Below the pieces are notes generated by a model. That model ran no database searches. It saw only the letters and a list, made by a program, of their open reading frames with translations, and had not been told where the DNA came from. DNA of 41,662 nucleotides, taken from positions 1-41,662 of the forward strand of contig JAURXY010000014.1 of assembly GCA_030654225.1 (NCBI GenBank), written 5' to 3'. This document shows, piece after piece, positions 1 through 41,662 of the stretch. Source of the stretch: a bacterium (GTDB taxonomy: Bacteria > Patescibacteriota > Minisyncoccia > Moranbacterales > UBA2206). A program made the position numbers and the translations under genes. Numbering within the stretch: the stretch's first letter is position 1; the number at the start of each line of letters is the position of its first letter.

Positions 1-236
1 AATAATTCTTGAAGAACTGGCGTGAGAAATTGATAACTAATTCCCTCTACTGTAGCTATCATCTCATATTGAGTAATTTCGTCAATAATATTGATGTGAT
101 AAACTCCCTTTACGCCGTTTAAATCGCCCTGATGCACCGTACTGCAAAATGGGCTTTCGGGCTCATTTTGTATTGGAATGGGTGACTCGTTCAGGCTTAT
201 CTTGTATTGGAGAAGACTTAATATTGACAGTTTCAC
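1..236 (-). CDS. integrase-core transposase fragment, runs off left edge
   Basis: The minus strand encodes a stretch containing CSTVHQGDLNGVKGVYHIN followed by IIDEITQYEMIATVEGIS, which resembles the start of the rve/integrase catalytic core of IS481/IS3-like transposases, including the D of HQGD. The C-terminal part lies beyond the left edge. The upstream side has no convincing start: the frame opens only after a TGA near 265 and runs into the promoter of the next gene, so the element was probably truncated when the rhuM cassette arrived. Two diverged tandem copies of about 32 bp (147-177 and 178-211, both ending in TGTATTGGA on the plus strand) lie just before the catalytic part. Probably a dead IS remnant. 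Confidence 0.6.
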   Translation of the reverse strand, partial: MKLSILSLLQYKISLNESPIPIQNEPESPFCSTVHQGDLNGVKGVYHINIIDEITQYEMIATVEGISYQFLTPVLQEL

Positions 237-266
237 TGGATGTGGTAGAATAATGATATAATATCA
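224..266 (+). promoter_or_regulatory. rhuM promoter with palindromic operator
   Basis: TTGACA (224-229), 16 bp spacer, and an extended -10 TGGTAGAAT (243-251). It is followed at 254-266 by the perfect 13 bp palindrome TGATATAATATCA. Nearly the same promoter lies before the rhuM gene at 3139, and the palindrome recurs before the rhuM fragment at 15426. The position over the transcription start suits repression, perhaps by the rhuM product or a shared repressor (inference). Confidence 0.7.
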
Positions 267-279
267 CTGGAATAAAAAT

Positions 280-1311
280 ATGAAAAAAGATAATAAAAAA
301 CTTATTATTCATAATTCAACTGTAGAATTTTTAATTTTTACTTCTCAAGCAGGAGAAGAAGGAATTGAAGTAAGAGTAGAAAGCGAAAATATCTGGCTGA
401 CACAAAAACTTATTGCTAAGCTTTTTGCAGTTAAAATTCCAACGATAAACGAACATTTAAAAAATATTTTTGAAACCGATGAGTTAGAGGAAAAATCAGT
501 TATTAGGAATTTCCTAATAACTGCCAATGATGGTAAGGATTACCGAGCAAAACATTATAATTTAGAAGCGATTATTGCTCTTGGTTATAGAATAAATTCC
601 GAAAGAGCAACTAATTTCCGGAAATGGGCTACGCAGGTCTTGAAAGACTTTGCTATTCGTGGCTATGTGCTGGATAATGTCAGACTTAAAAACGGAGCAT
701 ATTTGAGTAAGCAATATTTCAAAGATTTAATTCTTGAAATTCGCGATATTCGGGAAAGCGAGAGAAATTTTTATCAGCAAATTACTGACATTTATGCCAG
801 TGCTATGGATTATGATATAAATTCCTCAACAACCAAAGATTTTTTTGCTACCGTCCAAAACAAACTTCATTTTGCCACGCATGGCCATACTGCCGCAGAA
901 TTAATAGTCAATCGCGCAGATCATAAAAAAGATCATATGGGGCTTACGGCTTGGAAGAAAGCTCCAGATGGAAAAATTTTAAGATCAGATGTTGTTATTG
1001 CTAAAAATTATTTGGAAAAAAGAGAAATAAAATTTTTAAACAGAATTGTGACAATGTACTTGGACTACGCGGAGCATCAGGCAGAAAAAGGCGTTCCTAT
1101 GACAACGAAAGACTGGTCGGAAAAATTGAACACTTTTTTGAAATATAACAATGAAAAAATCTTGGAAAATTCTGGAAAAATTACAGCGGAAATAGCCAAG
1201 ACTTTTGCTGAAAGCGAATTTGAAAAATATCGTCCTATTCAGGATAGGCTTTTTGAATCTGATTTTGATCGAGAAGTAAAAAAGCTTTTAGAAATAAAAA
1301 AGAAAAAATAA
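280..1311 (+). CDS. RhuM family protein, copy 1
   Basis: A 343-residue protein of the RhuM family, named after a gene of Salmonella pathogenicity island 3; the biochemical role is unknown. Visible family signatures are NIWLTQKLIAKLF (about residues 37-49), YNLEAIIALGYRINS (about 93-107), FRKWATQVLKDF, FFATVQNKLHFATHGHTAAE (about 188-207) and a C-terminal ESDFDREVKKLLE. The N-terminal third resembles the helix-turn-helix of phage antirepressors, so DNA binding is plausible. The length is normal for the family. The ATG is 13 bp after a palindromic operator and has no Shine-Dalgarno. A perfect palindrome at 497-523 lies inside the gene at codons 73-81, a patch that varies among the copies here. 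Two further complete copies (3139, 15690) and one fragment (15426) are in the window. Confidence 0.9.
   Translation: MKKDNKKLIIHNSTVEFLIFTSQAGEEGIEVRVESENIWLTQKLIAKLFAVKIPTINEHLKNIFETDELEEKSVIRNFLITANDGKDYRAKHYNLEAIIALGYRINSERATNFRKWATQVLKDFAIRGYVLDNVRLKNGAYLSKQYFKDLILEIRDIRESERNFYQQITDIYASAMDYDINSSTTKDFFATVQNKLHFATHGHTAAELIVNRADHKKDHMGLTAWKKAPDGKILRSDVVIAKNYLEKREIKFLNRIVTMYLDYAEHQAEKGVPMTTKDWSEKLNTFLKYNNEKILENSGKITAEIAKTFAESEFEKYRPIQDRLFESDFDREVKKLLEIKKKK
497..523. repeat. in-gene palindrome of rhuM copy 1
   Basis: A perfect inverted repeat with 13 bp arms (CAGTTATTAGGAA and its complement) around one central base, T510, the third base of codon 77. Because of the symmetry both strands encode almost the same peptide (VIR-FLIT). 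It lies at the same aligned codon as palindromes of different sequence in the other rhuM genes. Confidence 0.9.
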
Positions 1312-1322
1312 TTTTAAATTTA

Positions 1323-1351
1323 TTGATTGAATTCATTTTATTTGGTAATAT
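1323..1351 (+). promoter_or_regulatory. promoter of membrane protein gene
   Basis: TTGATT (1323-1328), 17 bp spacer, and an extended -10 TGGTAATAT ending at 1351. It lies 27 bp before the ATG at 1379 and gives this gene pair its own start separate from rhuM. Confidence 0.5.
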
Positions 1352-1378
1352 AGTGATAGAGGTAATAATCTCAAATCC

Positions 1379-2482
1379 ATGGATCGAATTAAATCAATAC
1401 TTAAAACTTTGTCATACTGGTTAGCCTTTGTTGTCGCTATGCTTCTCGGTTTTGGGGCAATATATAGACTAACAGAAAAAGGCGGTCTTGGTTCAGTCAC
1501 TGGCTGGGTATTCGCGGGCATAACTTTATTGCTACTGATCTTTCTTCTCAAACCGATCGGCCGATTTTTATTGAATTTCAAAAATAGAGATTGGAAAAAT
1601 TATTTCATACACATATTACTAATACTGAAAAAAATGGGTCTGTGGGTGGTTCATGCTTTAGTCGTCTGCACCTTGCCTTTTTTGTTATATTTTGTCCTGA
1701 AGTATTTTAATTTGAGTGTGCTTGTCGCTACTAGAATTACAATCGTTTTAGTGTTCTATTTTTTAGGCGGATATTTTTTAAGGAAACATGGTTGGTCTAA
1801 GGCGTTGGGAATCATTTTATTTCTAACAGCTATTGTCCTAAATCTTACCTTTGTAAATCCTAAATATGTTACAAACGAGTTTAAAACGACGATAGTTTTT
1901 TCACTATTTCCATTGTTAGCGAGTATTTTTTTGATTTTTTGGCAAGGCAAATTCTTGAGAGTATTGGGGGCATTAGTAATTATTTTTATTGTTCCAAGCA
2001 CTTTTTATATGGCAGTTTCATCTTATTCTTCCTCGACCTTAATTACCGGCCAAGACAGGACGATAATATTAGCCAGCGTCGAACCGCTAGTTGATGACAT
2101 GTTTCAAGCTTGGGATGATAAAGATTACCAAGAATTTTCCAAAGGTTTTAGCGATGAATTGAAAGGAAATTTCAGTCAGGATAAATTTTTATTTAGTCGG
2201 AATGAATTGGGTAAATTAATTTCAACAGATGAATTGCGCAAAGTAGCCCCCAAAAGCGATTCTCCTTTAGTCGCCGTTGAGACAAGATCTATTGTCAAAT
2301 TTACCAAAGTTATGTATGAGGGAGCATTTGAAAAATACCCAGATGCTATACATGGAATTATAGTTGATTTCAAAAAATCTTATAAAGATAATACATACTC
2401 GATAGTAGGGTTTACTCTTAGCTCCTTTGAGGGTGCTAATACCGATTCTAAAGCATTATTGAAAGCATTGGATTATAAATAA
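1379..2482 (+). CDS. multi-pass membrane protein with extracytoplasmic C-terminal domain
   Basis: A 367-residue protein of unknown function. About seven hydrophobic segments occupy residues 12-225, for example around 13-31, 39-58, 87-109, 112-132, 138-156, 167-183 and 189-211. A soluble C-terminal domain of about 140 residues follows, rich in charged residues and roughly like the small DUF3887/NTF2-like folds found behind membrane anchors (weak resemblance). The segment GGYFLRKHGWSKALGI and the following FPLLASIFLIF are shared with the next gene, so the pair arose by tandem duplication. The two genes are 20 bp apart and probably co-transcribed from the promoter at 1323-1351. I do not recognise a named family. 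Confidence 0.7.
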   Translation: MDRIKSILKTLSYWLAFVVAMLLGFGAIYRLTEKGGLGSVTGWVFAGITLLLLIFLLKPIGRFLLNFKNRDWKNYFIHILLILKKMGLWVVHALVVCTLPFLLYFVLKYFNLSVLVATRITIVLVFYFLGGYFLRKHGWSKALGIILFLTAIVLNLTFVNPKYVTNEFKTTIVFSLFPLLASIFLIFWQGKFLRVLGALVIIFIVPSTFYMAVSSYSSSTLITGQDRTIILASVEPLVDDMFQAWDDKDYQEFSKGFSDELKGNFSQDKFLFSRNELGKLISTDELRKVAPKSDSPLVAVETRSIVKFTKVMYEGAFEKYPDAIHGIIVDFKKSYKDNTYSIVGFTLSSFEGANTDSKALLKALDYK

Positions 2483-2502
2483 TAAACAGCAATATTACGC
2501 AT

Positions 2503-2991
2503 ATGTTATCAATCAAAGAATTATTAAAGAAAATAGGCCGTTGCGCAGTTTTTATTTTAATTACTTTCGTCCTAGCCATTTCTTTTGTTTTTATTTTAAA
2601 TCATTTTAAATTAAATGAGAATGTCAGTGTCGGAATTCCAGGAATTTTTATGTTTTATTTCTGGGGCGGATATTTTTTGAGGAAACAGGGCTGGTCTAAA
2701 GTGTTTGGAGTTGTTCTTTTTTTGATGGCCATCCTCTTAAGTTTTGTTTTTATAAGTTCTCCCTATGATACTGCTAGCGAGTTTAAGGCGACGAGAGTTT
2801 TTCTGCTATTCCCCTTGTTAGCGAGTATTTTCTTGATCTTGCGGAAAGGAAAAATTTCAAGATTAATGGGGATAGTATTAATTATTTTTACTATTCTAAG
2901 TGCTTTCTTGGGTTCAGTTTTTTGTTCAAGTTGTCGGACAGAAGCACCGGATTCCACAACTTCACCAACTGCAACATACGATGTTCCTTAA
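2503..2991 (+). CDS. short membrane paralogue of the preceding gene
   Basis: A 162-residue hydrophobic protein related to the middle of the upstream gene. GGYFLRKQGWSKVFGV and FLLFPLLASIFLIL match its central membrane segments. It has about four to five membrane spans and ends in a short polar tail (CSSCRTEAPDSTTSPTATYD). It lacks both the first two membrane spans and the soluble C-terminal domain of its neighbour, so it is either a reduced paralogue or a decaying copy. The ATG is 20 bp after the upstream stop, without a clear ribosome binding site. A rho-independent terminator follows at 3041. Function unknown. Confidence 0.65.
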   Translation: MLSIKELLKKIGRCAVFILITFVLAISFVFILNHFKLNENVSVGIPGIFMFYFWGGYFLRKQGWSKVFGVVLFLMAILLSFVFISSPYDTASEFKATRVFLLFPLLASIFLILRKGKISRLMGIVLIIFTILSAFLGSVFCSSCRTEAPDSTTSPTATYDVP

Positions 2992-3040
2992 GGTTTGATA
3001 TTTCTATTAAAATTTTTTTCGAACGCATACCGCCAAGAAT

Positions 3041-3068
3041 AGACCTGCTTTTTAGCGGGTCTTATTTT
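3041..3068 (+). terminator. rho-independent terminator
   Basis: Stem AGACCTGC / GCGGGTCT around a TTTTTA loop, followed by TATTTTG. It separates the membrane gene pair from the rhuM promoter 15 bp further on. Confidence 0.7.
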
Positions 3069-3082
3069 GTCAAAAAAAATCA

Positions 3083-3125
3083 TTGACAGTTTCGCAGGAT
3101 GTGGTAGAATAATGATATAATATCA
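3083..3125 (+). promoter_or_regulatory. second rhuM promoter with the same operator
   Basis: TTGACA (3083-3088), 16 bp spacer, extended -10 TGGTAGAAT ending at 3110, then TGATATAATATCA at 3113-3125. It is nearly identical to 224-266 over the whole promoter, including the spacer, so the promoter moved or is maintained together with the gene. Confidence 0.75.
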
Positions 3126-3138
3126 CTAGGATAAAAAT

Positions 3139-4167
3139 ATGAAAAAACAAATAATTCCCAATAATAGTTTTACTGAATTTTTGCTTTACACTACGCCAAA
3201 TGGTAATGTGAAAGTAGAGATATTTTTACGCAACGAAAATATCTGGCTTACGCAAAAAAGAATAGCGGAACTTTTTGATGTTGGTATCCCCGCCGTCAAT
3301 AAGCATTTAGCAAATATCTTTGAAAGTGGGGAACTAGCTGAAAATTCAGTTATTTCCATTTTGGAAATAACTGCCAAAGACGGAAAAAATTATAAAACAA
3401 AGTTTTATAATCTCGATGCTATTATTTCTGTCGGTTATCGCGTGAACAGTACACGGGCGACGCAATTTAGAATTTGGGCCACAGAAAGACTGAAAGAATA
3501 CATCATTAAGGGTTTTACAATGGATGATGAACGACTCAAGACTCCCAATTATACTTTTGGTCAAGATTATTTCGAAGAACAATTGGCTCGTATAGCGGAT
3601 ATCCGTAGTAGTGAGCGTAGGTTTTACCAAAAAATTACCGATATCTATGCGCAATGCAGTGTGGATTATGATAAAAATAGGGCTGAAGCTCAACATTTTT
3701 TTGCTACTGTGCAAAATAAATTGCATTTTGCCATTTCAGGGTATACAGCCGCAGAAATTATTAGCAGTCGTGTAGATAGTAGAAAAACAAATGTAGGCCT
3801 CACTAATTGGAAAAACAGTCCACAAGGAGCTATACGCAAATCAGATATGGTGATTGCTAAAAATTATTTAAACAAAGAAGAGCTCGCAGGTCTAAATAGT
3901 ATAGTTGAGCAATATCTAATTTTTGCCGAGTCGCAAGCTAAGCGTAAAAAAGCCATGTTTATGTTGGACTGGAATAAAAAGCTAAGTGAATTTTTAAAAC
4001 TTAATGATCGTGATATTCTGGGAGATTTAGGTAGGGTGAGTCATGCAGTAGCGGAAGAATTAGCACTCGACGAATATGAAAAATATCGCGTGGAGCAAGA
4101 TAAAAATTACATTTCCGATTTCGATAGGGAAGTAAAAAAGCTTTTAGAAGTAAAAAAGAAAAAATAA
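3139..4167 (+). CDS. RhuM family protein, copy 2
   Basis: A 342-residue RhuM family protein, full length. Signatures are NIWLTQKRIAELFDVG (about 34-49), YNLDAIISVGYRVNSTRA (about 91-108), FRIWATERLKEYI, FFATVQNKLHFAISGYTAAE and the C-terminal SDFDREVKKLLEVKKKK. The last nine codons are almost the same as in copy 1. It heads an apparent operon: the bro gene starts 14 bp after its stop, and bro overlaps the RNA methyltransferase. It carries the in-gene palindrome at 3347-3373. Family function is unknown; an antirepressor-like DNA-binding role is an inference from the N-terminal helix-turn-helix-like region. Confidence 0.9.
   Translation: MKKQIIPNNSFTEFLLYTTPNGNVKVEIFLRNENIWLTQKRIAELFDVGIPAVNKHLANIFESGELAENSVISILEITAKDGKNYKTKFYNLDAIISVGYRVNSTRATQFRIWATERLKEYIIKGFTMDDERLKTPNYTFGQDYFEEQLARIADIRSSERRFYQKITDIYAQCSVDYDKNRAEAQHFFATVQNKLHFAISGYTAAEIISSRVDSRKTNVGLTNWKNSPQGAIRKSDMVIAKNYLNKEELAGLNSIVEQYLIFAESQAKRKKAMFMLDWNKKLSEFLKLNDRDILGDLGRVSHAVAEELALDEYEKYRVEQDKNYISDFDREVKKLLEVKKKK
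3347..3373. repeat. in-gene palindrome of rhuM copy 2
   Basis: Inverted repeat with 12 bp perfect arms (CAGTTATTTCCA and its complement) and a 3 nt centre. It spans 27 nt like copy 1 and is centred on T3360, the third base of codon 74, which aligns with codon 77 of copy 1. The inner arm sequence differs from copy 1, yet pairing is complete. Confidence 0.9.
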
Positions 4168-4181
4168 TTTAAAAAAACAAT

Positions 4182-5006
4182 ATGAAAAAAGAAAAAGGTT
4201 TGGCTATTTTTGAGGGGAAAAATATTAGGAGGGTTTGGGATGAGAAAAAAGAACTTTGGTATTTTTCGGTAATTGATATAATAGCTATACTAACAGAACA
4301 AATAGAATATAATAAAGCAAAAACATATTGGACAACATTAAAAAATCGCTTGAAAAATGAGGGTAGTGAAGTGGTCACAAAATGTGACCAGTTGAAAATG
4401 TTGGCTCAGGATGACAAAATGAGAGAAACTGATGCGGCTGATGTGGAAACATTATTGCGTCTTATTCAGTCAGTTCCAAGCAAAAAAGCTGAACCAATAA
4501 AATTATGGTTGGCGAGAGTTGGCTATGAAAGAATAGAAGAAATATCTGATCCGGAGAAAGCCCTTAATCGCAGTCGAGACTATTGGCAGAAAATGGGACG
4601 AAGCAAAGAATGGATTCAGCAAAGAATGATGGGTCAAGAAATTAGGAATAAGCTTACTGATTATTGGAAAAATAATGAAGTTGAAAAGCAAGATGAATAT
4701 GCGATTCTTACTAATATTATTCACAAAGAATGGAGTGATTTTTCCGTTAGAGAACACAAAAATTTGAAAAAATTGAAGACTGAAAATCTGCGTGATTATA
4801 TGTCAGACGCTGAATTAGTTTTTACGGCTTTGGCAGAACTTTCTACTCGTCAAATCGCCGAGACACTAGAAAGCAAGGGATTGGAAGAAAATAAAATCCC
4901 AGCGAAAAAAGGCGGGCGAGTGGCTAAGAATGCTCGATTAGAACTGGAGAAAAAAACTGGCAAAAGAGTGGTAGTAGAAAATAATTTTAAGAAATTAAAA
5001 ATATGA
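4182..5006 (+). CDS. Bro-N domain antirepressor-like protein, copy 1
   Basis: A 274-residue BRO-family protein. The N-terminus (KGLAIFEGKNIRRVWDEK, then WYFSVIDIIAILTE) is the Bro-N fold of phage and baculovirus antirepressor-like proteins. QLKMLAQDDKMRETDAAD and the segment AEPIKLWLARVGYERIEEI are typical of the bacterial group. The C-terminus, GGRVAKNARLELEKKTGKRV, is also family-typical. It is predicted to bind DNA; targets are unknown. It follows rhuM copy 2 by 14 bp and its stop overlaps the next start (ATGA), implying translational coupling to a SpoU methyltransferase. The paralogue at 38380 is about half identical by eye. A palindrome at 4372-4390 covers codons 64-70. Confidence 0.85.
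   Translation: MKKEKGLAIFEGKNIRRVWDEKKELWYFSVIDIIAILTEQIEYNKAKTYWTTLKNRLKNEGSEVVTKCDQLKMLAQDDKMRETDAADVETLLRLIQSVPSKKAEPIKLWLARVGYERIEEISDPEKALNRSRDYWQKMGRSKEWIQQRMMGQEIRNKLTDYWKNNEVEKQDEYAILTNIIHKEWSDFSVREHKNLKKLKTENLRDYMSDAELVFTALAELSTRQIAETLESKGLEENKIPAKKGGRVAKNARLELEKKTGKRVVVENNFKKLKI
4372..4390. repeat. in-gene palindrome of bro copy 1
   Basis: TGGTCACA and its complement around a central AAA: 8 bp perfect arms, centred on the middle base of codon 67 (Lys), three codons before the conserved QLKM. The other bro gene has a different palindrome centred on the equivalent codon. Confidence 0.85.
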
Positions 5007-5779
5007 AAATAATAAGCACAGATAATGAAAAGATTAAATTTTTGAAGAAACTTGGAGACAAAAAAGTTCGAGATGTTTCGGGGCAGTTTTTGGTGGAAAA
5101 TTTGATTATCATATATGACGCAATAAGCGCGGGATTTTTACCAAAACAACTTTTTGTTAGCGAAGAACTTCTTGAAAAAGCAGATGAAAAAATAGACAAA
5201 ATAATTGAAAAGTTTCCCGACCACTTTGTCATTAATGAAAAAGTGAATAAATATTTTTCTTCGCTATCCACTCCCTCGGGAATTGCAGGAATTTTTGAAA
5301 AACAAGAAAAAGAACTAAATTTAGATGAAGTTGTGATTTATCTAAACGCAATAGCTGACCCAGGGAATCTAGGTACAATTTTGCGTACTGCCGTAGCTTT
5401 TGGACTCAAAAACATTATCGTCGATGAAAAATGTGCTGATATTTATAATGCCAAAACAATTAGCGCGGCCAAAGATGCAATTTTCAAATTAAATATTGCC
5501 AAAGATGAAAACTTGAAAATATTTGGGGAGATAAAACAGAAGATGAAAATTTTTGTGACTAGTTTGGATGGCGAAGTTATGGATGATAAAATTTTTCAAG
5601 ATAAAACTTTTTGTTTAGTACTTGGTAATGAAGCTAATGGAGTGGAGGAGGGGATAATGAAATTGGCGGATAGAAAAGTGAAAATTGGAATGTCTGGCGA
5701 AATTGAATCACTGAACGTGGCGGTTGCGGCGGGAATTTTGTTTGAGAAAATATATAGTGCGCAGGGCTTACACGCTTGA
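5003..5779 (+). CDS. SpoU/TrmH family RNA 2'-O-methyltransferase
   Basis: A 258-residue SPOUT-class methyltransferase that would transfer a methyl group from S-adenosylmethionine to a ribose 2'-OH of rRNA or tRNA. All three knotted-fold motifs are visible: NAIADPGNLGTILRTAVAFG (motif 1, about residues 113-132), CLVLGNEANGVEEG (motif 2, about 208-221) and SLNVAVAAGILFEKIY (motif 3, near the C-terminus). The N-terminal 100 residues resemble the substrate-binding domain of the SpoU_sub_bind type (FLVENLIIIYDAI). The length fits the 23S rRNA G2251/TrmH-like group, but the exact target nucleotide cannot be read from sequence. It overlaps the bro stop by 4 bp, an unusual coupling of an antirepressor-like gene to an RNA modification enzyme. 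Confidence 0.9.
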   Translation: MKIISTDNEKIKFLKKLGDKKVRDVSGQFLVENLIIIYDAISAGFLPKQLFVSEELLEKADEKIDKIIEKFPDHFVINEKVNKYFSSLSTPSGIAGIFEKQEKELNLDEVVIYLNAIADPGNLGTILRTAVAFGLKNIIVDEKCADIYNAKTISAAKDAIFKLNIAKDENLKIFGEIKQKMKIFVTSLDGEVMDDKIFQDKTFCLVLGNEANGVEEGIMKLADRKVKIGMSGEIESLNVAVAAGILFEKIYSAQGLHA

Positions 5780-5876
5780 CTCAAAATTACTAAAGCGTAA
5801 TTTCCATATTTAAAATAGCGTAGTGCTGGTTTACTTAAGGATTTATCTGTAAATATTACCCTACATGAGTAATTTC

Positions 5877-5906
5877 TTGTCAAACGTGTAATCCCTTTAA
5901 TATAAG
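5877..5906 (+). promoter_or_regulatory. promoter of metallopeptidase gene
   Basis: TTGTCA (5877-5882), 18 bp spacer, TATAAG (5901-5906), 16 bp before the ATG at 5923. No Shine-Dalgarno is visible. Confidence 0.5.
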
Positions 5907-5922
5907 ATAATTTTTTGAAACT

Positions 5923-6303
5923 ATGAAAGTTTCTAGGGAGCAATTTGAAAAGTGGATGGGGGAGGCGATTGATAGTGTACCGGAAGCATTTCGGGATAAA
6001 ATTAATAATCTTGTTTTTTTCGCTGAGGATTTTCCCACTCCAGAGCAAATGAGAAAAGCAAAGCTTTCAGGCAAGAATGTACTCCTACTTGGGCTCTACG
6101 AAGGCTATCATCAATCCAAAAGACTCAATGTTGGACCGGTTTTCCCGGACAAAATTACCATTTTCAAAAATTCTATCGAAAGTTTGTGCCAAACGGAAGA
6201 TGCTTTGAAAAAGCAAATCAGAGAAACTGTTTGGCACGAAATAGCCCATCACTTTGGATCAGATGAAGTGGGTGCCAGAAAAGTTAGCAAAAATAAAAAG
6301 TAG
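5923..6303 (+). CDS. minimal zincin metallopeptidase family protein
   Basis: A 126-residue protein of the small 'metallopeptidase family' (Zincin_1, DUF1025) group. The catalytic motif HEIAHHFG is present near the C-terminus (about residues 106-113), with the two zinc-binding histidines and the glutamate. An acidic/Gly segment follows, with the GSDE that is usual in this family. The N-terminal FEKWMGEAIDSVPEAF and LLGLYEGYHQSK also fit. The length is the usual one, with no signal peptide, so it should act in the cytoplasm. Substrate unknown. It is convergent with the DUF1003 gene only 4 bp away. Confidence 0.85.
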   Translation: MKVSREQFEKWMGEAIDSVPEAFRDKINNLVFFAEDFPTPEQMRKAKLSGKNVLLLGLYEGYHQSKRLNVGPVFPDKITIFKNSIESLCQTEDALKKQIRETVWHEIAHHFGSDEVGARKVSKNKK

Positions 6304-6307
6304 AAGC

Positions 6308-6793
6308 TTATTTGTGTTTGTCTTTTAGCTCACGAACTTCACTAAGAAGTTCTTTTAGGATCAATTCTATATGATGAATTCTTTCTTGGCTGTATTGATG
6401 TTTGAGAATTAGTTTTTCATCACCCTTGCCAATTCCTTCTTCGATATCTTCGACATCTTCGCTAATTTCATCAATGTCTTTGGAAATTTCCTCCACATCT
6501 TCAGAGATATCTTCCATTTCTTTGCTCACTTTGGTGAGTTTGTGTGATTGACGGTTGACAGTCATTTGGATGAAAATTGCCAAATAAATTGCTTCCAGAG
6601 AAACAACAGTAGTGAGGAGTAGCATTATTTGGTCAAAATTATAACCAAACCATTGCAAGGAAAAAATTCCCACAAAGAAAATTGAGTGGATAATAAGGGA
6701 AGTGAGTGATCCAATCTGATGCGTGGCATCAATTGCAAGTTGCTCAAGGAATGAACGATCATGATGTGTTTTATTTTCGTGGTTATTTTCCAT
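6308..6793 (-). CDS. DUF1003 membrane protein with coiled coil
   Basis: A 161-residue protein. Two hydrophobic segments (about residues 32-54 and 57-82, SLIIHSIFFVGIFSLQWF and LLLTTVVSLEAIYLAIFIQM) are the DUF1003 core, found in many bacteria without a known function. The rest is a strongly charged heptad-like region with repeated acidic units (MEDISEDVEEISKDIDEIS), predicted to be a coiled coil facing the cytoplasm. The ATG is about 10 bp from a good -10, so translation may begin on a nearly leaderless mRNA. Confidence 0.8.
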   Translation of the reverse strand: MENNHENKTHHDRSFLEQLAIDATHQIGSLTSLIIHSIFFVGIFSLQWFGYNFDQIMLLLTTVVSLEAIYLAIFIQMTVNRQSHKLTKVSKEMEDISEDVEEISKDIDEISEDVEDIEEGIGKGDEKLILKHQYSQERIHHIELILKELLSEVRELKDKHK

Positions 6794-6802
6794 ATTACTT
6801 CA

Positions 6803-6831
6803 AGTATAATCTTTTTTCTCCTTAGCGTAAA
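6803..6831 (-). promoter_or_regulatory. promoter of DUF1003 gene, near-leaderless
   Basis: Read on the minus strand: TTTACG, 17 bp spacer, TATACT. The expected start of transcription is within about four bases of the ATG at 6793. Confidence 0.55.
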
Positions 6832-6846
6832 ATATTTATTTTGTTT

Positions 6847-6901
6847 TTGCTAGAAAGATTGTTTTCGGGTAAAATGGAGAGGTAAGTAATTGATTACGTA
6901 A
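6847..6901 (+). promoter_or_regulatory. promoter with 25 bp initial-transcribed element
   Basis: TTGCTA (6847-6852), 17 bp spacer, TAAAAT (6870-6875). A 25 bp element at 6877-6901 directly follows and is identical to 15120-15144, which lies at the same place in the promoter of the AbrB-like gene. Its core GTAATTGATTAC is an inverted repeat (GTAAT-TG-ATTAC) flanked by further symmetric bases. It may be an operator or an RNA element at the 5' end of both mRNAs. Confidence 0.65.
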
Positions 6902-6907
6902 TACACA

Positions 6908-7414
6908 ATGCGTATAAAAAAAGTAAAAGTTAGAGACAAAATGCAATTCGGCTATAGTTATGAATTATCCGAGCCGGTCGGGAAAAATTTTGATCCGGAT
7001 TTTAAACCGGAGCTAACTCCAAAGAAGATGTTGGAGCTTGGAGTTTTTGGCGGAAAATATATGACTGATTGCCGAAAAGAATTTCCAACTGATTGGTTTG
7101 AGAAAGCCAAGCTTAACTCTGTTTTTCACGATTCGAAGGTTAATTTTTTTAGAATCAACGCTTCACAACCCCTTTCTGTTTGGAAAAAGAAAGGCTGGAT
7201 ATGGGCGGATGATCCGCGAGGTTGGTTCCAATGGTACTGCCGTTATTATATGGGTCGAAGATGTGTGGATGATACTCGGCAGATAAAAAGATGGAGAGCT
7301 ATCATTCGGCATGTTGCGCAGATAAAAAAGAATTGCCAGAAAGGAGATTTGAGTTGTCGAGCTCGTCAACGTCAGGCAGTTCTTCATTGGGCGTATGATT
7401 CCAGAAAAATGTAG
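6908..7414 (+). CDS. conserved hypothetical protein, aromatic- and Arg-rich
   Basis: A 168-residue protein without transmembrane segments. The most distinctive part is DDPRGWFQWYCRYYMGRRC (about residues 101-119), followed by DDTRQIKRW and CRARQRQAVLHWAYDSRK. I recognise this pattern from an uncharacterised family present in bacteria and some eukaryotes, without a known activity. Conserved Trp, Arg and Asp/His suggest an enzyme or nucleic-acid binder, but that is speculation. The ATG is 7 bp after the 25 bp promoter element shared with the AbrB-like gene at 15167, so the two may be co-regulated. Confidence 0.7.
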   Translation: MRIKKVKVRDKMQFGYSYELSEPVGKNFDPDFKPELTPKKMLELGVFGGKYMTDCRKEFPTDWFEKAKLNSVFHDSKVNFFRINASQPLSVWKKKGWIWADDPRGWFQWYCRYYMGRRCVDDTRQIKRWRAIIRHVAQIKKNCQKGDLSCRARQRQAVLHWAYDSRKM

Positions 7415-7435
7415 TGCTAATTATTTTTTTTGTGG

Positions 7436-7441
7436 TATAAT
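7436..7441 (+). promoter_or_regulatory. extended -10 promoter of DUF378 gene
   Basis: TATAAT preceded by TGG (TGGTATAAT), a consensus extended -10; no good -35. Transcription should start near 7448, leaving a leader of about 50 nt that holds a tiny ORF. Confidence 0.55.
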
Positions 7442-7468
7442 ATATTTAGTTAGTAAACAAAAAACAAA

Positions 7469-7504
7469 ATGAAATATTTGTACGGAAAGGGGATGTTTGT
7501 ATGA
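7469..7504 (+). CDS. putative 11-codon upstream ORF
   Basis: MKYLYGKGMFV, whose stop TGA (7502-7504) overlaps the ATG of the DUF378 gene (ATGA). The Shine-Dalgarno of the downstream gene (AAAGGGG) lies inside this ORF. The layout suits translational coupling, but no family support exists for such a short peptide. Confidence 0.3.
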   Translation: MKYLYGKGMFV

Positions 7505-7707
7505 ATAAATTAAATGCTATCGATTGGGTGGCGATTATCCTTTTGGCCGTTGGAGGGTTGAACTGGGGATTAGTTGGAATTTTAAACTTTGATTTGGTTG
7601 CCACTATCTTCGGAGATATGTCAGTCCTTTCAAGAATTGTGTACGCTGTTGTTGGAGTCTGTGCTGTCTATGTTTTGGCAATTTCTGTTAAGTTAAGAAA
7701 AAGCTAA
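7501..7707 (+). CDS. DUF378 small membrane protein
   Basis: A 68-residue protein with two membrane segments (about residues 9-28 and 42-62). The signature NAIDWVAIILLAVGGLNWGL identifies the DUF378 family (YuzA-like), widespread in bacteria and of unknown function. It is the usual length. The start has a good Shine-Dalgarno (GGGG) 8 bases upstream. A strong terminator follows at 7752. Confidence 0.85.
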   Translation: MNKLNAIDWVAIILLAVGGLNWGLVGILNFDLVATIFGDMSVLSRIVYAVVGVCAVYVLAISVKLRKS

Positions 7708-7751
7708 ATTATAAAAATCAAGAAGGCATTTCCTTGAATTATCTGTGCCTC

Positions 7752-7796
7752 AAAAAGTGAACACGCTAAAAAATCGCCTGTTCACTTTTTGTTTTT
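7752..7796 (+). terminator. rho-independent terminator
   Basis: AAAAAGTGAACA (7752-7763) pairs with TGTTCACTTTTT (7779-7790), followed by GTTTTTG. The flanking A and T runs may let it work on both strands. Confidence 0.85.
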
Positions 7797-7876
7797 GCAA
7801 CTGTTGAAGATAATCAAATATAGCAAATTATCGTGAAAAATGAATGGGTGTCTCTTCTGGTTGTTATTTAGTTGCC

Positions 7877-7905
7877 TTGAATTGTTGGTTGGTTAGTGAT
7901 AATAT
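7877..7905 (+). promoter_or_regulatory. promoter of Type III R-M operon
   Basis: TTGAAT (7877-7882), 17 bp spacer, TAATAT (7900-7905). Transcription from here starts after the in-frame ATG at 7844, so the methylase must begin at the ATG at 7931. Confidence 0.6.
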
Positions 7906-7930
7906 AAGAACATATAAAAAGGTTATAGTT

Positions 7931-9649
7931 ATGGCAGAAATAGAAAACGAAAAATATAAAGACTTATCAAGGGATGACCTCTTGAAAATTATTGAAAAGA
8001 TGAATTCCCGCAAAAAGTACGGGCTTATTTGGGATGAGGAAAAAGTGAAAGAACAATTTGAAAAAGATGCTGTGAATGCTTTGCCAATTTTGAAAGAAAT
8101 TAAGGGCAAAGAAATTGAAACCAATTCAGATGAGCCAATAAATATTTTAATTGAGGGTGATAACTATCACGCCCTTTCTGTTTTGAATTTTACCCATCAA
8201 GGAAAAATAGATGTGATTTATATTGATCCGCCATATAATACTGGAAATAAAGATTTTATTTACAATGATAATTATGTGGATAAGGAAGATGCATATCGTC
8301 ATAGTAAATGGATTTCATTTATGGGCAAGCGATTAAGACTTGCGAAAAATATTTTGAAAGAAACAGGACTGATTTTTATTAGTATTGACGATAACGAGAT
8401 TGCACAATTAAAAATGCTTTGCGATGAAATTTTTGGAGAAGATAATTTTGTTGCTAATTTTGTTTGGAATAGCACTAAGTCCATAACAAACCCAGCCTTA
8501 GTTTCTGTGTCGCACACTTATAATCTTGCTTATGCGAAAGATAAATCCATATTTGATCAAAGCTATAGGAAAAATTTCAAATTGCCAGCTATTCTTGAAG
8601 GTTTTAGTAATTCAGATGACGACTCAAGGGGGCCATGGAAGGCGGATCCATTTGAAGCCGGTGGCGTAAGAAAAAATCAAATGTACCCAGTAAAAAATCC
8701 AAATACCGGAGAAGTATATTATCCAGGAAAAGGTAATTGTTGGAAAAATGACTTAAAAAAGTTCGAAGAACTTTTGGCCGATAATAGAATTGTATTCGGA
8801 AAAAATGGAGAAGGTAGGCCACAAAGAAAAAGATTTTTATGGGAAGCCGAGGAGCGAGGCCTTACCCCAAATACATGGTGGGATAATGCTGGAACGACAA
8901 CGAATGGAACAATGGAATTAAAAAATATTTTGGGTGATAAATTATTTAATAATCCTAAGCCAGTCTCACTTATTAAGAAAATATTAATTTTGGCTTCAAA
9001 AAAAGATTCATTAATTCTTGACTTTATGGCTGGATCGGGAACAACTGGACATGCTGTTATTGAACTAAATAAATATGATGATGGGAAAAGACAATTTATT
9101 TTATGTACCAACAATGAACTCAATGGACTAGAAAAAAAGCTTCGAGAAAAAGGACTGAATGAAAAGGAAATTCAAGAATATGGAATTTGTCGGCGTGTCA
9201 CTTATCCTAGAATTGAAAAAGTTATCAAGGGTTATAAAAATTCAAAAGGCGAAAAAATTGAAGGACTTGGTGGTAATCTAAAATATTTCAAAACTGGTTT
9301 CGTAAAAAAGACAGTCAATGGTGATGATATGAAAATTAAACTTACGCGAGAATGCACGGAAATGCTTTGTATTCGTGAGGGAATTTTTGATGAAAAAAAG
9401 AAAGCCGAAGATTTTGCAATTTTTGAACAAAATGGAAAAATTATGTCAGTGTATTATTCTGTTGAACGCAAGGGATTGAAAGAACTCAAAAAAGAGTTGG
9501 ACAAAATGAAGGGTGAAAAAGTTTTGTATTGTTTTACGCTTGATCCTCTTGGCTTGGACAAAAGCGATTTTATTAATTGGAAAGATACTCAGCTAGAACC
9601 AATCCCACAAAAAATATTAGAAGTTTATGAAGAAATATATGAATATTAA
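7931..9649 (+). CDS. mod: Type III restriction-modification DNA methyltransferase (Mod)
   Basis: A 572-residue adenine-N6 DNA methyltransferase of the beta class, the modification and recognition subunit of a Type III system. The catalytic motif DPPYNTG comes first (about residue 99) and the S-adenosylmethionine motif LDFMAGSGTTG comes later (about 363-373), the beta-class order. The variable stretch between them (about 160-340) should contain the target recognition domain. The N-terminal motif NILIEGDNYHALSVL is typical of Mod. The ATG at 7931 was chosen because a longer frame from 7844 starts upstream of the promoter and would add a non-family peptide. The gene overlaps res by 23 bp, so the two are co-translated. 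Confidence 0.93.
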   Translation: MAEIENEKYKDLSRDDLLKIIEKMNSRKKYGLIWDEEKVKEQFEKDAVNALPILKEIKGKEIETNSDEPINILIEGDNYHALSVLNFTHQGKIDVIYIDPPYNTGNKDFIYNDNYVDKEDAYRHSKWISFMGKRLRLAKNILKETGLIFISIDDNEIAQLKMLCDEIFGEDNFVANFVWNSTKSITNPALVSVSHTYNLAYAKDKSIFDQSYRKNFKLPAILEGFSNSDDDSRGPWKADPFEAGGVRKNQMYPVKNPNTGEVYYPGKGNCWKNDLKKFEELLADNRIVFGKNGEGRPQRKRFLWEAEERGLTPNTWWDNAGTTTNGTMELKNILGDKLFNNPKPVSLIKKILILASKKDSLILDFMAGSGTTGHAVIELNKYDDGKRQFILCTNNELNGLEKKLREKGLNEKEIQEYGICRRVTYPRIEKVIKGYKNSKGEKIEGLGGNLKYFKTGFVKKTVNGDDMKIKLTRECTEMLCIREGIFDEKKKAEDFAIFEQNGKIMSVYYSVERKGLKELKKELDKMKGEKVLYCFTLDPLGLDKSDFINWKDTQLEPIPQKILEVYEEIYEY

Positions 9650-11954
9650 TCTTAAAGAATATCAAGAAAGAGCCGTTGATCAACTCACAGATAAAGTGAA
9701 AGGACTTTTGGAGTTGGAAGGAATTGGTGAGGTTTGTGTTTTTCAAGCTCCAACCGGAAGCGGGAAAACTGTGATGACTGCCAAATTTATCGAAGGACTT
9801 ATTCGTGAAATGCCGGAAACGGATTTATGTTTTGTCTGGGTTAGTATTGGCAAGGGTAATTTGCATTTGCAAAGCAAGCATAGTCTTGAGAGAATTTTTG
9901 GCGGATCTCCAAGAGTTTCTTTGATTGAAGAAGAATTTAATGGAGGAAGAGAAAGAATTGTGAGAAATGAAGTCGTGGTGGCTAATTGGGAAAAATTGCG
10001 AACAAAGGATCGAGAATCTGGAGATTGGAAAAATGTCTTGATGAAAGACGGAGAGAAAATAAATTTTCGTGAAGTATTGGCAAAAACTAGAGAGCAAAGA
10101 CAAATTGTTTTGATCATTGACGAAAGTCATATTGGAGCAATAGCGGAAAGAACCAGTGAGCTTCGAAAAGAAATTGATGCTGATGTGATTTTAGAAATGA
10201 GTGCGACGCCGACTATCACACAAAATGTTTTTGAAATTGTGCGAGTAAATCCAGCCGAAGTGATTGAAGAAGGAATGATCAAAAAAGAATTGATTATCAA
10301 TGAGGGAATCAACAAAATTGAAAACGATGAAAAAGATTCGCAAGAGGTTGTTTTAGAAATGGCATATCAAAAAAGACTGGAACTCAAGAAATTGTTTGAA
10401 AAGGAAAAAGTAAAGGTTAATCCGTTGGTGCTTATTCAAATTCCAACCGCCGAAGCTGGCAAAGACAAAATTGAAGCGGTGCGAGAATTTCTTGGTAAAA
10501 GAAATATTGTCGAGCGAAAAAATGGTAATGGAAATGGTAAGCTAGCTATTTGGTTGACTGATCAAAAATCGGAACTGCTTGACTGGATTTCGGAACCTGA
10601 CAATGAAATTGAGTTTCTCATTTTCAAACAAGCGATTGATACTGGTTGGGATTGTCCACGCGCCCATATTCTGGTGAAATTTCGAGAATCACACAGCGAA
10701 ACTTTCGAAATTCAAACTGTCGGGCGCATTTTGCGTATGCCAGAACAAAAACATTATGATAGCGAAGATTTGAATCGCGGATATATCTATACCAATGTCC
10801 AAAGTATTTTAGTAAAGAAAGAAGAATATAATCCAAATATCATCAAACATCTTAACAGTAAAAGAATTGAGGATTATAAACCAATAAAACTCACTTCGTA
10901 TTATAAACAGAGAGTTGATTATGGTGATATAACCGCCAGTTTCACGCCAACTTTTGAAAAATCTGCTAATGAATATTTTGGCCTCAAGGGTGATCATGCA
11001 CTTTTTGCGGAGTGTATTTTGAATGTTGAAAAAAAAGGTATTTCTCTGAACATAAAACACTACGAGCAAGAGATAATTGCTGACACTAAGCTGGACATGA
11101 AATCTTTTGATGAATTGCAGGGGAAGATTGCGCCAGAAACAATCAAGCGACTGATGATTGCCAGCAATGATTTGGAAAATATGTTTAAGCAGGTTATAAA
11201 AAGTAATTTAGGATCGTTTCGTGGCGTGAAGCGTTCTGTTTCTCCAGTGAAAACGGCTATTTATTGTTGGTTTAGAAAATATTTAGGTGCGGAGAGTTGG
11301 AGTGAGCCAAGTTTTTTGACTCAAAAAATATTTTTGCACAATGGCAATAAAGCAATTTTTGAAAAAATACTCAGAGAATCTATTGAGGCATATCGAGAAG
11401 TGAAAGAGGACGAGGTTCGTGAGAAGGTAAAAGAAAGTGAAAAGTATTATGATTTCGAATTACCGAAAGAATTATTTTTTAATGATCATACCGATGAATT
11501 AGTTGAAGTGAAAAAATACGCTTATGATAAATGCTATTTAGGCAAAGATCGTTCTGAACCGGAAAAGCATTTTGATAAATTTCTTGATAGTAATTCTGAA
11601 AAAATTTCATGGTGGTGGAAAAATGGAGAAAACAAACAAGACTATTTCGGCGTGCGCTATGAATACAACAATGAGATTTTTACATTTTACCCTGATTATC
11701 TCGTCCAGCTTAACGATGGGCGCTTAGGAATATTGGAGATTAAACAATTAGGCGATCGTGATGGAAGTGGAAAAACCAAAGCCAAAGCAGAAGCTTTGCA
11801 AAAACATCTCGCCGATCAGAAAAATAAAAAAGTTTTTGGCGGAATTGTTATTGAGAGAAACGGTGAGTGGATAATTAATTCTGAAGAAATTTATAATTGG
11901 GAGAAGTGTGAAAAAGGGGATTGGGGTGAGTGGGAGAAATTTTTGTTAAAATAA
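9627..11954 (+). CDS. res: Type III restriction endonuclease subunit (Res)
   Basis: A 775-residue helicase-nuclease, the restriction subunit acting with Mod. Superfamily 2 motifs are clear: APTGSGKT (Walker A, 41-48), IDESH (motif II, about 163), SATPT (motif III, about 191) and QTVGRILRMP (motif VI, about 361). The C-terminus carries a PD-(D/E)XK-type nuclease: FYPDYLVQL followed by LGILEIKQLG (about 686-708). ATP-driven movement brings two complexes together for cleavage in this family. The length is somewhat shorter than classical EcoP1I-type Res. The start overlaps mod in another frame; a second ATG lies four codons downstream. A strong terminator ends the operon. Confidence 0.93.
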   Translation: MKKYMNINLKEYQERAVDQLTDKVKGLLELEGIGEVCVFQAPTGSGKTVMTAKFIEGLIREMPETDLCFVWVSIGKGNLHLQSKHSLERIFGGSPRVSLIEEEFNGGRERIVRNEVVVANWEKLRTKDRESGDWKNVLMKDGEKINFREVLAKTREQRQIVLIIDESHIGAIAERTSELRKEIDADVILEMSATPTITQNVFEIVRVNPAEVIEEGMIKKELIINEGINKIENDEKDSQEVVLEMAYQKRLELKKLFEKEKVKVNPLVLIQIPTAEAGKDKIEAVREFLGKRNIVERKNGNGNGKLAIWLTDQKSELLDWISEPDNEIEFLIFKQAIDTGWDCPRAHILVKFRESHSETFEIQTVGRILRMPEQKHYDSEDLNRGYIYTNVQSILVKKEEYNPNIIKHLNSKRIEDYKPIKLTSYYKQRVDYGDITASFTPTFEKSANEYFGLKGDHALFAECILNVEKKGISLNIKHYEQEIIADTKLDMKSFDELQGKIAPETIKRLMIASNDLENMFKQVIKSNLGSFRGVKRSVSPVKTAIYCWFRKYLGAESWSEPSFLTQKIFLHNGNKAIFEKILRESIEAYREVKEDEVREKVKESEKYYDFELPKELFFNDHTDELVEVKKYAYDKCYLGKDRSEPEKHFDKFLDSNSEKISWWWKNGENKQDYFGVRYEYNNEIFTFYPDYLVQLNDGRLGILEIKQLGDRDGSGKTKAKAEALQKHLADQKNKKVFGGIVIERNGEWIINSEEIYNWEKCEKGDWGEWEKFLLK

Positions 11955-11971
11955 TTTTGAGTTTAAGGAAT

Positions 11972-12006
11972 AAAAACAGAGAGTATAAAACTCTCTGTTT
12001 TTATTA
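11972..12006. terminator. bidirectional terminator between res and DUF2188
   Basis: AAAAACAGAGAG (11972-11983), loop TATAAAA, CTCTCTGTTTTT (11991-12002). A and T runs on both sides serve the two convergent genes. Confidence 0.85.
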
Positions 12007-12010
12007 TTAC

Positions 12011-12256
12011 CTATCCTTTAGAGGTAATAGGATCTTTGCTTTTTGGGTAAGTTCTTTCTTCTTGAAATTTCCCGTCTAGCTTTTGAATTTTCACCGAACC
12101 GCCATCTTCGCCTAAAACTTTTCTTAAGGCGCCTCGGGAGACGGCCATTTCTTTAGTCTCGAAAGTTTTTATAACTTTATCAGTTTTATCATTTTCGAGC
12201 TCCCATTTACTTTTTTTCTCGTTGTAATCGAGAGTGTATTTTTGTAGTTTTCCCAT
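12011..12256 (-). CDS. DUF2188-like small protein
   Basis: An 81-residue soluble protein. YNEKKSKWELENDKTDKVIKTFETKEMAVSRG has the form of DUF2188 (a W-x-x-x repeat with a turn and A-x-x-x-g region), a small family often described as acting with stress or phage functions but with no proven role. GGSVKIQKLDGKFQEERTYP completes the domain. It is convergent with res and shares its terminator. Its start faces a putative small RNA and the S24 regulator. Confidence 0.7.
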   Translation of the reverse strand: MGKLQKYTLDYNEKKSKWELENDKTDKVIKTFETKEMAVSRGALRKVLGEDGGSVKIQKLDGKFQEERTYPKSKDPITSKG

Positions 12257-12287
12257 TTGGGTAAAGTTAATAATTATTCCCCAAAAT

Positions 12288-12377
12288 TTGAAAGTGTGCT
12301 ATCCTTTAATTATTAGAAGAATTGTTGGATTTCGACCAACGCAATTTCAAAGACGGGCTACCACCCGTTTTTGTTTT
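12288..12377 (+). ncRNA. candidate small RNA with own promoter and terminator
   Basis: TTGAAA (12288-12293), 17 bp spacer and TATTAG (12311-12316) form a promoter. The next 55 nt contain a hairpin (AATTG-TTGG at 12320-12328 pairing with CCAA-CG-CAATT at 12336-12346) and then a terminator (ACGGG / CCCGT at 12353-12368 with TTTTTGTTTT). No ORF fits. It could be a short regulatory RNA or a decoy leader. It lies upstream of the S24 regulator and antisense to the region upstream of DUF2188. Confidence 0.45.
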
Positions 12378-12435
12378 GGATTACCTTTAATTTTAGCAAA
12401 AAGCCCGACCGCTTGTCAAGTAAATAAAGAGCATA

Positions 12436-12464
12436 TTGACAAAAAATGTTTCCTAGCTTAGTAT
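12436..12464 (+). promoter_or_regulatory. promoter of S24 regulator, leaderless
   Basis: TTGACA (12436-12441), 17 bp spacer, TAGTAT (12459-12464). Position +1 is expected at about 12471, exactly the first ATG of the gene, so the mRNA should be leaderless. I saw no typical LexA box. Confidence 0.6.
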
Positions 12465-12470
12465 AAAGAT

Positions 12471-13133
12471 ATGATGCATTCAATTCAAAAGACTCTTTTA
12501 GAGTTTTCAAAAAAGCATAATTTGGCACAAATGACATTTCGAGAAATTGCCAAAGGGATAGGTCTTCCAAACGAATCTCCACAGAAGATAAAACACCACC
12601 TTCTCCAATTGGAAAAGAAAGGTTTTGTGAAAATTGATCGTGTAAGGGGGGTTATGGAAAAAGCCTCAATGAAACCCGCATGGGCCAAGGGAATTCTTAA
12701 AAAAGCTTCTCGTGTTTTTTCTATTCCAATTATTGGAACTGCAAGCTGTGGTCCGGCGACAATTTTTGCAAAGGAGAATTTTCAAGGTTTTTTGCGTGTT
12801 TCAGGAAAATTAATTGATCAATCTAGTCCGGAAAATCTTTTTGCTATTGAAGCTGATGGACATTCAATGAATCGTGCTGAAATTGGAGGGAAGAAAATTG
12901 AAAGCGGTGATTATGTGATTATAAAAAAGGACGAATCTGTTCCAGATAATAATGAAGTCGTCTTGGTTATTGTTGATAATAATGGAGTTATAAAAAGATT
13001 TATTGATGATCGAAAAAACGGACAAGTTATCCTTAAATCTGATTCAACTTATGATTATGAGCCAATTTATCTTCATCCCGATGATGAGTTTTTTATAAAT
13101 GGAAAAGTTGTTGGAATAATTAAGAATTCTTAG
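12471..13133 (+). CDS. LexA/UmuD-like S24 peptidase transcriptional regulator
   Basis: A 220-residue repressor-type protein. Residues 1-60 form a winged helix-turn-helix (FREIAKGIGLPNESPQKIKHHLLQLEKKGFV). The C-terminal domain is an S24 self-cleaving peptidase: catalytic Ser132 in DGHSMNRA and Lys175 in GVIKRF. The cleavage site falls in IPIIGTASCGPATIF, where Cys93-Gly94 occupy the Ala-Gly position of LexA; a Cys-Gly site is known from UmuD. It should respond to RecA-ssDNA filaments by self-cleavage (inference). It heads a probable operon with the GIY-YIG and Shedu-like genes (gaps 27 and 16 bp), suggesting damage-linked control of defence genes. ATGATG offers two starts three bases apart. 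Confidence 0.85.
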   Translation: MMHSIQKTLLEFSKKHNLAQMTFREIAKGIGLPNESPQKIKHHLLQLEKKGFVKIDRVRGVMEKASMKPAWAKGILKKASRVFSIPIIGTASCGPATIFAKENFQGFLRVSGKLIDQSSPENLFAIEADGHSMNRAEIGGKKIESGDYVIIKKDESVPDNNEVVLVIVDNNGVIKRFIDDRKNGQVILKSDSTYDYEPIYLHPDDEFFINGKVVGIIKNS

Positions 13134-13160
13134 GTTAAATTTTAAAAATAAATTAACATC

Positions 13161-13757
13161 ATGAATGAAATAATTTATGTTCTCATAAATGAGGCAATGC
13201 CAGGATATGTAAAAATTGGACTAACAACGGATTTGGAACAACGCATTCGTTCATTGGATACAACGGGCGTTCCACTACCTTTTGAATGTTTTTATGCATG
13301 TACGGTAAGGGATGCTGGGTTTGTTGAAAAACAACTTCATGATGCTTTTTTAGATCATCGAGTGCGGTCAAGTCGTGAGTTTTTTGAAATAAGTCCGGAG
13401 CGAGTTGTTTCAGCACTAAAACTTGCAGAAATAGAAAATGTTACCCCAAAAAAGGATTTTGTTGAATCGCAAGAGGATCAGCAAGCCCTTGATCAAGCGA
13501 GAACAAATAGAGCGGTTTTCAATTTTAAAATGGTAGATATTCCAGTTGGGTCAGAGCTTATTTTTTCTCGAGATGAAAATATTAAAGCTAGGGTTGTGGA
13601 CAATAGATCAATTGAGTATAACGGAGAAATTACAAGTCTTTCTAAATCAGCACAAAAAATTCTTGGCTATGATTATGGCATAGCGGGTACAGACTACTGG
13701 ATGTTTGAAGGAGAAACGCTAGATGAACGCAGGAGAAGATTTGAGGAATCAGTCTAA
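13161..13757 (+). CDS. GIY-YIG nuclease family protein (T5orf172-like)
   Basis: A 198-residue protein. The N-terminal half is a GIY-YIG fold of the T5orf172/MUG113 kind: IIYVLINEAMPGYVKIGLT (YVL-x(n)-YVKIG), the Arg at about 29 and the EKQLHDAFLDHRVRSSREFF motif with conserved His, Arg and Glu. The C-terminal part (about 115-195), with VGSELIFSRDENIKARVVDN and LSKSAQKILGYDYGIAGTDY, resembles the RAMA/DUF4357-type modules that accompany restriction and methylase genes. It may be a DNA nuclease or a DNA-modification reader. It sits between the S24 regulator and the Shedu-like nuclease, most likely as one transcription unit. Confidence 0.8.
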   Translation: MNEIIYVLINEAMPGYVKIGLTTDLEQRIRSLDTTGVPLPFECFYACTVRDAGFVEKQLHDAFLDHRVRSSREFFEISPERVVSALKLAEIENVTPKKDFVESQEDQQALDQARTNRAVFNFKMVDIPVGSELIFSRDENIKARVVDNRSIEYNGEITSLSKSAQKILGYDYGIAGTDYWMFEGETLDERRRRFEESV

Positions 13758-13773
13758 ATTTAGCAATTAAAAT

Positions 13774-14988
13774 ATGAAAGAAACAATTGAAATACCTGAA
13801 AAATATTTTGATCCCAAAGAGGAAAAATTTTGTGTTTACGAGATTTATAGAAAATCAAAAAAGACAATTTATTATCTCAGGGATAAGAATGCCGAGCTTG
13901 TTGAAAAAATTATATTAGATGATTTTCAGGGATTGCCGTCCGGATTGTATTTAAATCGAAGCGGATATGGCTTTGGGAAAAAAGGCGTCTTTTTTTTAAT
14001 TGCACTTAAAAATAATCTTAGCCCAAATAAGAAATTAGAACTTATAGTTTCTAATAAAAAAAATAAATCAATCAAGACAACTAAAAATTCCACAACAATC
14101 ATCTTTCCTTATGTTGATATAAAAAATCTTTTGTCAAGACTTAGCAGGATGAACGAGGATAATAATAATGAGCTACGCGAAGCTGTTGCATCATTTCTAT
14201 CAACCAGATTTCCTAAAAAAATTAAAATTTCAACAGTAAATTTCGATGAATATAAAGGAGGAGAGATAGCGTCAATATTAAGGAGAAAGAAAATTAGTCA
14301 AAAATTAAATACAGAGGATTTGCAGTCGCTTAATAATTTGTTCCCAAAAATTTTTGAGTCCGCTCTTAAGGGCAAGAGAGGTGCAATTAGAAATGAACGA
14401 AGCACTCTCATCCGTAATACAAAAAATACTACAGATAAAATTTTTCTTGATGAAGTAATAAAGGAATTTGAGATTAATTTATCAAAGAAGGTTCTCAATG
14501 AAAAAGTATGGCAAGATTTTTTAAGAGACAAAGTTTTCCGTTTTCTCGCAAATTATGTGACCACAATTGAAAAGCAAAATATAAGCTTAGAAGTTAGTTA
14601 CCCAGATTTTGTTTTAACTGATGTATATGGATTTATAGATATTTTTGAAATAAAAAGACACAATACTCCACTATTGTCTTTTGATAGTAGTCATGAAAAT
14701 TATTATTGGAATTCAGAAATTGCAAAAGCAATATCTCAAATTGAAAATTACATAGATGAAATAATAAAGAACTCAGATGCATATATTAAAGCAATTAAGC
14801 GGAAAAAAGGTGTTGACATTAGAGTTGTTCGCCCTAGAGGATATATTATTGCAGGCTCGAGTCAGCAGTTTTCCAATGAAAAAGAATCTGAAGATTTCAG
14901 AAAACTAGGCGTTTCACTTAAAAACATAAGTTTTATCCTTTATGATGAACTTTTGGAAAACCTAAAGAATTTACGATCTAAATTGTAA
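13774..14988 (+). CDS. Shedu-type immune nuclease (DUF4263)
   Basis: A 404-residue protein. The C-terminal third has the DUF4263/SduA signature: VWQDFLRDKVFRFLANYV, then YPDFVLTDVYGFIDIFEIKR (about residues 275-294) with the PD...E-x-K catalytic pattern, and AKAISQIENYIDEI. Shedu is a single-gene anti-phage system; family members are PD-(D/E)XK nucleases that act against invading DNA. The N-terminal 200 residues are charged and not recognised, as is usual for the variable sensing part of this family. It ends a three-gene unit after the S24 regulator and the GIY-YIG protein, close to a Type III R-M system, which supports defence. Confidence 0.85.
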   Translation: MKETIEIPEKYFDPKEEKFCVYEIYRKSKKTIYYLRDKNAELVEKIILDDFQGLPSGLYLNRSGYGFGKKGVFFLIALKNNLSPNKKLELIVSNKKNKSIKTTKNSTTIIFPYVDIKNLLSRLSRMNEDNNNELREAVASFLSTRFPKKIKISTVNFDEYKGGEIASILRRKKISQKLNTEDLQSLNNLFPKIFESALKGKRGAIRNERSTLIRNTKNTTDKIFLDEVIKEFEINLSKKVLNEKVWQDFLRDKVFRFLANYVTTIEKQNISLEVSYPDFVLTDVYGFIDIFEIKRHNTPLLSFDSSHENYYWNSEIAKAISQIENYIDEIIKNSDAYIKAIKRKKGVDIRVVRPRGYIIAGSSQQFSNEKESEDFRKLGVSLKNISFILYDELLENLKNLRSKL

Positions 14989-15089
14989 AAAGCTTATAAA
15001 AACAAAGATAAGAGATATTTTGCAGATGTCTAAAAAATAAAAATTTTTCAAATCATTCAATTGCATTTTCAGAGTGGGGGCGATTTTTT

Positions 15090-15144
15090 TTGTCAAAAAT
15101 TTTCTTTGGGGGTAGAATTGAGAGGTAAGTAATTGATTACGTAA
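15090..15144 (+). promoter_or_regulatory. promoter of AbrB-like gene with shared 25 bp element
   Basis: TTGTCA (15090-15095), 17 bp spacer, TAGAAT (15113-15118). The element at 15120-15144 is base-for-base the same as 6877-6901, starting one base after the -10 in both cases. The core inverted repeat is GTAATTGATTAC. Confidence 0.7.
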
Positions 15145-15166
15145 CTAATATAAAAATACAAAAAAT

Positions 15167-15349
15167 ATGGCGGATAAAAAATCAACGGACAAAAACATTC
15201 GTAAGTTAACAAAAATTGGCAAAAAATCTTTCGGGATAACTTTGCCAATTGAAGAAGTACGCTCTCTTGGTTGGAAAGAACGGCAAAAACTTTCAGTCAA
15301 AAGAATAAAAGGGGGGTTTGAAGTGAGGGATTGGAGGAATATGAAATAA
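15167..15349 (+). CDS. AbrB/SpoVT-like small DNA-binding protein
   Basis: A 60-residue protein. RKLTKIGKKSFGITLPIEEV followed by RSLGWKERQKLSVKRIKGG has the swapped-hairpin AbrB/MazE form (K-ITLP-E-V-LGWKE-d-L-V). Such proteins are transition-state regulators or antitoxins; no toxin partner is adjacent, so the role is open. Its promoter carries an inverted-repeat element shared with 6877-6901, a candidate binding site for this or another regulator. A 99 bp segment of the gene (15212-15310) is duplicated in decayed form at 16709-16807. A perfect DnaA-box sequence TTATCCACA lies at 15352-15360, just after the stop. Confidence 0.75.
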   Translation: MADKKSTDKNIRKLTKIGKKSFGITLPIEEVRSLGWKERQKLSVKRIKGGFEVRDWRNMK

Positions 15350-15369
15350 AGTTATCCACAGCTCAAGAG

Positions 15370-15401
15370 TTGCCAGAAATCGAAAGAGTGATATAATATC
15401 A
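15370..15401 (+). promoter_or_regulatory. promoter/operator of rhuM fragment
   Basis: TTGCCA (15370-15375), 16 bp spacer, TATAAT (15392-15397), with the 13 bp palindrome TGATATAATATCA at 15389-15401 overlapping the -10. It is the same palindrome as in the two other rhuM promoters. Confidence 0.65.
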
Positions 15402-15425
15402 TTATAAGATTTATAAAATAAAAAT

Positions 15426-15680
15426 ATGACAATAAGAAAGATACCCGATGACCAAATTGCATTTTATCAAACACCGGAAGGGTCAATAAATATTGAGGTG
15501 CTATATTCCGAAGAAAATATTTGGTTGCCACAAAAACGCATGGCAGAATTATTTGATACAACCAAACAAAATATCAGCTTGCACCTGGTTAATATTTTTA
15601 AATCAAAGGAGTTGGATGAAAATTCAGTTGTCAAGGATTTCTTGACAACTGTTTTGGACAGTAAATATTTAAAGAATTAA
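15426..15680 (+). pseudogene. truncated RhuM N-terminal fragment
   Basis: 84 codons matching only the N-terminal quarter of RhuM (NIWLPQKRMAELFDTTKQNI, SLHLVNIFKSKELDENSVVK). The frame ends soon after the in-gene palindrome, at the point where full-length copies continue with ADGK and YNLDAII. A complete rhuM starts 9 bp later, so the fragment is best seen as the 5' remnant of an older copy interrupted or replaced by the next one. It keeps the rhuM operator and a promoter, so the peptide may be expressed. Confidence 0.75.
15625..15651. repeat. in-gene palindrome of rhuM fragment
   Basis: Arms CAGTTGTCAAGGA and its complement around T15638, all 13 positions pairing (one as G-T). The 27 nt span and the centre on the third base of codon 71 match copies 1 and 2. 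Compared with copy 1, three inner base pairs have changed on both sides. Confidence 0.9.
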
Positions 15681-15689
15681 AATAAAAAA

Positions 15690-16649
15690 ATGGAGAAAGA
15701 ATCAAATAATAAAATAATTCTCTATAAAACAGAGGACGGAAAAACGGAAATCGAGGTCAATCTCGAAGGGGAAACGGTGTGGCTTTCTCAAAAACAAATG
15801 TCGGAGCTTTTTGATTGTACCCCGGAAAACATATTGTTGCATCTTAAAAATGTTTTTGAAAGCGGTGAATTAGATGAAAAAGCAACTGCTAAGGAATCCT
15901 TAGTAGTTCAAAAAGAGGGAAATAGAGCCGTAAATAGAACTATAAGATTTTATAATCTGGATGCTATAATTTCTGTTGGCTATCGCATAAATTCTTTGCG
16001 AGGCACGCAATTTCGCATTTGGGCGACACAAAAACTCAAAGAATTTATGGTTAAGGGCTTTGTGATGGACGATGAACGATTAGCAGAAGGCGGAGTGAAA
16101 AAAAGATTTTTTGAAGAGTGGTTGGAAAGAGTCAGAAAAATCAGAGCTTCAGAAAAAAATCTTTATGAAAAAGTGAAAGATATTTTTGCTACCAGCGTGG
16201 ATTATGATCCAAGAACTGATTTCACTAAAGAATTTTATGCAACTATGCAAAACAAATTTCACTACGCCATCACAGGAAGCACAGCGGCGGAATTGGTGGT
16301 TAATCGTATTAGCGGAAAAAAAGAAAATTTGGGAATGACAAATTGGAAAGGTGCGATGCCGACCAGAAAAGAAGCAGTGGTGGCGAAAAATTATATGCTG
16401 GAGACAGAACTGCGCCAACTCTATCTTTTGGTGGAACAATTTTTGTCCTTTGCTGAATTTCAAATTGAAAGGAAGAATATTATGCATATGAAAGATTGGG
16501 TGGCCTATTTGCATGAGATGCTGAAAGCCAACAAGCTGGAAGTGCTTTTGGGCAGAGGAAAAATTTCGCATGATAAGATGGAGATGGTTGTGAAAGAGGA
16601 ATTGGAGAGATTTATCAAGCAAAAGATTTTTGAAAAGACAGGAATATGA
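15690..16649 (+). CDS. RhuM family protein, copy 3, frameshifted C-terminus
   Basis: A 319-residue RhuM protein, with family signatures TVWLSQKQMSELFDCTPENI, YNLDAIISVGYRINSLRGTQ, FYATMQNKFHYAITGSTAAE and WKGAMPTRKEAVVAKNYM. It lacks the usual last 20 or so residues. After about 16630 the family-like ending (YEIKWEEEFGKNELERLEVK) continues in another frame up to the TAA at 16708, so a small indel probably truncated the protein. The variable patch here reads ATAKESLVVQ, like enterobacterial RhuM, not SVxxFLxTA, yet it still carries a palindrome (15884-15908). No clear promoter of its own; it is 9 bp after the fragment. Family function unknown. Confidence 0.85.
   Translation: MEKESNNKIILYKTEDGKTEIEVNLEGETVWLSQKQMSELFDCTPENILLHLKNVFESGELDEKATAKESLVVQKEGNRAVNRTIRFYNLDAIISVGYRINSLRGTQFRIWATQKLKEFMVKGFVMDDERLAEGGVKKRFFEEWLERVRKIRASEKNLYEKVKDIFATSVDYDPRTDFTKEFYATMQNKFHYAITGSTAAELVVNRISGKKENLGMTNWKGAMPTRKEAVVAKNYMLETELRQLYLLVEQFLSFAEFQIERKNIMHMKDWVAYLHEMLKANKLEVLLGRGKISHDKMEMVVKEELERFIKQKIFEKTGI
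15884..15908. repeat. in-gene palindrome of rhuM copy 3
   Basis: AACTGCTAAGGA pairs with TCCTTAGTAGTT around A15896 (12 bp, one as G-T), centred on the third base of codon 69, the codon that aligns with codon 77 of copy 1. The sequence is unrelated to the other three palindromes apart from the position and odd symmetry. Confidence 0.85.
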
Positions 16650-16873
16650 GATTAAATGGGAAGAGGAGTTTGGGAAGAATGAGCTTGAGAGACTTGAGGT
16701 TAAGAAATAAAATTGGCAAAAAATCTTTCGGGATAACTTTGCCGATTGAAGATGTGCGCAATCTGGGATGGAAAGAGCGTCAAAAACTTTCAGTCAAAAG
16801 AATAAAAAGGATAAAATCTCAAATTTTGCAATTTTTTGCCTATTTCTCTATATCTTGGAAATATTGGGAATAG
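16646..16873 (+). pseudogene. decayed duplicate of AbrB-like gene
   Basis: Positions 16709-16807 are a close copy of 15212-15310 (KIGKKSFGITLPIEDVRNLG, then WKERQKLSVKRIK). The open frame begins in the out-of-frame tail of rhuM copy 3 and ends in unrelated sequence (RIKSQILQFFAYFSISWKYW), so neither end is a real AbrB terminus. The similarity starts at the ancestral rhuM stop codon. This suggests that the rhuM copies were inserted into, or recombined with, an AbrB-like gene. Confidence 0.7.
16824..16849. repeat. 26 bp direct repeat, left copy
   Basis: Identical to 18511-18536 (begins TTTTGCAATTTTTTGCC). The right copy is in the promoter region of dnaG. The two copies bracket the ATPase gene 16989-18437 and its operators. 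Confidence 0.75.
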
Positions 16874-16917
16874 AAAAATTTGGAAATAAAGCCTTATTTA
16901 AGGCAAAAAACAGGTGC

Positions 16918-16981
16918 TTGACAACTCTATGGTAATGCATTACCATAGAAACATAGGTTTTTATGGTAATTAATAACCATA
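16918..16981 (+). promoter_or_regulatory. promoter with two palindromic operators
   Basis: TTGACA (16918-16923), 17 bp spacer, TACCAT (16941-16946). A perfect 22 bp palindrome at 16927-16948, with half CTATGGTAATG, covers the spacer and the -10. A second, near-perfect palindrome at 16962-16981, with arms TATGGT / ACCATA, covers the leader just before the ATG at 16989. Two equal-type sites in this arrangement indicate tight repression, perhaps by an unlinked or self-encoded regulator. Confidence 0.75.
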
Positions 16982-16988
16982 GTCAAAA

Positions 16989-18437
16989 ATGGCTAATTCG
17001 GAGATAAAAAATTACATTTCCAGACAAATGACTGAACAGGCGAAAATCCTGGGTCTTTCGGCGTATAATCAAGATGGAAAGGAATATCCAAAACGATATT
17101 TTTATAACTGTTTGGAAAAACATATGTTGAATTTTTTAGATTCCAACGGTGAACCTCGATGGATAATAATTCCTGGGCTTCGTGGTGTTGGGAAAACGAC
17201 AGTGCTGGCACAAATTTTTTTCAAATACCGGCAATCATTTGGGCAACGGATTTTGTATGTTTCTATGGATGAGGCGGTAAAAAAAATGGGAAGTAATTTG
17301 TTTGAAATAATTGATGCCTATGAAGAATTATTAGGCGTAACTTTTTCAGAATTGAAGGAGGATGTTATTTTGTTGGTTGATGAAGTTCATTTTGATTCGG
17401 AATGGCAATTTGCGCTAAAATCGCTTTATGATCGTTCTCGGCGAGTCTTTATTATTTCAACTGGATCTTCGGCTATCGCCTTGAATGCCACGACGGATGT
17501 TGTTCGTCGTTCTGCTATTGAAAAAATGTATCCGATGAAGTTTACGGAATACATAATGTTATCCGCTTCTATCAACAAAATCGGGGGCGATGTTCAGTTT
17601 TCTCCCAAAATTGGAAAAGATATTTCAACCGCTATTTTTGAAAGCGCAAATGCAAAAGAGGCGCTTCATAATCTTCGGAAAATAAGCGATCAGGTTATGC
17701 ACTATTGGCAAGGCGTGGACATTCGAGCGATTGACAGATATTTGAAATTTTATTCCATTCCCTCGGTTCTCTCTCTTGGAGATGATTCGGCGATTTATGC
17801 TAATCTTAACGCAGTTATTGACAGGATTATCGAAAAAGATATTTCGATAGTTAAGCCGTTTTCTCGGGAGATACTTTCCAAAATTCCGGCTTTACTTTTT
17901 ATTCTTGCCGGTTCGGAGGCAATGAGCCTGGAAAAAATGGCCGGAAATCTAAAAGACATTGAAATAAAAACATTGAGTATTGTTTTGAAAGTCTTGGAGG
18001 ATTCGGAATTATTATTGAGAGTTTATCCCTTTTCATCTTCCACTCCCAAAAAAGTGCGAAAACCGTCCAAATACCTTTTTTTGTCATCCAGCTTGCGAGC
18101 CGCGTTGCTTCATTTGATAGATTCTCGTTCAATAGATATTACCCATCGCGGAAAACTGTTGGAAGATGTCGTGGGGATGTACATGTATCGTCATTTTTCC
18201 AAAAAAATCGGCTGGACAATTAGTTATGATTATGAAAAAAATGGCACCGATTTTATTGTTGACGGAGCAAATAGAATAGTTATCGAGACCGGATGGAACA
18301 AAAGAACGCATCAGCAAGCGTCAAAAACATTAAAAAAAGTTAAAGGAAAATATGGAATCGTAATTTCCAATTCGGTGACGCTTGGAGAACAAGGCAATGT
18401 TTTGTTTGTGCCTTTCGAATATTTTTTTCTTTTGTAA
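16989..18437 (+). CDS. AAA_14/DUF4143-type ATP-binding protein
   Basis: A 482-residue P-loop ATPase. Walker A is GLRGVGKTT (about residues 63-71) and Walker B is ILLVDEVHF (about 125-133). The sensor-like ISTGSSAIAL and the recognition-like region STPKKVRKPSKYLFLSSSLR follow. The C-terminus has a PD-(D/E)XK-like fold, GTDFIVDGANRIVIETGWNK. This arrangement is typical of the large archaeal/bacterial ATPase group with a nuclease-like tail; biological roles are mostly unknown, with defence or mobile-element functions proposed. It lies between 26 bp direct repeats and has two strong operators, so it looks like a recently inserted regulated cassette in front of dnaG. Confidence 0.8.
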   Translation: MANSEIKNYISRQMTEQAKILGLSAYNQDGKEYPKRYFYNCLEKHMLNFLDSNGEPRWIIIPGLRGVGKTTVLAQIFFKYRQSFGQRILYVSMDEAVKKMGSNLFEIIDAYEELLGVTFSELKEDVILLVDEVHFDSEWQFALKSLYDRSRRVFIISTGSSAIALNATTDVVRRSAIEKMYPMKFTEYIMLSASINKIGGDVQFSPKIGKDISTAIFESANAKEALHNLRKISDQVMHYWQGVDIRAIDRYLKFYSIPSVLSLGDDSAIYANLNAVIDRIIEKDISIVKPFSREILSKIPALLFILAGSEAMSLEKMAGNLKDIEIKTLSIVLKVLEDSELLLRVYPFSSSTPKKVRKPSKYLFLSSSLRAALLHLIDSRSIDITHRGKLLEDVVGMYMYRHFSKKIGWTISYDYEKNGTDFIVDGANRIVIETGWNKRTHQQASKTLKKVKGKYGIVISNSVTLGEQGNVLFVPFEYFFLL

Positions 18438-18510
18438 TTATGCCAATATTTGAAAGCAATTTCGGGTGGCAGTAAGAGCTTAATCTTAGTTTAAAATTTC
18501 TTTTCTTATT

Positions 18511-18536
18511 TTTTGCAATTTTTTGCCTATTTCTCT
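18511..18536. repeat. 26 bp direct repeat, right copy
   Basis: Partner of 16824-16849. It lies in the presumed dnaG promoter; a TATTAT follows at 18538. The left copy is therefore likely the old upstream end of the dnaG promoter region, split by the ATPase cassette. Confidence 0.75.
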
Positions 18537-18557
18537 GTATTATAGTACGATTGGAGT

Positions 18558-20432
18558 ATGAATAACGATATAGAAGAAATAAAATCCAAGCTCAATATAG
18601 TGGATATTTTGGGCGAATATATTCGTTTGGACAAGGCAGGGGCGAATTTTCGAGCTCTTTGCCCTTTTCATAATGAGAAATCACCATCTTTTATGGTGAA
18701 TGAGGAAAAGCAATTTTGGCATTGTTTTGGTTGTCAAAAATCAGGCGATATTTTTGGTTTTGTGATGGAAATGGAAGGAGTGGAATTTCGAGAAGCACTG
18801 AAAACACTGGCTGAAAAAGCGGGAGTGAAACTGCAATCCTATAGTCCAGAAAAAACAGAAGAAAAAAATCGAACACTGGAAATTTTGGAATTAGCTACTA
18901 AATTCTATGAAGTCCAACTTTGGAAGGGAGAGGGTAAGGAAAAAATTCTAAACTATCTTCATGAAAGAGGACTCAAAGACGAGACAATCAAGGAATTTCG
19001 GTTGGGTTATGCGCCGTCTGGTTGGCGAAATGTTTTAGATTTTTTAGTTAAGAGGGGATATAAAACTGAAGAGATAAATAAGACAGGGCTTTTGGTGCAG
19101 AAAACAAAGAGCAATGAACAAAGAACAATAAATAATAACGAAAATAAAAATAGTAATATTGATCACTGGTCATTGTCTCTTGATAATTGTTATGATCGCT
19201 TTCGTGATCGAATTATTTTTCCAATCAGTGATTATTCAGGAAAAGTGTTGGGCTATACAGCGCGAGTGACTCCTGGGAGCGATGAATCGCAAGCTAAATA
19301 TGTCAATTCTCCTGAAACCGAAATGTATCACAAAAGTCGAATTCTCTATGGCCTAGATAGAGCTAAATCAGAGATAAAAAAGCAAGACTCTGTTCTTCTG
19401 GTGGAGGGTCAGATGGATGTAATTGCTTCGCATCAGGCGAACATAAAAAATACTGTGGCCGTGAGTGGCACAGCGCTTACGCCAGATCAAATTGCCATCA
19501 TAAAAAGATATACCAAAAACATTCAAATGTTTTTCGATATGGATAGTGCTGGCGAAAATGCCACTAAAAAAAGTGTGAAATTATGTCTAGCGAGTGGAAT
19601 GACGGTGCGCATTGTGAGTTTAGAGCAGGGGAAAGATGCGGCTGATATAGCATCCGAAAATCCAGAGAAATTGCAAGAAAATGTAGCCAAGGCTTTGCCA
19701 GCAGTAGAATATTTTTTCCAGAAAAATTTTCAAAAGTTTGATAAAAATAAGGTGGAGGATAAGAAAAAAATAACCGCAGAACTACTAGATATTATTTTGG
19801 ATCTAGAGAATGAAGTCGAAAAAAATTATTGGATAAAAAAACTGTCCGAGGACTTAGGTGTTTCGGAATCAGCATTGACGGATGAGCTCAAAAAGACTAG
19901 TCTTAAAGGTAAGAATACTAAAGATAGTGGCCCGAGAGAAGACATCAAAAAAATCGGACCAACCACAAAAAAAGAAATGCTTATCTGGGAAATGATTGGC
20001 CTAATGTTGGTTTCAAGTTTTGTTTGGAAAAAAGCGTGTGATGAGGCAAAAACAAGGAAAATTTTCTTGTCGGATAATCTTTTGCAACTAATGCTGGAAA
20101 AAGGAGAACAAGTTAATTTTGATTTCACTGCACTCTCAAATGAAATATCCACCAATCGAGAGCTAAGTGAAAAAATGCAAAATTTGTTTTCTCGCAAAAA
20201 ATATCAACTCGATTTGAATAATAATTTAGAAGAGATAGTAATTGAAGATCCTTGGAAAGAATTTCAAGCTTGTGAAAGAGAAATGGAAAGAGAAGAAAAA
20301 AAAGAAGAGCTTAATCGCATAGGCAATGATTTGAAATTGGCCGAAGAAAGAAAAGATGAAGAAGCAAAGAAATTTTTGCGAGAGCAGTCAGACAAAATTT
20401 CTAAGGAGCTGGCAAAATTAATGGAGTTATAA
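18558..20432 (+). CDS. dnaG: DNA primase
   Basis: A 624-residue DnaG primase, which makes RNA primers for replication. The N-terminal zinc ribbon has Cys35, His38, Cys56 and Cys59 (CPFH ... CFGC). The TOPRIM core shows LLVEGQMDVIASHQAN (about residues 280-295), VSGTALT and FFDMDSAGENA (about 324-334), with acidic residues for metal. A C-terminal helicase-binding region is less conserved and Lys/Glu-rich. The insertion around residues 180-200 (KTKSNEQRTINNNENKNSNI) looks like low-complexity filler. It is followed by rpoD after 24 bp, the classical macromolecular synthesis pairing. The upstream region carries a repeat shared with 16824-16849. Confidence 0.97.
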   Translation: MNNDIEEIKSKLNIVDILGEYIRLDKAGANFRALCPFHNEKSPSFMVNEEKQFWHCFGCQKSGDIFGFVMEMEGVEFREALKTLAEKAGVKLQSYSPEKTEEKNRTLEILELATKFYEVQLWKGEGKEKILNYLHERGLKDETIKEFRLGYAPSGWRNVLDFLVKRGYKTEEINKTGLLVQKTKSNEQRTINNNENKNSNIDHWSLSLDNCYDRFRDRIIFPISDYSGKVLGYTARVTPGSDESQAKYVNSPETEMYHKSRILYGLDRAKSEIKKQDSVLLVEGQMDVIASHQANIKNTVAVSGTALTPDQIAIIKRYTKNIQMFFDMDSAGENATKKSVKLCLASGMTVRIVSLEQGKDAADIASENPEKLQENVAKALPAVEYFFQKNFQKFDKNKVEDKKKITAELLDIILDLENEVEKNYWIKKLSEDLGVSESALTDELKKTSLKGKNTKDSGPREDIKKIGPTTKKEMLIWEMIGLMLVSSFVWKKACDEAKTRKIFLSDNLLQLMLEKGEQVNFDFTALSNEISTNRELSEKMQNLFSRKKYQLDLNNNLEEIVIEDPWKEFQACEREMEREEKKEELNRIGNDLKLAEERKDEEAKKFLREQSDKISKELAKLMEL

Positions 20433-20456
20433 TTTTAATATTATCTTTAAATATCT

Positions 20457-21797
20457 ATGGCTAAAGTTAAAAAAAATAAGAAAAAAATCTTGAAAAATAA
20501 AAAAACGCCGAAAAAAATAAAAGCTGTTCAAAAAAAGAGCAACAAAAAAATTGTTTCTAGAAAGAAGAAAAATGCTCCTAAAAAGCCTAAAAATAAGGCT
20601 AAAATAGCGCCAAAAAAGAAAATTGAGAAAAAGAAGCCAATCAAGAAAAAGGTCGTCAAACAGATTTCCAAAAGAATGGAGGAAAAAAACTCTCAAAGAC
20701 GCGGGGATATTGACGAGTTAGTTTATCGTGGAAAGCAAAGAGGTTTCATCACAGAGGATGAAATTTTGCATGTTATTCCTGACGCCGAAAAGGATATCGA
20801 AAAATTGGAAGAGCTTTATGAAAAGCTAGAAAAGAAAAATATTCGGGTGGTAAATTCCGACGAAATGATTCGGATGGAAACGGATAAGGTTTCTGAAGAT
20901 TTCGACAAACAAAAAAGTGGCAAGAAAAAATCAAGAAAAGAAACGCTAGATGTCGGTTCAGAAGAAGCTTCTTCCGATTTAGTGCAGATGTATCTTCGAG
21001 AAATTGGTCGAGTGGATCTTCTTAGTACTGAAGAAGAAATAAACCTGGCGAAAAGAATTGAAAAGGGAGACACGATGGCCAAACAAAGACTCACAGAAGC
21101 TAATCTTCGATTGGTGGTGAGTATCGCCAAAAAATATGTCGGAAGATCACACAATCTTTCACTTTTGGATTTGATTCAAGAAGGTAATATTGGTCTTTTT
21201 CGCGCGGTGGAAAAATTTGATTATAGAAAAGGCTATAAATTTTCCACTTATGCTACTTGGTGGATTCGCCAAGCCGTCACTCGCGCGCTAGCTGACCAAT
21301 CAAGAACAATTCGTATTCCGGTGCATATGGTGGAAACGATTAATAAATATACGCAAATTACCAGAAGATTGGTGCAAGATCTTGGACGTGAACCACTTCC
21401 AGAAGAAATTGCGGTGGAGATGGGAATTGAGGTGAACAAAATTCGCCACATTCAAAAAATTTCTCAAGAAACAGTTTCTCTGGAAACTTCCGTGGGAGAC
21501 TCAGATGATGACTCGGTGCTTGGAGATTTTATTGAAGACACTGAAACGGTGATGCCAAATCAAATTGCCAGCCGAAAAATGCTCAAGGAACATGTGGCAG
21601 AAATTTTGAAAGACCTCACTCCGCGTGAACAAAAAATTCTCAAAATTCGTTTTGGCTTGGAAGACGGCGTGACGCATACCTTGGAAGAGGTAGGACAGGA
21701 ATTTGGCGTGACCCGCGAACGAATCCGACAGATTGAAGCTAAGGCTCTGGAGAAAATTCGTGATCATAAAACAATCAAGAAACTTCGAGATTACTAA
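20457..21797 (+). CDS. rpoD: RNA polymerase sigma factor RpoD
   Basis: A 446-residue primary sigma factor. It begins with about 75 residues that are very rich in lysine ([18 protein letters not shown]), an extension common in this lineage and probably disordered. Region 1.1-like sequence follows ([20 protein letters not shown]). Region 1.2/2: [20 protein letters not shown], then [20 protein letters not shown] and [20 protein letters not shown]. Region 3 and the region 4 helix-turn-helix [20 protein letters not shown] complete it. The many TTGaca/TAnnAT promoters of this window fit its expected specificity. A palindromic element begins at its stop codon. Confidence 0.97.
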
Positions 21798-21880
21798 TTT
21801 ACGAAAGTACTAATTGAACGAAAGTGCGAATAAAAACGAAAATGGATTAGTAATTTCGCCAGATTCGTACTTTCGTAAAT
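21797..21880. repeat. REP-like palindromic element 1
   Basis: ATTTACGAAAGTAC (21797-21810) and its exact complement at 21867-21880 enclose about 56 bp with further CGAA/TTCG-rich partial symmetry. It begins at the rpoD stop codon. The same style (TACGAAA at the left, TTTCG at the right, start directly after a stop) is seen at 27640-27736. It may act as a terminator or mRNA stabiliser. Confidence 0.65.
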
Positions 21881-21885
21881 AGCTA

Positions 21886-21913
21886 TTGACATTTTTTTTA
21901 CATTTGGTAAAAT
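21886..21913 (+). promoter_or_regulatory. promoter of leader 1
   Basis: TTGACA (21886-21891), 16 bp spacer, extended -10 TGGTAAAAT ending at 21913. Transcription should start about 3 nt before the leader-peptide ATG at 21923. Confidence 0.65.
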
Positions 21914-21922
21914 AAAATTGTT

Positions 21923-22021
21923 ATGAAAAACATGCAAACTAAAATATCATTTATATTGTCTGTGATTATTTTGCTGGTCTTTGAGACCGGCCTTGGTTTG
22001 CGTGAAATGAAAAAAGCATAA
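21923..22021 (+). CDS. leader peptide 1 (Ile/Leu/Val-rich)
   Basis: A 32-codon ORF right behind a strong promoter. Residues 8-20 read ISFILSVIILLVF, nine of thirteen being Ile, Leu or Val, followed by ETGLGLREMKKA. The codons after this run (21-26) form strand 2 of an attenuator. The C-terminal MKKA resembles MKA of leader peptide 2, although the rest differs. A branched-chain amino acid leader peptide like ilvL is the first reading; a small membrane peptide is the alternative because the run is hydrophobic. Confidence 0.6.
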   Translation: MKNMQTKISFILSVIILLVFETGLGLREMKKA

Positions 22022-22079
22022 AGTTCAAAAGTCATTTCAAATATACCAAAGCCGATCTCATAAAAAGGACCGGTTTTTT
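21983..22079 (+). promoter_or_regulatory. transcription attenuator 1
   Basis: Strand 2 (21983-21997, GAGACCGGCCTTGGT) lies in the end of the leader peptide ORF. Strand 3 (22045-22059, ACCAAAGCCGATCTC) can pair with it at 13 of 15 positions. Strand 3 can instead pair its CCGATCT with GGACCGG (22067-22073) to form a terminator followed by six T. This is the 2:3 versus 3:4 choice of ribosome-controlled attenuation. Strand 3 is the same as in attenuator 2. Confidence 0.7.
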
Positions 22080-22096
22080 AGTTCTTTAAAACAAAA

Positions 22097-22150
22097 CTAG
22101 CAGTCAAATCAATGATTTTGCAAACCCGAAGTTGTTGGTTTGGCTGTTAG
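22097..22150 (+). promoter_or_regulatory. second leader hairpin before 22196
   Basis: CTAGCAG (22097-22103) and CAAA pair with TTTG and CTGTTAG (22144-22150), leaving a 26 nt loop. It sits between the attenuator and the Shine-Dalgarno AGGAGG (22182-22187). Attenuator 2 is also followed by a hairpin at the same place. Confidence 0.5.
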
Positions 22151-22195
22151 ATTAATATTATAAATAAAATCAAGATAATTCAGGAGGATAAAGCC

Positions 22196-22438
22196 GTGGA
22201 GATTATTTTAAAAAAAATGCTGGAAAATAATGATAAAGGAAAAATTAAGGTTTATCCTGGTGAATACAATCTAATTTTTATTATAATTCAAGAAAACATA
22301 TCTGGACATGAAAAAGGATTGTATTTTTTTATAACTAATGACCCAACCCAAGAAGGAATATGCTTAGAGTATTGGATGTTTCATGTATTAAAAAATATGG
22401 GTTTTATTGAAATAAAAAAAAATAACATTAAGGAGTAA
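22196..22438 (+). CDS. small protein of unknown function behind attenuator 1
   Basis: 80 residues, starting with GTG 8 bp after a strong Shine-Dalgarno AGGAGG. No family recognised. The sequence has a hydrophobic strand (YNLIFIIIQENI), a Gly/Phe-rich turn (GLYFFITNDPTQEGICLEYW) and a short basic end. It is soluble-looking with predicted beta character. It is followed after 4 bp by a 57-codon gene with its own Shine-Dalgarno, so the two form a unit under attenuator 1. The strong ribosome site and GTG start differ from most genes of this window. Confidence 0.55.
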   Translation: MEIILKKMLENNDKGKIKVYPGEYNLIFIIIQENISGHEKGLYFFITNDPTQEGICLEYWMFHVLKNMGFIEIKKNNIKE

Positions 22439-22442
22439 AAAA

Positions 22443-22616
22443 ATGAGTGATGATAAAAGAAAAGACGTCGTAGGTGATTTTCGGAAAAAGCCTTTTGCGG
22501 AAGTGATTCAAACTCCACCAGTTGATTTTTCAGAGGCGATAAAAAGGGCGAATCTTAAAAAAGGCGGAGCAGACAGATTCGCACAAATATTAACGGTTTA
22601 TAAAAAAATAAAATGA
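22443..22616 (+). CDS. 57-residue protein of unknown function
   Basis: Starts at ATG 22443 behind AAGGAG (spacing about 7). The peptide has charged ends (MSDDKRKDVVGDFRKKPFAE) and a central VIQTPPVDFSEAIKRANLKK, then GGADRFAQILTVYKKIK. It is soluble, probably partly helical, and I recognise no family. It is the second gene of the unit behind attenuator 1. After its stop comes a hairpin-rich stretch. Confidence 0.5.
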   Translation: MSDDKRKDVVGDFRKKPFAEVIQTPPVDFSEAIKRANLKKGGADRFAQILTVYKKIK

Positions 22617-22738
22617 GAGAAAATCCTCTCAAAAAAATTTGGGGAGCGTAAGTATTCACAAGATACTTAAGCTTAAAAAGGACTTAACCATAGTCCCTCC
22701 CGATAAAACAGGGGAAAGGCGCCACGATCGCCTTTCTC
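22616..22738 (+). ncRNA. candidate structured RNA
   Basis: Several helices fit in series: GAGAG / CTCTC right at the stop codon; an outer GGGAG / CTCCC enclosing two arms, AGC-gt-AAGTAT with ATACTT-aa-GCT and GGACT / AGTCC; then a long hairpin GGGGAAAGGCG / CGCCTTTCTCC. This makes a three-way junction plus an extra hairpin. No T-run follows, so it is not a plain terminator. It could be a structured 3' UTR, a small RNA, or part of a cis-regulatory leader for the next unit. I do not recognise a known RNA family. Confidence 0.4.
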
Positions 22739-22773
22739 CTGAATCTAAAAATCAAGTCAGTTTTTATATATAG

Positions 22774-22801
22774 TTGACAAAAAAATAGAAGGTGCTAAGA
22801 T
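22774..22801 (+). promoter_or_regulatory. promoter of leader 2
   Basis: TTGACA (22774-22779), 16 bp spacer, extended -10 TGCTAAGAT ending at 22801. The geometry is the same as leader 1. Expected +1 coincides with the ATG at 22808 (leaderless). Confidence 0.65.
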
Positions 22802-22807
22802 AGTGAT

Positions 22808-22903
22808 ATGTTAAAACAACCTAGTCAAAAATTTTATAGCTTTTCTTACTTTTATTTCTGGTTTAGCCAGATCGGTTTTGTTTTGCATAAAATGAAAGCA
22901 TAA
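22808..22903 (+). CDS. leader peptide 2 (Phe/Tyr/Trp-rich)
   Basis: A 31-codon ORF. Residues 9-19 read FYSFSYFYFWF: nine of eleven are aromatic, including one Trp, as in pheL-type leader peptides. The remaining SQIGFVLHKMKA covers strand 2 of the attenuator, so a ribosome stalled at the aromatic run leaves strand 2 free, while one reaching the stop (22901) masks it. This is the arrangement expected for sensing charged aromatic tRNAs. The nearest aromatic biosynthesis genes (prephenate dehydratase and aminotransferase) are about 0.8 kb downstream on the same strand. Confidence 0.65.
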   Translation: MLKQPSQKFYSFSYFYFWFSQIGFVLHKMKA

Positions 22904-22959
22904 AAGACATATTCATTTTAAACAGACCAAAGCCGATCTCACGCGAGACCGGTTTTTTT
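22869..22959 (+). promoter_or_regulatory. transcription attenuator 2
   Basis: Strand 2 AGATCGGTTTTG (22869-22880) pairs fully with strand 3 CAAAGCCGATCT (22928-22939), one pair as G-U. The terminator is CCGATCTC (22933-22940), loop ACGC, GAGACCGG (22945-22952), then seven T. The two structures exclude each other. GTTCTTTAAAAC after the T-run is shared with attenuator 1. Confidence 0.75.
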
Positions 22960-22981
22960 GTTCTTTAAAACTGTTTTTTGG

Positions 22982-23045
22982 AGTTTTGCTGGTTAAAATA
23001 ATAATTTTATTTTTATCTAGAATTTTTATTTTAACCAGTAAAACT
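22982..23045 (+). promoter_or_regulatory. 19 bp leader hairpin before 23083
   Basis: AGTTTTGCTGGTTAAAATA (22982-23000) pairs at all 19 positions (one G-U) with 23027-23045. It lies after the attenuator and before the Shine-Dalgarno AAAGGAG of the gene at 23083. It may protect the mRNA or control access to the start. Confidence 0.65.
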
Positions 23046-23082
23046 AACCCAATAAAAACCCAACAAAAAAAGGAGCTCAAAA

Positions 23083-23502
23083 ATGACGACACAACCCCTA
23101 AGAAAAGAAACAGATGGCGCTGAAGTGAAACAATTTCCTGAAAAAATAAAAAAAACCCCAGAACATCTGGCAAGAGAAGCTGAGGCGGCAGTGAAGAAGA
23201 AATTCACGGAAGAACTTAAATCAATGGCAGATAATATCAAATGGATTTCTAACACTAACGGGAATGTTTTAATTGGAACTCTGGGTTCAATCGCGCGCGT
23301 TCTCTTTATCGGTAAAGAAAATATTATTACTGGTTTAAAAACGTTATTTGATATGGGTTATCAAAAAGAACTGAGTGTCGACCAATCTTTTGAAGCTTTT
23401 CAGGGAATCTTTATTAATCGGGAACTTCAAAAGGCTGAGGAAAGAAATAGAAAAAACAAAAAAACAGAAAAAATCGTAAAAGGTGCCTGGGAAGCATCGT
23501 AA
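23083..23502 (+). CDS. hypothetical protein behind attenuator 2
   Basis: 139 residues, soluble and charged, with no family I recognise. Basic/acidic N-terminus (VKQFPEKIKKTPEHLAREAE), a middle with NGNVLIGTLGSIARVLFIGK, and a lysine-rich C-terminus. It has a strong Shine-Dalgarno (AAGGAG) and is the first gene behind the aromatic leader peptide. Its relation to aromatic metabolism is unknown. A 14 bp perfect hairpin follows its stop. Confidence 0.55.
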   Translation: MTTQPLRKETDGAEVKQFPEKIKKTPEHLAREAEAAVKKKFTEELKSMADNIKWISNTNGNVLIGTLGSIARVLFIGKENIITGLKTLFDMGYQKELSVDQSFEAFQGIFINRELQKAEERNRKNKKTEKIVKGAWEAS

Positions 23503-23512
23503 AATTTCCCGA

Positions 23513-23546
23513 AGCAATGATGGACGGAACCTCGTCCATCATTGCT
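23513..23546 (+). terminator. strong hairpin without T-run
   Basis: AGCAATGATGGACG (23513-23526), loop GAACCT, and its exact complement to 23546. The stem is perfect, but only CCAAACTATT follows, so termination is uncertain; it may be a partial terminator or an mRNA 3' protector that allows read-through to pheA. Confidence 0.5.
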
Positions 23547-23589
23547 CCAAACTATTAAAATTGGTAAACTTTAAATATTAAAAATTAAT

Positions 23590-23680
23590 TGTCATTCCTG
23601 TGAAAACAGGAATCCAGTCACTAAGACTTTATAAATTTCTTAAGTTTTTATACTAGATCCCCGCTTTCGCGAGGATGACA
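23590..23680. repeat. MITE-like inverted element (TGTCATTCC type)
   Basis: Left arm from TGTCATTCCTGTGAAAACAG and right arm ending GCTTTCGCGAGGATGACA are inverted copies, and each arm is itself a hairpin (TTCCTGT-GAAA-ACAGGAA; ATCCCCGC-TTTC-GCGAGGAT). TGTCATYCC...GGATGACA repeats are widespread in bacterial genomes. Its right end supplies an in-frame ATG five codons before the true pheA start. Confidence 0.75.
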
Positions 23681-23689
23681 TCAACGCTT

Positions 23690-24265
23690 ATGTCTCAAAA
23701 AATTAAAATTGGCGTTTCGGGCAATCGAGGAAGTTTCTCGGAAGAAGCGGCTAACTATTATTGCGGAAAAAACAACATATATGAATATGAACTTTCCTAT
23801 CTGACTAGTGTGGAAAATGTTCTCTCGGCACTGGACGAAGGAAAAATTGACGAGGGAGTTTTTCCGATTGAAAATTCTAATGGTGGAATTGTGATTGAAG
23901 CAGTTCAGGCCATGTCAAAACATATTTTCAACATTAAAAAAATGTTTGAAATTGACATCAGAATGAATCTGATGGCGAAAAAAGGGATGAGCTTGGAGAA
24001 CATAAAAAAGATAACTTCTCATCAACAAGCCCTCCGGCAATGTCGCATGTATCTCAAGCGAAAATGGCCAGAAGCAGAACTTTCGGAATATTGCGATACA
24101 GCTAGTGCGGCCAAGGATTTAAGTGAGGGAACTTTGCCGGAAAATTCCGCGGTTATTGCGCCGAGAATCTGTGCTGATTTATATAGTTTAGATTTATTAG
24201 AAGAGGGAATTCAAGATTTGAAATTTAATTTCACTACTTTTATTGTTGCAACAAAATCAAAATGA
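23690..24265 (+). CDS. pheA: prephenate dehydratase catalytic domain, no ACT domain
   Basis: A 191-residue protein matching the prephenate dehydratase (PDT) fold, which converts prephenate to phenylpyruvate in Phe synthesis. Signatures: KIGVSGNRGSFSEEAANYY (start of the domain), GVFPIENSNGGIV, ITSHQQALRQCRMYLKR, CDTASAAKDL and FNFTTFIVAT near the end. The ACT regulatory domain that normally follows (about 80 residues) is absent, so feedback by Phe is not expected at the protein level. I prefer the ATG at 23690 because the upstream ATG at 23675 lies in the mobile-type repeat. It overlaps the aminotransferase by 4 bp (ATGA), so the two are translationally coupled. Confidence 0.85.
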   Translation: MSQKIKIGVSGNRGSFSEEAANYYCGKNNIYEYELSYLTSVENVLSALDEGKIDEGVFPIENSNGGIVIEAVQAMSKHIFNIKKMFEIDIRMNLMAKKGMSLENIKKITSHQQALRQCRMYLKRKWPEAELSEYCDTASAAKDLSEGTLPENSAVIAPRICADLYSLDLLEEGIQDLKFNFTTFIVATKSK

Positions 24266-25359
24266 TACTTTCAAAAAAAATTCAAAAAATTGAAAGTTCA
24301 GGCATTCGAAAGGTTTTTGATTTAGCCACCAAGAACAAGGGGAAATTTGTGAATTTTTCTATTGGCCAACCACACTTTGAGACGCCGAAAAAACTCAAAA
24401 TTTCAGCGCAAAAAGCTATTTCAGAAAACCATAATTCCTACACGCCCACTAAGGGAATCTTAAAATTGCGTCAAGAAATTTCTGAAAATCTCAAGAAAAC
24501 CAGAAAGATTAAGGTTGATCCGGAAAATATCATTATCACCGCCGGAACTTCCGGGGCGATTTTTTTGCTTTTTTCTTCAATTTTTGACACAGGAGACGAA
24601 GTGATTTTGCCTGATCCATATTTTGTAATGTATCAACAAGTATTGAATTTTTTAGGAGTGAAGATAAAGTATCTTGATACTTATTCGGATTTTCACATCA
24701 ATCCAGAAAAATTGGAAAAACTAATCAGCCCAAAAACCAAGGCGATAATTCTCAATTCTCCCAACAATCCGACGGGGGCAGTTTATGCCAAAAAAGAAAT
24801 AGAAAAAGTGGTTAGGATTGCCAAGAAAAACGATTTATTAATTGTCTCTGATGAAATTTATGACGCCTTCGATTATGATAAGCAATTTTTTTCACCTGCA
24901 TCAATTTATGCAAAAACAATTCTGCTTAGCGGTTTTTCCAAGAGTCATTCGATCACTGGTTGGCGAATTGGCTATGCTTATGGACCAAGTGAAATTATTG
25001 AAGCCATGAATAAATTGCAACAATATACTTTTGTTTGTGCGCCTTCATTCTCGCAATATGCAATGTTGGGAAATATTGATTCAATTCCAAAAAAAGAAAT
25101 TGCAAATTACAAAAAGAAAAGAAACTTTGTATATGAAAATCTAAAAGATTTATATGAGCTTAACATTCCCGAAGGTGCTTTCTATGCTTTCATAAAAATT
25201 CCAAAAGATCAGAAAAATTTCATCGAAAAACTTTTGAAAAACAATCTACTGGTTGTACCAGGGGAAGTCTTCTCTCAGAAAAAAGGATATTTTAGAATTT
25301 CTTTTGCCGTGCCGGATTCAGAATTGAAAAAGGGGATAGAAATATTAAAGAATCGTTAA
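24262..25359 (+). CDS. class I/II aminotransferase, aspartate/aromatic type
   Basis: A 365-residue PLP enzyme of fold type I. Visible signatures: FSIGQPHFETPKKL near the N-terminus, AGTSGAIFLLFSSI, LNSPNNPTGAVYAKKEIEKV, VSDEIYDAFDYD and the Schiff-base lysine in SGFSKSHSITGWRIGYAYG (about residue 227). The Arg of GYFRISFA near the C-terminus binds the substrate carboxylate. The length is usual. With the coupled prephenate dehydratase, it most likely makes Phe (or Tyr) from the keto acid, although aspartate or other amino-donor specificity cannot be excluded. It has no upstream gap from pheA, so the pair is one transcription unit. Confidence 0.88.
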   Translation: MILSKKIQKIESSGIRKVFDLATKNKGKFVNFSIGQPHFETPKKLKISAQKAISENHNSYTPTKGILKLRQEISENLKKTRKIKVDPENIIITAGTSGAIFLLFSSIFDTGDEVILPDPYFVMYQQVLNFLGVKIKYLDTYSDFHINPEKLEKLISPKTKAIILNSPNNPTGAVYAKKEIEKVVRIAKKNDLLIVSDEIYDAFDYDKQFFSPASIYAKTILLSGFSKSHSITGWRIGYAYGPSEIIEAMNKLQQYTFVCAPSFSQYAMLGNIDSIPKKEIANYKKKRNFVYENLKDLYELNIPEGAFYAFIKIPKDQKNFIEKLLKNNLLVVPGEVFSQKKGYFRISFAVPDSELKKGIEILKNR

Positions 25360-25402
25360 ATAGGCCGTTTAATTAAATATTATATATACAGGATTCGCTC
25401 TC

Positions 25403-25431
25403 TTGACGCAAATTCAATATTAATGTAGGAT
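25403..25431 (+). promoter_or_regulatory. promoter of zinc-ribbon gene
   Basis: TTGACG (25403-25408), 17 bp spacer, TAGGAT (25426-25431). It gives a leader of about 85 nt containing a tiny ORF. Confidence 0.6.
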
Positions 25432-25459
25432 ATTGTACCAGATTAAATGGAGACTTAAA

Positions 25460-25498
25460 ATGGGTCTAATTTTGTTCTTTTTTTTCAATAAAAATTAA
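25460..25498 (+). CDS. putative 12-codon Phe-rich upstream ORF
   Basis: MGLILFFFFNKN behind GGAGA (25448-25452). Four consecutive Phe codons sit on a T-run. No terminator/antiterminator pair is visible between this ORF and the gene at 25524, so classical attenuation is not supported. The ORF could still report Phe supply through transcript pausing, or be chance. Confidence 0.25.
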   Translation: MGLILFFFFNKN

Positions 25499-25523
25499 AC
25501 TACAACCTGAAGGAGGTGGAATT

Positions 25524-25883
25524 GTGAATCATATCTACGAATATTGCTGGGAGTGCGGAGAAGAGGTTGATCCAGTGACGATGCGCAATGAGCTTGGTAA
25601 TGCAATTTGTCCAAGATGCTACCAGATAGAATATTATCACAATCCCAATACCTGGAGGCGTTGCTCGGAATGCGGGAAAGTTAAACAGGTGGCAATGCGC
25701 AAAGAATCCGGCGAGGCAATTTGTCCTGCTTGTTACCAACATAGCAAAATTGGAAAGTGCATCAAGTGCAAAAAGACGAAAGTCATTCAAGCACTTGGAT
25801 GCTGCTATGGTTGCTACCAGCGTCAACGACGTGCTAAAAAAAGCCTGAATGCGGAAGTCTCTATCTTACTTTGCCCCTCTTAA
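25524..25883 (+). CDS. zinc-ribbon protein with three Cys4 modules
   Basis: A 119-residue protein starting with GTG behind a strong Shine-Dalgarno (AAGGAGGT). Three CxxC...CxxC modules can be counted: CWECGEEV / CPRCYQ, CSECGKVKQ / CPACYQ and CIKCKKTK / CYGCYQ. Spacing within modules is about 20 residues. The first two modules share MRNELGNAICPRCY / MRKESGEAICPACY, so they arose by internal duplication. Small zinc-ribbon proteins of this type usually bind nucleic acid or ribosomal components; I know no specific function. It is flanked by its own promoter and a strong terminator. Confidence 0.7.
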   Translation: MNHIYEYCWECGEEVDPVTMRNELGNAICPRCYQIEYYHNPNTWRRCSECGKVKQVAMRKESGEAICPACYQHSKIGKCIKCKKTKVIQALGCCYGCYQRQRRAKKSLNAEVSILLCPS

Positions 25884-25918
25884 GCTCTATATGAAAAAAC
25901 ATATGGAGCTTTTTTTTA
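25882..25918 (+). terminator. rho-independent terminator
   Basis: AAGCTC-t-ATATG (25882-25893), loop AAAAAA, CATAT-g-GAGCTT (25900-25911), followed by a T-run. Confidence 0.9.
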
Positions 25919-25929
25919 TTTTGAAATAT

Positions 25930-25976
25930 TTGACAACTTTCAGAAGTAGTATATGATGTACCTAGGGGGGAGGTAG
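25930..25976 (+). promoter_or_regulatory. csoR promoter and copper operator
   Basis: TTGACA (25930-25935), 16 bp spacer, TATGAT (25952-25957). Directly downstream, TACCTAGGGGGGAGGTA (25959-25975) has inverted TACCT/AGGTA arms around a G-run, the form of known CsoR operators. CsoR without Cu(I) should repress here. Confidence 0.75.
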
Positions 25977-26011
25977 TGGAAAATTTCTAATTAAATAAGA
26001 ATTTAAAAATT

Positions 26012-26278
26012 ATGGAAGATAATAAAAACACTATAACAGCTTTGAAAAAGGCGCATAGTCATTTAGGGCGAGTGATCAAAATGGCAGAAGAAAAAGAATA
26101 TTGCATCAATATTTTGCAACAGAATTTGGCGGTGATTGGACTTTTGAAATCAGCTAATTCTAAAATTTTAGAAGGACATTTGAATAGTTGTTTCCAAAAT
26201 GCTATGCGGGGGACTAATGAAAAAAGAAAAAAAGAAATGATTGAAGAAATATTGGTAATTAATAAATTGAGTAAATAA
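26012..26278 (+). CDS. csoR: CsoR-type copper-sensing repressor
   Basis: An 88-residue all-helical regulator of the CsoR/RcnR family (DUF156). ALKKAHSHLGRVIKMAEEKE, then YCINILQQNLAVIGLLKSAN and ILEGHLNSC give the Cys-His-Cys set expected for Cu(I) coordination. The length is normal. It is preceded by a promoter with a G-tract operator and followed after 11 bp by an HMA-containing copper protein and by copA, so it should be the copper-responsive regulator of this cluster. Copper binding releases the DNA in this family. Confidence 0.9.
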   Translation: MEDNKNTITALKKAHSHLGRVIKMAEEKEYCINILQQNLAVIGLLKSANSKILEGHLNSCFQNAMRGTNEKRKKEMIEEILVINKLSK

Positions 26279-26289
26279 TAGTAAAAAAA

Positions 26290-27639
26290 ATGAAAAAGAA
26301 AATATACATCAAGGGTATGCATTGTGTGGCGTGTGAAAAAATTCTTGAAGACGAACTCATACATATTCCTTTTGTGAAGGAAGTGAAAGCCGACAGAAAA
26401 AAGGGCGAAGTGGAAATTCGTTATGGCGACAAAGAGCCCAATACACTCGCCATTAAAGAGATGATAAAAAAAATTGGTTATGAAGCTTTTGAAGAAAAAC
26501 CAGAAAATAATAATAAAGAAGAAAAAACAACTTTTATGCAGTGGCTCAAAGCCGTTATAATTGTGGCAATAATTTTGGTTGTATTTAGAATTTTTCAAGA
26601 TGCTGGGATAGTGGACAGCATAAATATCAAGGACGTGGAAGCATCGCTTGGAATTTCTTTTCTGGTGGGAATAGTGGCCTCACTTTCATCGTGTCTCATT
26701 ATCGTTGGGGGAGTGATAATCGCTTTTGGAGAAAAATATAAAGGCGAAGGAAAAGATTTTTTTTCTCGAGCAGTTAAGCCAAATCTAATATTTCACCTTG
26801 GAAGACTTACGACTTTTTTTGTACTGGGTGGATTCCTAGGACTTTTGGGCGGACAGATAAATATCAGTGGGAATTTTGTCGCTGTTTTTTCGATAGCAAT
26901 CGCACTTATTATGGGATGGCTGGGACTAAATATCTTGGGCATAGTTCCTTCAATTTCTAATTTAGGTTTAGGATTACCTAAAAGCCTTACTAAACACTGG
27001 GATTCCTTGAAAAGTTCGGAGCATAAGGCCGCTCCATTTTTACTTGGAGTTTCAAGTTTCTTTTTGCCCTGTGGCTTTACTCAAAGCATGCAAATTTTCG
27101 CTCTAACCTCGGGTAGTTTTTGGACAGGGGGATTGAGTCTGCTTCTTTTTGCCCTTGGTACTGTGCCATCGCTTTTGATTTTAGGTATCACAGCTTCTTG
27201 GTCAAGCAGTAGAAAAATGGTGGTGTTTCAAAAAGTAGCTGGGATATTAGTTGTGTTATTCGCTTTTTTTACTTTGCAATCCGGTTTGGCCTTGAAGGGA
27301 GTAGCGACAAATGTTATTAGCACTAGCGACACAAAGCAAACAACCTCTTCAGCTGATAAAAAAATTGATGATAAAAATATGCAAGTTGTAGAAATGCATG
27401 TGACGAGTTCCGGTTTTCAACCAGCCGTGCTTAAAATTAAAAAAGATATTCCGGTTAAGTGGATTGTGAAAGGCGATCAACTTAGTGGTTGTACTAATAA
27501 AATTATTGTCCCAAGTCTGGAAATTTCCAAAGCGTTAGTGTCAGGGGATAATATAATAAATTTCACTCCAAAAAATACCGGAACAATTCCTTTTAGTTGT
27601 TGGATGGGAATGGTGCAAGGAAAATTTATCGTTGAATAG
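26290..27639 (+). CDS. HMA - membrane (TauE/CcdA-like) - cupredoxin fusion protein
   Basis: A 449-residue three-domain protein. Residues 1-68 are a heavy-metal-associated domain with the Cu(I) motif GMHCVAC (Cys12, Cys15). Residues about 85-340 have seven or so membrane spans with ASLSSCLIIVGGV and FFLPCGFTQSMQ (paired Cys/Pro motifs), as in the sulfite exporter TauE/UreH-like family related to CcdA/DsbD. Residues about 365-449 form an extracytoplasmic cupredoxin-like domain ending in FSCWMGMVQGKFIVE with Cys and Met ligands. It probably passes copper between the cytoplasm and the outside, or helps load copper proteins. It lies between csoR and copA. Confidence 0.8.
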   Translation: MKKKIYIKGMHCVACEKILEDELIHIPFVKEVKADRKKGEVEIRYGDKEPNTLAIKEMIKKIGYEAFEEKPENNNKEEKTTFMQWLKAVIIVAIILVVFRIFQDAGIVDSINIKDVEASLGISFLVGIVASLSSCLIIVGGVIIAFGEKYKGEGKDFFSRAVKPNLIFHLGRLTTFFVLGGFLGLLGGQINISGNFVAVFSIAIALIMGWLGLNILGIVPSISNLGLGLPKSLTKHWDSLKSSEHKAAPFLLGVSSFFLPCGFTQSMQIFALTSGSFWTGGLSLLLFALGTVPSLLILGITASWSSSRKMVVFQKVAGILVVLFAFFTLQSGLALKGVATNVISTSDTKQTTSSADKKIDDKNMQVVEMHVTSSGFQPAVLKIKKDIPVKWIVKGDQLSGCTNKIIVPSLEISKALVSGDNIINFTPKNTGTIPFSCWMGMVQGKFIVE

Positions 27640-27736
27640 TAACCGATACGAAACAACGAAACGAGAACGAATCTACGAACAAAAATCAAAAATATTTTCG
27701 TAGATTCGCATTAAATTCGTAGTTTCGCATCGGTAA
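27640..27736. repeat. REP-like palindromic element 2
   Basis: Outer arms TAACCGATACGAAAC / GTTTCGCATCGGTAA (two mismatches) and inner perfect arms CGAATCTACGAA (27668-27679) / complement (27697-27708) form a nested hairpin. It starts at the base after the upstream stop and ends 6 bp before copA. Compare 21797-21880 and 31655-31827. Confidence 0.65.
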
Positions 27737-27742
27737 ATAATT

Positions 27743-29911
27743 ATGAATAAAAAAATAATTCTAAAAATCTCTGGTATGACTTGCACAAGTTGCGCACTGA
27801 GTAATGAAAAAGAACTATTAAAGACTAAGGGAGTAATTTCTGCTTCAGTTAATTTTGCTTCGAAGAATGCGCAAGTAGAATATGATCCGGAAATCATCAA
27901 TGAAAGCCAAGTTAAAAAAGTGATTAGAGACAATGGTTATAACATTAAAGAGCATGATAGGCATAATCATGAGATGGAGAATATAACAAAAGATTGGAAT
28001 AGTTTTATTTGGTCGGCATTTTTGAGCGCGCCGTTAATTCTGGAAATGTTTTATAAATTTAGATTAGACCGAAACATTTTCAACATTGATTTGGTTATGT
28101 GGGCACATCTTCTCTTGGCGACAATCGTTGTTTTTGTTTTCGGTTGGCGTTTTCATCGCACAATGATGCTAAAACTTAGAAAGTTCGAAGCTAATATGGA
28201 CACTTTGGTTTCAATTGGAACGCTAGTGGCCTATTTTTATAGCTTGTGGGCATTTTTTGCTGGTCAAGAAGGTTATTTGGAATCAGCAGTAGCCATTATC
28301 ACGCTCATTCTTTTGGGTAAGTATTTGGAAAACTTAAGTATGGGGCGAGCAGGAGAAGCTATGAAAAAGCTCATGGAATTTGGATTGAAACAGGCCAGAG
28401 TGATCGATGCAAAAAACAAAGAAGAAATGATTGAAATTGATAGCGTGAAAATCGGCGACATACTTTTAGTCAAACCAAGTGAAAAAATTCCGCTCGACGG
28501 AGAAATAATTTCGGGTGTTTCCAGTGTGGACGAATCAATGCTCACAGGCGAATCATTACCAGTAGAAAAAAAAATAGGCGAAAAAGTATATGGCGCAACA
28601 ATAAATCAAGATGGTGTGATGAGAATCAAGGTGACCCAAATTGGTGAAGGCACAGTGCTCGCACAAATAATCAAAACTGTGGAAGAAGCGCAAATGTCTA
28701 AAACGCCCATTCAAAAATTAGCCGATCGCATTTCAAGTTATTTCGTTCCTGCTATTATATTATTGTCACTGGCTACATTTTTTGGGTGGTATTTATTCTC
28801 TGGCAACATTTCTCTTTCGATTATTAATGCCGTGGCTGTTTTAGTTATCGCGTGTCCGTGTGCGTTAGGACTTGCCACGCCAACGGCTATTATGGTGGGA
28901 ACAGGACGAGGAGCGAAAAAAGGAATACTTTTCAAAAATGGCGAAAGTTTTGAAAGAGCCAAGAAAATTTCCACCGTAGTTTTTGACAAAACTGGTACAC
29001 TTACGGAAGGTAAATCCGAAATCAAAGAAATCATCGTAAATCCGGATGATAATTTTACATCAGATAGGGTTTTGAAAATTGCCGCATCTCTTTCGATAAA
29101 TTCTGAGCACCCAATTTCTAGCGCGATTAATAGTTATGTCAAAGAAAAAAATATTACTCTGGCGCAGTTAGAAGAAATCAAGGAAGAAAAAGGCAAGGGT
29201 CTTTCGGCAATTTGCCAAGAACATAAGACTAGCCTGCTTTTAGGCAACAAAAAATTACTAGAAGATTATGGTGTGGATCTGACCTGGGTGGAAAATATTT
29301 TAAACGGAGAAAATCAAACAGACGGATCGTATCTTTTTGTGGCTCACGGCGGAAAAGTAATTGGCGCCATTGTGGTGGCGGACAAAGCCAGAGCTGAGGC
29401 CAAGAAAGTTATTGAAAAAATCAAGAAAATGAAAATTGCTGTGGCGATGATAACGGGGGACAGCAAAAAAACGGCTGAAATAATTGGGAAGGAATTGGGC
29501 ATAGAAAAAATAATTGCTGAAGTTTTGCCGGATGAAAAATCTAAGGAAATAAAAAAATTACAAGAAGAGGGTGAAGTGGTGATTTTTGTAGGGGATGGAA
29601 TAAACGACGCACCAAGTCTCGTGCAAGCTGATCTTGGAATTGCCATGGGCAGTGGCACTGACATTGCCAAAGAAGCAGGGCAGATTATTCTTTTGGAAAA
29701 TAATTTGGAAAAAGTGGTGGAAGCGATTGATATTTCCAAAATTACTTTTCGCACCATCAAACAAAATTTATTCTGGGCTTTTGGCTATAACATTGTGGCC
29801 ATTCCTCTGGCCGCCTTCGGATTCTTGTCTCCCGCCATCGCCACTGGTGCGATGTCGCTTAGCTCAGTGTCGGTGGTGCTAAATAGTTTGAGGATTTATA
29901 GGAAAAAGTAG
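27743..29911 (+). CDS. copA: copper-transporting P-type ATPase
   Basis: A 722-residue P1B-type ATPase. N-terminal HMA domain with GMTCTSCA (Cys14, Cys17). Actuator TGES (about residues 267-270), metal-binding membrane motif [15 protein letters not shown] (about 370), phosphorylation DKTGTLTEG (about 414), [12 protein letters not shown] (HP motif, about 455) and hinge [14 protein letters not shown] (about 617). About eight membrane spans. This exports Cu(I) from the cytoplasm using ATP. It has one HMA domain, against two in many bacteria. A palindromic element separates it from the fusion gene, and it is read from the same strand as csoR. A strong terminator follows. Confidence 0.96.
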
Positions 29912-29933
29912 AATATTATAATTTTCATAAATA

Positions 29934-29975
29934 AAAAATACTCCAGTATTCTAGAATACTGGAGTAGATATTTTT
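29934..29975. terminator. bidirectional terminator
   Basis: Perfect 24 bp palindrome at 29941-29964 with half CTCCAGTATTCT, between A- and T-runs, separates copA from the convergent gene. Confidence 0.85.
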
Positions 29976-29989
29976 TAAATTATATTTTT

Positions 29990-30592
29990 TTATTGGTAAA
30001 CCTTATTATAATATATTCCAACATCAGCGATCCATTTGTCAACGCTTTCGTCGCTGTGCCCAGCGCAATTCCAACCACACTTCCAAACAATCATTTCTTC
30101 TGGGGTGGATAAATTAGAATCATTTATCAAATCACTAATTCTTTGGCCAACAACATTGACTGCTTGGCGTGGGCTGTCAAAACAAGTGTAGCCACTAGGC
30201 GTCACATTTTCACCTTTTCCGCGGTAACCCCAATAGTTGTAGCAATCCTTTCCATTAAGATGCGGAGAATATTTTCCCCAATTACTTTCTTTCTTAGCGA
30301 TACCAATTAGAAAAGCGGCGGTTCTTTTTTCTTTGGCAGAAATATAAGGCGCCATTTTTTCCATTGGATAACCAGCTACTAAACTTTTGATATTTTTTTC
30401 TAGGGGAGTTATGATTTTTATTTTGATTGTATTTTCAGCAACAGGAATTGCTTTAGAGTAATTTAAAATTGAAAAATCATAAAAGAGAGCCAAGGCGACC
30501 ATAAAAAGAAGAATAGCTTTTTTGTTCAAAACCTCCTCTGGTGGGGGAATAGTGAACTTTTTGGAGAGTATTTTATTGATGTATTTTTTCAT
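29990..30592 (-). CDS. membrane-anchored lysozyme-like protein
   Basis: A 200-residue protein with one N-terminal membrane segment (about residues 26-44, AILLFMVALALFYDFSIL). The outside domain has FLIGIAKKESNWGKYSP (Glu in the helix position of the lysozyme/lytic-transglycosylase fold), CYNYWGYRG and DSPRQAVNVVGQRISDLI. Cys pairs (CYNYWGY, YTCFDSP, WKCGWNCAG) may form disulfides. This is typical of a small peptidoglycan hydrolase group in Patescibacteria; the substrate is inferred. It may act in envelope remodelling or attachment to a host cell. Confidence 0.7.
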   Translation of the reverse strand: MKKYINKILSKKFTIPPPEEVLNKKAILLFMVALALFYDFSILNYSKAIPVAENTIKIKIITPLEKNIKSLVAGYPMEKMAPYISAKEKRTAAFLIGIAKKESNWGKYSPHLNGKDCYNYWGYRGKGENVTPSGYTCFDSPRQAVNVVGQRISDLINDSNLSTPEEMIVWKCGWNCAGHSDESVDKWIADVGIYYNKVYQ

Positions 30593-30613
30593 AATTCTGC
30601 TTATTTAAAGCAT

Positions 30614-30636
30614 AAAACGGGCTTGCACCCGTTTTT
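30614..30636 (-). terminator. terminator of the beta-propeller gene
   Basis: ACGGG (30617-30621) / CCCGT (30628-30632) with AAAA and TTTTT flanks; works on both strands. It resembles the terminator at 12353-12377. Confidence 0.65.
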
Positions 30637-30691
30637 ATATTTTCCTACTCACAACTTCATTATAGCACAGTTTAGGCTAAAATGCAAGGCT

Positions 30692-31633
30692 TTAGAAATT
30701 GCATCCAGTTCCTCCGTCGGCGCAACCGGAAAAGTCGAGTTGGTTTTGGTCGCGGACGATATCTTTTTGGGTGCTGATTTTGTAGCGGTAAGTGGCGGAA
30801 GGATAATTTATATTTGAATTATTAGTATTAGTATCGGAAGTATTATTAGAATTATTTTGATTGGTGGTGGAACCACTATTGGTTGATGAAACTACTTGAT
30901 TGTTAGTGATTGTCAAAACAGAATTGCCATTCTGGGCTTCATAGGTGAAACTTGAGCCATCGGCAGAAAAAGAAAAACTAATCACATCATCATAGCCTTG
31001 GCTTTTTTGACCGTTGACCACTACATAGATTTTATCATTTTCTTTGATCACATAAGCAAGTTTGCTTCCGTCATCACTCATGATAATGGCGGAAGAATTA
31101 CCATTACCATCTTTGGCGATAGCAATTTCTTTGAAGGACTGACTTTCCTTGAGAGTTTCTGTAATATTTAGAATTTCAGCGCTAATTACGACATAATTAT
31201 CGTCACCTTTGGTTGCAACAAAGGCAATAGTAGAACCATCCTTACTGAAAGTAATATAGTTGGCTTTTTGATAGGCACTTATCTCTTGCGAATTATTAAC
31301 TACAACATAAGCTTGCCCGCCAATCTCGGCGTTGTAGGCAATTTGAGTTCCGTCGGCGCTGAAAACCGGATTGGAAACAAAGTCATAGGTTTTTCCTTCA
31401 GTGCCATTCCAAATCACTGACCACTGATCTCCTTTTTTTATTTTATAAACTGTATTTTTTCCGTTAGAAGCAAAAAAAATATCTGGATTTTCTATCGCTG
31501 GCTTTGTGGCTACTATGGGCACAGTATTTTCCGCTGGTTTATCTTTTCTTAACCAGATAATAGAGAAAATAATTAAAACCGAGAAAAGAACAATGAGCAG
31601 AATTGGTAGCATTTTTTGTTTTTCTTTTGGCAT
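30692..31633 (-). CDS. membrane-anchored WD40/PD40-like beta-propeller protein
   Basis: A 313-residue protein. One N-terminal membrane span (about 9-28, LPILLIVLFSVLIIFSIIWL) anchors it. The outside part has several PD40-like blades with FSADGTQIAYNAE, FSKDGSTIAFVAT, SDDGSKLAYVIK and FSADGSSFTYEAQ, the pattern of TolB-like propellers. A long Ser/Asn/Thr linker (about residues 248-282) leads to a tail with CADGGTGC. It may bind proteins or cell-wall polymers; the ligand is unknown. Confidence 0.75.
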   Translation of the reverse strand: MPKEKQKMLPILLIVLFSVLIIFSIIWLRKDKPAENTVPIVATKPAIENPDIFFASNGKNTVYKIKKGDQWSVIWNGTEGKTYDFVSNPVFSADGTQIAYNAEIGGQAYVVVNNSQEISAYQKANYITFSKDGSTIAFVATKGDDNYVVISAEILNITETLKESQSFKEIAIAKDGNGNSSAIIMSDDGSKLAYVIKENDKIYVVVNGQKSQGYDDVISFSFSADGSSFTYEAQNGNSVLTITNNQVVSSTNSGSTTNQNNSNNTSDTNTNNSNINYPSATYRYKISTQKDIVRDQNQLDFSGCADGGTGCNF

Positions 31634-31654
31634 TTTGTTTTGTTAATAATTAAA

Positions 31655-31827
31655 GCTACGAAAGAATTAAAAATTTTTTTCAATTCCTGCCTGCCGGCAG
31701 GCAGGAAACTCGAACCAGAATTTTATACCCAAAAATTTCCCTCAATCGACGGCTGCCAATGGAAATTTTTGGACAAAATTCAGGTTCTCAAACAATAATT
31801 TCAAAAAATTTTTAATTCCACGGTAGC
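31655..31827. repeat. large nested inverted repeat, REP-like element 3
   Basis: Outer arms GCTAC-gaaa-GAATTAAAAAT and TTTTTAATTC-cacg-GTAGC. Inner: GAACC / GGTTC, then GAATTTT / AAAATTC, and CCAAAAATTTCC (31729-31740) with its exact complement at 31761-31772. A CCTGCCTGCC-centred perfect 20 bp palindrome (31686-31705) interrupts the left side. Together it could fold into a single long hairpin. It fills most of the gap between the two minus-strand genes. Confidence 0.7.
31686..31705. repeat. CCTGCC palindrome
   Basis: A perfect 20 bp palindrome, CCTGCCTGCC and its complement, as often seen in Candidate Phyla Radiation genomes (it encodes PAGRQ-like peptides when read through). A variant is at 37137-37157. 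Confidence 0.8.
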
Positions 31828-31859
31828 TTAATAACCAACGTAGTTATAATAGCATAAGT

Positions 31860-32972
31860 TTATTGAAGTGTGATAACAACAATTTCTGGCGTGTTGCCAA
31901 GACGCATAGCTGGTCCCCAAGTGCCAGCGCCGTTTGATGTGTAGAGGGTATAGTTTTCCATTTGAAATAGGCCATGATCATAGCCGTGATAAATTAATTT
32001 CGTGATTAGATTGAAGGGAAAAATTTGACCGACGTGAGTGTGTCCGCAAAGTTCCAGATTGACGCCCTGATTTTTTATCTCTGAAATATTGGTGGGTGAA
32101 TGAAAAAGTAAAATATTTGGCTGGCCAAAATAATCTTTCCTCAGTGATTCAAGAATCGCGACGACATCTTTTTTCTCATTGCGATCAGGATAGCTGATGC
32201 CAATTATTTTTAGTCCTTTGGCATCAATTACTTCATCATGCATAATTTTTATCTGACTATTTTCTAGCATTCGAAAAGTATTTTCTAGTCCCAGATAAGT
32301 TTCATGGTTTCCTGTCACGAAAAACACGCCTTGTTTAGTTTGGATGTCTTCCAATGGCTTTATTATGGGAGCTAAATTTCCATCCATCCCATCGAAAAGA
32401 TCTCCTGTAATCACCACAATTTCCGGCTTTTCGCTGTTTATTTTCTCCACTATTTTTTCAATGAATTTTTCTCGATAAATGTGGCCGAGATGAACATCAG
32501 AGAGTTGGATTATTTTTTTGCCTTGCCATTGTGCCGGCAAATTAGGAATTGAAACAGAAATGTTTTTTATTGCAGGGTTGAGCGCGTTCCAAACGCCATA
32601 AATGGAAAGAAAAAAAGCGATGACAAAAATAGGGGAGGCGAGGAGTGCCGGATTTAAATCTAGATGAAAAAATCTTCCGATGAGAATAATAAGCCAAATT
32701 AGAATGGCAGATAGGACAAAGTTATTGAGAATTCCAAGCCAAACGCCAGAAAGAAAATAGTAGGTACGGGTGAAAATGTTGTCGTTCCAATGAGACAAAA
32801 CAGAAGAGAGGATAAAACTTATTCCCAAAAAAATAAAAAAGACGACGAGGATTTTTTGTGAGTTTCCGCTGAGGCTGAAAAAATTGATAAATGAAAAATA
32901 CAAAAACCAATGCGCGCCCAGAAGAATGGCGACAAGAAGGGAAAGGAAAAAAATTGGAATTAGGATATTCAT
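31860..32972 (-). CDS. membrane-anchored metallophosphoesterase
   Basis: A 370-residue calcineurin-like phosphoesterase. Four or so N-terminal membrane spans (about residues 1-135) precede the catalytic domain: IQLSDVHLGH (D-x-H), VVITGDLFDG (GD), FFVTGNHETYLG (GNHE), ILLFHSP and LELCGHTHVGQIFP (GHTH). All metal ligands are present. It belongs to the YkuE-like group; substrates may be nucleotide or lipid phosphates. I use the ATG at 32972 because the longer frame from 33023 lacks the membrane pattern and a promoter-like TACTAT lies between. It is divergent from the queuosine transporter gene. Confidence 0.85.
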   Translation of the reverse strand: MNILIPIFFLSLLVAILLGAHWFLYFSFINFFSLSGNSQKILVVFFIFLGISFILSSVLSHWNDNIFTRTYYFLSGVWLGILNNFVLSAILIWLIILIGRFFHLDLNPALLASPIFVIAFFLSIYGVWNALNPAIKNISVSIPNLPAQWQGKKIIQLSDVHLGHIYREKFIEKIVEKINSEKPEIVVITGDLFDGMDGNLAPIIKPLEDIQTKQGVFFVTGNHETYLGLENTFRMLENSQIKIMHDEVIDAKGLKIIGISYPDRNEKKDVVAILESLRKDYFGQPNILLFHSPTNISEIKNQGVNLELCGHTHVGQIFPFNLITKLIYHGYDHGLFQMENYTLYTSNGAGTWGPAMRLGNTPEIVVITLQ

Positions 32973-33011
32973 AATGCTAATGATAGTACAAAATTGGGGA
33001 AAAGAGAAGTG

Positions 33012-33040
33012 TTGACTTTGCACTCTAAAAGATGATAGAT
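33012..33040 (+). promoter_or_regulatory. promoter of queuosine precursor transporter, leaderless
   Basis: TTGACT (33012-33017), 17 bp spacer, ATAGAT (33035-33040). The expected +1 is at about 33047, next to the ATG at 33048. Confidence 0.5.
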
Positions 33041-33047
33041 TGTGAGG

Positions 33048-33722
33048 ATGGATAAGAAAAATTTCAAATATTTTGATGTGATCATGGCTGTCTTTGTGGC
33101 AGTGCTTTTGATTTCCAACATAGCTTCGACAAAAATTTTGGTCTTTTGGAAATTTACCTTTGACGGCGGAACATTGCTTTTCCCTTTGAGTTATATTTTC
33201 GGAGATATTCTCACGGAAGTGTATGGCTACAAGCGGTCAAGAAAAGTCATCTGGACCGGATTTTTTTGTGCGGGGCTGATGTCGTTGGTTCTTTTTGTTG
33301 TGAACATTTTGCCACCAGCTAGTGACTGGCCGTATCAAGAAGCTTTCAATAATATTTTAGGACTAGCGCCACGCATCGTTCTTGCTAGTCTCATCGCCTA
33401 TTTTGCCGGCGAGTTTTCCAATTCATATATTTTGGCAAAAATAAAAATATGGATGGCGGGAAAAAAATTATGGATTCGAACAATCCTTTCGACTTTAGTG
33501 GGGGAGTTAGCGGACACTTCATTTTTCATTCTAATTGCTTTCTATGGCACTTTGCCAAATGAACTTTTGCTCACAATTTTCATTTCAAATTATATTTTCA
33601 AATGCGCCGTGGAAATTTTGTTCACCCCCGCTACCTATTTGGCGGTCAATTTTTTGAAAAAGAATGAAAATGAGGATCACTATGATTACAACACTAATTT
33701 CAACCCATTTTCACTGAAATAG
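33048..33722 (+). CDS. queuosine precursor transporter (YhhQ/VUT family)
   Basis: A 224-residue protein with about six membrane spans. Signatures: FVAVLLISNIASTKILVFW, FPLSYIFGDILTEVYGYKRS and GELADTSFFILIAFYGTLP, then YIFKCAVEILFTPATY. This family imports the queuosine precursors preQ0/preQ1 (or Q base) for tRNA wobble modification. The ATG at 33048 was taken because the GTG at 33042 would fall before the predicted transcription start. No queuosine synthesis genes are nearby, which fits salvage. Confidence 0.88.
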   Translation: MDKKNFKYFDVIMAVFVAVLLISNIASTKILVFWKFTFDGGTLLFPLSYIFGDILTEVYGYKRSRKVIWTGFFCAGLMSLVLFVVNILPPASDWPYQEAFNNILGLAPRIVLASLIAYFAGEFSNSYILAKIKIWMAGKKLWIRTILSTLVGELADTSFFILIAFYGTLPNELLLTIFISNYIFKCAVEILFTPATYLAVNFLKKNENEDHYDYNTNFNPFSLK

Positions 33723-33730
33723 TCTAAATA

Positions 33731-33759
33731 TTGACAAAAAGTGCGATTTAGAGTATAGT
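33731..33759 (+). promoter_or_regulatory. promoter of secreted-protein gene
   Basis: TTGACA (33731-33736), 17 bp spacer, TATAGT (33754-33759). A start-plus-one-codon ORF (ATG GAA TAG) lies at 33768, right at the predicted 5' end. The leader to the ATG at 34048 is about 280 nt. Confidence 0.6.
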
Positions 33760-33791
33760 TTGGCGTTATGGAATAGTTCCTTAAAAATTAT

Positions 33792-33941
33792 AGGACTTAC
33801 GCATTTGCTTACGTCAAGATATGCTTGTCGCAAAAGCAATTATAAAATGCAAAAATTCGCCAGTAATTAAAAAATGTTTAAGAAAAATATTCTCCTGGCG
33901 ACTGCGTTAATATCTTTTCCGTAATCAAACGCGTAAGTCCT
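33792..33941. repeat. MITE-like or structured RNA element (AGGACTTACGC ends)
   Basis: Perfect 11 bp terminal inverted repeats AGGACTTACGC / GCGTAAGTCCT, flanked by AATTA on both sides, like a target duplication. Inside are two hairpins: TTGCTT..CG..CAAG with CTTG..CG..AAGCAA, and TCGCCAG (33867-33873) with its complement (33895-33901). Similar ends are known to me from cyanobacterial IS/MITEs. Alternatively it is a three-way RNA junction in the leader of the secreted-protein gene. Confidence 0.6.
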
Positions 33942-33961
33942 GAATTAGTTTAGTTCTTTGT

Positions 33962-34013
33962 TTCTTTTGCATCTTGAATACGGAAACTTTTCTTGATTCA
34001 AGTGGCAAAAGAA
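33962..34013 (+). promoter_or_regulatory. leader hairpin before secreted-protein gene
   Basis: TTCTTTTGC and CTTGAAT on the left pair with ATTCAAG and GCAAAAGAA on the right. A second left segment (TTAGTTCTTT, about 33948-33957) could compete for the same right arm, giving two exclusive folds. No T-run follows. Confidence 0.45.
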
Positions 34014-34047
34014 CTTAACTTTAAAAAACATCAGAGGAGAACTTTGC

Positions 34048-34533
34048 ATGAACAAAATTACCCTAGTGTTGGTGTTTATGGTTTTATTATTTCCTTCTTC
34101 GGTTCAGGCTACAAAGTGGGCATCTGAAGGAATAAAATTTCAACAAAAAGCTGGAGAAAATATTCCAGCTGAAAAAACTCAGTGCGATTGCACAAAAGCA
34201 GGAGATATCAAGAGGAGATTTTCCAGTAGTGACGATAAGGAAATATGGCAGGTTATAAATAATGGCTCCGAGGATGATTTTAGCGAATTGATTTCAAGAT
34301 ATAATCAGAAATCAGCCGATAGCCATATCGCCGGAAATATTTTTGGGAGATTGTTTTATAAGAGCATTGAATTAATGATTATTAAGCATTATGCTCTGAA
34401 ATTTCCTAATAATTTTTCGCCAGAATTCTTTTCGGGTTCCGAGTCTGTTCTCTTGGATGAGGAGCTTCAAAAAGTTCTTAATTCATTAGAGGAGTTGGAA
34501 AAAAACTGTTTTTTCAAGACCTCTATAAAATAG
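34048..34533 (+). CDS. small secreted protein of unknown function
   Basis: 161 residues with a clear signal peptide: MNKITLVLVFMVLLFPSSVQ, cleaved after ...VQA, giving a mature N-terminus TKWASEG. The mature part is hydrophilic, with CDC (about residue 47-49) and a late Cys that may form a disulfide. No family recognised. It starts behind a good Shine-Dalgarno (GAGGAGA) and a long, structured leader that contains a transposon-like inverted repeat. A terminator follows at 34556. Export via Sec is expected. Confidence 0.65.
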   Translation: MNKITLVLVFMVLLFPSSVQATKWASEGIKFQQKAGENIPAEKTQCDCTKAGDIKRRFSSSDDKEIWQVINNGSEDDFSELISRYNQKSADSHIAGNIFGRLFYKSIELMIIKHYALKFPNNFSPEFFSGSESVLLDEELQKVLNSLEELEKNCFFKTSIK

Positions 34534-34555
34534 TTTTTTAACCTTTTTACCGAAA

Positions 34556-34598
34556 AGCCGTCCAGCTCATAAAGCATTATGAACTGGCGGTTTTTTTT
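34556..34598 (+). terminator. rho-independent terminator
   Basis: CCG-t-CCAG / CTGG-CGG with inner CATA/TATG, followed by eight T. Confidence 0.85.
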
Positions 34599-34670
34599 AT
34601 TTTTTTGCTTTCCTTTATGGTTTTTGATAGTATAATATAAAGATAAATAAAGAGGATAAAATAAAATTTT

Positions 34671-35435
34671 ATGCCGAATTTTTTTCAAGTTATAATTTTG
34701 GGAATAGTAGAGGGGATAACGGAATTCTTGCCGATTTCGTCGACGGCGCATTTGATTTTGACGGCGGATATTTTGAAACTCACGCAGACAGAATTTTTGA
34801 AAAGTTTTGAAATCATCATTCAGTTCGGCGCGATTTTGGCGGTGGTAGTTCTATATTGGAAAACACTTTGGAAAATGGAAGTGATCAAAAAACTTATTGT
34901 GGCTTTTATCCCAACGGGAATTTTAGGGCTGGTTTTTTACGGAATAATCAAAACTTATCTTTTGGGAAGTGTGAGCGTGGTTCTCTGGACAATGTTTTTG
35001 GGTGGAATATTTCTGATTATTTTTGAAAAATGGCACACAGAAAAAGAAAGTGCGCTAGAAGACATTTCCAATATTTCCTATAAACAATGTCTCTATATCG
35101 GACTTTTTCAATCAATTGCGATGATCCCTGGGGTTTCTCGCAGTGCGGCCACAATCCTTGGGGGATTGGCGCTTGGGCTCAAAAGAAAAACAATCGTGGA
35201 ATTTTCTTTTCTCTTGGCCGTGCCAACAATGCTCGCTGCCACGGGGCTAGACATGCTCAAAAATTATAAAAGTTTTTCACTCTCTGAGAGTCATCTTCTG
35301 GCTGTTGGTTTTATAGTCTCTTTTGTCATGGCAATTTTGGGAATAAAATTTCTTCTAACTTATATTCAAAAAAGAACATTTACGGCCTTTGGATTTTACC
35401 GCATCTTGGTGGCGGTTTTGTTTTGGGTGAAATAA
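34671..35435 (+). CDS. uppP: undecaprenyl-diphosphate phosphatase
   Basis: A 254-residue integral membrane protein of the UppP/BacA family, which dephosphorylates undecaprenyl pyrophosphate to recycle the lipid carrier for peptidoglycan. Both signature motifs are present: EGITEFLPISSTAHL (residues 14-28) and PGVSRSAATILGGLALG (about 152-168), with Glu14/Glu18, Ser24/His27 and Arg156 as expected catalytic residues. About eight membrane spans. A TATAAT at 34631-34636 probably belongs to its promoter. Terminator at 35475. Its loss or excess affects bacitracin sensitivity in other bacteria. Confidence 0.95.
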   Translation: MPNFFQVIILGIVEGITEFLPISSTAHLILTADILKLTQTEFLKSFEIIIQFGAILAVVVLYWKTLWKMEVIKKLIVAFIPTGILGLVFYGIIKTYLLGSVSVVLWTMFLGGIFLIIFEKWHTEKESALEDISNISYKQCLYIGLFQSIAMIPGVSRSAATILGGLALGLKRKTIVEFSFLLAVPTMLAATGLDMLKNYKSFSLSESHLLAVGFIVSFVMAILGIKFLLTYIQKRTFTAFGFYRILVAVLFWVK

Positions 35436-35474
35436 GAAATTCGAAAGGTTTTAAAGTCTATAAAGTTCATAAAG

Positions 35475-35501
35475 AGCGAGGATTGATTTCTTGCTTTTTT
35501 T
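35475..35501 (+). terminator. rho-independent terminator
   Basis: AGCGAG (35475-35480) / CTTGCT (35490-35495) followed by a T-run. Confidence 0.7.
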
Positions 35502-35511
35502 GTTGCAAAAG

Positions 35512-35520
35512 TTATCCACA
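35512..35520. promoter_or_regulatory. isolated DnaA-box sequence
   Basis: TTATCCACA, a perfect consensus DnaA box. Only one further perfect copy was seen, at 15352-15360. No cluster, AT-rich unwinding array or dnaA/dnaN neighbour, so this is not an origin. Both are beside rhuM-like promoter sequences (GGTAGAAT at 35551). Confidence 0.4.
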
Positions 35521-35653
35521 CTTTACAGAGATTTTTTCTGGATTTTGTGGTAGAATATAAAGGTGGAATTATATAAAAAAAATCCGAAATAAGAATCCTA
35601 AAAGAGGGATAATTTTTGCCTTAGATTTGGAGTGCTAAAAAGAAATTATTAAA

Positions 35654-35788
35654 ATGAAAAAGAAAAAAATTATAATTCAGGGAGTTGAAGTTACTATCAT
35701 TCCAAATTTTAACTAGGGCGAATTTGCCATAATTAAAAGCAATGTAGGTTTGAATGAGTATGGCATATTGGCGTCAGGGAATTATTGA
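35654..35788 (+). pseudogene. possible KilA-N-type remnant
   Basis: MKKKKIIIQGVEVTIIPNFN, then TAG, then a continuing frame GEFAIIKSNVGLNEYGILAS before TGA. The start resembles KilA-N-type antirepressor proteins (K-I-I-V-Q-G-x-E-I). The promoter-like GGATTTTGTGGTAGAATA upstream resembles the rhuM promoter. The rest of the gene is missing. Low confidence because the similarity covers only a few residues. The remainder of 35436-35855 holds only the terminator, the DnaA box and the next promoter. Confidence 0.3.
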
Positions 35789-35813
35789 CAGAATAGTAAT
35801 AATGTAATAAAGT
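35785..35813 (+). promoter_or_regulatory. promoter of DUF4143 ATPase
   Basis: TTGACA (35785-35790), 17 bp spacer, TAAAGT (35808-35813), 42 bp before the ATG. Confidence 0.45.
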
Positions 35814-35855
35814 CAATACAAATAAGCGTAAATATGTAATATTTTTAAGATAAAT

Positions 35856-37043
35856 ATGAAAAAAAGGGCTATATTTCAAGAAATAATCAAATATCTAGAG
35901 AAAAAAGAGGCTTTGGTCATCACTGGTATGCGCCAAGTGGGTAAAACAACTCTGATGCGCCAAGTGTATGATTCGTTGGAAAGCCAAGCTAAGCTGTGGT
36001 TTGATTTTGAAAATCCATTGGAGGTGAAAAACTTTGAAGATATCGATTATGACAATATCTACAAAAGATTATTAAATCTAACTAATAATCAATCGGAAAG
36101 AATTTTTGTTTTTATTGACGAAATTCAGATCTTTCCGGAAATTACCAAAATAATAAAATATTTGATTGATCATTATCAGGTTAAATTTATCGTTACAGGA
36201 TCATCAAATTTTTATCTGAACAATCTTTTTCCAGAATCTCTCAGTGGTCGGAAATTTATTTTTCAGCTCAATCCTTTGAGTTTTCAAGAGTGTTTGTATT
36301 TTCAAGATAAAATTTCCGCCAAAGACGCCATTCTTTTGCCGATAGGCAAGGCTATTGAAAAAAGCGATATTTTTTTCCACAAAAAATACGAAACGGATTA
36401 TGATAATTTTTTGGAATATGGTGGCTTTCCGGCAGTCGTGTTGGAAAAAGAAAAAGAAGCGAAAAACAAAATTCTAAAGAATATTTTTGTTTCTTTTTTT
36501 GAAAAAGATTTGAAAATTCTTTCTGATTATAAAGATATTCAAGAACTGCGAGATTTGATTCTGCTTCTGGTGCCAAGGGTCGGTTCAATGCTAGATGTGG
36601 CCAAAATTTCCAGTGAATTGGGAATTAGCCGAGTGAAAACCTATCAATATTTGGAATTTCTGCAAGGCACTTTCATCATCAAGCTTTTGCCTAAATATTC
36701 CAAATCTATTGATCGCGCAGTGGCAGGGGGAAAAAAAGTATATTTTAGCGACACGGGAATGCTCAAAAGTATTGGCAACGTGAATGATTCTCAGCTTTTT
36801 GAAAATGCGCTAGTGAATCAAATTGGACAATATGGAAAAATTAGTTTTTTCAATCAAAGAAATACGGCGGAAATAGATGTGATTTTGGAAAACAAATTTT
36901 CTTTTGAAGTAAAACTTCGAGGAGGAGAAAAAGATTATGCTAAGCTGGAAAAATTATCAGCTAAGCTTAAAATTAAAGAGTATAAAATTATTTCTAAAGA
37001 ATTTATTGATAAAAAAGGATTCATTTCGCCAGTGGTTTTTTAG
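35856..37043 (+). CDS. AAA_14 / DUF4143 ATP-binding protein
   Basis: A 395-residue P-loop ATPase. Walker A GMRQVGKTTL (about residues 24-33), Walker B RIFVFIDEIQIF (about 82-93), sensor VTGSSNFYL, the conserved LSGRKFIFQLNPLSFQE and, in the C-terminal DUF4143 part, ISSELGISRVKTYQYLEFLQ and VYFSDTGMLKSIG. It ends with the PD-(D/E)XK-like AEIDVILENKFSFEVKLRGG. Members are abundant in archaea and Patescibacteria and of unknown role. The last codons (VVF-stop) belong to the first copy of a repeat that recurs at 38104 and 39219, showing that the gene once lay directly upstream of the surface-protein promoter. Confidence 0.88.
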   Translation: MKKRAIFQEIIKYLEKKEALVITGMRQVGKTTLMRQVYDSLESQAKLWFDFENPLEVKNFEDIDYDNIYKRLLNLTNNQSERIFVFIDEIQIFPEITKIIKYLIDHYQVKFIVTGSSNFYLNNLFPESLSGRKFIFQLNPLSFQECLYFQDKISAKDAILLPIGKAIEKSDIFFHKKYETDYDNFLEYGGFPAVVLEKEKEAKNKILKNIFVSFFEKDLKILSDYKDIQELRDLILLLVPRVGSMLDVAKISSELGISRVKTYQYLEFLQGTFIIKLLPKYSKSIDRAVAGGKKVYFSDTGMLKSIGNVNDSQLFENALVNQIGQYGKISFFNQRNTAEIDVILENKFSFEVKLRGGEKDYAKLEKLSAKLKIKEYKIISKEFIDKKGFISPVVF

Positions 37044-37096
37044 GGAAAAATGAGGTAGAATAGAAATAGGAAATTTTCAATTAATAAAAAATAAAA
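37032..37096. repeat. intergenic repeat, copy A
   Basis: Begins GTGGTTTTTTAGGG and continues through TGAGGTAGAATAGAAATAGG to TTTTCAATTAATAAAA. Closely matches 38105-38160 and 39220-39275. Here it overlaps the end of the ATPase gene and then diverges. Confidence 0.85.
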
Positions 37097-37136
37097 AGCA
37101 AAGAATTAAAGAATAGAAGATGATAAAAATGAGAAA

Positions 37137-37157
37137 CCTGCCTACCGGATAGGCAGG
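37137..37157. repeat. CCTGCC-type palindrome variant
   Basis: CCTGCCTA / TAGGCAGG with a CCGGA centre. Related to 31686-31705. Typical intergenic repeat of this lineage. Confidence 0.65.
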
Positions 37158-37170
37158 CAAAAAAAATAAA

Positions 37171-37240
37171 TTGAAAGCATATTTAACATCTGTGTTTATT
37201 CGTAATGCACTACGAATAAAGAGCAATTAATTCGTAGTGA
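37171..37240 (+). promoter_or_regulatory. dinD promoter with palindromic operator
   Basis: TTGAAA (37171-37176) and a weak -10 near 37194-37200. The 24 bp palindrome 37196-37219 has arms TTATTCGTA / TACGAATAA and one mismatched pair at the centre. A half site ATTCGTAGTG follows at 37230-37239. The centre GTAATGCAnTAC is the same as in the operator at 16927-16948, so related regulators may be involved. It may also be a relative of the TACGAA-type repeats. Confidence 0.6.
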
Positions 37241-37262
37241 AAATCAAAAAAATAATAAAACT

Positions 37263-38075
37263 ATGCCAAAAGAAATAATCATAAATTCTCCCCATAAAAA
37301 TTTTGAAAGTATCAAAAAAATTGATAAGAATAGCGTTGAATATTGGGAAGCTCGTGAGTTGATGCCACTCTTGGGTTATGATAGATGGGAGAATTTTGAA
37401 AATGTTATCAAAAAAGCTAAGGGAGCTTGTTTTGGGTCTGGGCAAAAAGAAGCTGACCATTTTCGTGATATCAGGAAAATGGTTGATATTGGTTCAAATA
37501 CTGTAAGAATGGTAAAAAATTATGAATTAGATCGTTTCGCTTGTTATCTTATTGCGCAAAATGGTGATTCAAAAAAACAAGAAATTGCGATGGCGCAAAC
37601 ATATTTCGCTATTCAAACGAGAAAACAGGAGATATTCGAACAGCTTTCCGATGTGGACAAGCGACTGATGATTCGCGGAGAAGTTTCAAGCCATAACAAA
37701 AAACTTTTCAGCACGGCCAAAAAAGCGGGCGTTTCAAATTTTGGATCTTTCAACGACGCTGGATACAAAGGACTTTATGGAATGCCTTTGGCTGAAATTG
37801 AAAACAAAAAGAAAATAAAAAAAGGCGAGCTTTTGGACAGAGCAGGATCGACGGAGTTGGCAGCTAATCTTTTCCGTATTACTCAGACAGATGAAAAAAT
37901 AAAAAAAGATAAAATCAATGGTGAATATAGTGCCACGCAAACTCATTTTATGATAGGAGGAAAAGTGCGCCAAACCATAAAAGACATTGGCGGAATTTTG
38001 CCGGAAAAATTACCAGTGGAAAAACATATTAGGGAATTGAAAAAAGAAAAGAAGAAGCTAAAAAATCTTTCCTAA
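37263..38075 (+). CDS. dinD: DinD-like (DNA damage-inducible protein D) protein
   Basis: A 270-residue protein. The Bro-N-like N-terminus (VEYWEARELMPLLGYDRWEN) and the DinD features ADHFRDIRKMVDIGSNTVRM, DRFACYLIAQNGDSKKQEIA and QTYFAIQTRKQEI, then the C-terminal SHNKKLFSTAKKAGVSNFGS and GYKGLYG are all visible. In Escherichia coli, dinD is SOS-induced and its product inhibits RecA-mediated strand exchange, so it may act on RecA. Length is usual. The operator differs from LexA boxes. An imperfect inverted repeat lies inside at 37424-37454. It appears to have been inserted between the ATPase and the surface-protein gene. Confidence 0.9.
   Translation: MPKEIIINSPHKNFESIKKIDKNSVEYWEARELMPLLGYDRWENFENVIKKAKGACFGSGQKEADHFRDIRKMVDIGSNTVRMVKNYELDRFACYLIAQNGDSKKQEIAMAQTYFAIQTRKQEIFEQLSDVDKRLMIRGEVSSHNKKLFSTAKKAGVSNFGSFNDAGYKGLYGMPLAEIENKKKIKKGELLDRAGSTELAANLFRITQTDEKIKKDKINGEYSATQTHFMIGGKVRQTIKDIGGILPEKLPVEKHIRELKKEKKKLKNLS
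37424..37454. repeat. in-gene imperfect inverted repeat of dinD
   Basis: AGCTT-g-TTTT (37424-37433) pairs with AAAA-g-AAGCT (37445-37454) with one internal mismatch and an 11 nt centre. It lies directly before the conserved ADHF, in the variable patch of the family, similar in place to the palindromes of rhuM and bro. Less perfect than those. Confidence 0.5.
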
Positions 38076-38089
38076 AGCGAAGCTTTAGG
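38071..38089. terminator. hairpin at dinD stop
   Basis: CCTAAAGC-GAA-GCTTTAGG, an 8 bp perfect stem covering the dinD stop codon. No T-run follows, so it may be a 3' end stabiliser. Confidence 0.4.
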
Positions 38090-38103
38090 AGGAGCTGATT
38101 GGC

Positions 38104-38256
38104 GGTGGTTTTTTAGGGGGAAATGAGGTAGAATAGAAATAGGAAATTTTCAATTAATGAAAAATAAAATAGAAAAAATTGATAGCCTAAATGAGATTAA
38201 AAATAAATAAAAATTCACTATTATTTCTTTTCCCAATAATAACTTTGTTATTGGTT
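38104..38256. repeat. intergenic repeat, copy B
   Basis: Matches copy C (39219-39371) from the promoter-like TGAGGTAGAATAGAAATAGG through the first 22 or so codons of a signal peptide. Confidence 0.9.
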
Positions 38257-38316
38257 TTGATGGCGGAGAAAGCGGAGGCGACGAGTTGTATTTGGAATGA
38301 GAGATTAGTAGCTTAG
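38191..38316 (+). pseudogene. remnant of surface-protein 5' end
   Basis: 41 codons: the signal peptide MRLKINKNSLLFLFPIITLL is the same as in the large gene at 39308, followed by a different continuation (LVLMAEKAEATSCIWNERLV) and a stop. The W and C of SCIW match the start of the mature surface protein (YTCTW), so this is a truncated paralogue or leftover of the original 5' end cut off by the bro insertion. Confidence 0.75.
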
Positions 38317-38379
38317 GCGATGGAGATTTTGTTTTGAGGAAGGGAAAAAAGATGATAAAATTAAGAAACAAAAAACAAT

Positions 38380-39201
38380 ATGGAAAATAATAATCAGATT
38401 GCCATTTTCAAAGGCAAACAAATTAGAAAAAATATTTATCAAAAGGAATGGTGGTTTTCGATTTTGGATATAATAAAGGTTTTAACAGATAGTCCACAGC
38501 CAAAGACCTATTGGGCTAAAATGAAAGAGCGAGACAAGGAAATGGCTGAACCGTTCCCATTTTGGGAACAGTTGAAAATGATAGCTGAAGACGGCAAAAT
38601 GCGTGAAACAGATTGCGCTAATACCGAAGGACTTTTTCGTATAATTCAGTCCATCCCTTCTCCTAAAGCCGAGCCACTTAAAAGATGGCTGGCGCGTGTT
38701 GGTTATGAGCGAATTCAAGAAATTGAAGACCCGGAATTAGCAACTAAAAGAACCAGAATATTATATAAACTCAAAGGTTATCCGCAAAGTTGGATTGAAA
38801 AAAGAATGCGGGGCATTGCTATTCGCGAAGAATTGACGGACGAATGGCAAAAAAGAGGAGCGCAAGAACAAAGAGATTATGAAATATTAACTGCAGAAAT
38901 ATCCAAGGCTACTTTTGGAATTACACCAAAGCAATACAAAAAACTCAAAGGACTTGAACGAGAAAATTTACGAGATCATATGGACGACTTTGAATTAATT
39001 TTTACAATGCTGGGCGAAAGATCAACAACAGAAATTCATCGCAATGAAAATTCAAAAGGTATGAATAAATTGCAGGAAGATGCCCAGATTGGCGGAAGAA
39101 TAGCCGGTAATGCCAAAAAAGAATTGGAAAAAAAGTTAGGAAGGTCAATTTCTACTAAAAAGAATTTTTTATCGTTGAAAAATAGAAAGAGATTGAGATA
39201 A
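38380..39201 (+). CDS. Bro-N domain antirepressor-like protein, copy 2
   Basis: A 273-residue paralogue of the protein at 4182. Bro-N start (QIAIFKGKQIRKNIYQKE, then WWFSILDIIKVLTD), QLKMIAEDGKMRETDCANTE, SIPSPKAEPLKRWLARVGYE and the C-terminal AGNAKKELEKKLGRSIST. It is predicted to bind DNA. Unlike copy 1 it stands alone, with no coupled methyltransferase. It sits between the truncated surface-gene remnant and the intact surface gene, with copies B and C of the intergenic repeat on either side. A palindrome at 38551-38571 is in the same codon position as that of copy 1. Confidence 0.88.
   Translation: MENNNQIAIFKGKQIRKNIYQKEWWFSILDIIKVLTDSPQPKTYWAKMKERDKEMAEPFPFWEQLKMIAEDGKMRETDCANTEGLFRIIQSIPSPKAEPLKRWLARVGYERIQEIEDPELATKRTRILYKLKGYPQSWIEKRMRGIAIREELTDEWQKRGAQEQRDYEILTAEISKATFGITPKQYKKLKGLERENLRDHMDDFELIFTMLGERSTTEIHRNENSKGMNKLQEDAQIGGRIAGNAKKELEKKLGRSISTKKNFLSLKNRKRLR
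38551..38571. repeat. in-gene palindrome of bro copy 2
   Basis: GTTCCCA and its complement around a central TTT (38553-38569), centred on the middle base of codon 61 (Phe), again three codons before QLKM. Compared with bro copy 1, at least two base pairs have changed on both sides (G-C to T-A and A-T to C-G). Confidence 0.8.
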
Positions 39202-39218
39202 GTTAGGAGGATTTCTTT

Positions 39219-39371
39219 GGTGGTTTTTTAGGGGGAAATGAGGTAGAATAGAAATAGGAAATTTTCAATTAATAAAAAATAAAATAGAAAAAAAATTGAT
39301 AGCCTAAATGAGATTAAAAATAAATAAAAATTCACTATTATTTCTTTTCCCAATAATAACTTTGTTATTTG
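39219..39371. repeat. intergenic repeat, copy C, promoter of surface protein
   Basis: Third copy. TAGAAT at 39244-39249 is the likely -10 (weak -35 TGGTTT, 17 bp spacer) for the gene at 39308. Confidence 0.85.
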
Positions 39372-41662
39372 TTTTGACGTCCAATAAAGCTTATGCTTAT
39401 ACTTGCACTTGGACTGGCACGAGTTCTACTGCTTGGGCGACAGCGGGGAATTGGTCGGGTTGCAATTCTACAATCCCACAAACTACTGATGATGTAGTCA
39501 TCAATACTACTGGAAATCAACCAATCCTTGATCTCACCGGAGGGAAAACTATTAATTCTCTTTCGATTGGATCAAGTGCGGTTTCGACTCTCACTCTTTC
39601 TAATGGTTTAGTGGATATTGATGTCAACAAATTAACTATCACCAACAATCTCACTATCGGAGGATCCGGCACAATCACGAGCACTGCCAACACCACCGCC
39701 CAAACTCATTCGGTGAATATGGCAGTGGGAGGGAATGTGGATATTGCAACGAATGGGAAGATTGATGTTTCTTCGAAAGGTTATTCTGGTGGAACATCAG
39801 GTCATACAACTGGATATGGAACAGGTGGTGGAGCTGGTGGAGCTACCAATACTTATGGAGCTGGCGGAGGATATGGTGGAGCTGGTGGCGGAAGTAGTAT
39901 GCTGCCAGCTGGTGGTGGACCAGAAAATGGTCAAGCTAATATCCATCAGCCGACTGATTTAGGTTCAGGCGGAGGTTATGGAAATACAAATGGTGGTGCT
40001 GGAGGCGGAGCTATTAAATTAACTATTTCTGGCACATTTACTAATAGTGGATCAATTTTAGCTACAGGAGCAAATAGTATTTTGCATGGTTCTAATTATG
40101 CTTCCGGTGCTGGTTCCGGCGGTTCTATTTGGATTTCGGCTGGAACAATCGCTGGAGCAGGGACGATTAGCGCTAATGGAGGAAACGGTCTGGTGCCATT
40201 TGGTTATTCTGGTTCTGGATCGGGAGGGAGAATTGCAATTACTTATACTGCTGATAACAATTCTAATTTCACTAAAACAGCTTTTGGCGGAACAATTGGC
40301 AGTGTTGGTGCTTCTGGTTCAATTTATATTGATGATATAGATGACGCCTATTCTCCTGATTTAACTTTTAATAATAATGGAAATAACTCTCCCACAAGAA
40401 CTATTAGTGCTACTTATGGAGTGACCACTTTTCGAAATCTGATTTTCTCCGAAGGTACAGCCGGATTTATAAATAGCGGAACAAACCTAGTAATACATAG
40501 CACGGGGACACTGACATTTGGAGGAAATTTTTCCAATACCGGCACTATCACGGCAAATAGCCTTGCTACTCTAAATTTCAATGGAGGTACTTCCACTAAC
40601 TCTGGAAATTTCTCAGCTACTAGTTTGCAAAATCTCAACATAACTGGAGCGACAGTTGCGATGGATACTTTGTATGTTGACAATGAAGGAGTTTACACTT
40701 GTACTGGCACCAGCCGTTATACATTGCCAGCTACTTATTCTATGAATATATCCAGTTCTGGAACATTGAATCATACAGCTAATCCAGCTGGTTCAACTCC
40801 TGTATATTGTCTTAATCTTTCTATGACTAATCTGACGATTGATGGGACAAGTGCTGTTAATGTTAACGCTAGAGGTTATTTAGGCGGAACAGTTGCAAAT
40901 GCGACTGGATACGGAACAGGAGGAGGAATATTTGATGAAACTTCCGGTGGCGGAGCGGGGCATGGGGGAGTGGGAGGGAGAGGCACTCGGATTGGTTCGA
41001 TTGGAGGAAGTGAATATCAACAAACTTCTCTAGATCAGCCATTTGATCTAGGATCAGGCGGAGGATACAGTGGAAGGTCTGGATACAATGGAGGAGCTGG
41101 AGGCGGATCGATCAAGCTAAATATTTCCGGAACTCTTAATCATGGTGGATCAATATTATCAAATGGTGGAAATGGAATTGGCTATAGTTCAACTAATTTT
41201 TCTGGTGGTGGTTCGGGTGGATCAATTTGGATTCAAGTAGGATTAATTGCAGGATCCGGAACAATTACAGCGAATGGAGGCGTCGGTGGAATTTATTCAG
41301 GTGGATATTATGGCGGTGGTGGAGCCGGCGGTCGCATTGCCATCCATGGCACAGGTGCTGGAGTCTTAACTCCAACTGCAATAGGCGGAATTGGATGGAA
41401 TAATCTTTATGGTGGAACTGGCACAGTATATTACAATGTTACTGGCACATACACTTTTTCAGTGATGGATTTCACCGTAGCTCGTGATTTCACCACCTTA
41501 GCCTTCAACAAAACCACCACTGCAGATTCCATCAGCACCCCCACTCTCACAGTGGATGCTCGTGCCGGAAATGCCACCGATACCAATGATAGTAGCTGGA
41601 CTGCTTGGCAAACAAACATCTCAAGCAATGTCAGCGACAACCTCAATCCTTTTGACAACAAG
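39308..41662 (+). CDS. large Gly-rich secreted surface protein, partial
   Basis: An open frame of 785 codons that runs past the right edge without a stop. A signal peptide (MRLKINKNSLLFLFPIITLL ... NKAYA, cleavage before YTCTW) shows export. The mature part begins with WTGTSSTAWATAGNWSGCNS, as in autotransporter-like or 'GxxxNW' adhesin passenger starts. Two long units of the same plan follow, from about residues 166 and 531, each with TGYGTGGG, Gly-rich runs, DLGSGGGY, GGAGGG-IKL-ISGT, GGSIWI-x-AG-GTI-ANGG and GGRIAI. Between them are beta-rich Thr/Ser/Asn segments (NSGTNLVIHSTGTLTF). It is probably a beta-helical adhesin or S-layer-associated protein used for contact with host cells or matrix. 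Its long Gly/Thr coding region has higher GC than its neighbours. Confidence 0.85.
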   Translation, partial: MRLKINKNSLLFLFPIITLLFVLTSNKAYAYTCTWTGTSSTAWATAGNWSGCNSTIPQTTDDVVINTTGNQPILDLTGGKTINSLSIGSSAVSTLTLSNGLVDIDVNKLTITNNLTIGGSGTITSTANTTAQTHSVNMAVGGNVDIATNGKIDVSSKGYSGGTSGHTTGYGTGGGAGGATNTYGAGGGYGGAGGGSSMLPAGGGPENGQANIHQPTDLGSGGGYGNTNGGAGGGAIKLTISGTFTNSGSILATGANSILHGSNYASGAGSGGSIWISAGTIAGAGTISANGGNGLVPFGYSGSGSGGRIAITYTADNNSNFTKTAFGGTIGSVGASGSIYIDDIDDAYSPDLTFNNNGNNSPTRTISATYGVTTFRNLIFSEGTAGFINSGTNLVIHSTGTLTFGGNFSNTGTITANSLATLNFNGGTSTNSGNFSATSLQNLNITGATVAMDTLYVDNEGVYTCTGTSRYTLPATYSMNISSSGTLNHTANPAGSTPVYCLNLSMTNLTIDGTSAVNVNARGYLGGTVANATGYGTGGGIFDETSGGGAGHGGVGGRGTRIGSIGGSEYQQTSLDQPFDLGSGGGYSGRSGYNGGAGGGSIKLNISGTLNHGGSILSNGGNGIGYSSTNFSGGGSGGSIWIQVGLIAGSGTITANGGVGGIYSGGYYGGGGAGGRIAIHGTGAGVLTPTAIGGIGWNNLYGGTGTVYYNVTGTYTFSVMDFTVARDFTTLAFNKTTTADSISTPTLTVDARAGNATDTNDSSWTAWQTNISSNVSDNLNPFDNK

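Follow-up and report, generated by a model that had tools for sequence, protein, structure and literature searches.

Does a short, aromatic-rich reading frame that lies ahead of a prephenate dehydratase gene in a member of the Candidatus Moranbacteria (Moraniibacteriota; Patescibacteria) act as a sensor of aromatic amino acid shortage, and if so, what does it control? The locus lies on the forward strand of a 41,662-nucleotide stretch of DNA (contig JAURXY010000014.1 of assembly GCA_030654225.1), which we refer to as the window. The initial annotation proposed a leader peptide with nine aromatic residues in eleven codons, mutually exclusive 2:3 and 3:4 helices with a real terminator, and attenuation of the pheA/trp type upstream of an unknown gene, a prephenate dehydratase gene and an aminotransferase gene, with a repeat and a hairpin lying between. 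We asked whether these features are present, whether they are conserved, and whether the proposed target is supported.

To verify the observation, we examined the sequence of the locus and its predicted folding. A promoter, TTGACA-16-TAAGAT with a TG extension, is located at 22774-22801, and its -10 element ends 6 nt before the leader ATG. The 31-codon leader ORF at 22808-22903 translates as MLKQPSQKFYSFSYFYFWFSQIGFVLHKMKA and has no Shine-Dalgarno sequence. Its control codons at 22832-22864 read FYSFSYFYFWF, which is five Phe, three Tyr and one Trp codon, with two Ser codons. Strand 1 (22857-22861) includes most of the Trp codon and pairs with 22867-22871 to form a 1:2 hairpin, which the initial annotation did not list. 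Strand 2 (22867-22896) is still inside the leader ORF and pairs with strand 3 (22912-22939) to form the antiterminator, whereas the 3' part of strand 3 pairs with strand 4. Strand 4 and its T-run occupy 22945-22959, with the intrinsic terminator formed by 22929-22940 and 22945-22956 and the T-run at 22953-22959. The 2:3 helix folds at -25.6 kcal/mol (z = -7.6, 0 of 200 shuffles), the 3:4 terminator hairpin at -12.3 kcal/mol (z = -3.3), and the leader as a whole has a z-score of -3.9. A long AT-rich hairpin (-27.7 kcal/mol) at 22982-23045 lies between the terminator and the first gene. That gene (23083-23502) encodes a 139-aa protein of unknown function, and it is followed by a perfect hairpin without a T-run (23513-23546), a repeat (23590-23690), pheA (23693-24265, with an in-frame ATG also at 23675; Pfam PF00800, PDT, E = 5.6e-46) and a class I/II aminotransferase gene (24262-25359; PF00155, E = 2.8e-65) that overlaps the pheA stop by 4 nt. 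The promoter, the leader ORF, strands 1-4, the hairpin at 23513-23546 and the three genes are on the forward strand. We conclude that the features described in the initial annotation are real.

An aromatic run could arise by chance in T-rich DNA. In 300 dinucleotide-shuffled windows, a run of 9 aromatic residues in 11 occurred 9 times, but the real window contains two further runs that are antisense to Lys-rich genes. The run alone is therefore suggestive rather than decisive, and it is comparative conservation that makes it secure. The leader is kept in all seven genomes of the genus, with leader DNA 90-98% identical in the six sister species, and it is recognizable in other genera. Across genera the aromatic residues are kept while the codons change, for example MANSRNQNLYSFYYFFFWFFNQAGFGFEKIKA in G007 (the genomes we compared are designated G and the loci extracted from them L). 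The absence of aromatic bias in relatives had been named in advance as an outcome that would refute the attenuation reading, and it was not observed.

We also found that the element is not alone. A paralogous element, which the initial annotation missed, lies 880 bp upstream on the same strand at 21923-22091, after rpoD. It has a TTGACA-16-TAAAAT promoter (21886-21913), a leader of the Ile/Leu/Val class at 21923-22021 that translates as MKNMQTKISFILSVIILLVFETGLGLREMKKA, and strands 1-4 with a terminator at 21970-22092. This element is followed by an 80-aa gene of unknown function with a Shine-Dalgarno sequence (22196-22438) and by a 57-aa gene of unknown function (22443-22616).

The two elements belong to a larger family, which the initial annotation also missed. 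We built a covariance model extending from strand 2 to the terminator tail (R1, 22 sequences), which found the element in 30 of 34 genomes of the family and 72 of 131 genomes of the order. A broader model (R2, 64 sequences) found it in 34 of 286 genomes of the class at E up to 0.001, of which 24 are outside the order. Hits in the latter include G295 (E = 1.7e-15), with a YFFFAYFGFWF leader, and G275, with an NFFFFF leader before PheA that was read by eye. Several of the weaker hits outside the order have no convincing leader and may be chance. The upstream Ile/Leu/Val element scored E = 1.3e-25 with R1 and 3.3e-18 with R2, although it is one of the sequences from which both models were built. 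These searches sampled only part of each group, most of the genomes are metagenome-assembled, and the model E-values are rough. An exact-pattern search of the genome collection named the carriers as Candidatus Moranbacteria / Moraniibacteriota. It also returned matches in Burkholderiales, Peregrinibacteria and Bryobacterales, but the eight such loci that we scanned gave no R2 hit and are taken as accidental.

We next classified the leaders of 87 elements, with leader starts chosen by script and some choices made by hand. Of these, 40 are aromatic, 33 are Ile/Leu/Val and 14 are of other classes, which include Pro, His, Asn/Asp and Cys/Met. Shuffled control regions passed the aromatic threshold in 2% of cases and the Ile/Leu/Val threshold in 28%, so the latter class is weaker than the aromatic one. 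No leader of the 87 has a Shine-Dalgarno-like 4-mer within 18 nt, while 44 of 62 first downstream genes do. A -35/-10 pair is present in 72 of the 87 elements, and among these the gap from the -10 to the ATG is most often 6 nt (26 of 72) and is 9 nt or less in 45. These observations point to leaderless leader peptides, as inferred from promoter spacing.

To test whether the alternative helices are conserved, we examined covariation. In 64 sequences, 22 of 25 pairs of the 2:3 helix and 7 of 11 pairs of the 3:4 helix show compensatory change, each above shuffled and slid controls on the covariation score. Because R1 and R2 include the 2:3 pairs, the covariation of 2:3 is biased upward, whereas 3:4 was not part of the models; relatedness of the sequences is not fully removed by these controls. 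The 1:2 hairpin is paired in 88% of cells over 22 sequences, but only one pair has double changes. In addition, strands from the same element pair better than strands swapped between elements (2:3, -20.9 versus -13.4 kcal/mol; 3:4, -9.1 versus -7.6 kcal/mol; 0 of 5000 permutations).

If the leader is a sensor, the class of its codons should fit the genes that follow. Where the downstream gene is a known biosynthetic enzyme, the two agree. Aromatic leaders precede genes for DAHP synthase, PheA and an aminotransferase in G053, TyrA-PheA in G036 and G068, and PheA in G037, G019 and, outside the order, G275. Leu or Ile leaders precede LeuA in G090 and G112 (TIGR00970 over cut-off), CimA in G090, G072, G032 and G014 (TIGR00977 over cut-off in G090 and G032 and below it in G072), and LeuA_dimer proteins in G036 and G019. 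A Pro leader precedes an amino-acid kinase read as ProB, with ProS further on, in G009 and G024, and the G024 locus also has a ProA-like ORF by eye. A His leader precedes HisG in G018 (over cut-off), Asn/Asp leaders precede an Mqo-family oxidoreductase in G075 (followed by an aminotransferase) and also in G046, and a Cys/Met leader lies about 1 kb before O-acetylhomoserine sulfhydrylase in G089. Six aromatic-gene and eight branched-chain-gene cases, all matched, would have a chance of 1 in 3003 if class were independent of gene, although the loci were chosen after seeing the hits. A gene-first control with RecA found no element in 30 loci. A gene-first scan limited to 300 nt upstream was too strict to recover the known cases (3 of 9 leuA/cimA), and longer spans and the covariance models add the rest. 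We dropped a branched-chain aminotransferase-like ORF in G036 because it lies on the opposite strand, and a possible His leader for hisG in the genus of the window (HH in MLNRISKNHHKTSSSSRKRLI, G005) was not convincing.

Many elements, including both in the window, precede small unknown or unrelated genes rather than biosynthetic ones. Three protein families without a Pfam match sit between attenuators and, respectively, an M20 peptidase (L115, L152, L060), an M28 peptidase (L157, L112, L113, L067) and an N-formylglutamate amidohydrolase (L161, L163, L170, L153; the amidohydrolase was not seen in L153), and these could possibly be amino-acid scavenging enzymes. In several genera, aromatic leaders precede 2-oxoacid:ferredoxin oxidoreductase genes, often after a small unknown gene (L120, L136, L137, L142, L145, L148, L158). 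Some leaders do not fit simply: those of G031/G032 (WYSCSGSGS, WSSCSGSGS; loci L176 and L168, 576-688) lie upstream of a small ORF and a tyrosyl-tRNA synthetase-like gene, which the Ser/Gly/Cys run does not match. Outside the order, leaders with a Tyr triplet (SYYYR, SYYYS, LYYYL; L268, L273, L274) precede a P-loop kinase-like gene and a second conserved gene in G314 and G360, and may represent a Tyr-only class. G016 has an Asn-rich leader, MKQRNNNNQNNNNTAKAALFEF, followed by a terminator just after rpoD (L068 reverse complement, about 5254-5370), which is a possible Asn attenuator of another scaffold. Elsewhere in the window, a short ORF at 25460-25498, MGLILFFFFNKN, follows a TTGACG-17-TAGGAT promoter and precedes a zinc-ribbon gene at 25524; it could be a further leader but has no obvious terminator and no R2 hit. 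A strong promoter, TTGACA-16-TATGAT, and a G-rich motif (ACCTAGGGGGGAGGT) are found at 25930-26278 before a CsoR-like repressor gene, followed by heavy-metal-domain and P-type ATPase-like genes read by eye.

We then asked whether the aromatic element in the window controls pheA. The 139-aa product of the first gene has no Pfam family over its cut-off and one weak relative (23% identity) in 55 genomes, and most sister genomes have a different small ORF at this place, usually with a Shine-Dalgarno sequence. All seven genomes of the genus keep the leader, but a PDT gene was found in only three of them. In G000, G001 and G005, the leader, small ORF and pheA stay in this order on one strand. G000 has no DAHP_synth_1 or LeuA_dimer match. 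The hairpin after the first small gene, of the GCAATGGTGGACG type, recurs at the same place in several sister genomes (L059, L061, L064); in G003 it is followed by a terminator, but before pheA it is not. The repeat intervenes in this genome. The attenuator is thus well supported, but control of pheA in this window is about as likely as not. The interpretation in the initial annotation is therefore partly supported: its mechanism is strongly supported, but that this leader controls pheA here is not established.

Taken together, we conclude with high confidence that 22774-22960 is best explained as a ribosome-mediated transcription attenuator that would sense charged aromatic tRNAs, mainly Phe and Tyr with one Trp codon. 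In this model, transcription starts at or within a few nt of the leader AUG, and a ribosome loads at the 5' end of the nascent RNA without a Shine-Dalgarno site. When aromatic amino acids are sufficient, the ribosome would cross the run and be sitting on strand 2 as RNA polymerase makes strands 3 and 4, so that 3:4 forms and transcription stops at the T-run. When they are scarce, the ribosome would stall in the run, leaving strand 2 free to pair with strand 3, the terminator could not form, and transcription would read on into 23083 and possibly pheA and the aminotransferase gene. Without translation, the 1:2 hairpin may keep strand 2 from strand 3 and favor termination. This is the logic described previously (PMC1183508), with the coding sequence extended through strand 2. 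The stop codon lies about 20 nt past the core of strand 2, unlike the layout in E. coli, so timing matters more. Sequence comparison establishes the leader classes, the exclusive helices, their covariation and the match between class and gene in relatives, whereas leaderless initiation, translation of the leader, stalling, termination and read-through, including its rise upon starvation, are inferred from sequence alone.

The alternative that deserves most weight is that the attenuator is real but acts only on the small gene at 23083, with pheA having its own promoter and being a neighbor by chance. This reading competes only with the last step of the model, and so the two overlap. We consider it slightly less likely than not. 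In its favor, the leader is kept in four genomes of the genus in which no PDT gene was found, the first ORF is variable and usually has a Shine-Dalgarno sequence, and a hairpin and a repeat separate it from pheA. Against it, in other families aromatic leaders directly precede DAHP synthase, TyrA and PheA, the gene order persists in G000, G001 and G005, and the hairpin lacks a T-run.

The remaining alternatives are all very unlikely. The ORF could encode a small hydrophobic membrane peptide resembling a type I toxin, with the hairpins only controlling its mRNA, since aromatic and Ile/Leu/Val peptides of about 30-36 aa look hydrophobic. However, homologous elements carry Asn/Asp (KNDNNDNDD), Pro, His or Ser/Gly runs, which are not membrane spans, the class follows the downstream biosynthetic gene, and the conserved C-terminal part is the one that encodes strand 2. 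The element could instead be a stand-alone small RNA with an incidental ORF, because a strong promoter and terminator bound about 150 nt, and the absence of a family over the Rfam gathering score does not exclude a new RNA. The conserved reading frame and amino-acid class with changing codons, the conservation of both 2:3 and 3:4 although they are exclusive, and the match of class to downstream biosynthetic genes argue against this. The least likely possibility is that the run is a chance product of T-rich intergenic DNA; T-rich or anti-Lys frames do give aromatic runs, but the class is conserved across genera with codon changes, and 40 of 87 elements have the run versus 2% expected.

To determine whether the element is already known, we scanned the window with 4227 Rfam families. 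There was no match at the gathering threshold, and at E up to 10 there were only matches below threshold, none of which was an amino-acid leader; no T-box model matched. Literature searches, limited to open-licence PMC papers, found no attenuators in Patescibacteria. The E. coli pheA and trp attenuators, with leader peptides PheL and TrpL, share the run of cognate control codons, strands 1-4 with exclusive 2:3 and 3:4, the intrinsic terminator and, in relatives of the window, biosynthetic target genes. The elements described here differ in lacking a Shine-Dalgarno sequence, in having an AUG predicted at or near +1, in placing strand 2 inside the leader ORF, in predicted mixed Phe/Tyr/Trp sensing, in sharing a homologous scaffold among several amino-acid classes, and in belonging to another phylum. 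The closest precedent for a leaderless form is the poly-cysteine short ORF attenuators of mycobacteria (Canestrari et al. 2020, cited in PMC9031893), in which a leaderless short ORF rich in one amino acid reports its supply to downstream genes. Those respond to cysteine and are described as acting on translation of downstream genes (PMC9031893), whereas here the amino acids are mainly aromatic and branched-chain, with transcription terminators, in Patescibacteria. Classical attenuators predicted in Actinobacteria for trp, ilvB and leuS (PMC1262725) were likewise found by comparison as candidate leader peptides with terminators, but were predicted operon by operon, whereas here one RNA scaffold carries several specificities. 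T-box elements also sense the charging of several tRNAs with one scaffold whose specificity switches, but they bind tRNA directly, whereas here a ribosome on a leader ORF would be the sensor. The mechanism is of a known kind, and what is new, as far as we could find, is the predicted leaderless form, the lineage and the shared scaffold with switching specificity.

In our model, the element is one of a homologous family in Moranbacteria and other members of its class in which the strand 2-3-4 scaffold is kept and the control codons change with the regulated genes. A broader reading, which we consider somewhat more likely than not, is that a Patescibacteria-wide, homologous family of leaderless, ribosome-sensed attenuators, whose specificity is switched by changing codons on a fixed strand 2-3-4 scaffold, serves as a main amino-acid starvation regulon, covering biosynthesis, peptidases, 2-oxoacid oxidoreductases and unknown small proteins, in bacteria with few biosynthetic pathways. 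The Candidate Phyla Radiation (Patescibacteria) is thought to have little biosynthesis, and how its members sense amino-acid shortage is, as far as we could find in the papers searched, not described. A sequence-defined, widespread attenuator family gives a directly testable answer, names likely targets, including unknown protein families next to M20 and M28 peptidases, and may help to tell what amino acid an uncharacterized gene is tied to. It also shows one RNA scaffold carrying several amino-acid specificities through codon change, a T-box-like flexibility without tRNA-binding RNA.

Follow-up and report, generated by a model that had tools for sequence, protein, structure and literature searches.

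Accessory genes between a common promoter block and a surface-protein leader in a patescibacterial genome: remnants of repeated gene replacement?

Results

Genes and elements of the bacA locus

The window, i.e. the whole stretch of 41,662 nucleotides analysed, belongs to a draft genome of 1.0 Mb (G000), in which it is contig C7, and was compared with six genomes of the same genus (G001 to G006), which makes a set of seven draft genomes from one genus. The features found from bacA to the contig end are listed in Table 1. Within the ATPase A insert, the gene itself (35856-37043) is of the AAA_14/DUF4143 type (Pfam), and the insert stands behind a probable KilA-N remnant, whose 24-aa match is to the KilA-N protein found downstream of glyS in G005. 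Element R also occurs 5' of another ATPase gene, ATPase C, in G004:C50. As for block X, an Rfam scan of the region for known RNAs gave nothing near the gathering score. Concerning bro, relatives with 72-85% amino acid identity are present in three genomes of the genus and identities reach 84% across phyla; this wide spread between phyla, seen in a search over species genomes, is by itself not informative on the mechanism of entry. The same window also carries, at 280-5006, two further RhuM genes (280-1311 and 3139-4167) and a second bro (4182-5006).

Table 1. Features of the bacA slot, with positions in the window
Feature	Position	Strand	Evidence
bacA, conserved gene anchoring the slot	34671..35435	+	Pfam BacA 1.6e-74; genus orthologues 80-96% aa
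Block X, promoter/5' block common to surface-gene slots genus-wide	35540..35640	+	Matches in 6/7 genus genomes, plus G006 (local BLAST)
Probable KilA-N gene remnant (stop, middle lost)	35654..35775	+	24-aa match E 1.8e-4, similar start
ATPase A insert with own upstream region, ends TTTTTTAGGG	35776..37044	+	Pfam; G004:C9 homology
Copy A of promoter module P	37031..37105	+	Repeat comparison
Type-2 surface-gene leader remnant, split by small palindrome CTGCCTACCGGATAGGCAGG	37103..37188	+	E 1.5e-11 to G005:C12 leader; alignment
Element R, promoter-like, palindrome ATTCGTA..TACGAAT, 5' of dinD	37188..37245	+	Sequence comparison
dinD-type gene, Bro-N domain	37263..38075	+	Pfam Bro-N 4.3e-8; genus relatives
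Hairpin TCTTTCCTAAAGCGAAGCTTTAGGAGGA 5' of P	38066..38093	+	100% match at L007 5846-5873 (C34)
Copy B of P	38104..38181	+	Repeat comparison
Truncated surface gene (leader and first mature codons), MRLKINKNSLLFLFPIITLLLVLMAEKAEATSCIWNERLVA*	38188..38313	+	Leader 72/73 to copy C
Type-2 leader start, joined to bro	38340..38380	+	E 4e-6
bro, Bro-N domain	38380..39201	+	Pfam Bro-N 5.2e-11
Copy C of P, promoter of the surface gene	39219..39300	+	Repeat comparison
Surface-protein gene, signal peptide, runs off the contig	39311..41662	+	Open frame; homologues in C34 and relatives

The promoter module P and its copies

An earlier note on this DNA had described three copies of one intergenic repeat, with dinD between copies A and B and bro between copies B and C. 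This layout is confirmed: the repeats (A 37031-37105, B 38104-38299, C 39219-39416) are genuine, and their within-genome E-values of 1e-25 to 1e-73 dismiss a chance origin. The sequence GTGGTTTTTTAGGG and the promoter sequence GGTAGAAT are found as three direct copies (37031-37105, 38104-38178 and 39219-39293), the identities over the P module being 69/77 for A/B, 70/79 for A/C and 76/79 for B/C. Copies B and C also have a longer common stretch, which includes the signal peptide (38160-38299 and 39277-39416). The note had placed the start of the repeat at GTGGTTTTTTAGGG, but the repeat reaches to the left of GTGGTTTTTT in copy B, in C34-1 (a copy of P at a second locus) and partly in copy C, with the hairpin TCTTTCCTAAAGCGAAGCTTTAGGAGGA in this leftward part; GTGGTTTTTTAGGG is therefore not the left edge.

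The homology of ATPase A to G004:C9 covers exactly the insert given in Table 1 (about 1.27 kb, 85% identical at the DNA level), with unrelated flanks on either side. The claim that the ATPase and the surface gene were ancestral neighbours is thus not supported, since the ATPase is itself an insert with another context in G004:C9. More distant relatives of ATPase A end in (I/V)SPV(I/V)(L/F), and GTGGTTTTTTAG is hence its native 3' end. A derivation of the repeat from the ATPase is not supported either, because this promoter is also found, together with GTGGTTTTTTAGG (or GTGGTTTTTTGGG), at sites that lack ATPase A, and GTGGTTTTTTAGGG heads this promoter also where no ATPase is nearby. In the form P with GTGGTTTTTT(A/G)GG, the module is found without ATPase A in G004:C15, in the spacer between recQ and the acyl-CoA synthetase gene of G003 and G005, and twice in C34; a related copy is present in G004. 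A birth of P from the ATPase 3' end was set aside on the basis of the recQ-acyl-CoA-synthetase spacers and of G004:C15. Given these ATPase-free copies, the 14 nt identical at copy A most plausibly mark the junction at which P was joined to the end of the ATPase gene. In a search of 120 genomes of the order, P with GTGGTTTTTT(A/G)GG was found in this genus only.

Leader remnants of two types

Copy B does hold the dead start of a signal peptide, as previously noted, and can be described as a truncated surface gene. Its leader is identical to that of copy C at 72/73 positions (98.6%), whereas only 24/42 of the next 42 nt (57%) agree. The same 42 nt are identical to the glyS-linked surface gene of G001 at 29/42 positions; a gapped local alignment of the post-leader region of B to copy C was not significant, while the in-register comparison was. 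From this abrupt drop past the leader, copy B is taken as the beginning of another surface-gene allele, and such an uneven identity indicates that B and C do not go back to the duplication of a single target.

Two leader remnants of another type (type 2), overlooked in the earlier note, lie before dinD and before bro. Similar remnants are also present 5' of ATPase C in G004 and of dinD in G006, and in G005:C12 a truncated leader is followed by a different gene. As a side observation, the type-2 leader of G004:C50 (L045 1944-2126) resembles a type 1' leader with an insert of about 97 bp, bounded by CCCTGTTTAATA and TATTTAACAGGG; the ends of this insert resemble those of the GIY-YIG element described below, and the insert would provide a new start codon and N-terminus.

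A second, unlinked locus and its GIY-YIG insert

Contig C34 of the same genome, unlinked to the window, has the order glyS, X, AntA fragment, hairpin and P, ATPase B, P, GIY-YIG, leader, surface gene. Block X is common to both loci and P occurs twice in C34, its second copy being 94-96% identical to B and C of the window over 77-79 columns; ATPase B and the window ATPase are only 26% identical. Since P stands here before other genes, and since B and C diverge after the leader, the local target duplication (up to 190 bp) put forward in the earlier note is not supported.

The GIY-YIG gene (L007 7402-7705) lies between P and the surface gene and is enclosed by inverted CCCTATTAAGTAA, and the corresponding genes of G001:C37 (L119) and G005:C7 (L124), which are its relatives, by CCCTGTTAAATAA and TTAACAGGG. 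These bounds are 13-14 bp inverted repeats (CCCTRTTAARTAA), and both relatives sit inside an AbrB-like ORF. With such repeats, the GIY-YIG gene looks like a minimal mobile element. Inverted repeats around all inserts were also considered and rejected, since the GIY-YIG gene alone has them.

Empty and filled slots across the genus

Several slots of the genus follow the same layout, namely promoter block X, variable accessory gene(s), promoter/signal-peptide leader and surface gene, and X adjoins surface genes at many loci. The bacA slot is empty in G002, where bacA, X and an intact surface gene follow one another, the surface protein being 50% identical to that of the window over 590 columns. 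Directly 3' of bacA, neither X nor a surface gene was found in G004 and G005; the contig of G006 ends there, and bacA is split between contig ends in G001. At alaS, the slot holds dinD in G006 and has no insert in G005 and G002 (alaS-X-surface gene). As for glyS, its slot is occupied by AntA, ATPase B and GIY-YIG in G000, by RhuM in G001, by ATPase C in G004 and by KilA-N in G005; in G003, G002 and G006, neither X nor a surface gene could be recognised immediately 3' of glyS. The glyS, alaS and bacA slots therefore have the same conserved flanks with differing content in relatives, as replacement islands do.

The empty and differently filled slots indicate that the genes entered a pre-existing promoter–surface-gene junction. 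The earlier note had proposed to look for uninterrupted junctions in relatives: one was indeed found in G002, but it joins X, and not an ATPase, to the surface gene. The entry of genes into a once-adjacent promoter–surface-gene junction is consequently upheld (bacA in G002, alaS in G005), without the ATPase as neighbour, and the movement of antirepressor-type genes as single genes is supported.

Located 3' of two slots (L042 2068-5627 and L046 11172-14161), S23/Avd-like, reverse-transcriptase-like and DUF1566-like ORFs, judged from their translations only, recall a diversity-generating retroelement. Among the papers that a literature search listed, none described slots of this kind in Patescibacteria.

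Flanking duplications

Duplications flank 5/12 in-slot genes, the other seven being devoid of them, so that a duplication at each insertion, as once suggested, is not observed. Across the regions compared, with a threshold of E<1e-6, flanking duplications were found for 6/21 accessory vs. 5/145 ordinary genes (Fisher p=0.0006, for genes that are not fully independent and regions chosen for these loci); such genes are thus enriched in them, although not universally. The duplications vary in length from 47 to 241 bp: 47 bp of leader start around dinD in the alaS slot of G006, 116 bp around ATPase C in G004, and, outside any slot, 78 bp (86% identical) around dinD of G006:C31 (L120 5565-6450). 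In the window, an AbrB-like gene is duplicated over 102 bp (90% identical) around RhuM at 15690.

In the case of G006:C31, the duplicated stretch corresponds to the 3' end of a convergent neighbour. Within window positions 15167-16873, RhuM (15690-16649) and a fragment (15426-15680) stand between the AbrB-like ORF and its partial copy; the direct repeat (15212-15313 and 16709-16810) makes this a second antirepressor-type gene of the window inside a duplication of a neighbour. An ordinary gene of G004:C1 (L068 3348-4505) is also flanked by a 162-bp, 86% direct repeat, so that antirepressor-type genes are not the only ones with such duplications.

Exchange of an X-RhuM-leader unit

The X-RhuM-leader unit in the glyS slot of G001 is 97% identical over 1330 bp to a unit at a different locus of G005, the gene itself being near 99%, vs. 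mostly 84-91% for the core blocks of the two genomes. The identity fades within X and within the leader. For this one unit, a higher similarity than that of the core and a change of identity at the flanks were thus found, as in replacement islands. On the sequences compared, this pattern is the clearest sign that X and the leader may serve as homology arms.

Discussion

Origin of the repeats

The reading that we favour, with a probability of roughly 0.55, is that the genus has several accessory-gene slots, this region among them, which single mobile genes enter and where they replace one another in the interval from X to the leader, the repeats being remnants of this traffic. The entrants would include Bro-N, KilA-N, AntA, RhuM, AAA_14/DUF4143 ATPases, S23 and GIY-YIG genes. 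Incoming DNA, probably taken up from relatives, would recombine on the right via homology in the leader/surface gene. On the left, two routes are conceivable: homology in X, which would give a clean replacement and no duplication, or an illegitimate junction formed within the resident surface gene at short stretches of A/T-rich microhomology, after which the resident's promoter and leader would persist as a truncated copy. The clean route is needed by the model because 7/12 in-slot genes have no flanking duplication; the left junctions, where microhomology was read by eye, are consistent with homology-facilitated illegitimate recombination. The three repeats would then be leftovers of several such events with different donors, and the accessory genes probably hitch-hike on selection for new surface-gene variants, which is our default reading. 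Natural competence and retained recombination genes have been reported for Patescibacteria (PMC12455944). A wider version is rather doubtful, namely that X and the leader form a genus-wide pair of docking sites between which any single gene could be swapped among surface loci and species, the resident antirepressor-type genes regulating or switching the downstream surface gene.

An array of at least two tandem surface genes with a common promoter and leader could also have left these repeats, if the gene bodies were deleted, accessory genes inserted into the dead copies with no accompanying duplication, and gene conversion kept P and the leaders alike. The surface-like coding stretch of another allele into which copy B runs on, the remnants of two leader types in the window and the truncated leader of G005:C12 with a different gene next would fit such an array. 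We nevertheless regard it as unlikely, as the regions compared contain no intact tandem pair with common P and leader, and only one surface gene follows X at the orthologous empty sites.

Somewhat less likely still is the successive insertion of dinD and bro as single-gene elements, each of them duplicating up to about 190 bp of the local target, beside an ancestral ATPase-surface gene junction, as the earlier note proposed. It explains the repeat-gene-repeat layout and has parallels in the duplications around dinD at alaS of G006, ATPase C of G004, dinD of G006:C31 and RhuM at 15690 of the window. A transposon target site would give a constant length at one target; what was found is a range of 47-241 bp, no duplication in 7/12 cases or in most relatives of these genes, and B/C similarity that is uneven along its length (98.6%, then 57%). 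The presence of P at an unlinked locus and elsewhere without ATPase, and the ATPase being an insert, also argue against it.

That the inserted elements moved by their own transposition or homing, as the terminal inverted repeats of the GIY-YIG insert in C34, G001:C37 and G005:C7 suggest for one insert, is very improbable: dinD, bro and the ATPases have no such inverted ends, at dinD of G006 there is just a palindrome on each side, and the inserts encode no transposase. Lastly, an assembly artefact of this metagenome-derived genome is hardly credible, for although repeats did break the assembly where C7 and C34 end (both in the same surface-gene sequence), the repeats within the region are short (75-240 bp) and divergent, and the same kind of layout is found in four other genomes.

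Relation to known systems

Homology-facilitated illegitimate recombination occurs during natural transformation in Acinetobacter and pneumococcus; the slots would likewise combine one homologous and one illegitimate end with additive insertion, judging from the junctions. Conserved-leader recombination operates on bacterial surface genes such as Campylobacter fetus sap and the variable surface genes of Mycoplasma. These also have a common promoter and leader with exchangeable downstream parts, whereas the slots, known here from sequence comparison, have foreign accessory genes placed upstream of the leader. With integron gene cassettes, the slots have in common serial single-gene units behind one promoter, but their boundaries vary, no integrase or common attC-like site was seen in the regions read, and no integrase was found beside the slots among the ORFs and Pfam hits examined. 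In larger replacement islands, the gene content at exposed-structure loci is exchanged through conserved flanks (Lopez-Perez et al. 2014, PMC4033161). The slots resemble these replacement flexible genomic islands in the loci concerned, in their differing content between conserved flanks and in the exchange via these flanks; they differ in the size of the unit (one or a few genes), in flanks that consist of no more than a promoter block and a signal-peptide leader, and in the presence of one and the same unit at different loci.

Orphan Bro-N, KilA-N, RhuM, GIY-YIG and DUF4143 genes without known means of movement are numerous in ultra-small Patescibacteria. The locus family described here provides landing sites for some of them, with orthologous empty and filled sites and one X-gene-leader unit common to different loci of two species, and it ties the spread of such orphan genes to recombination at surface-protein genes.
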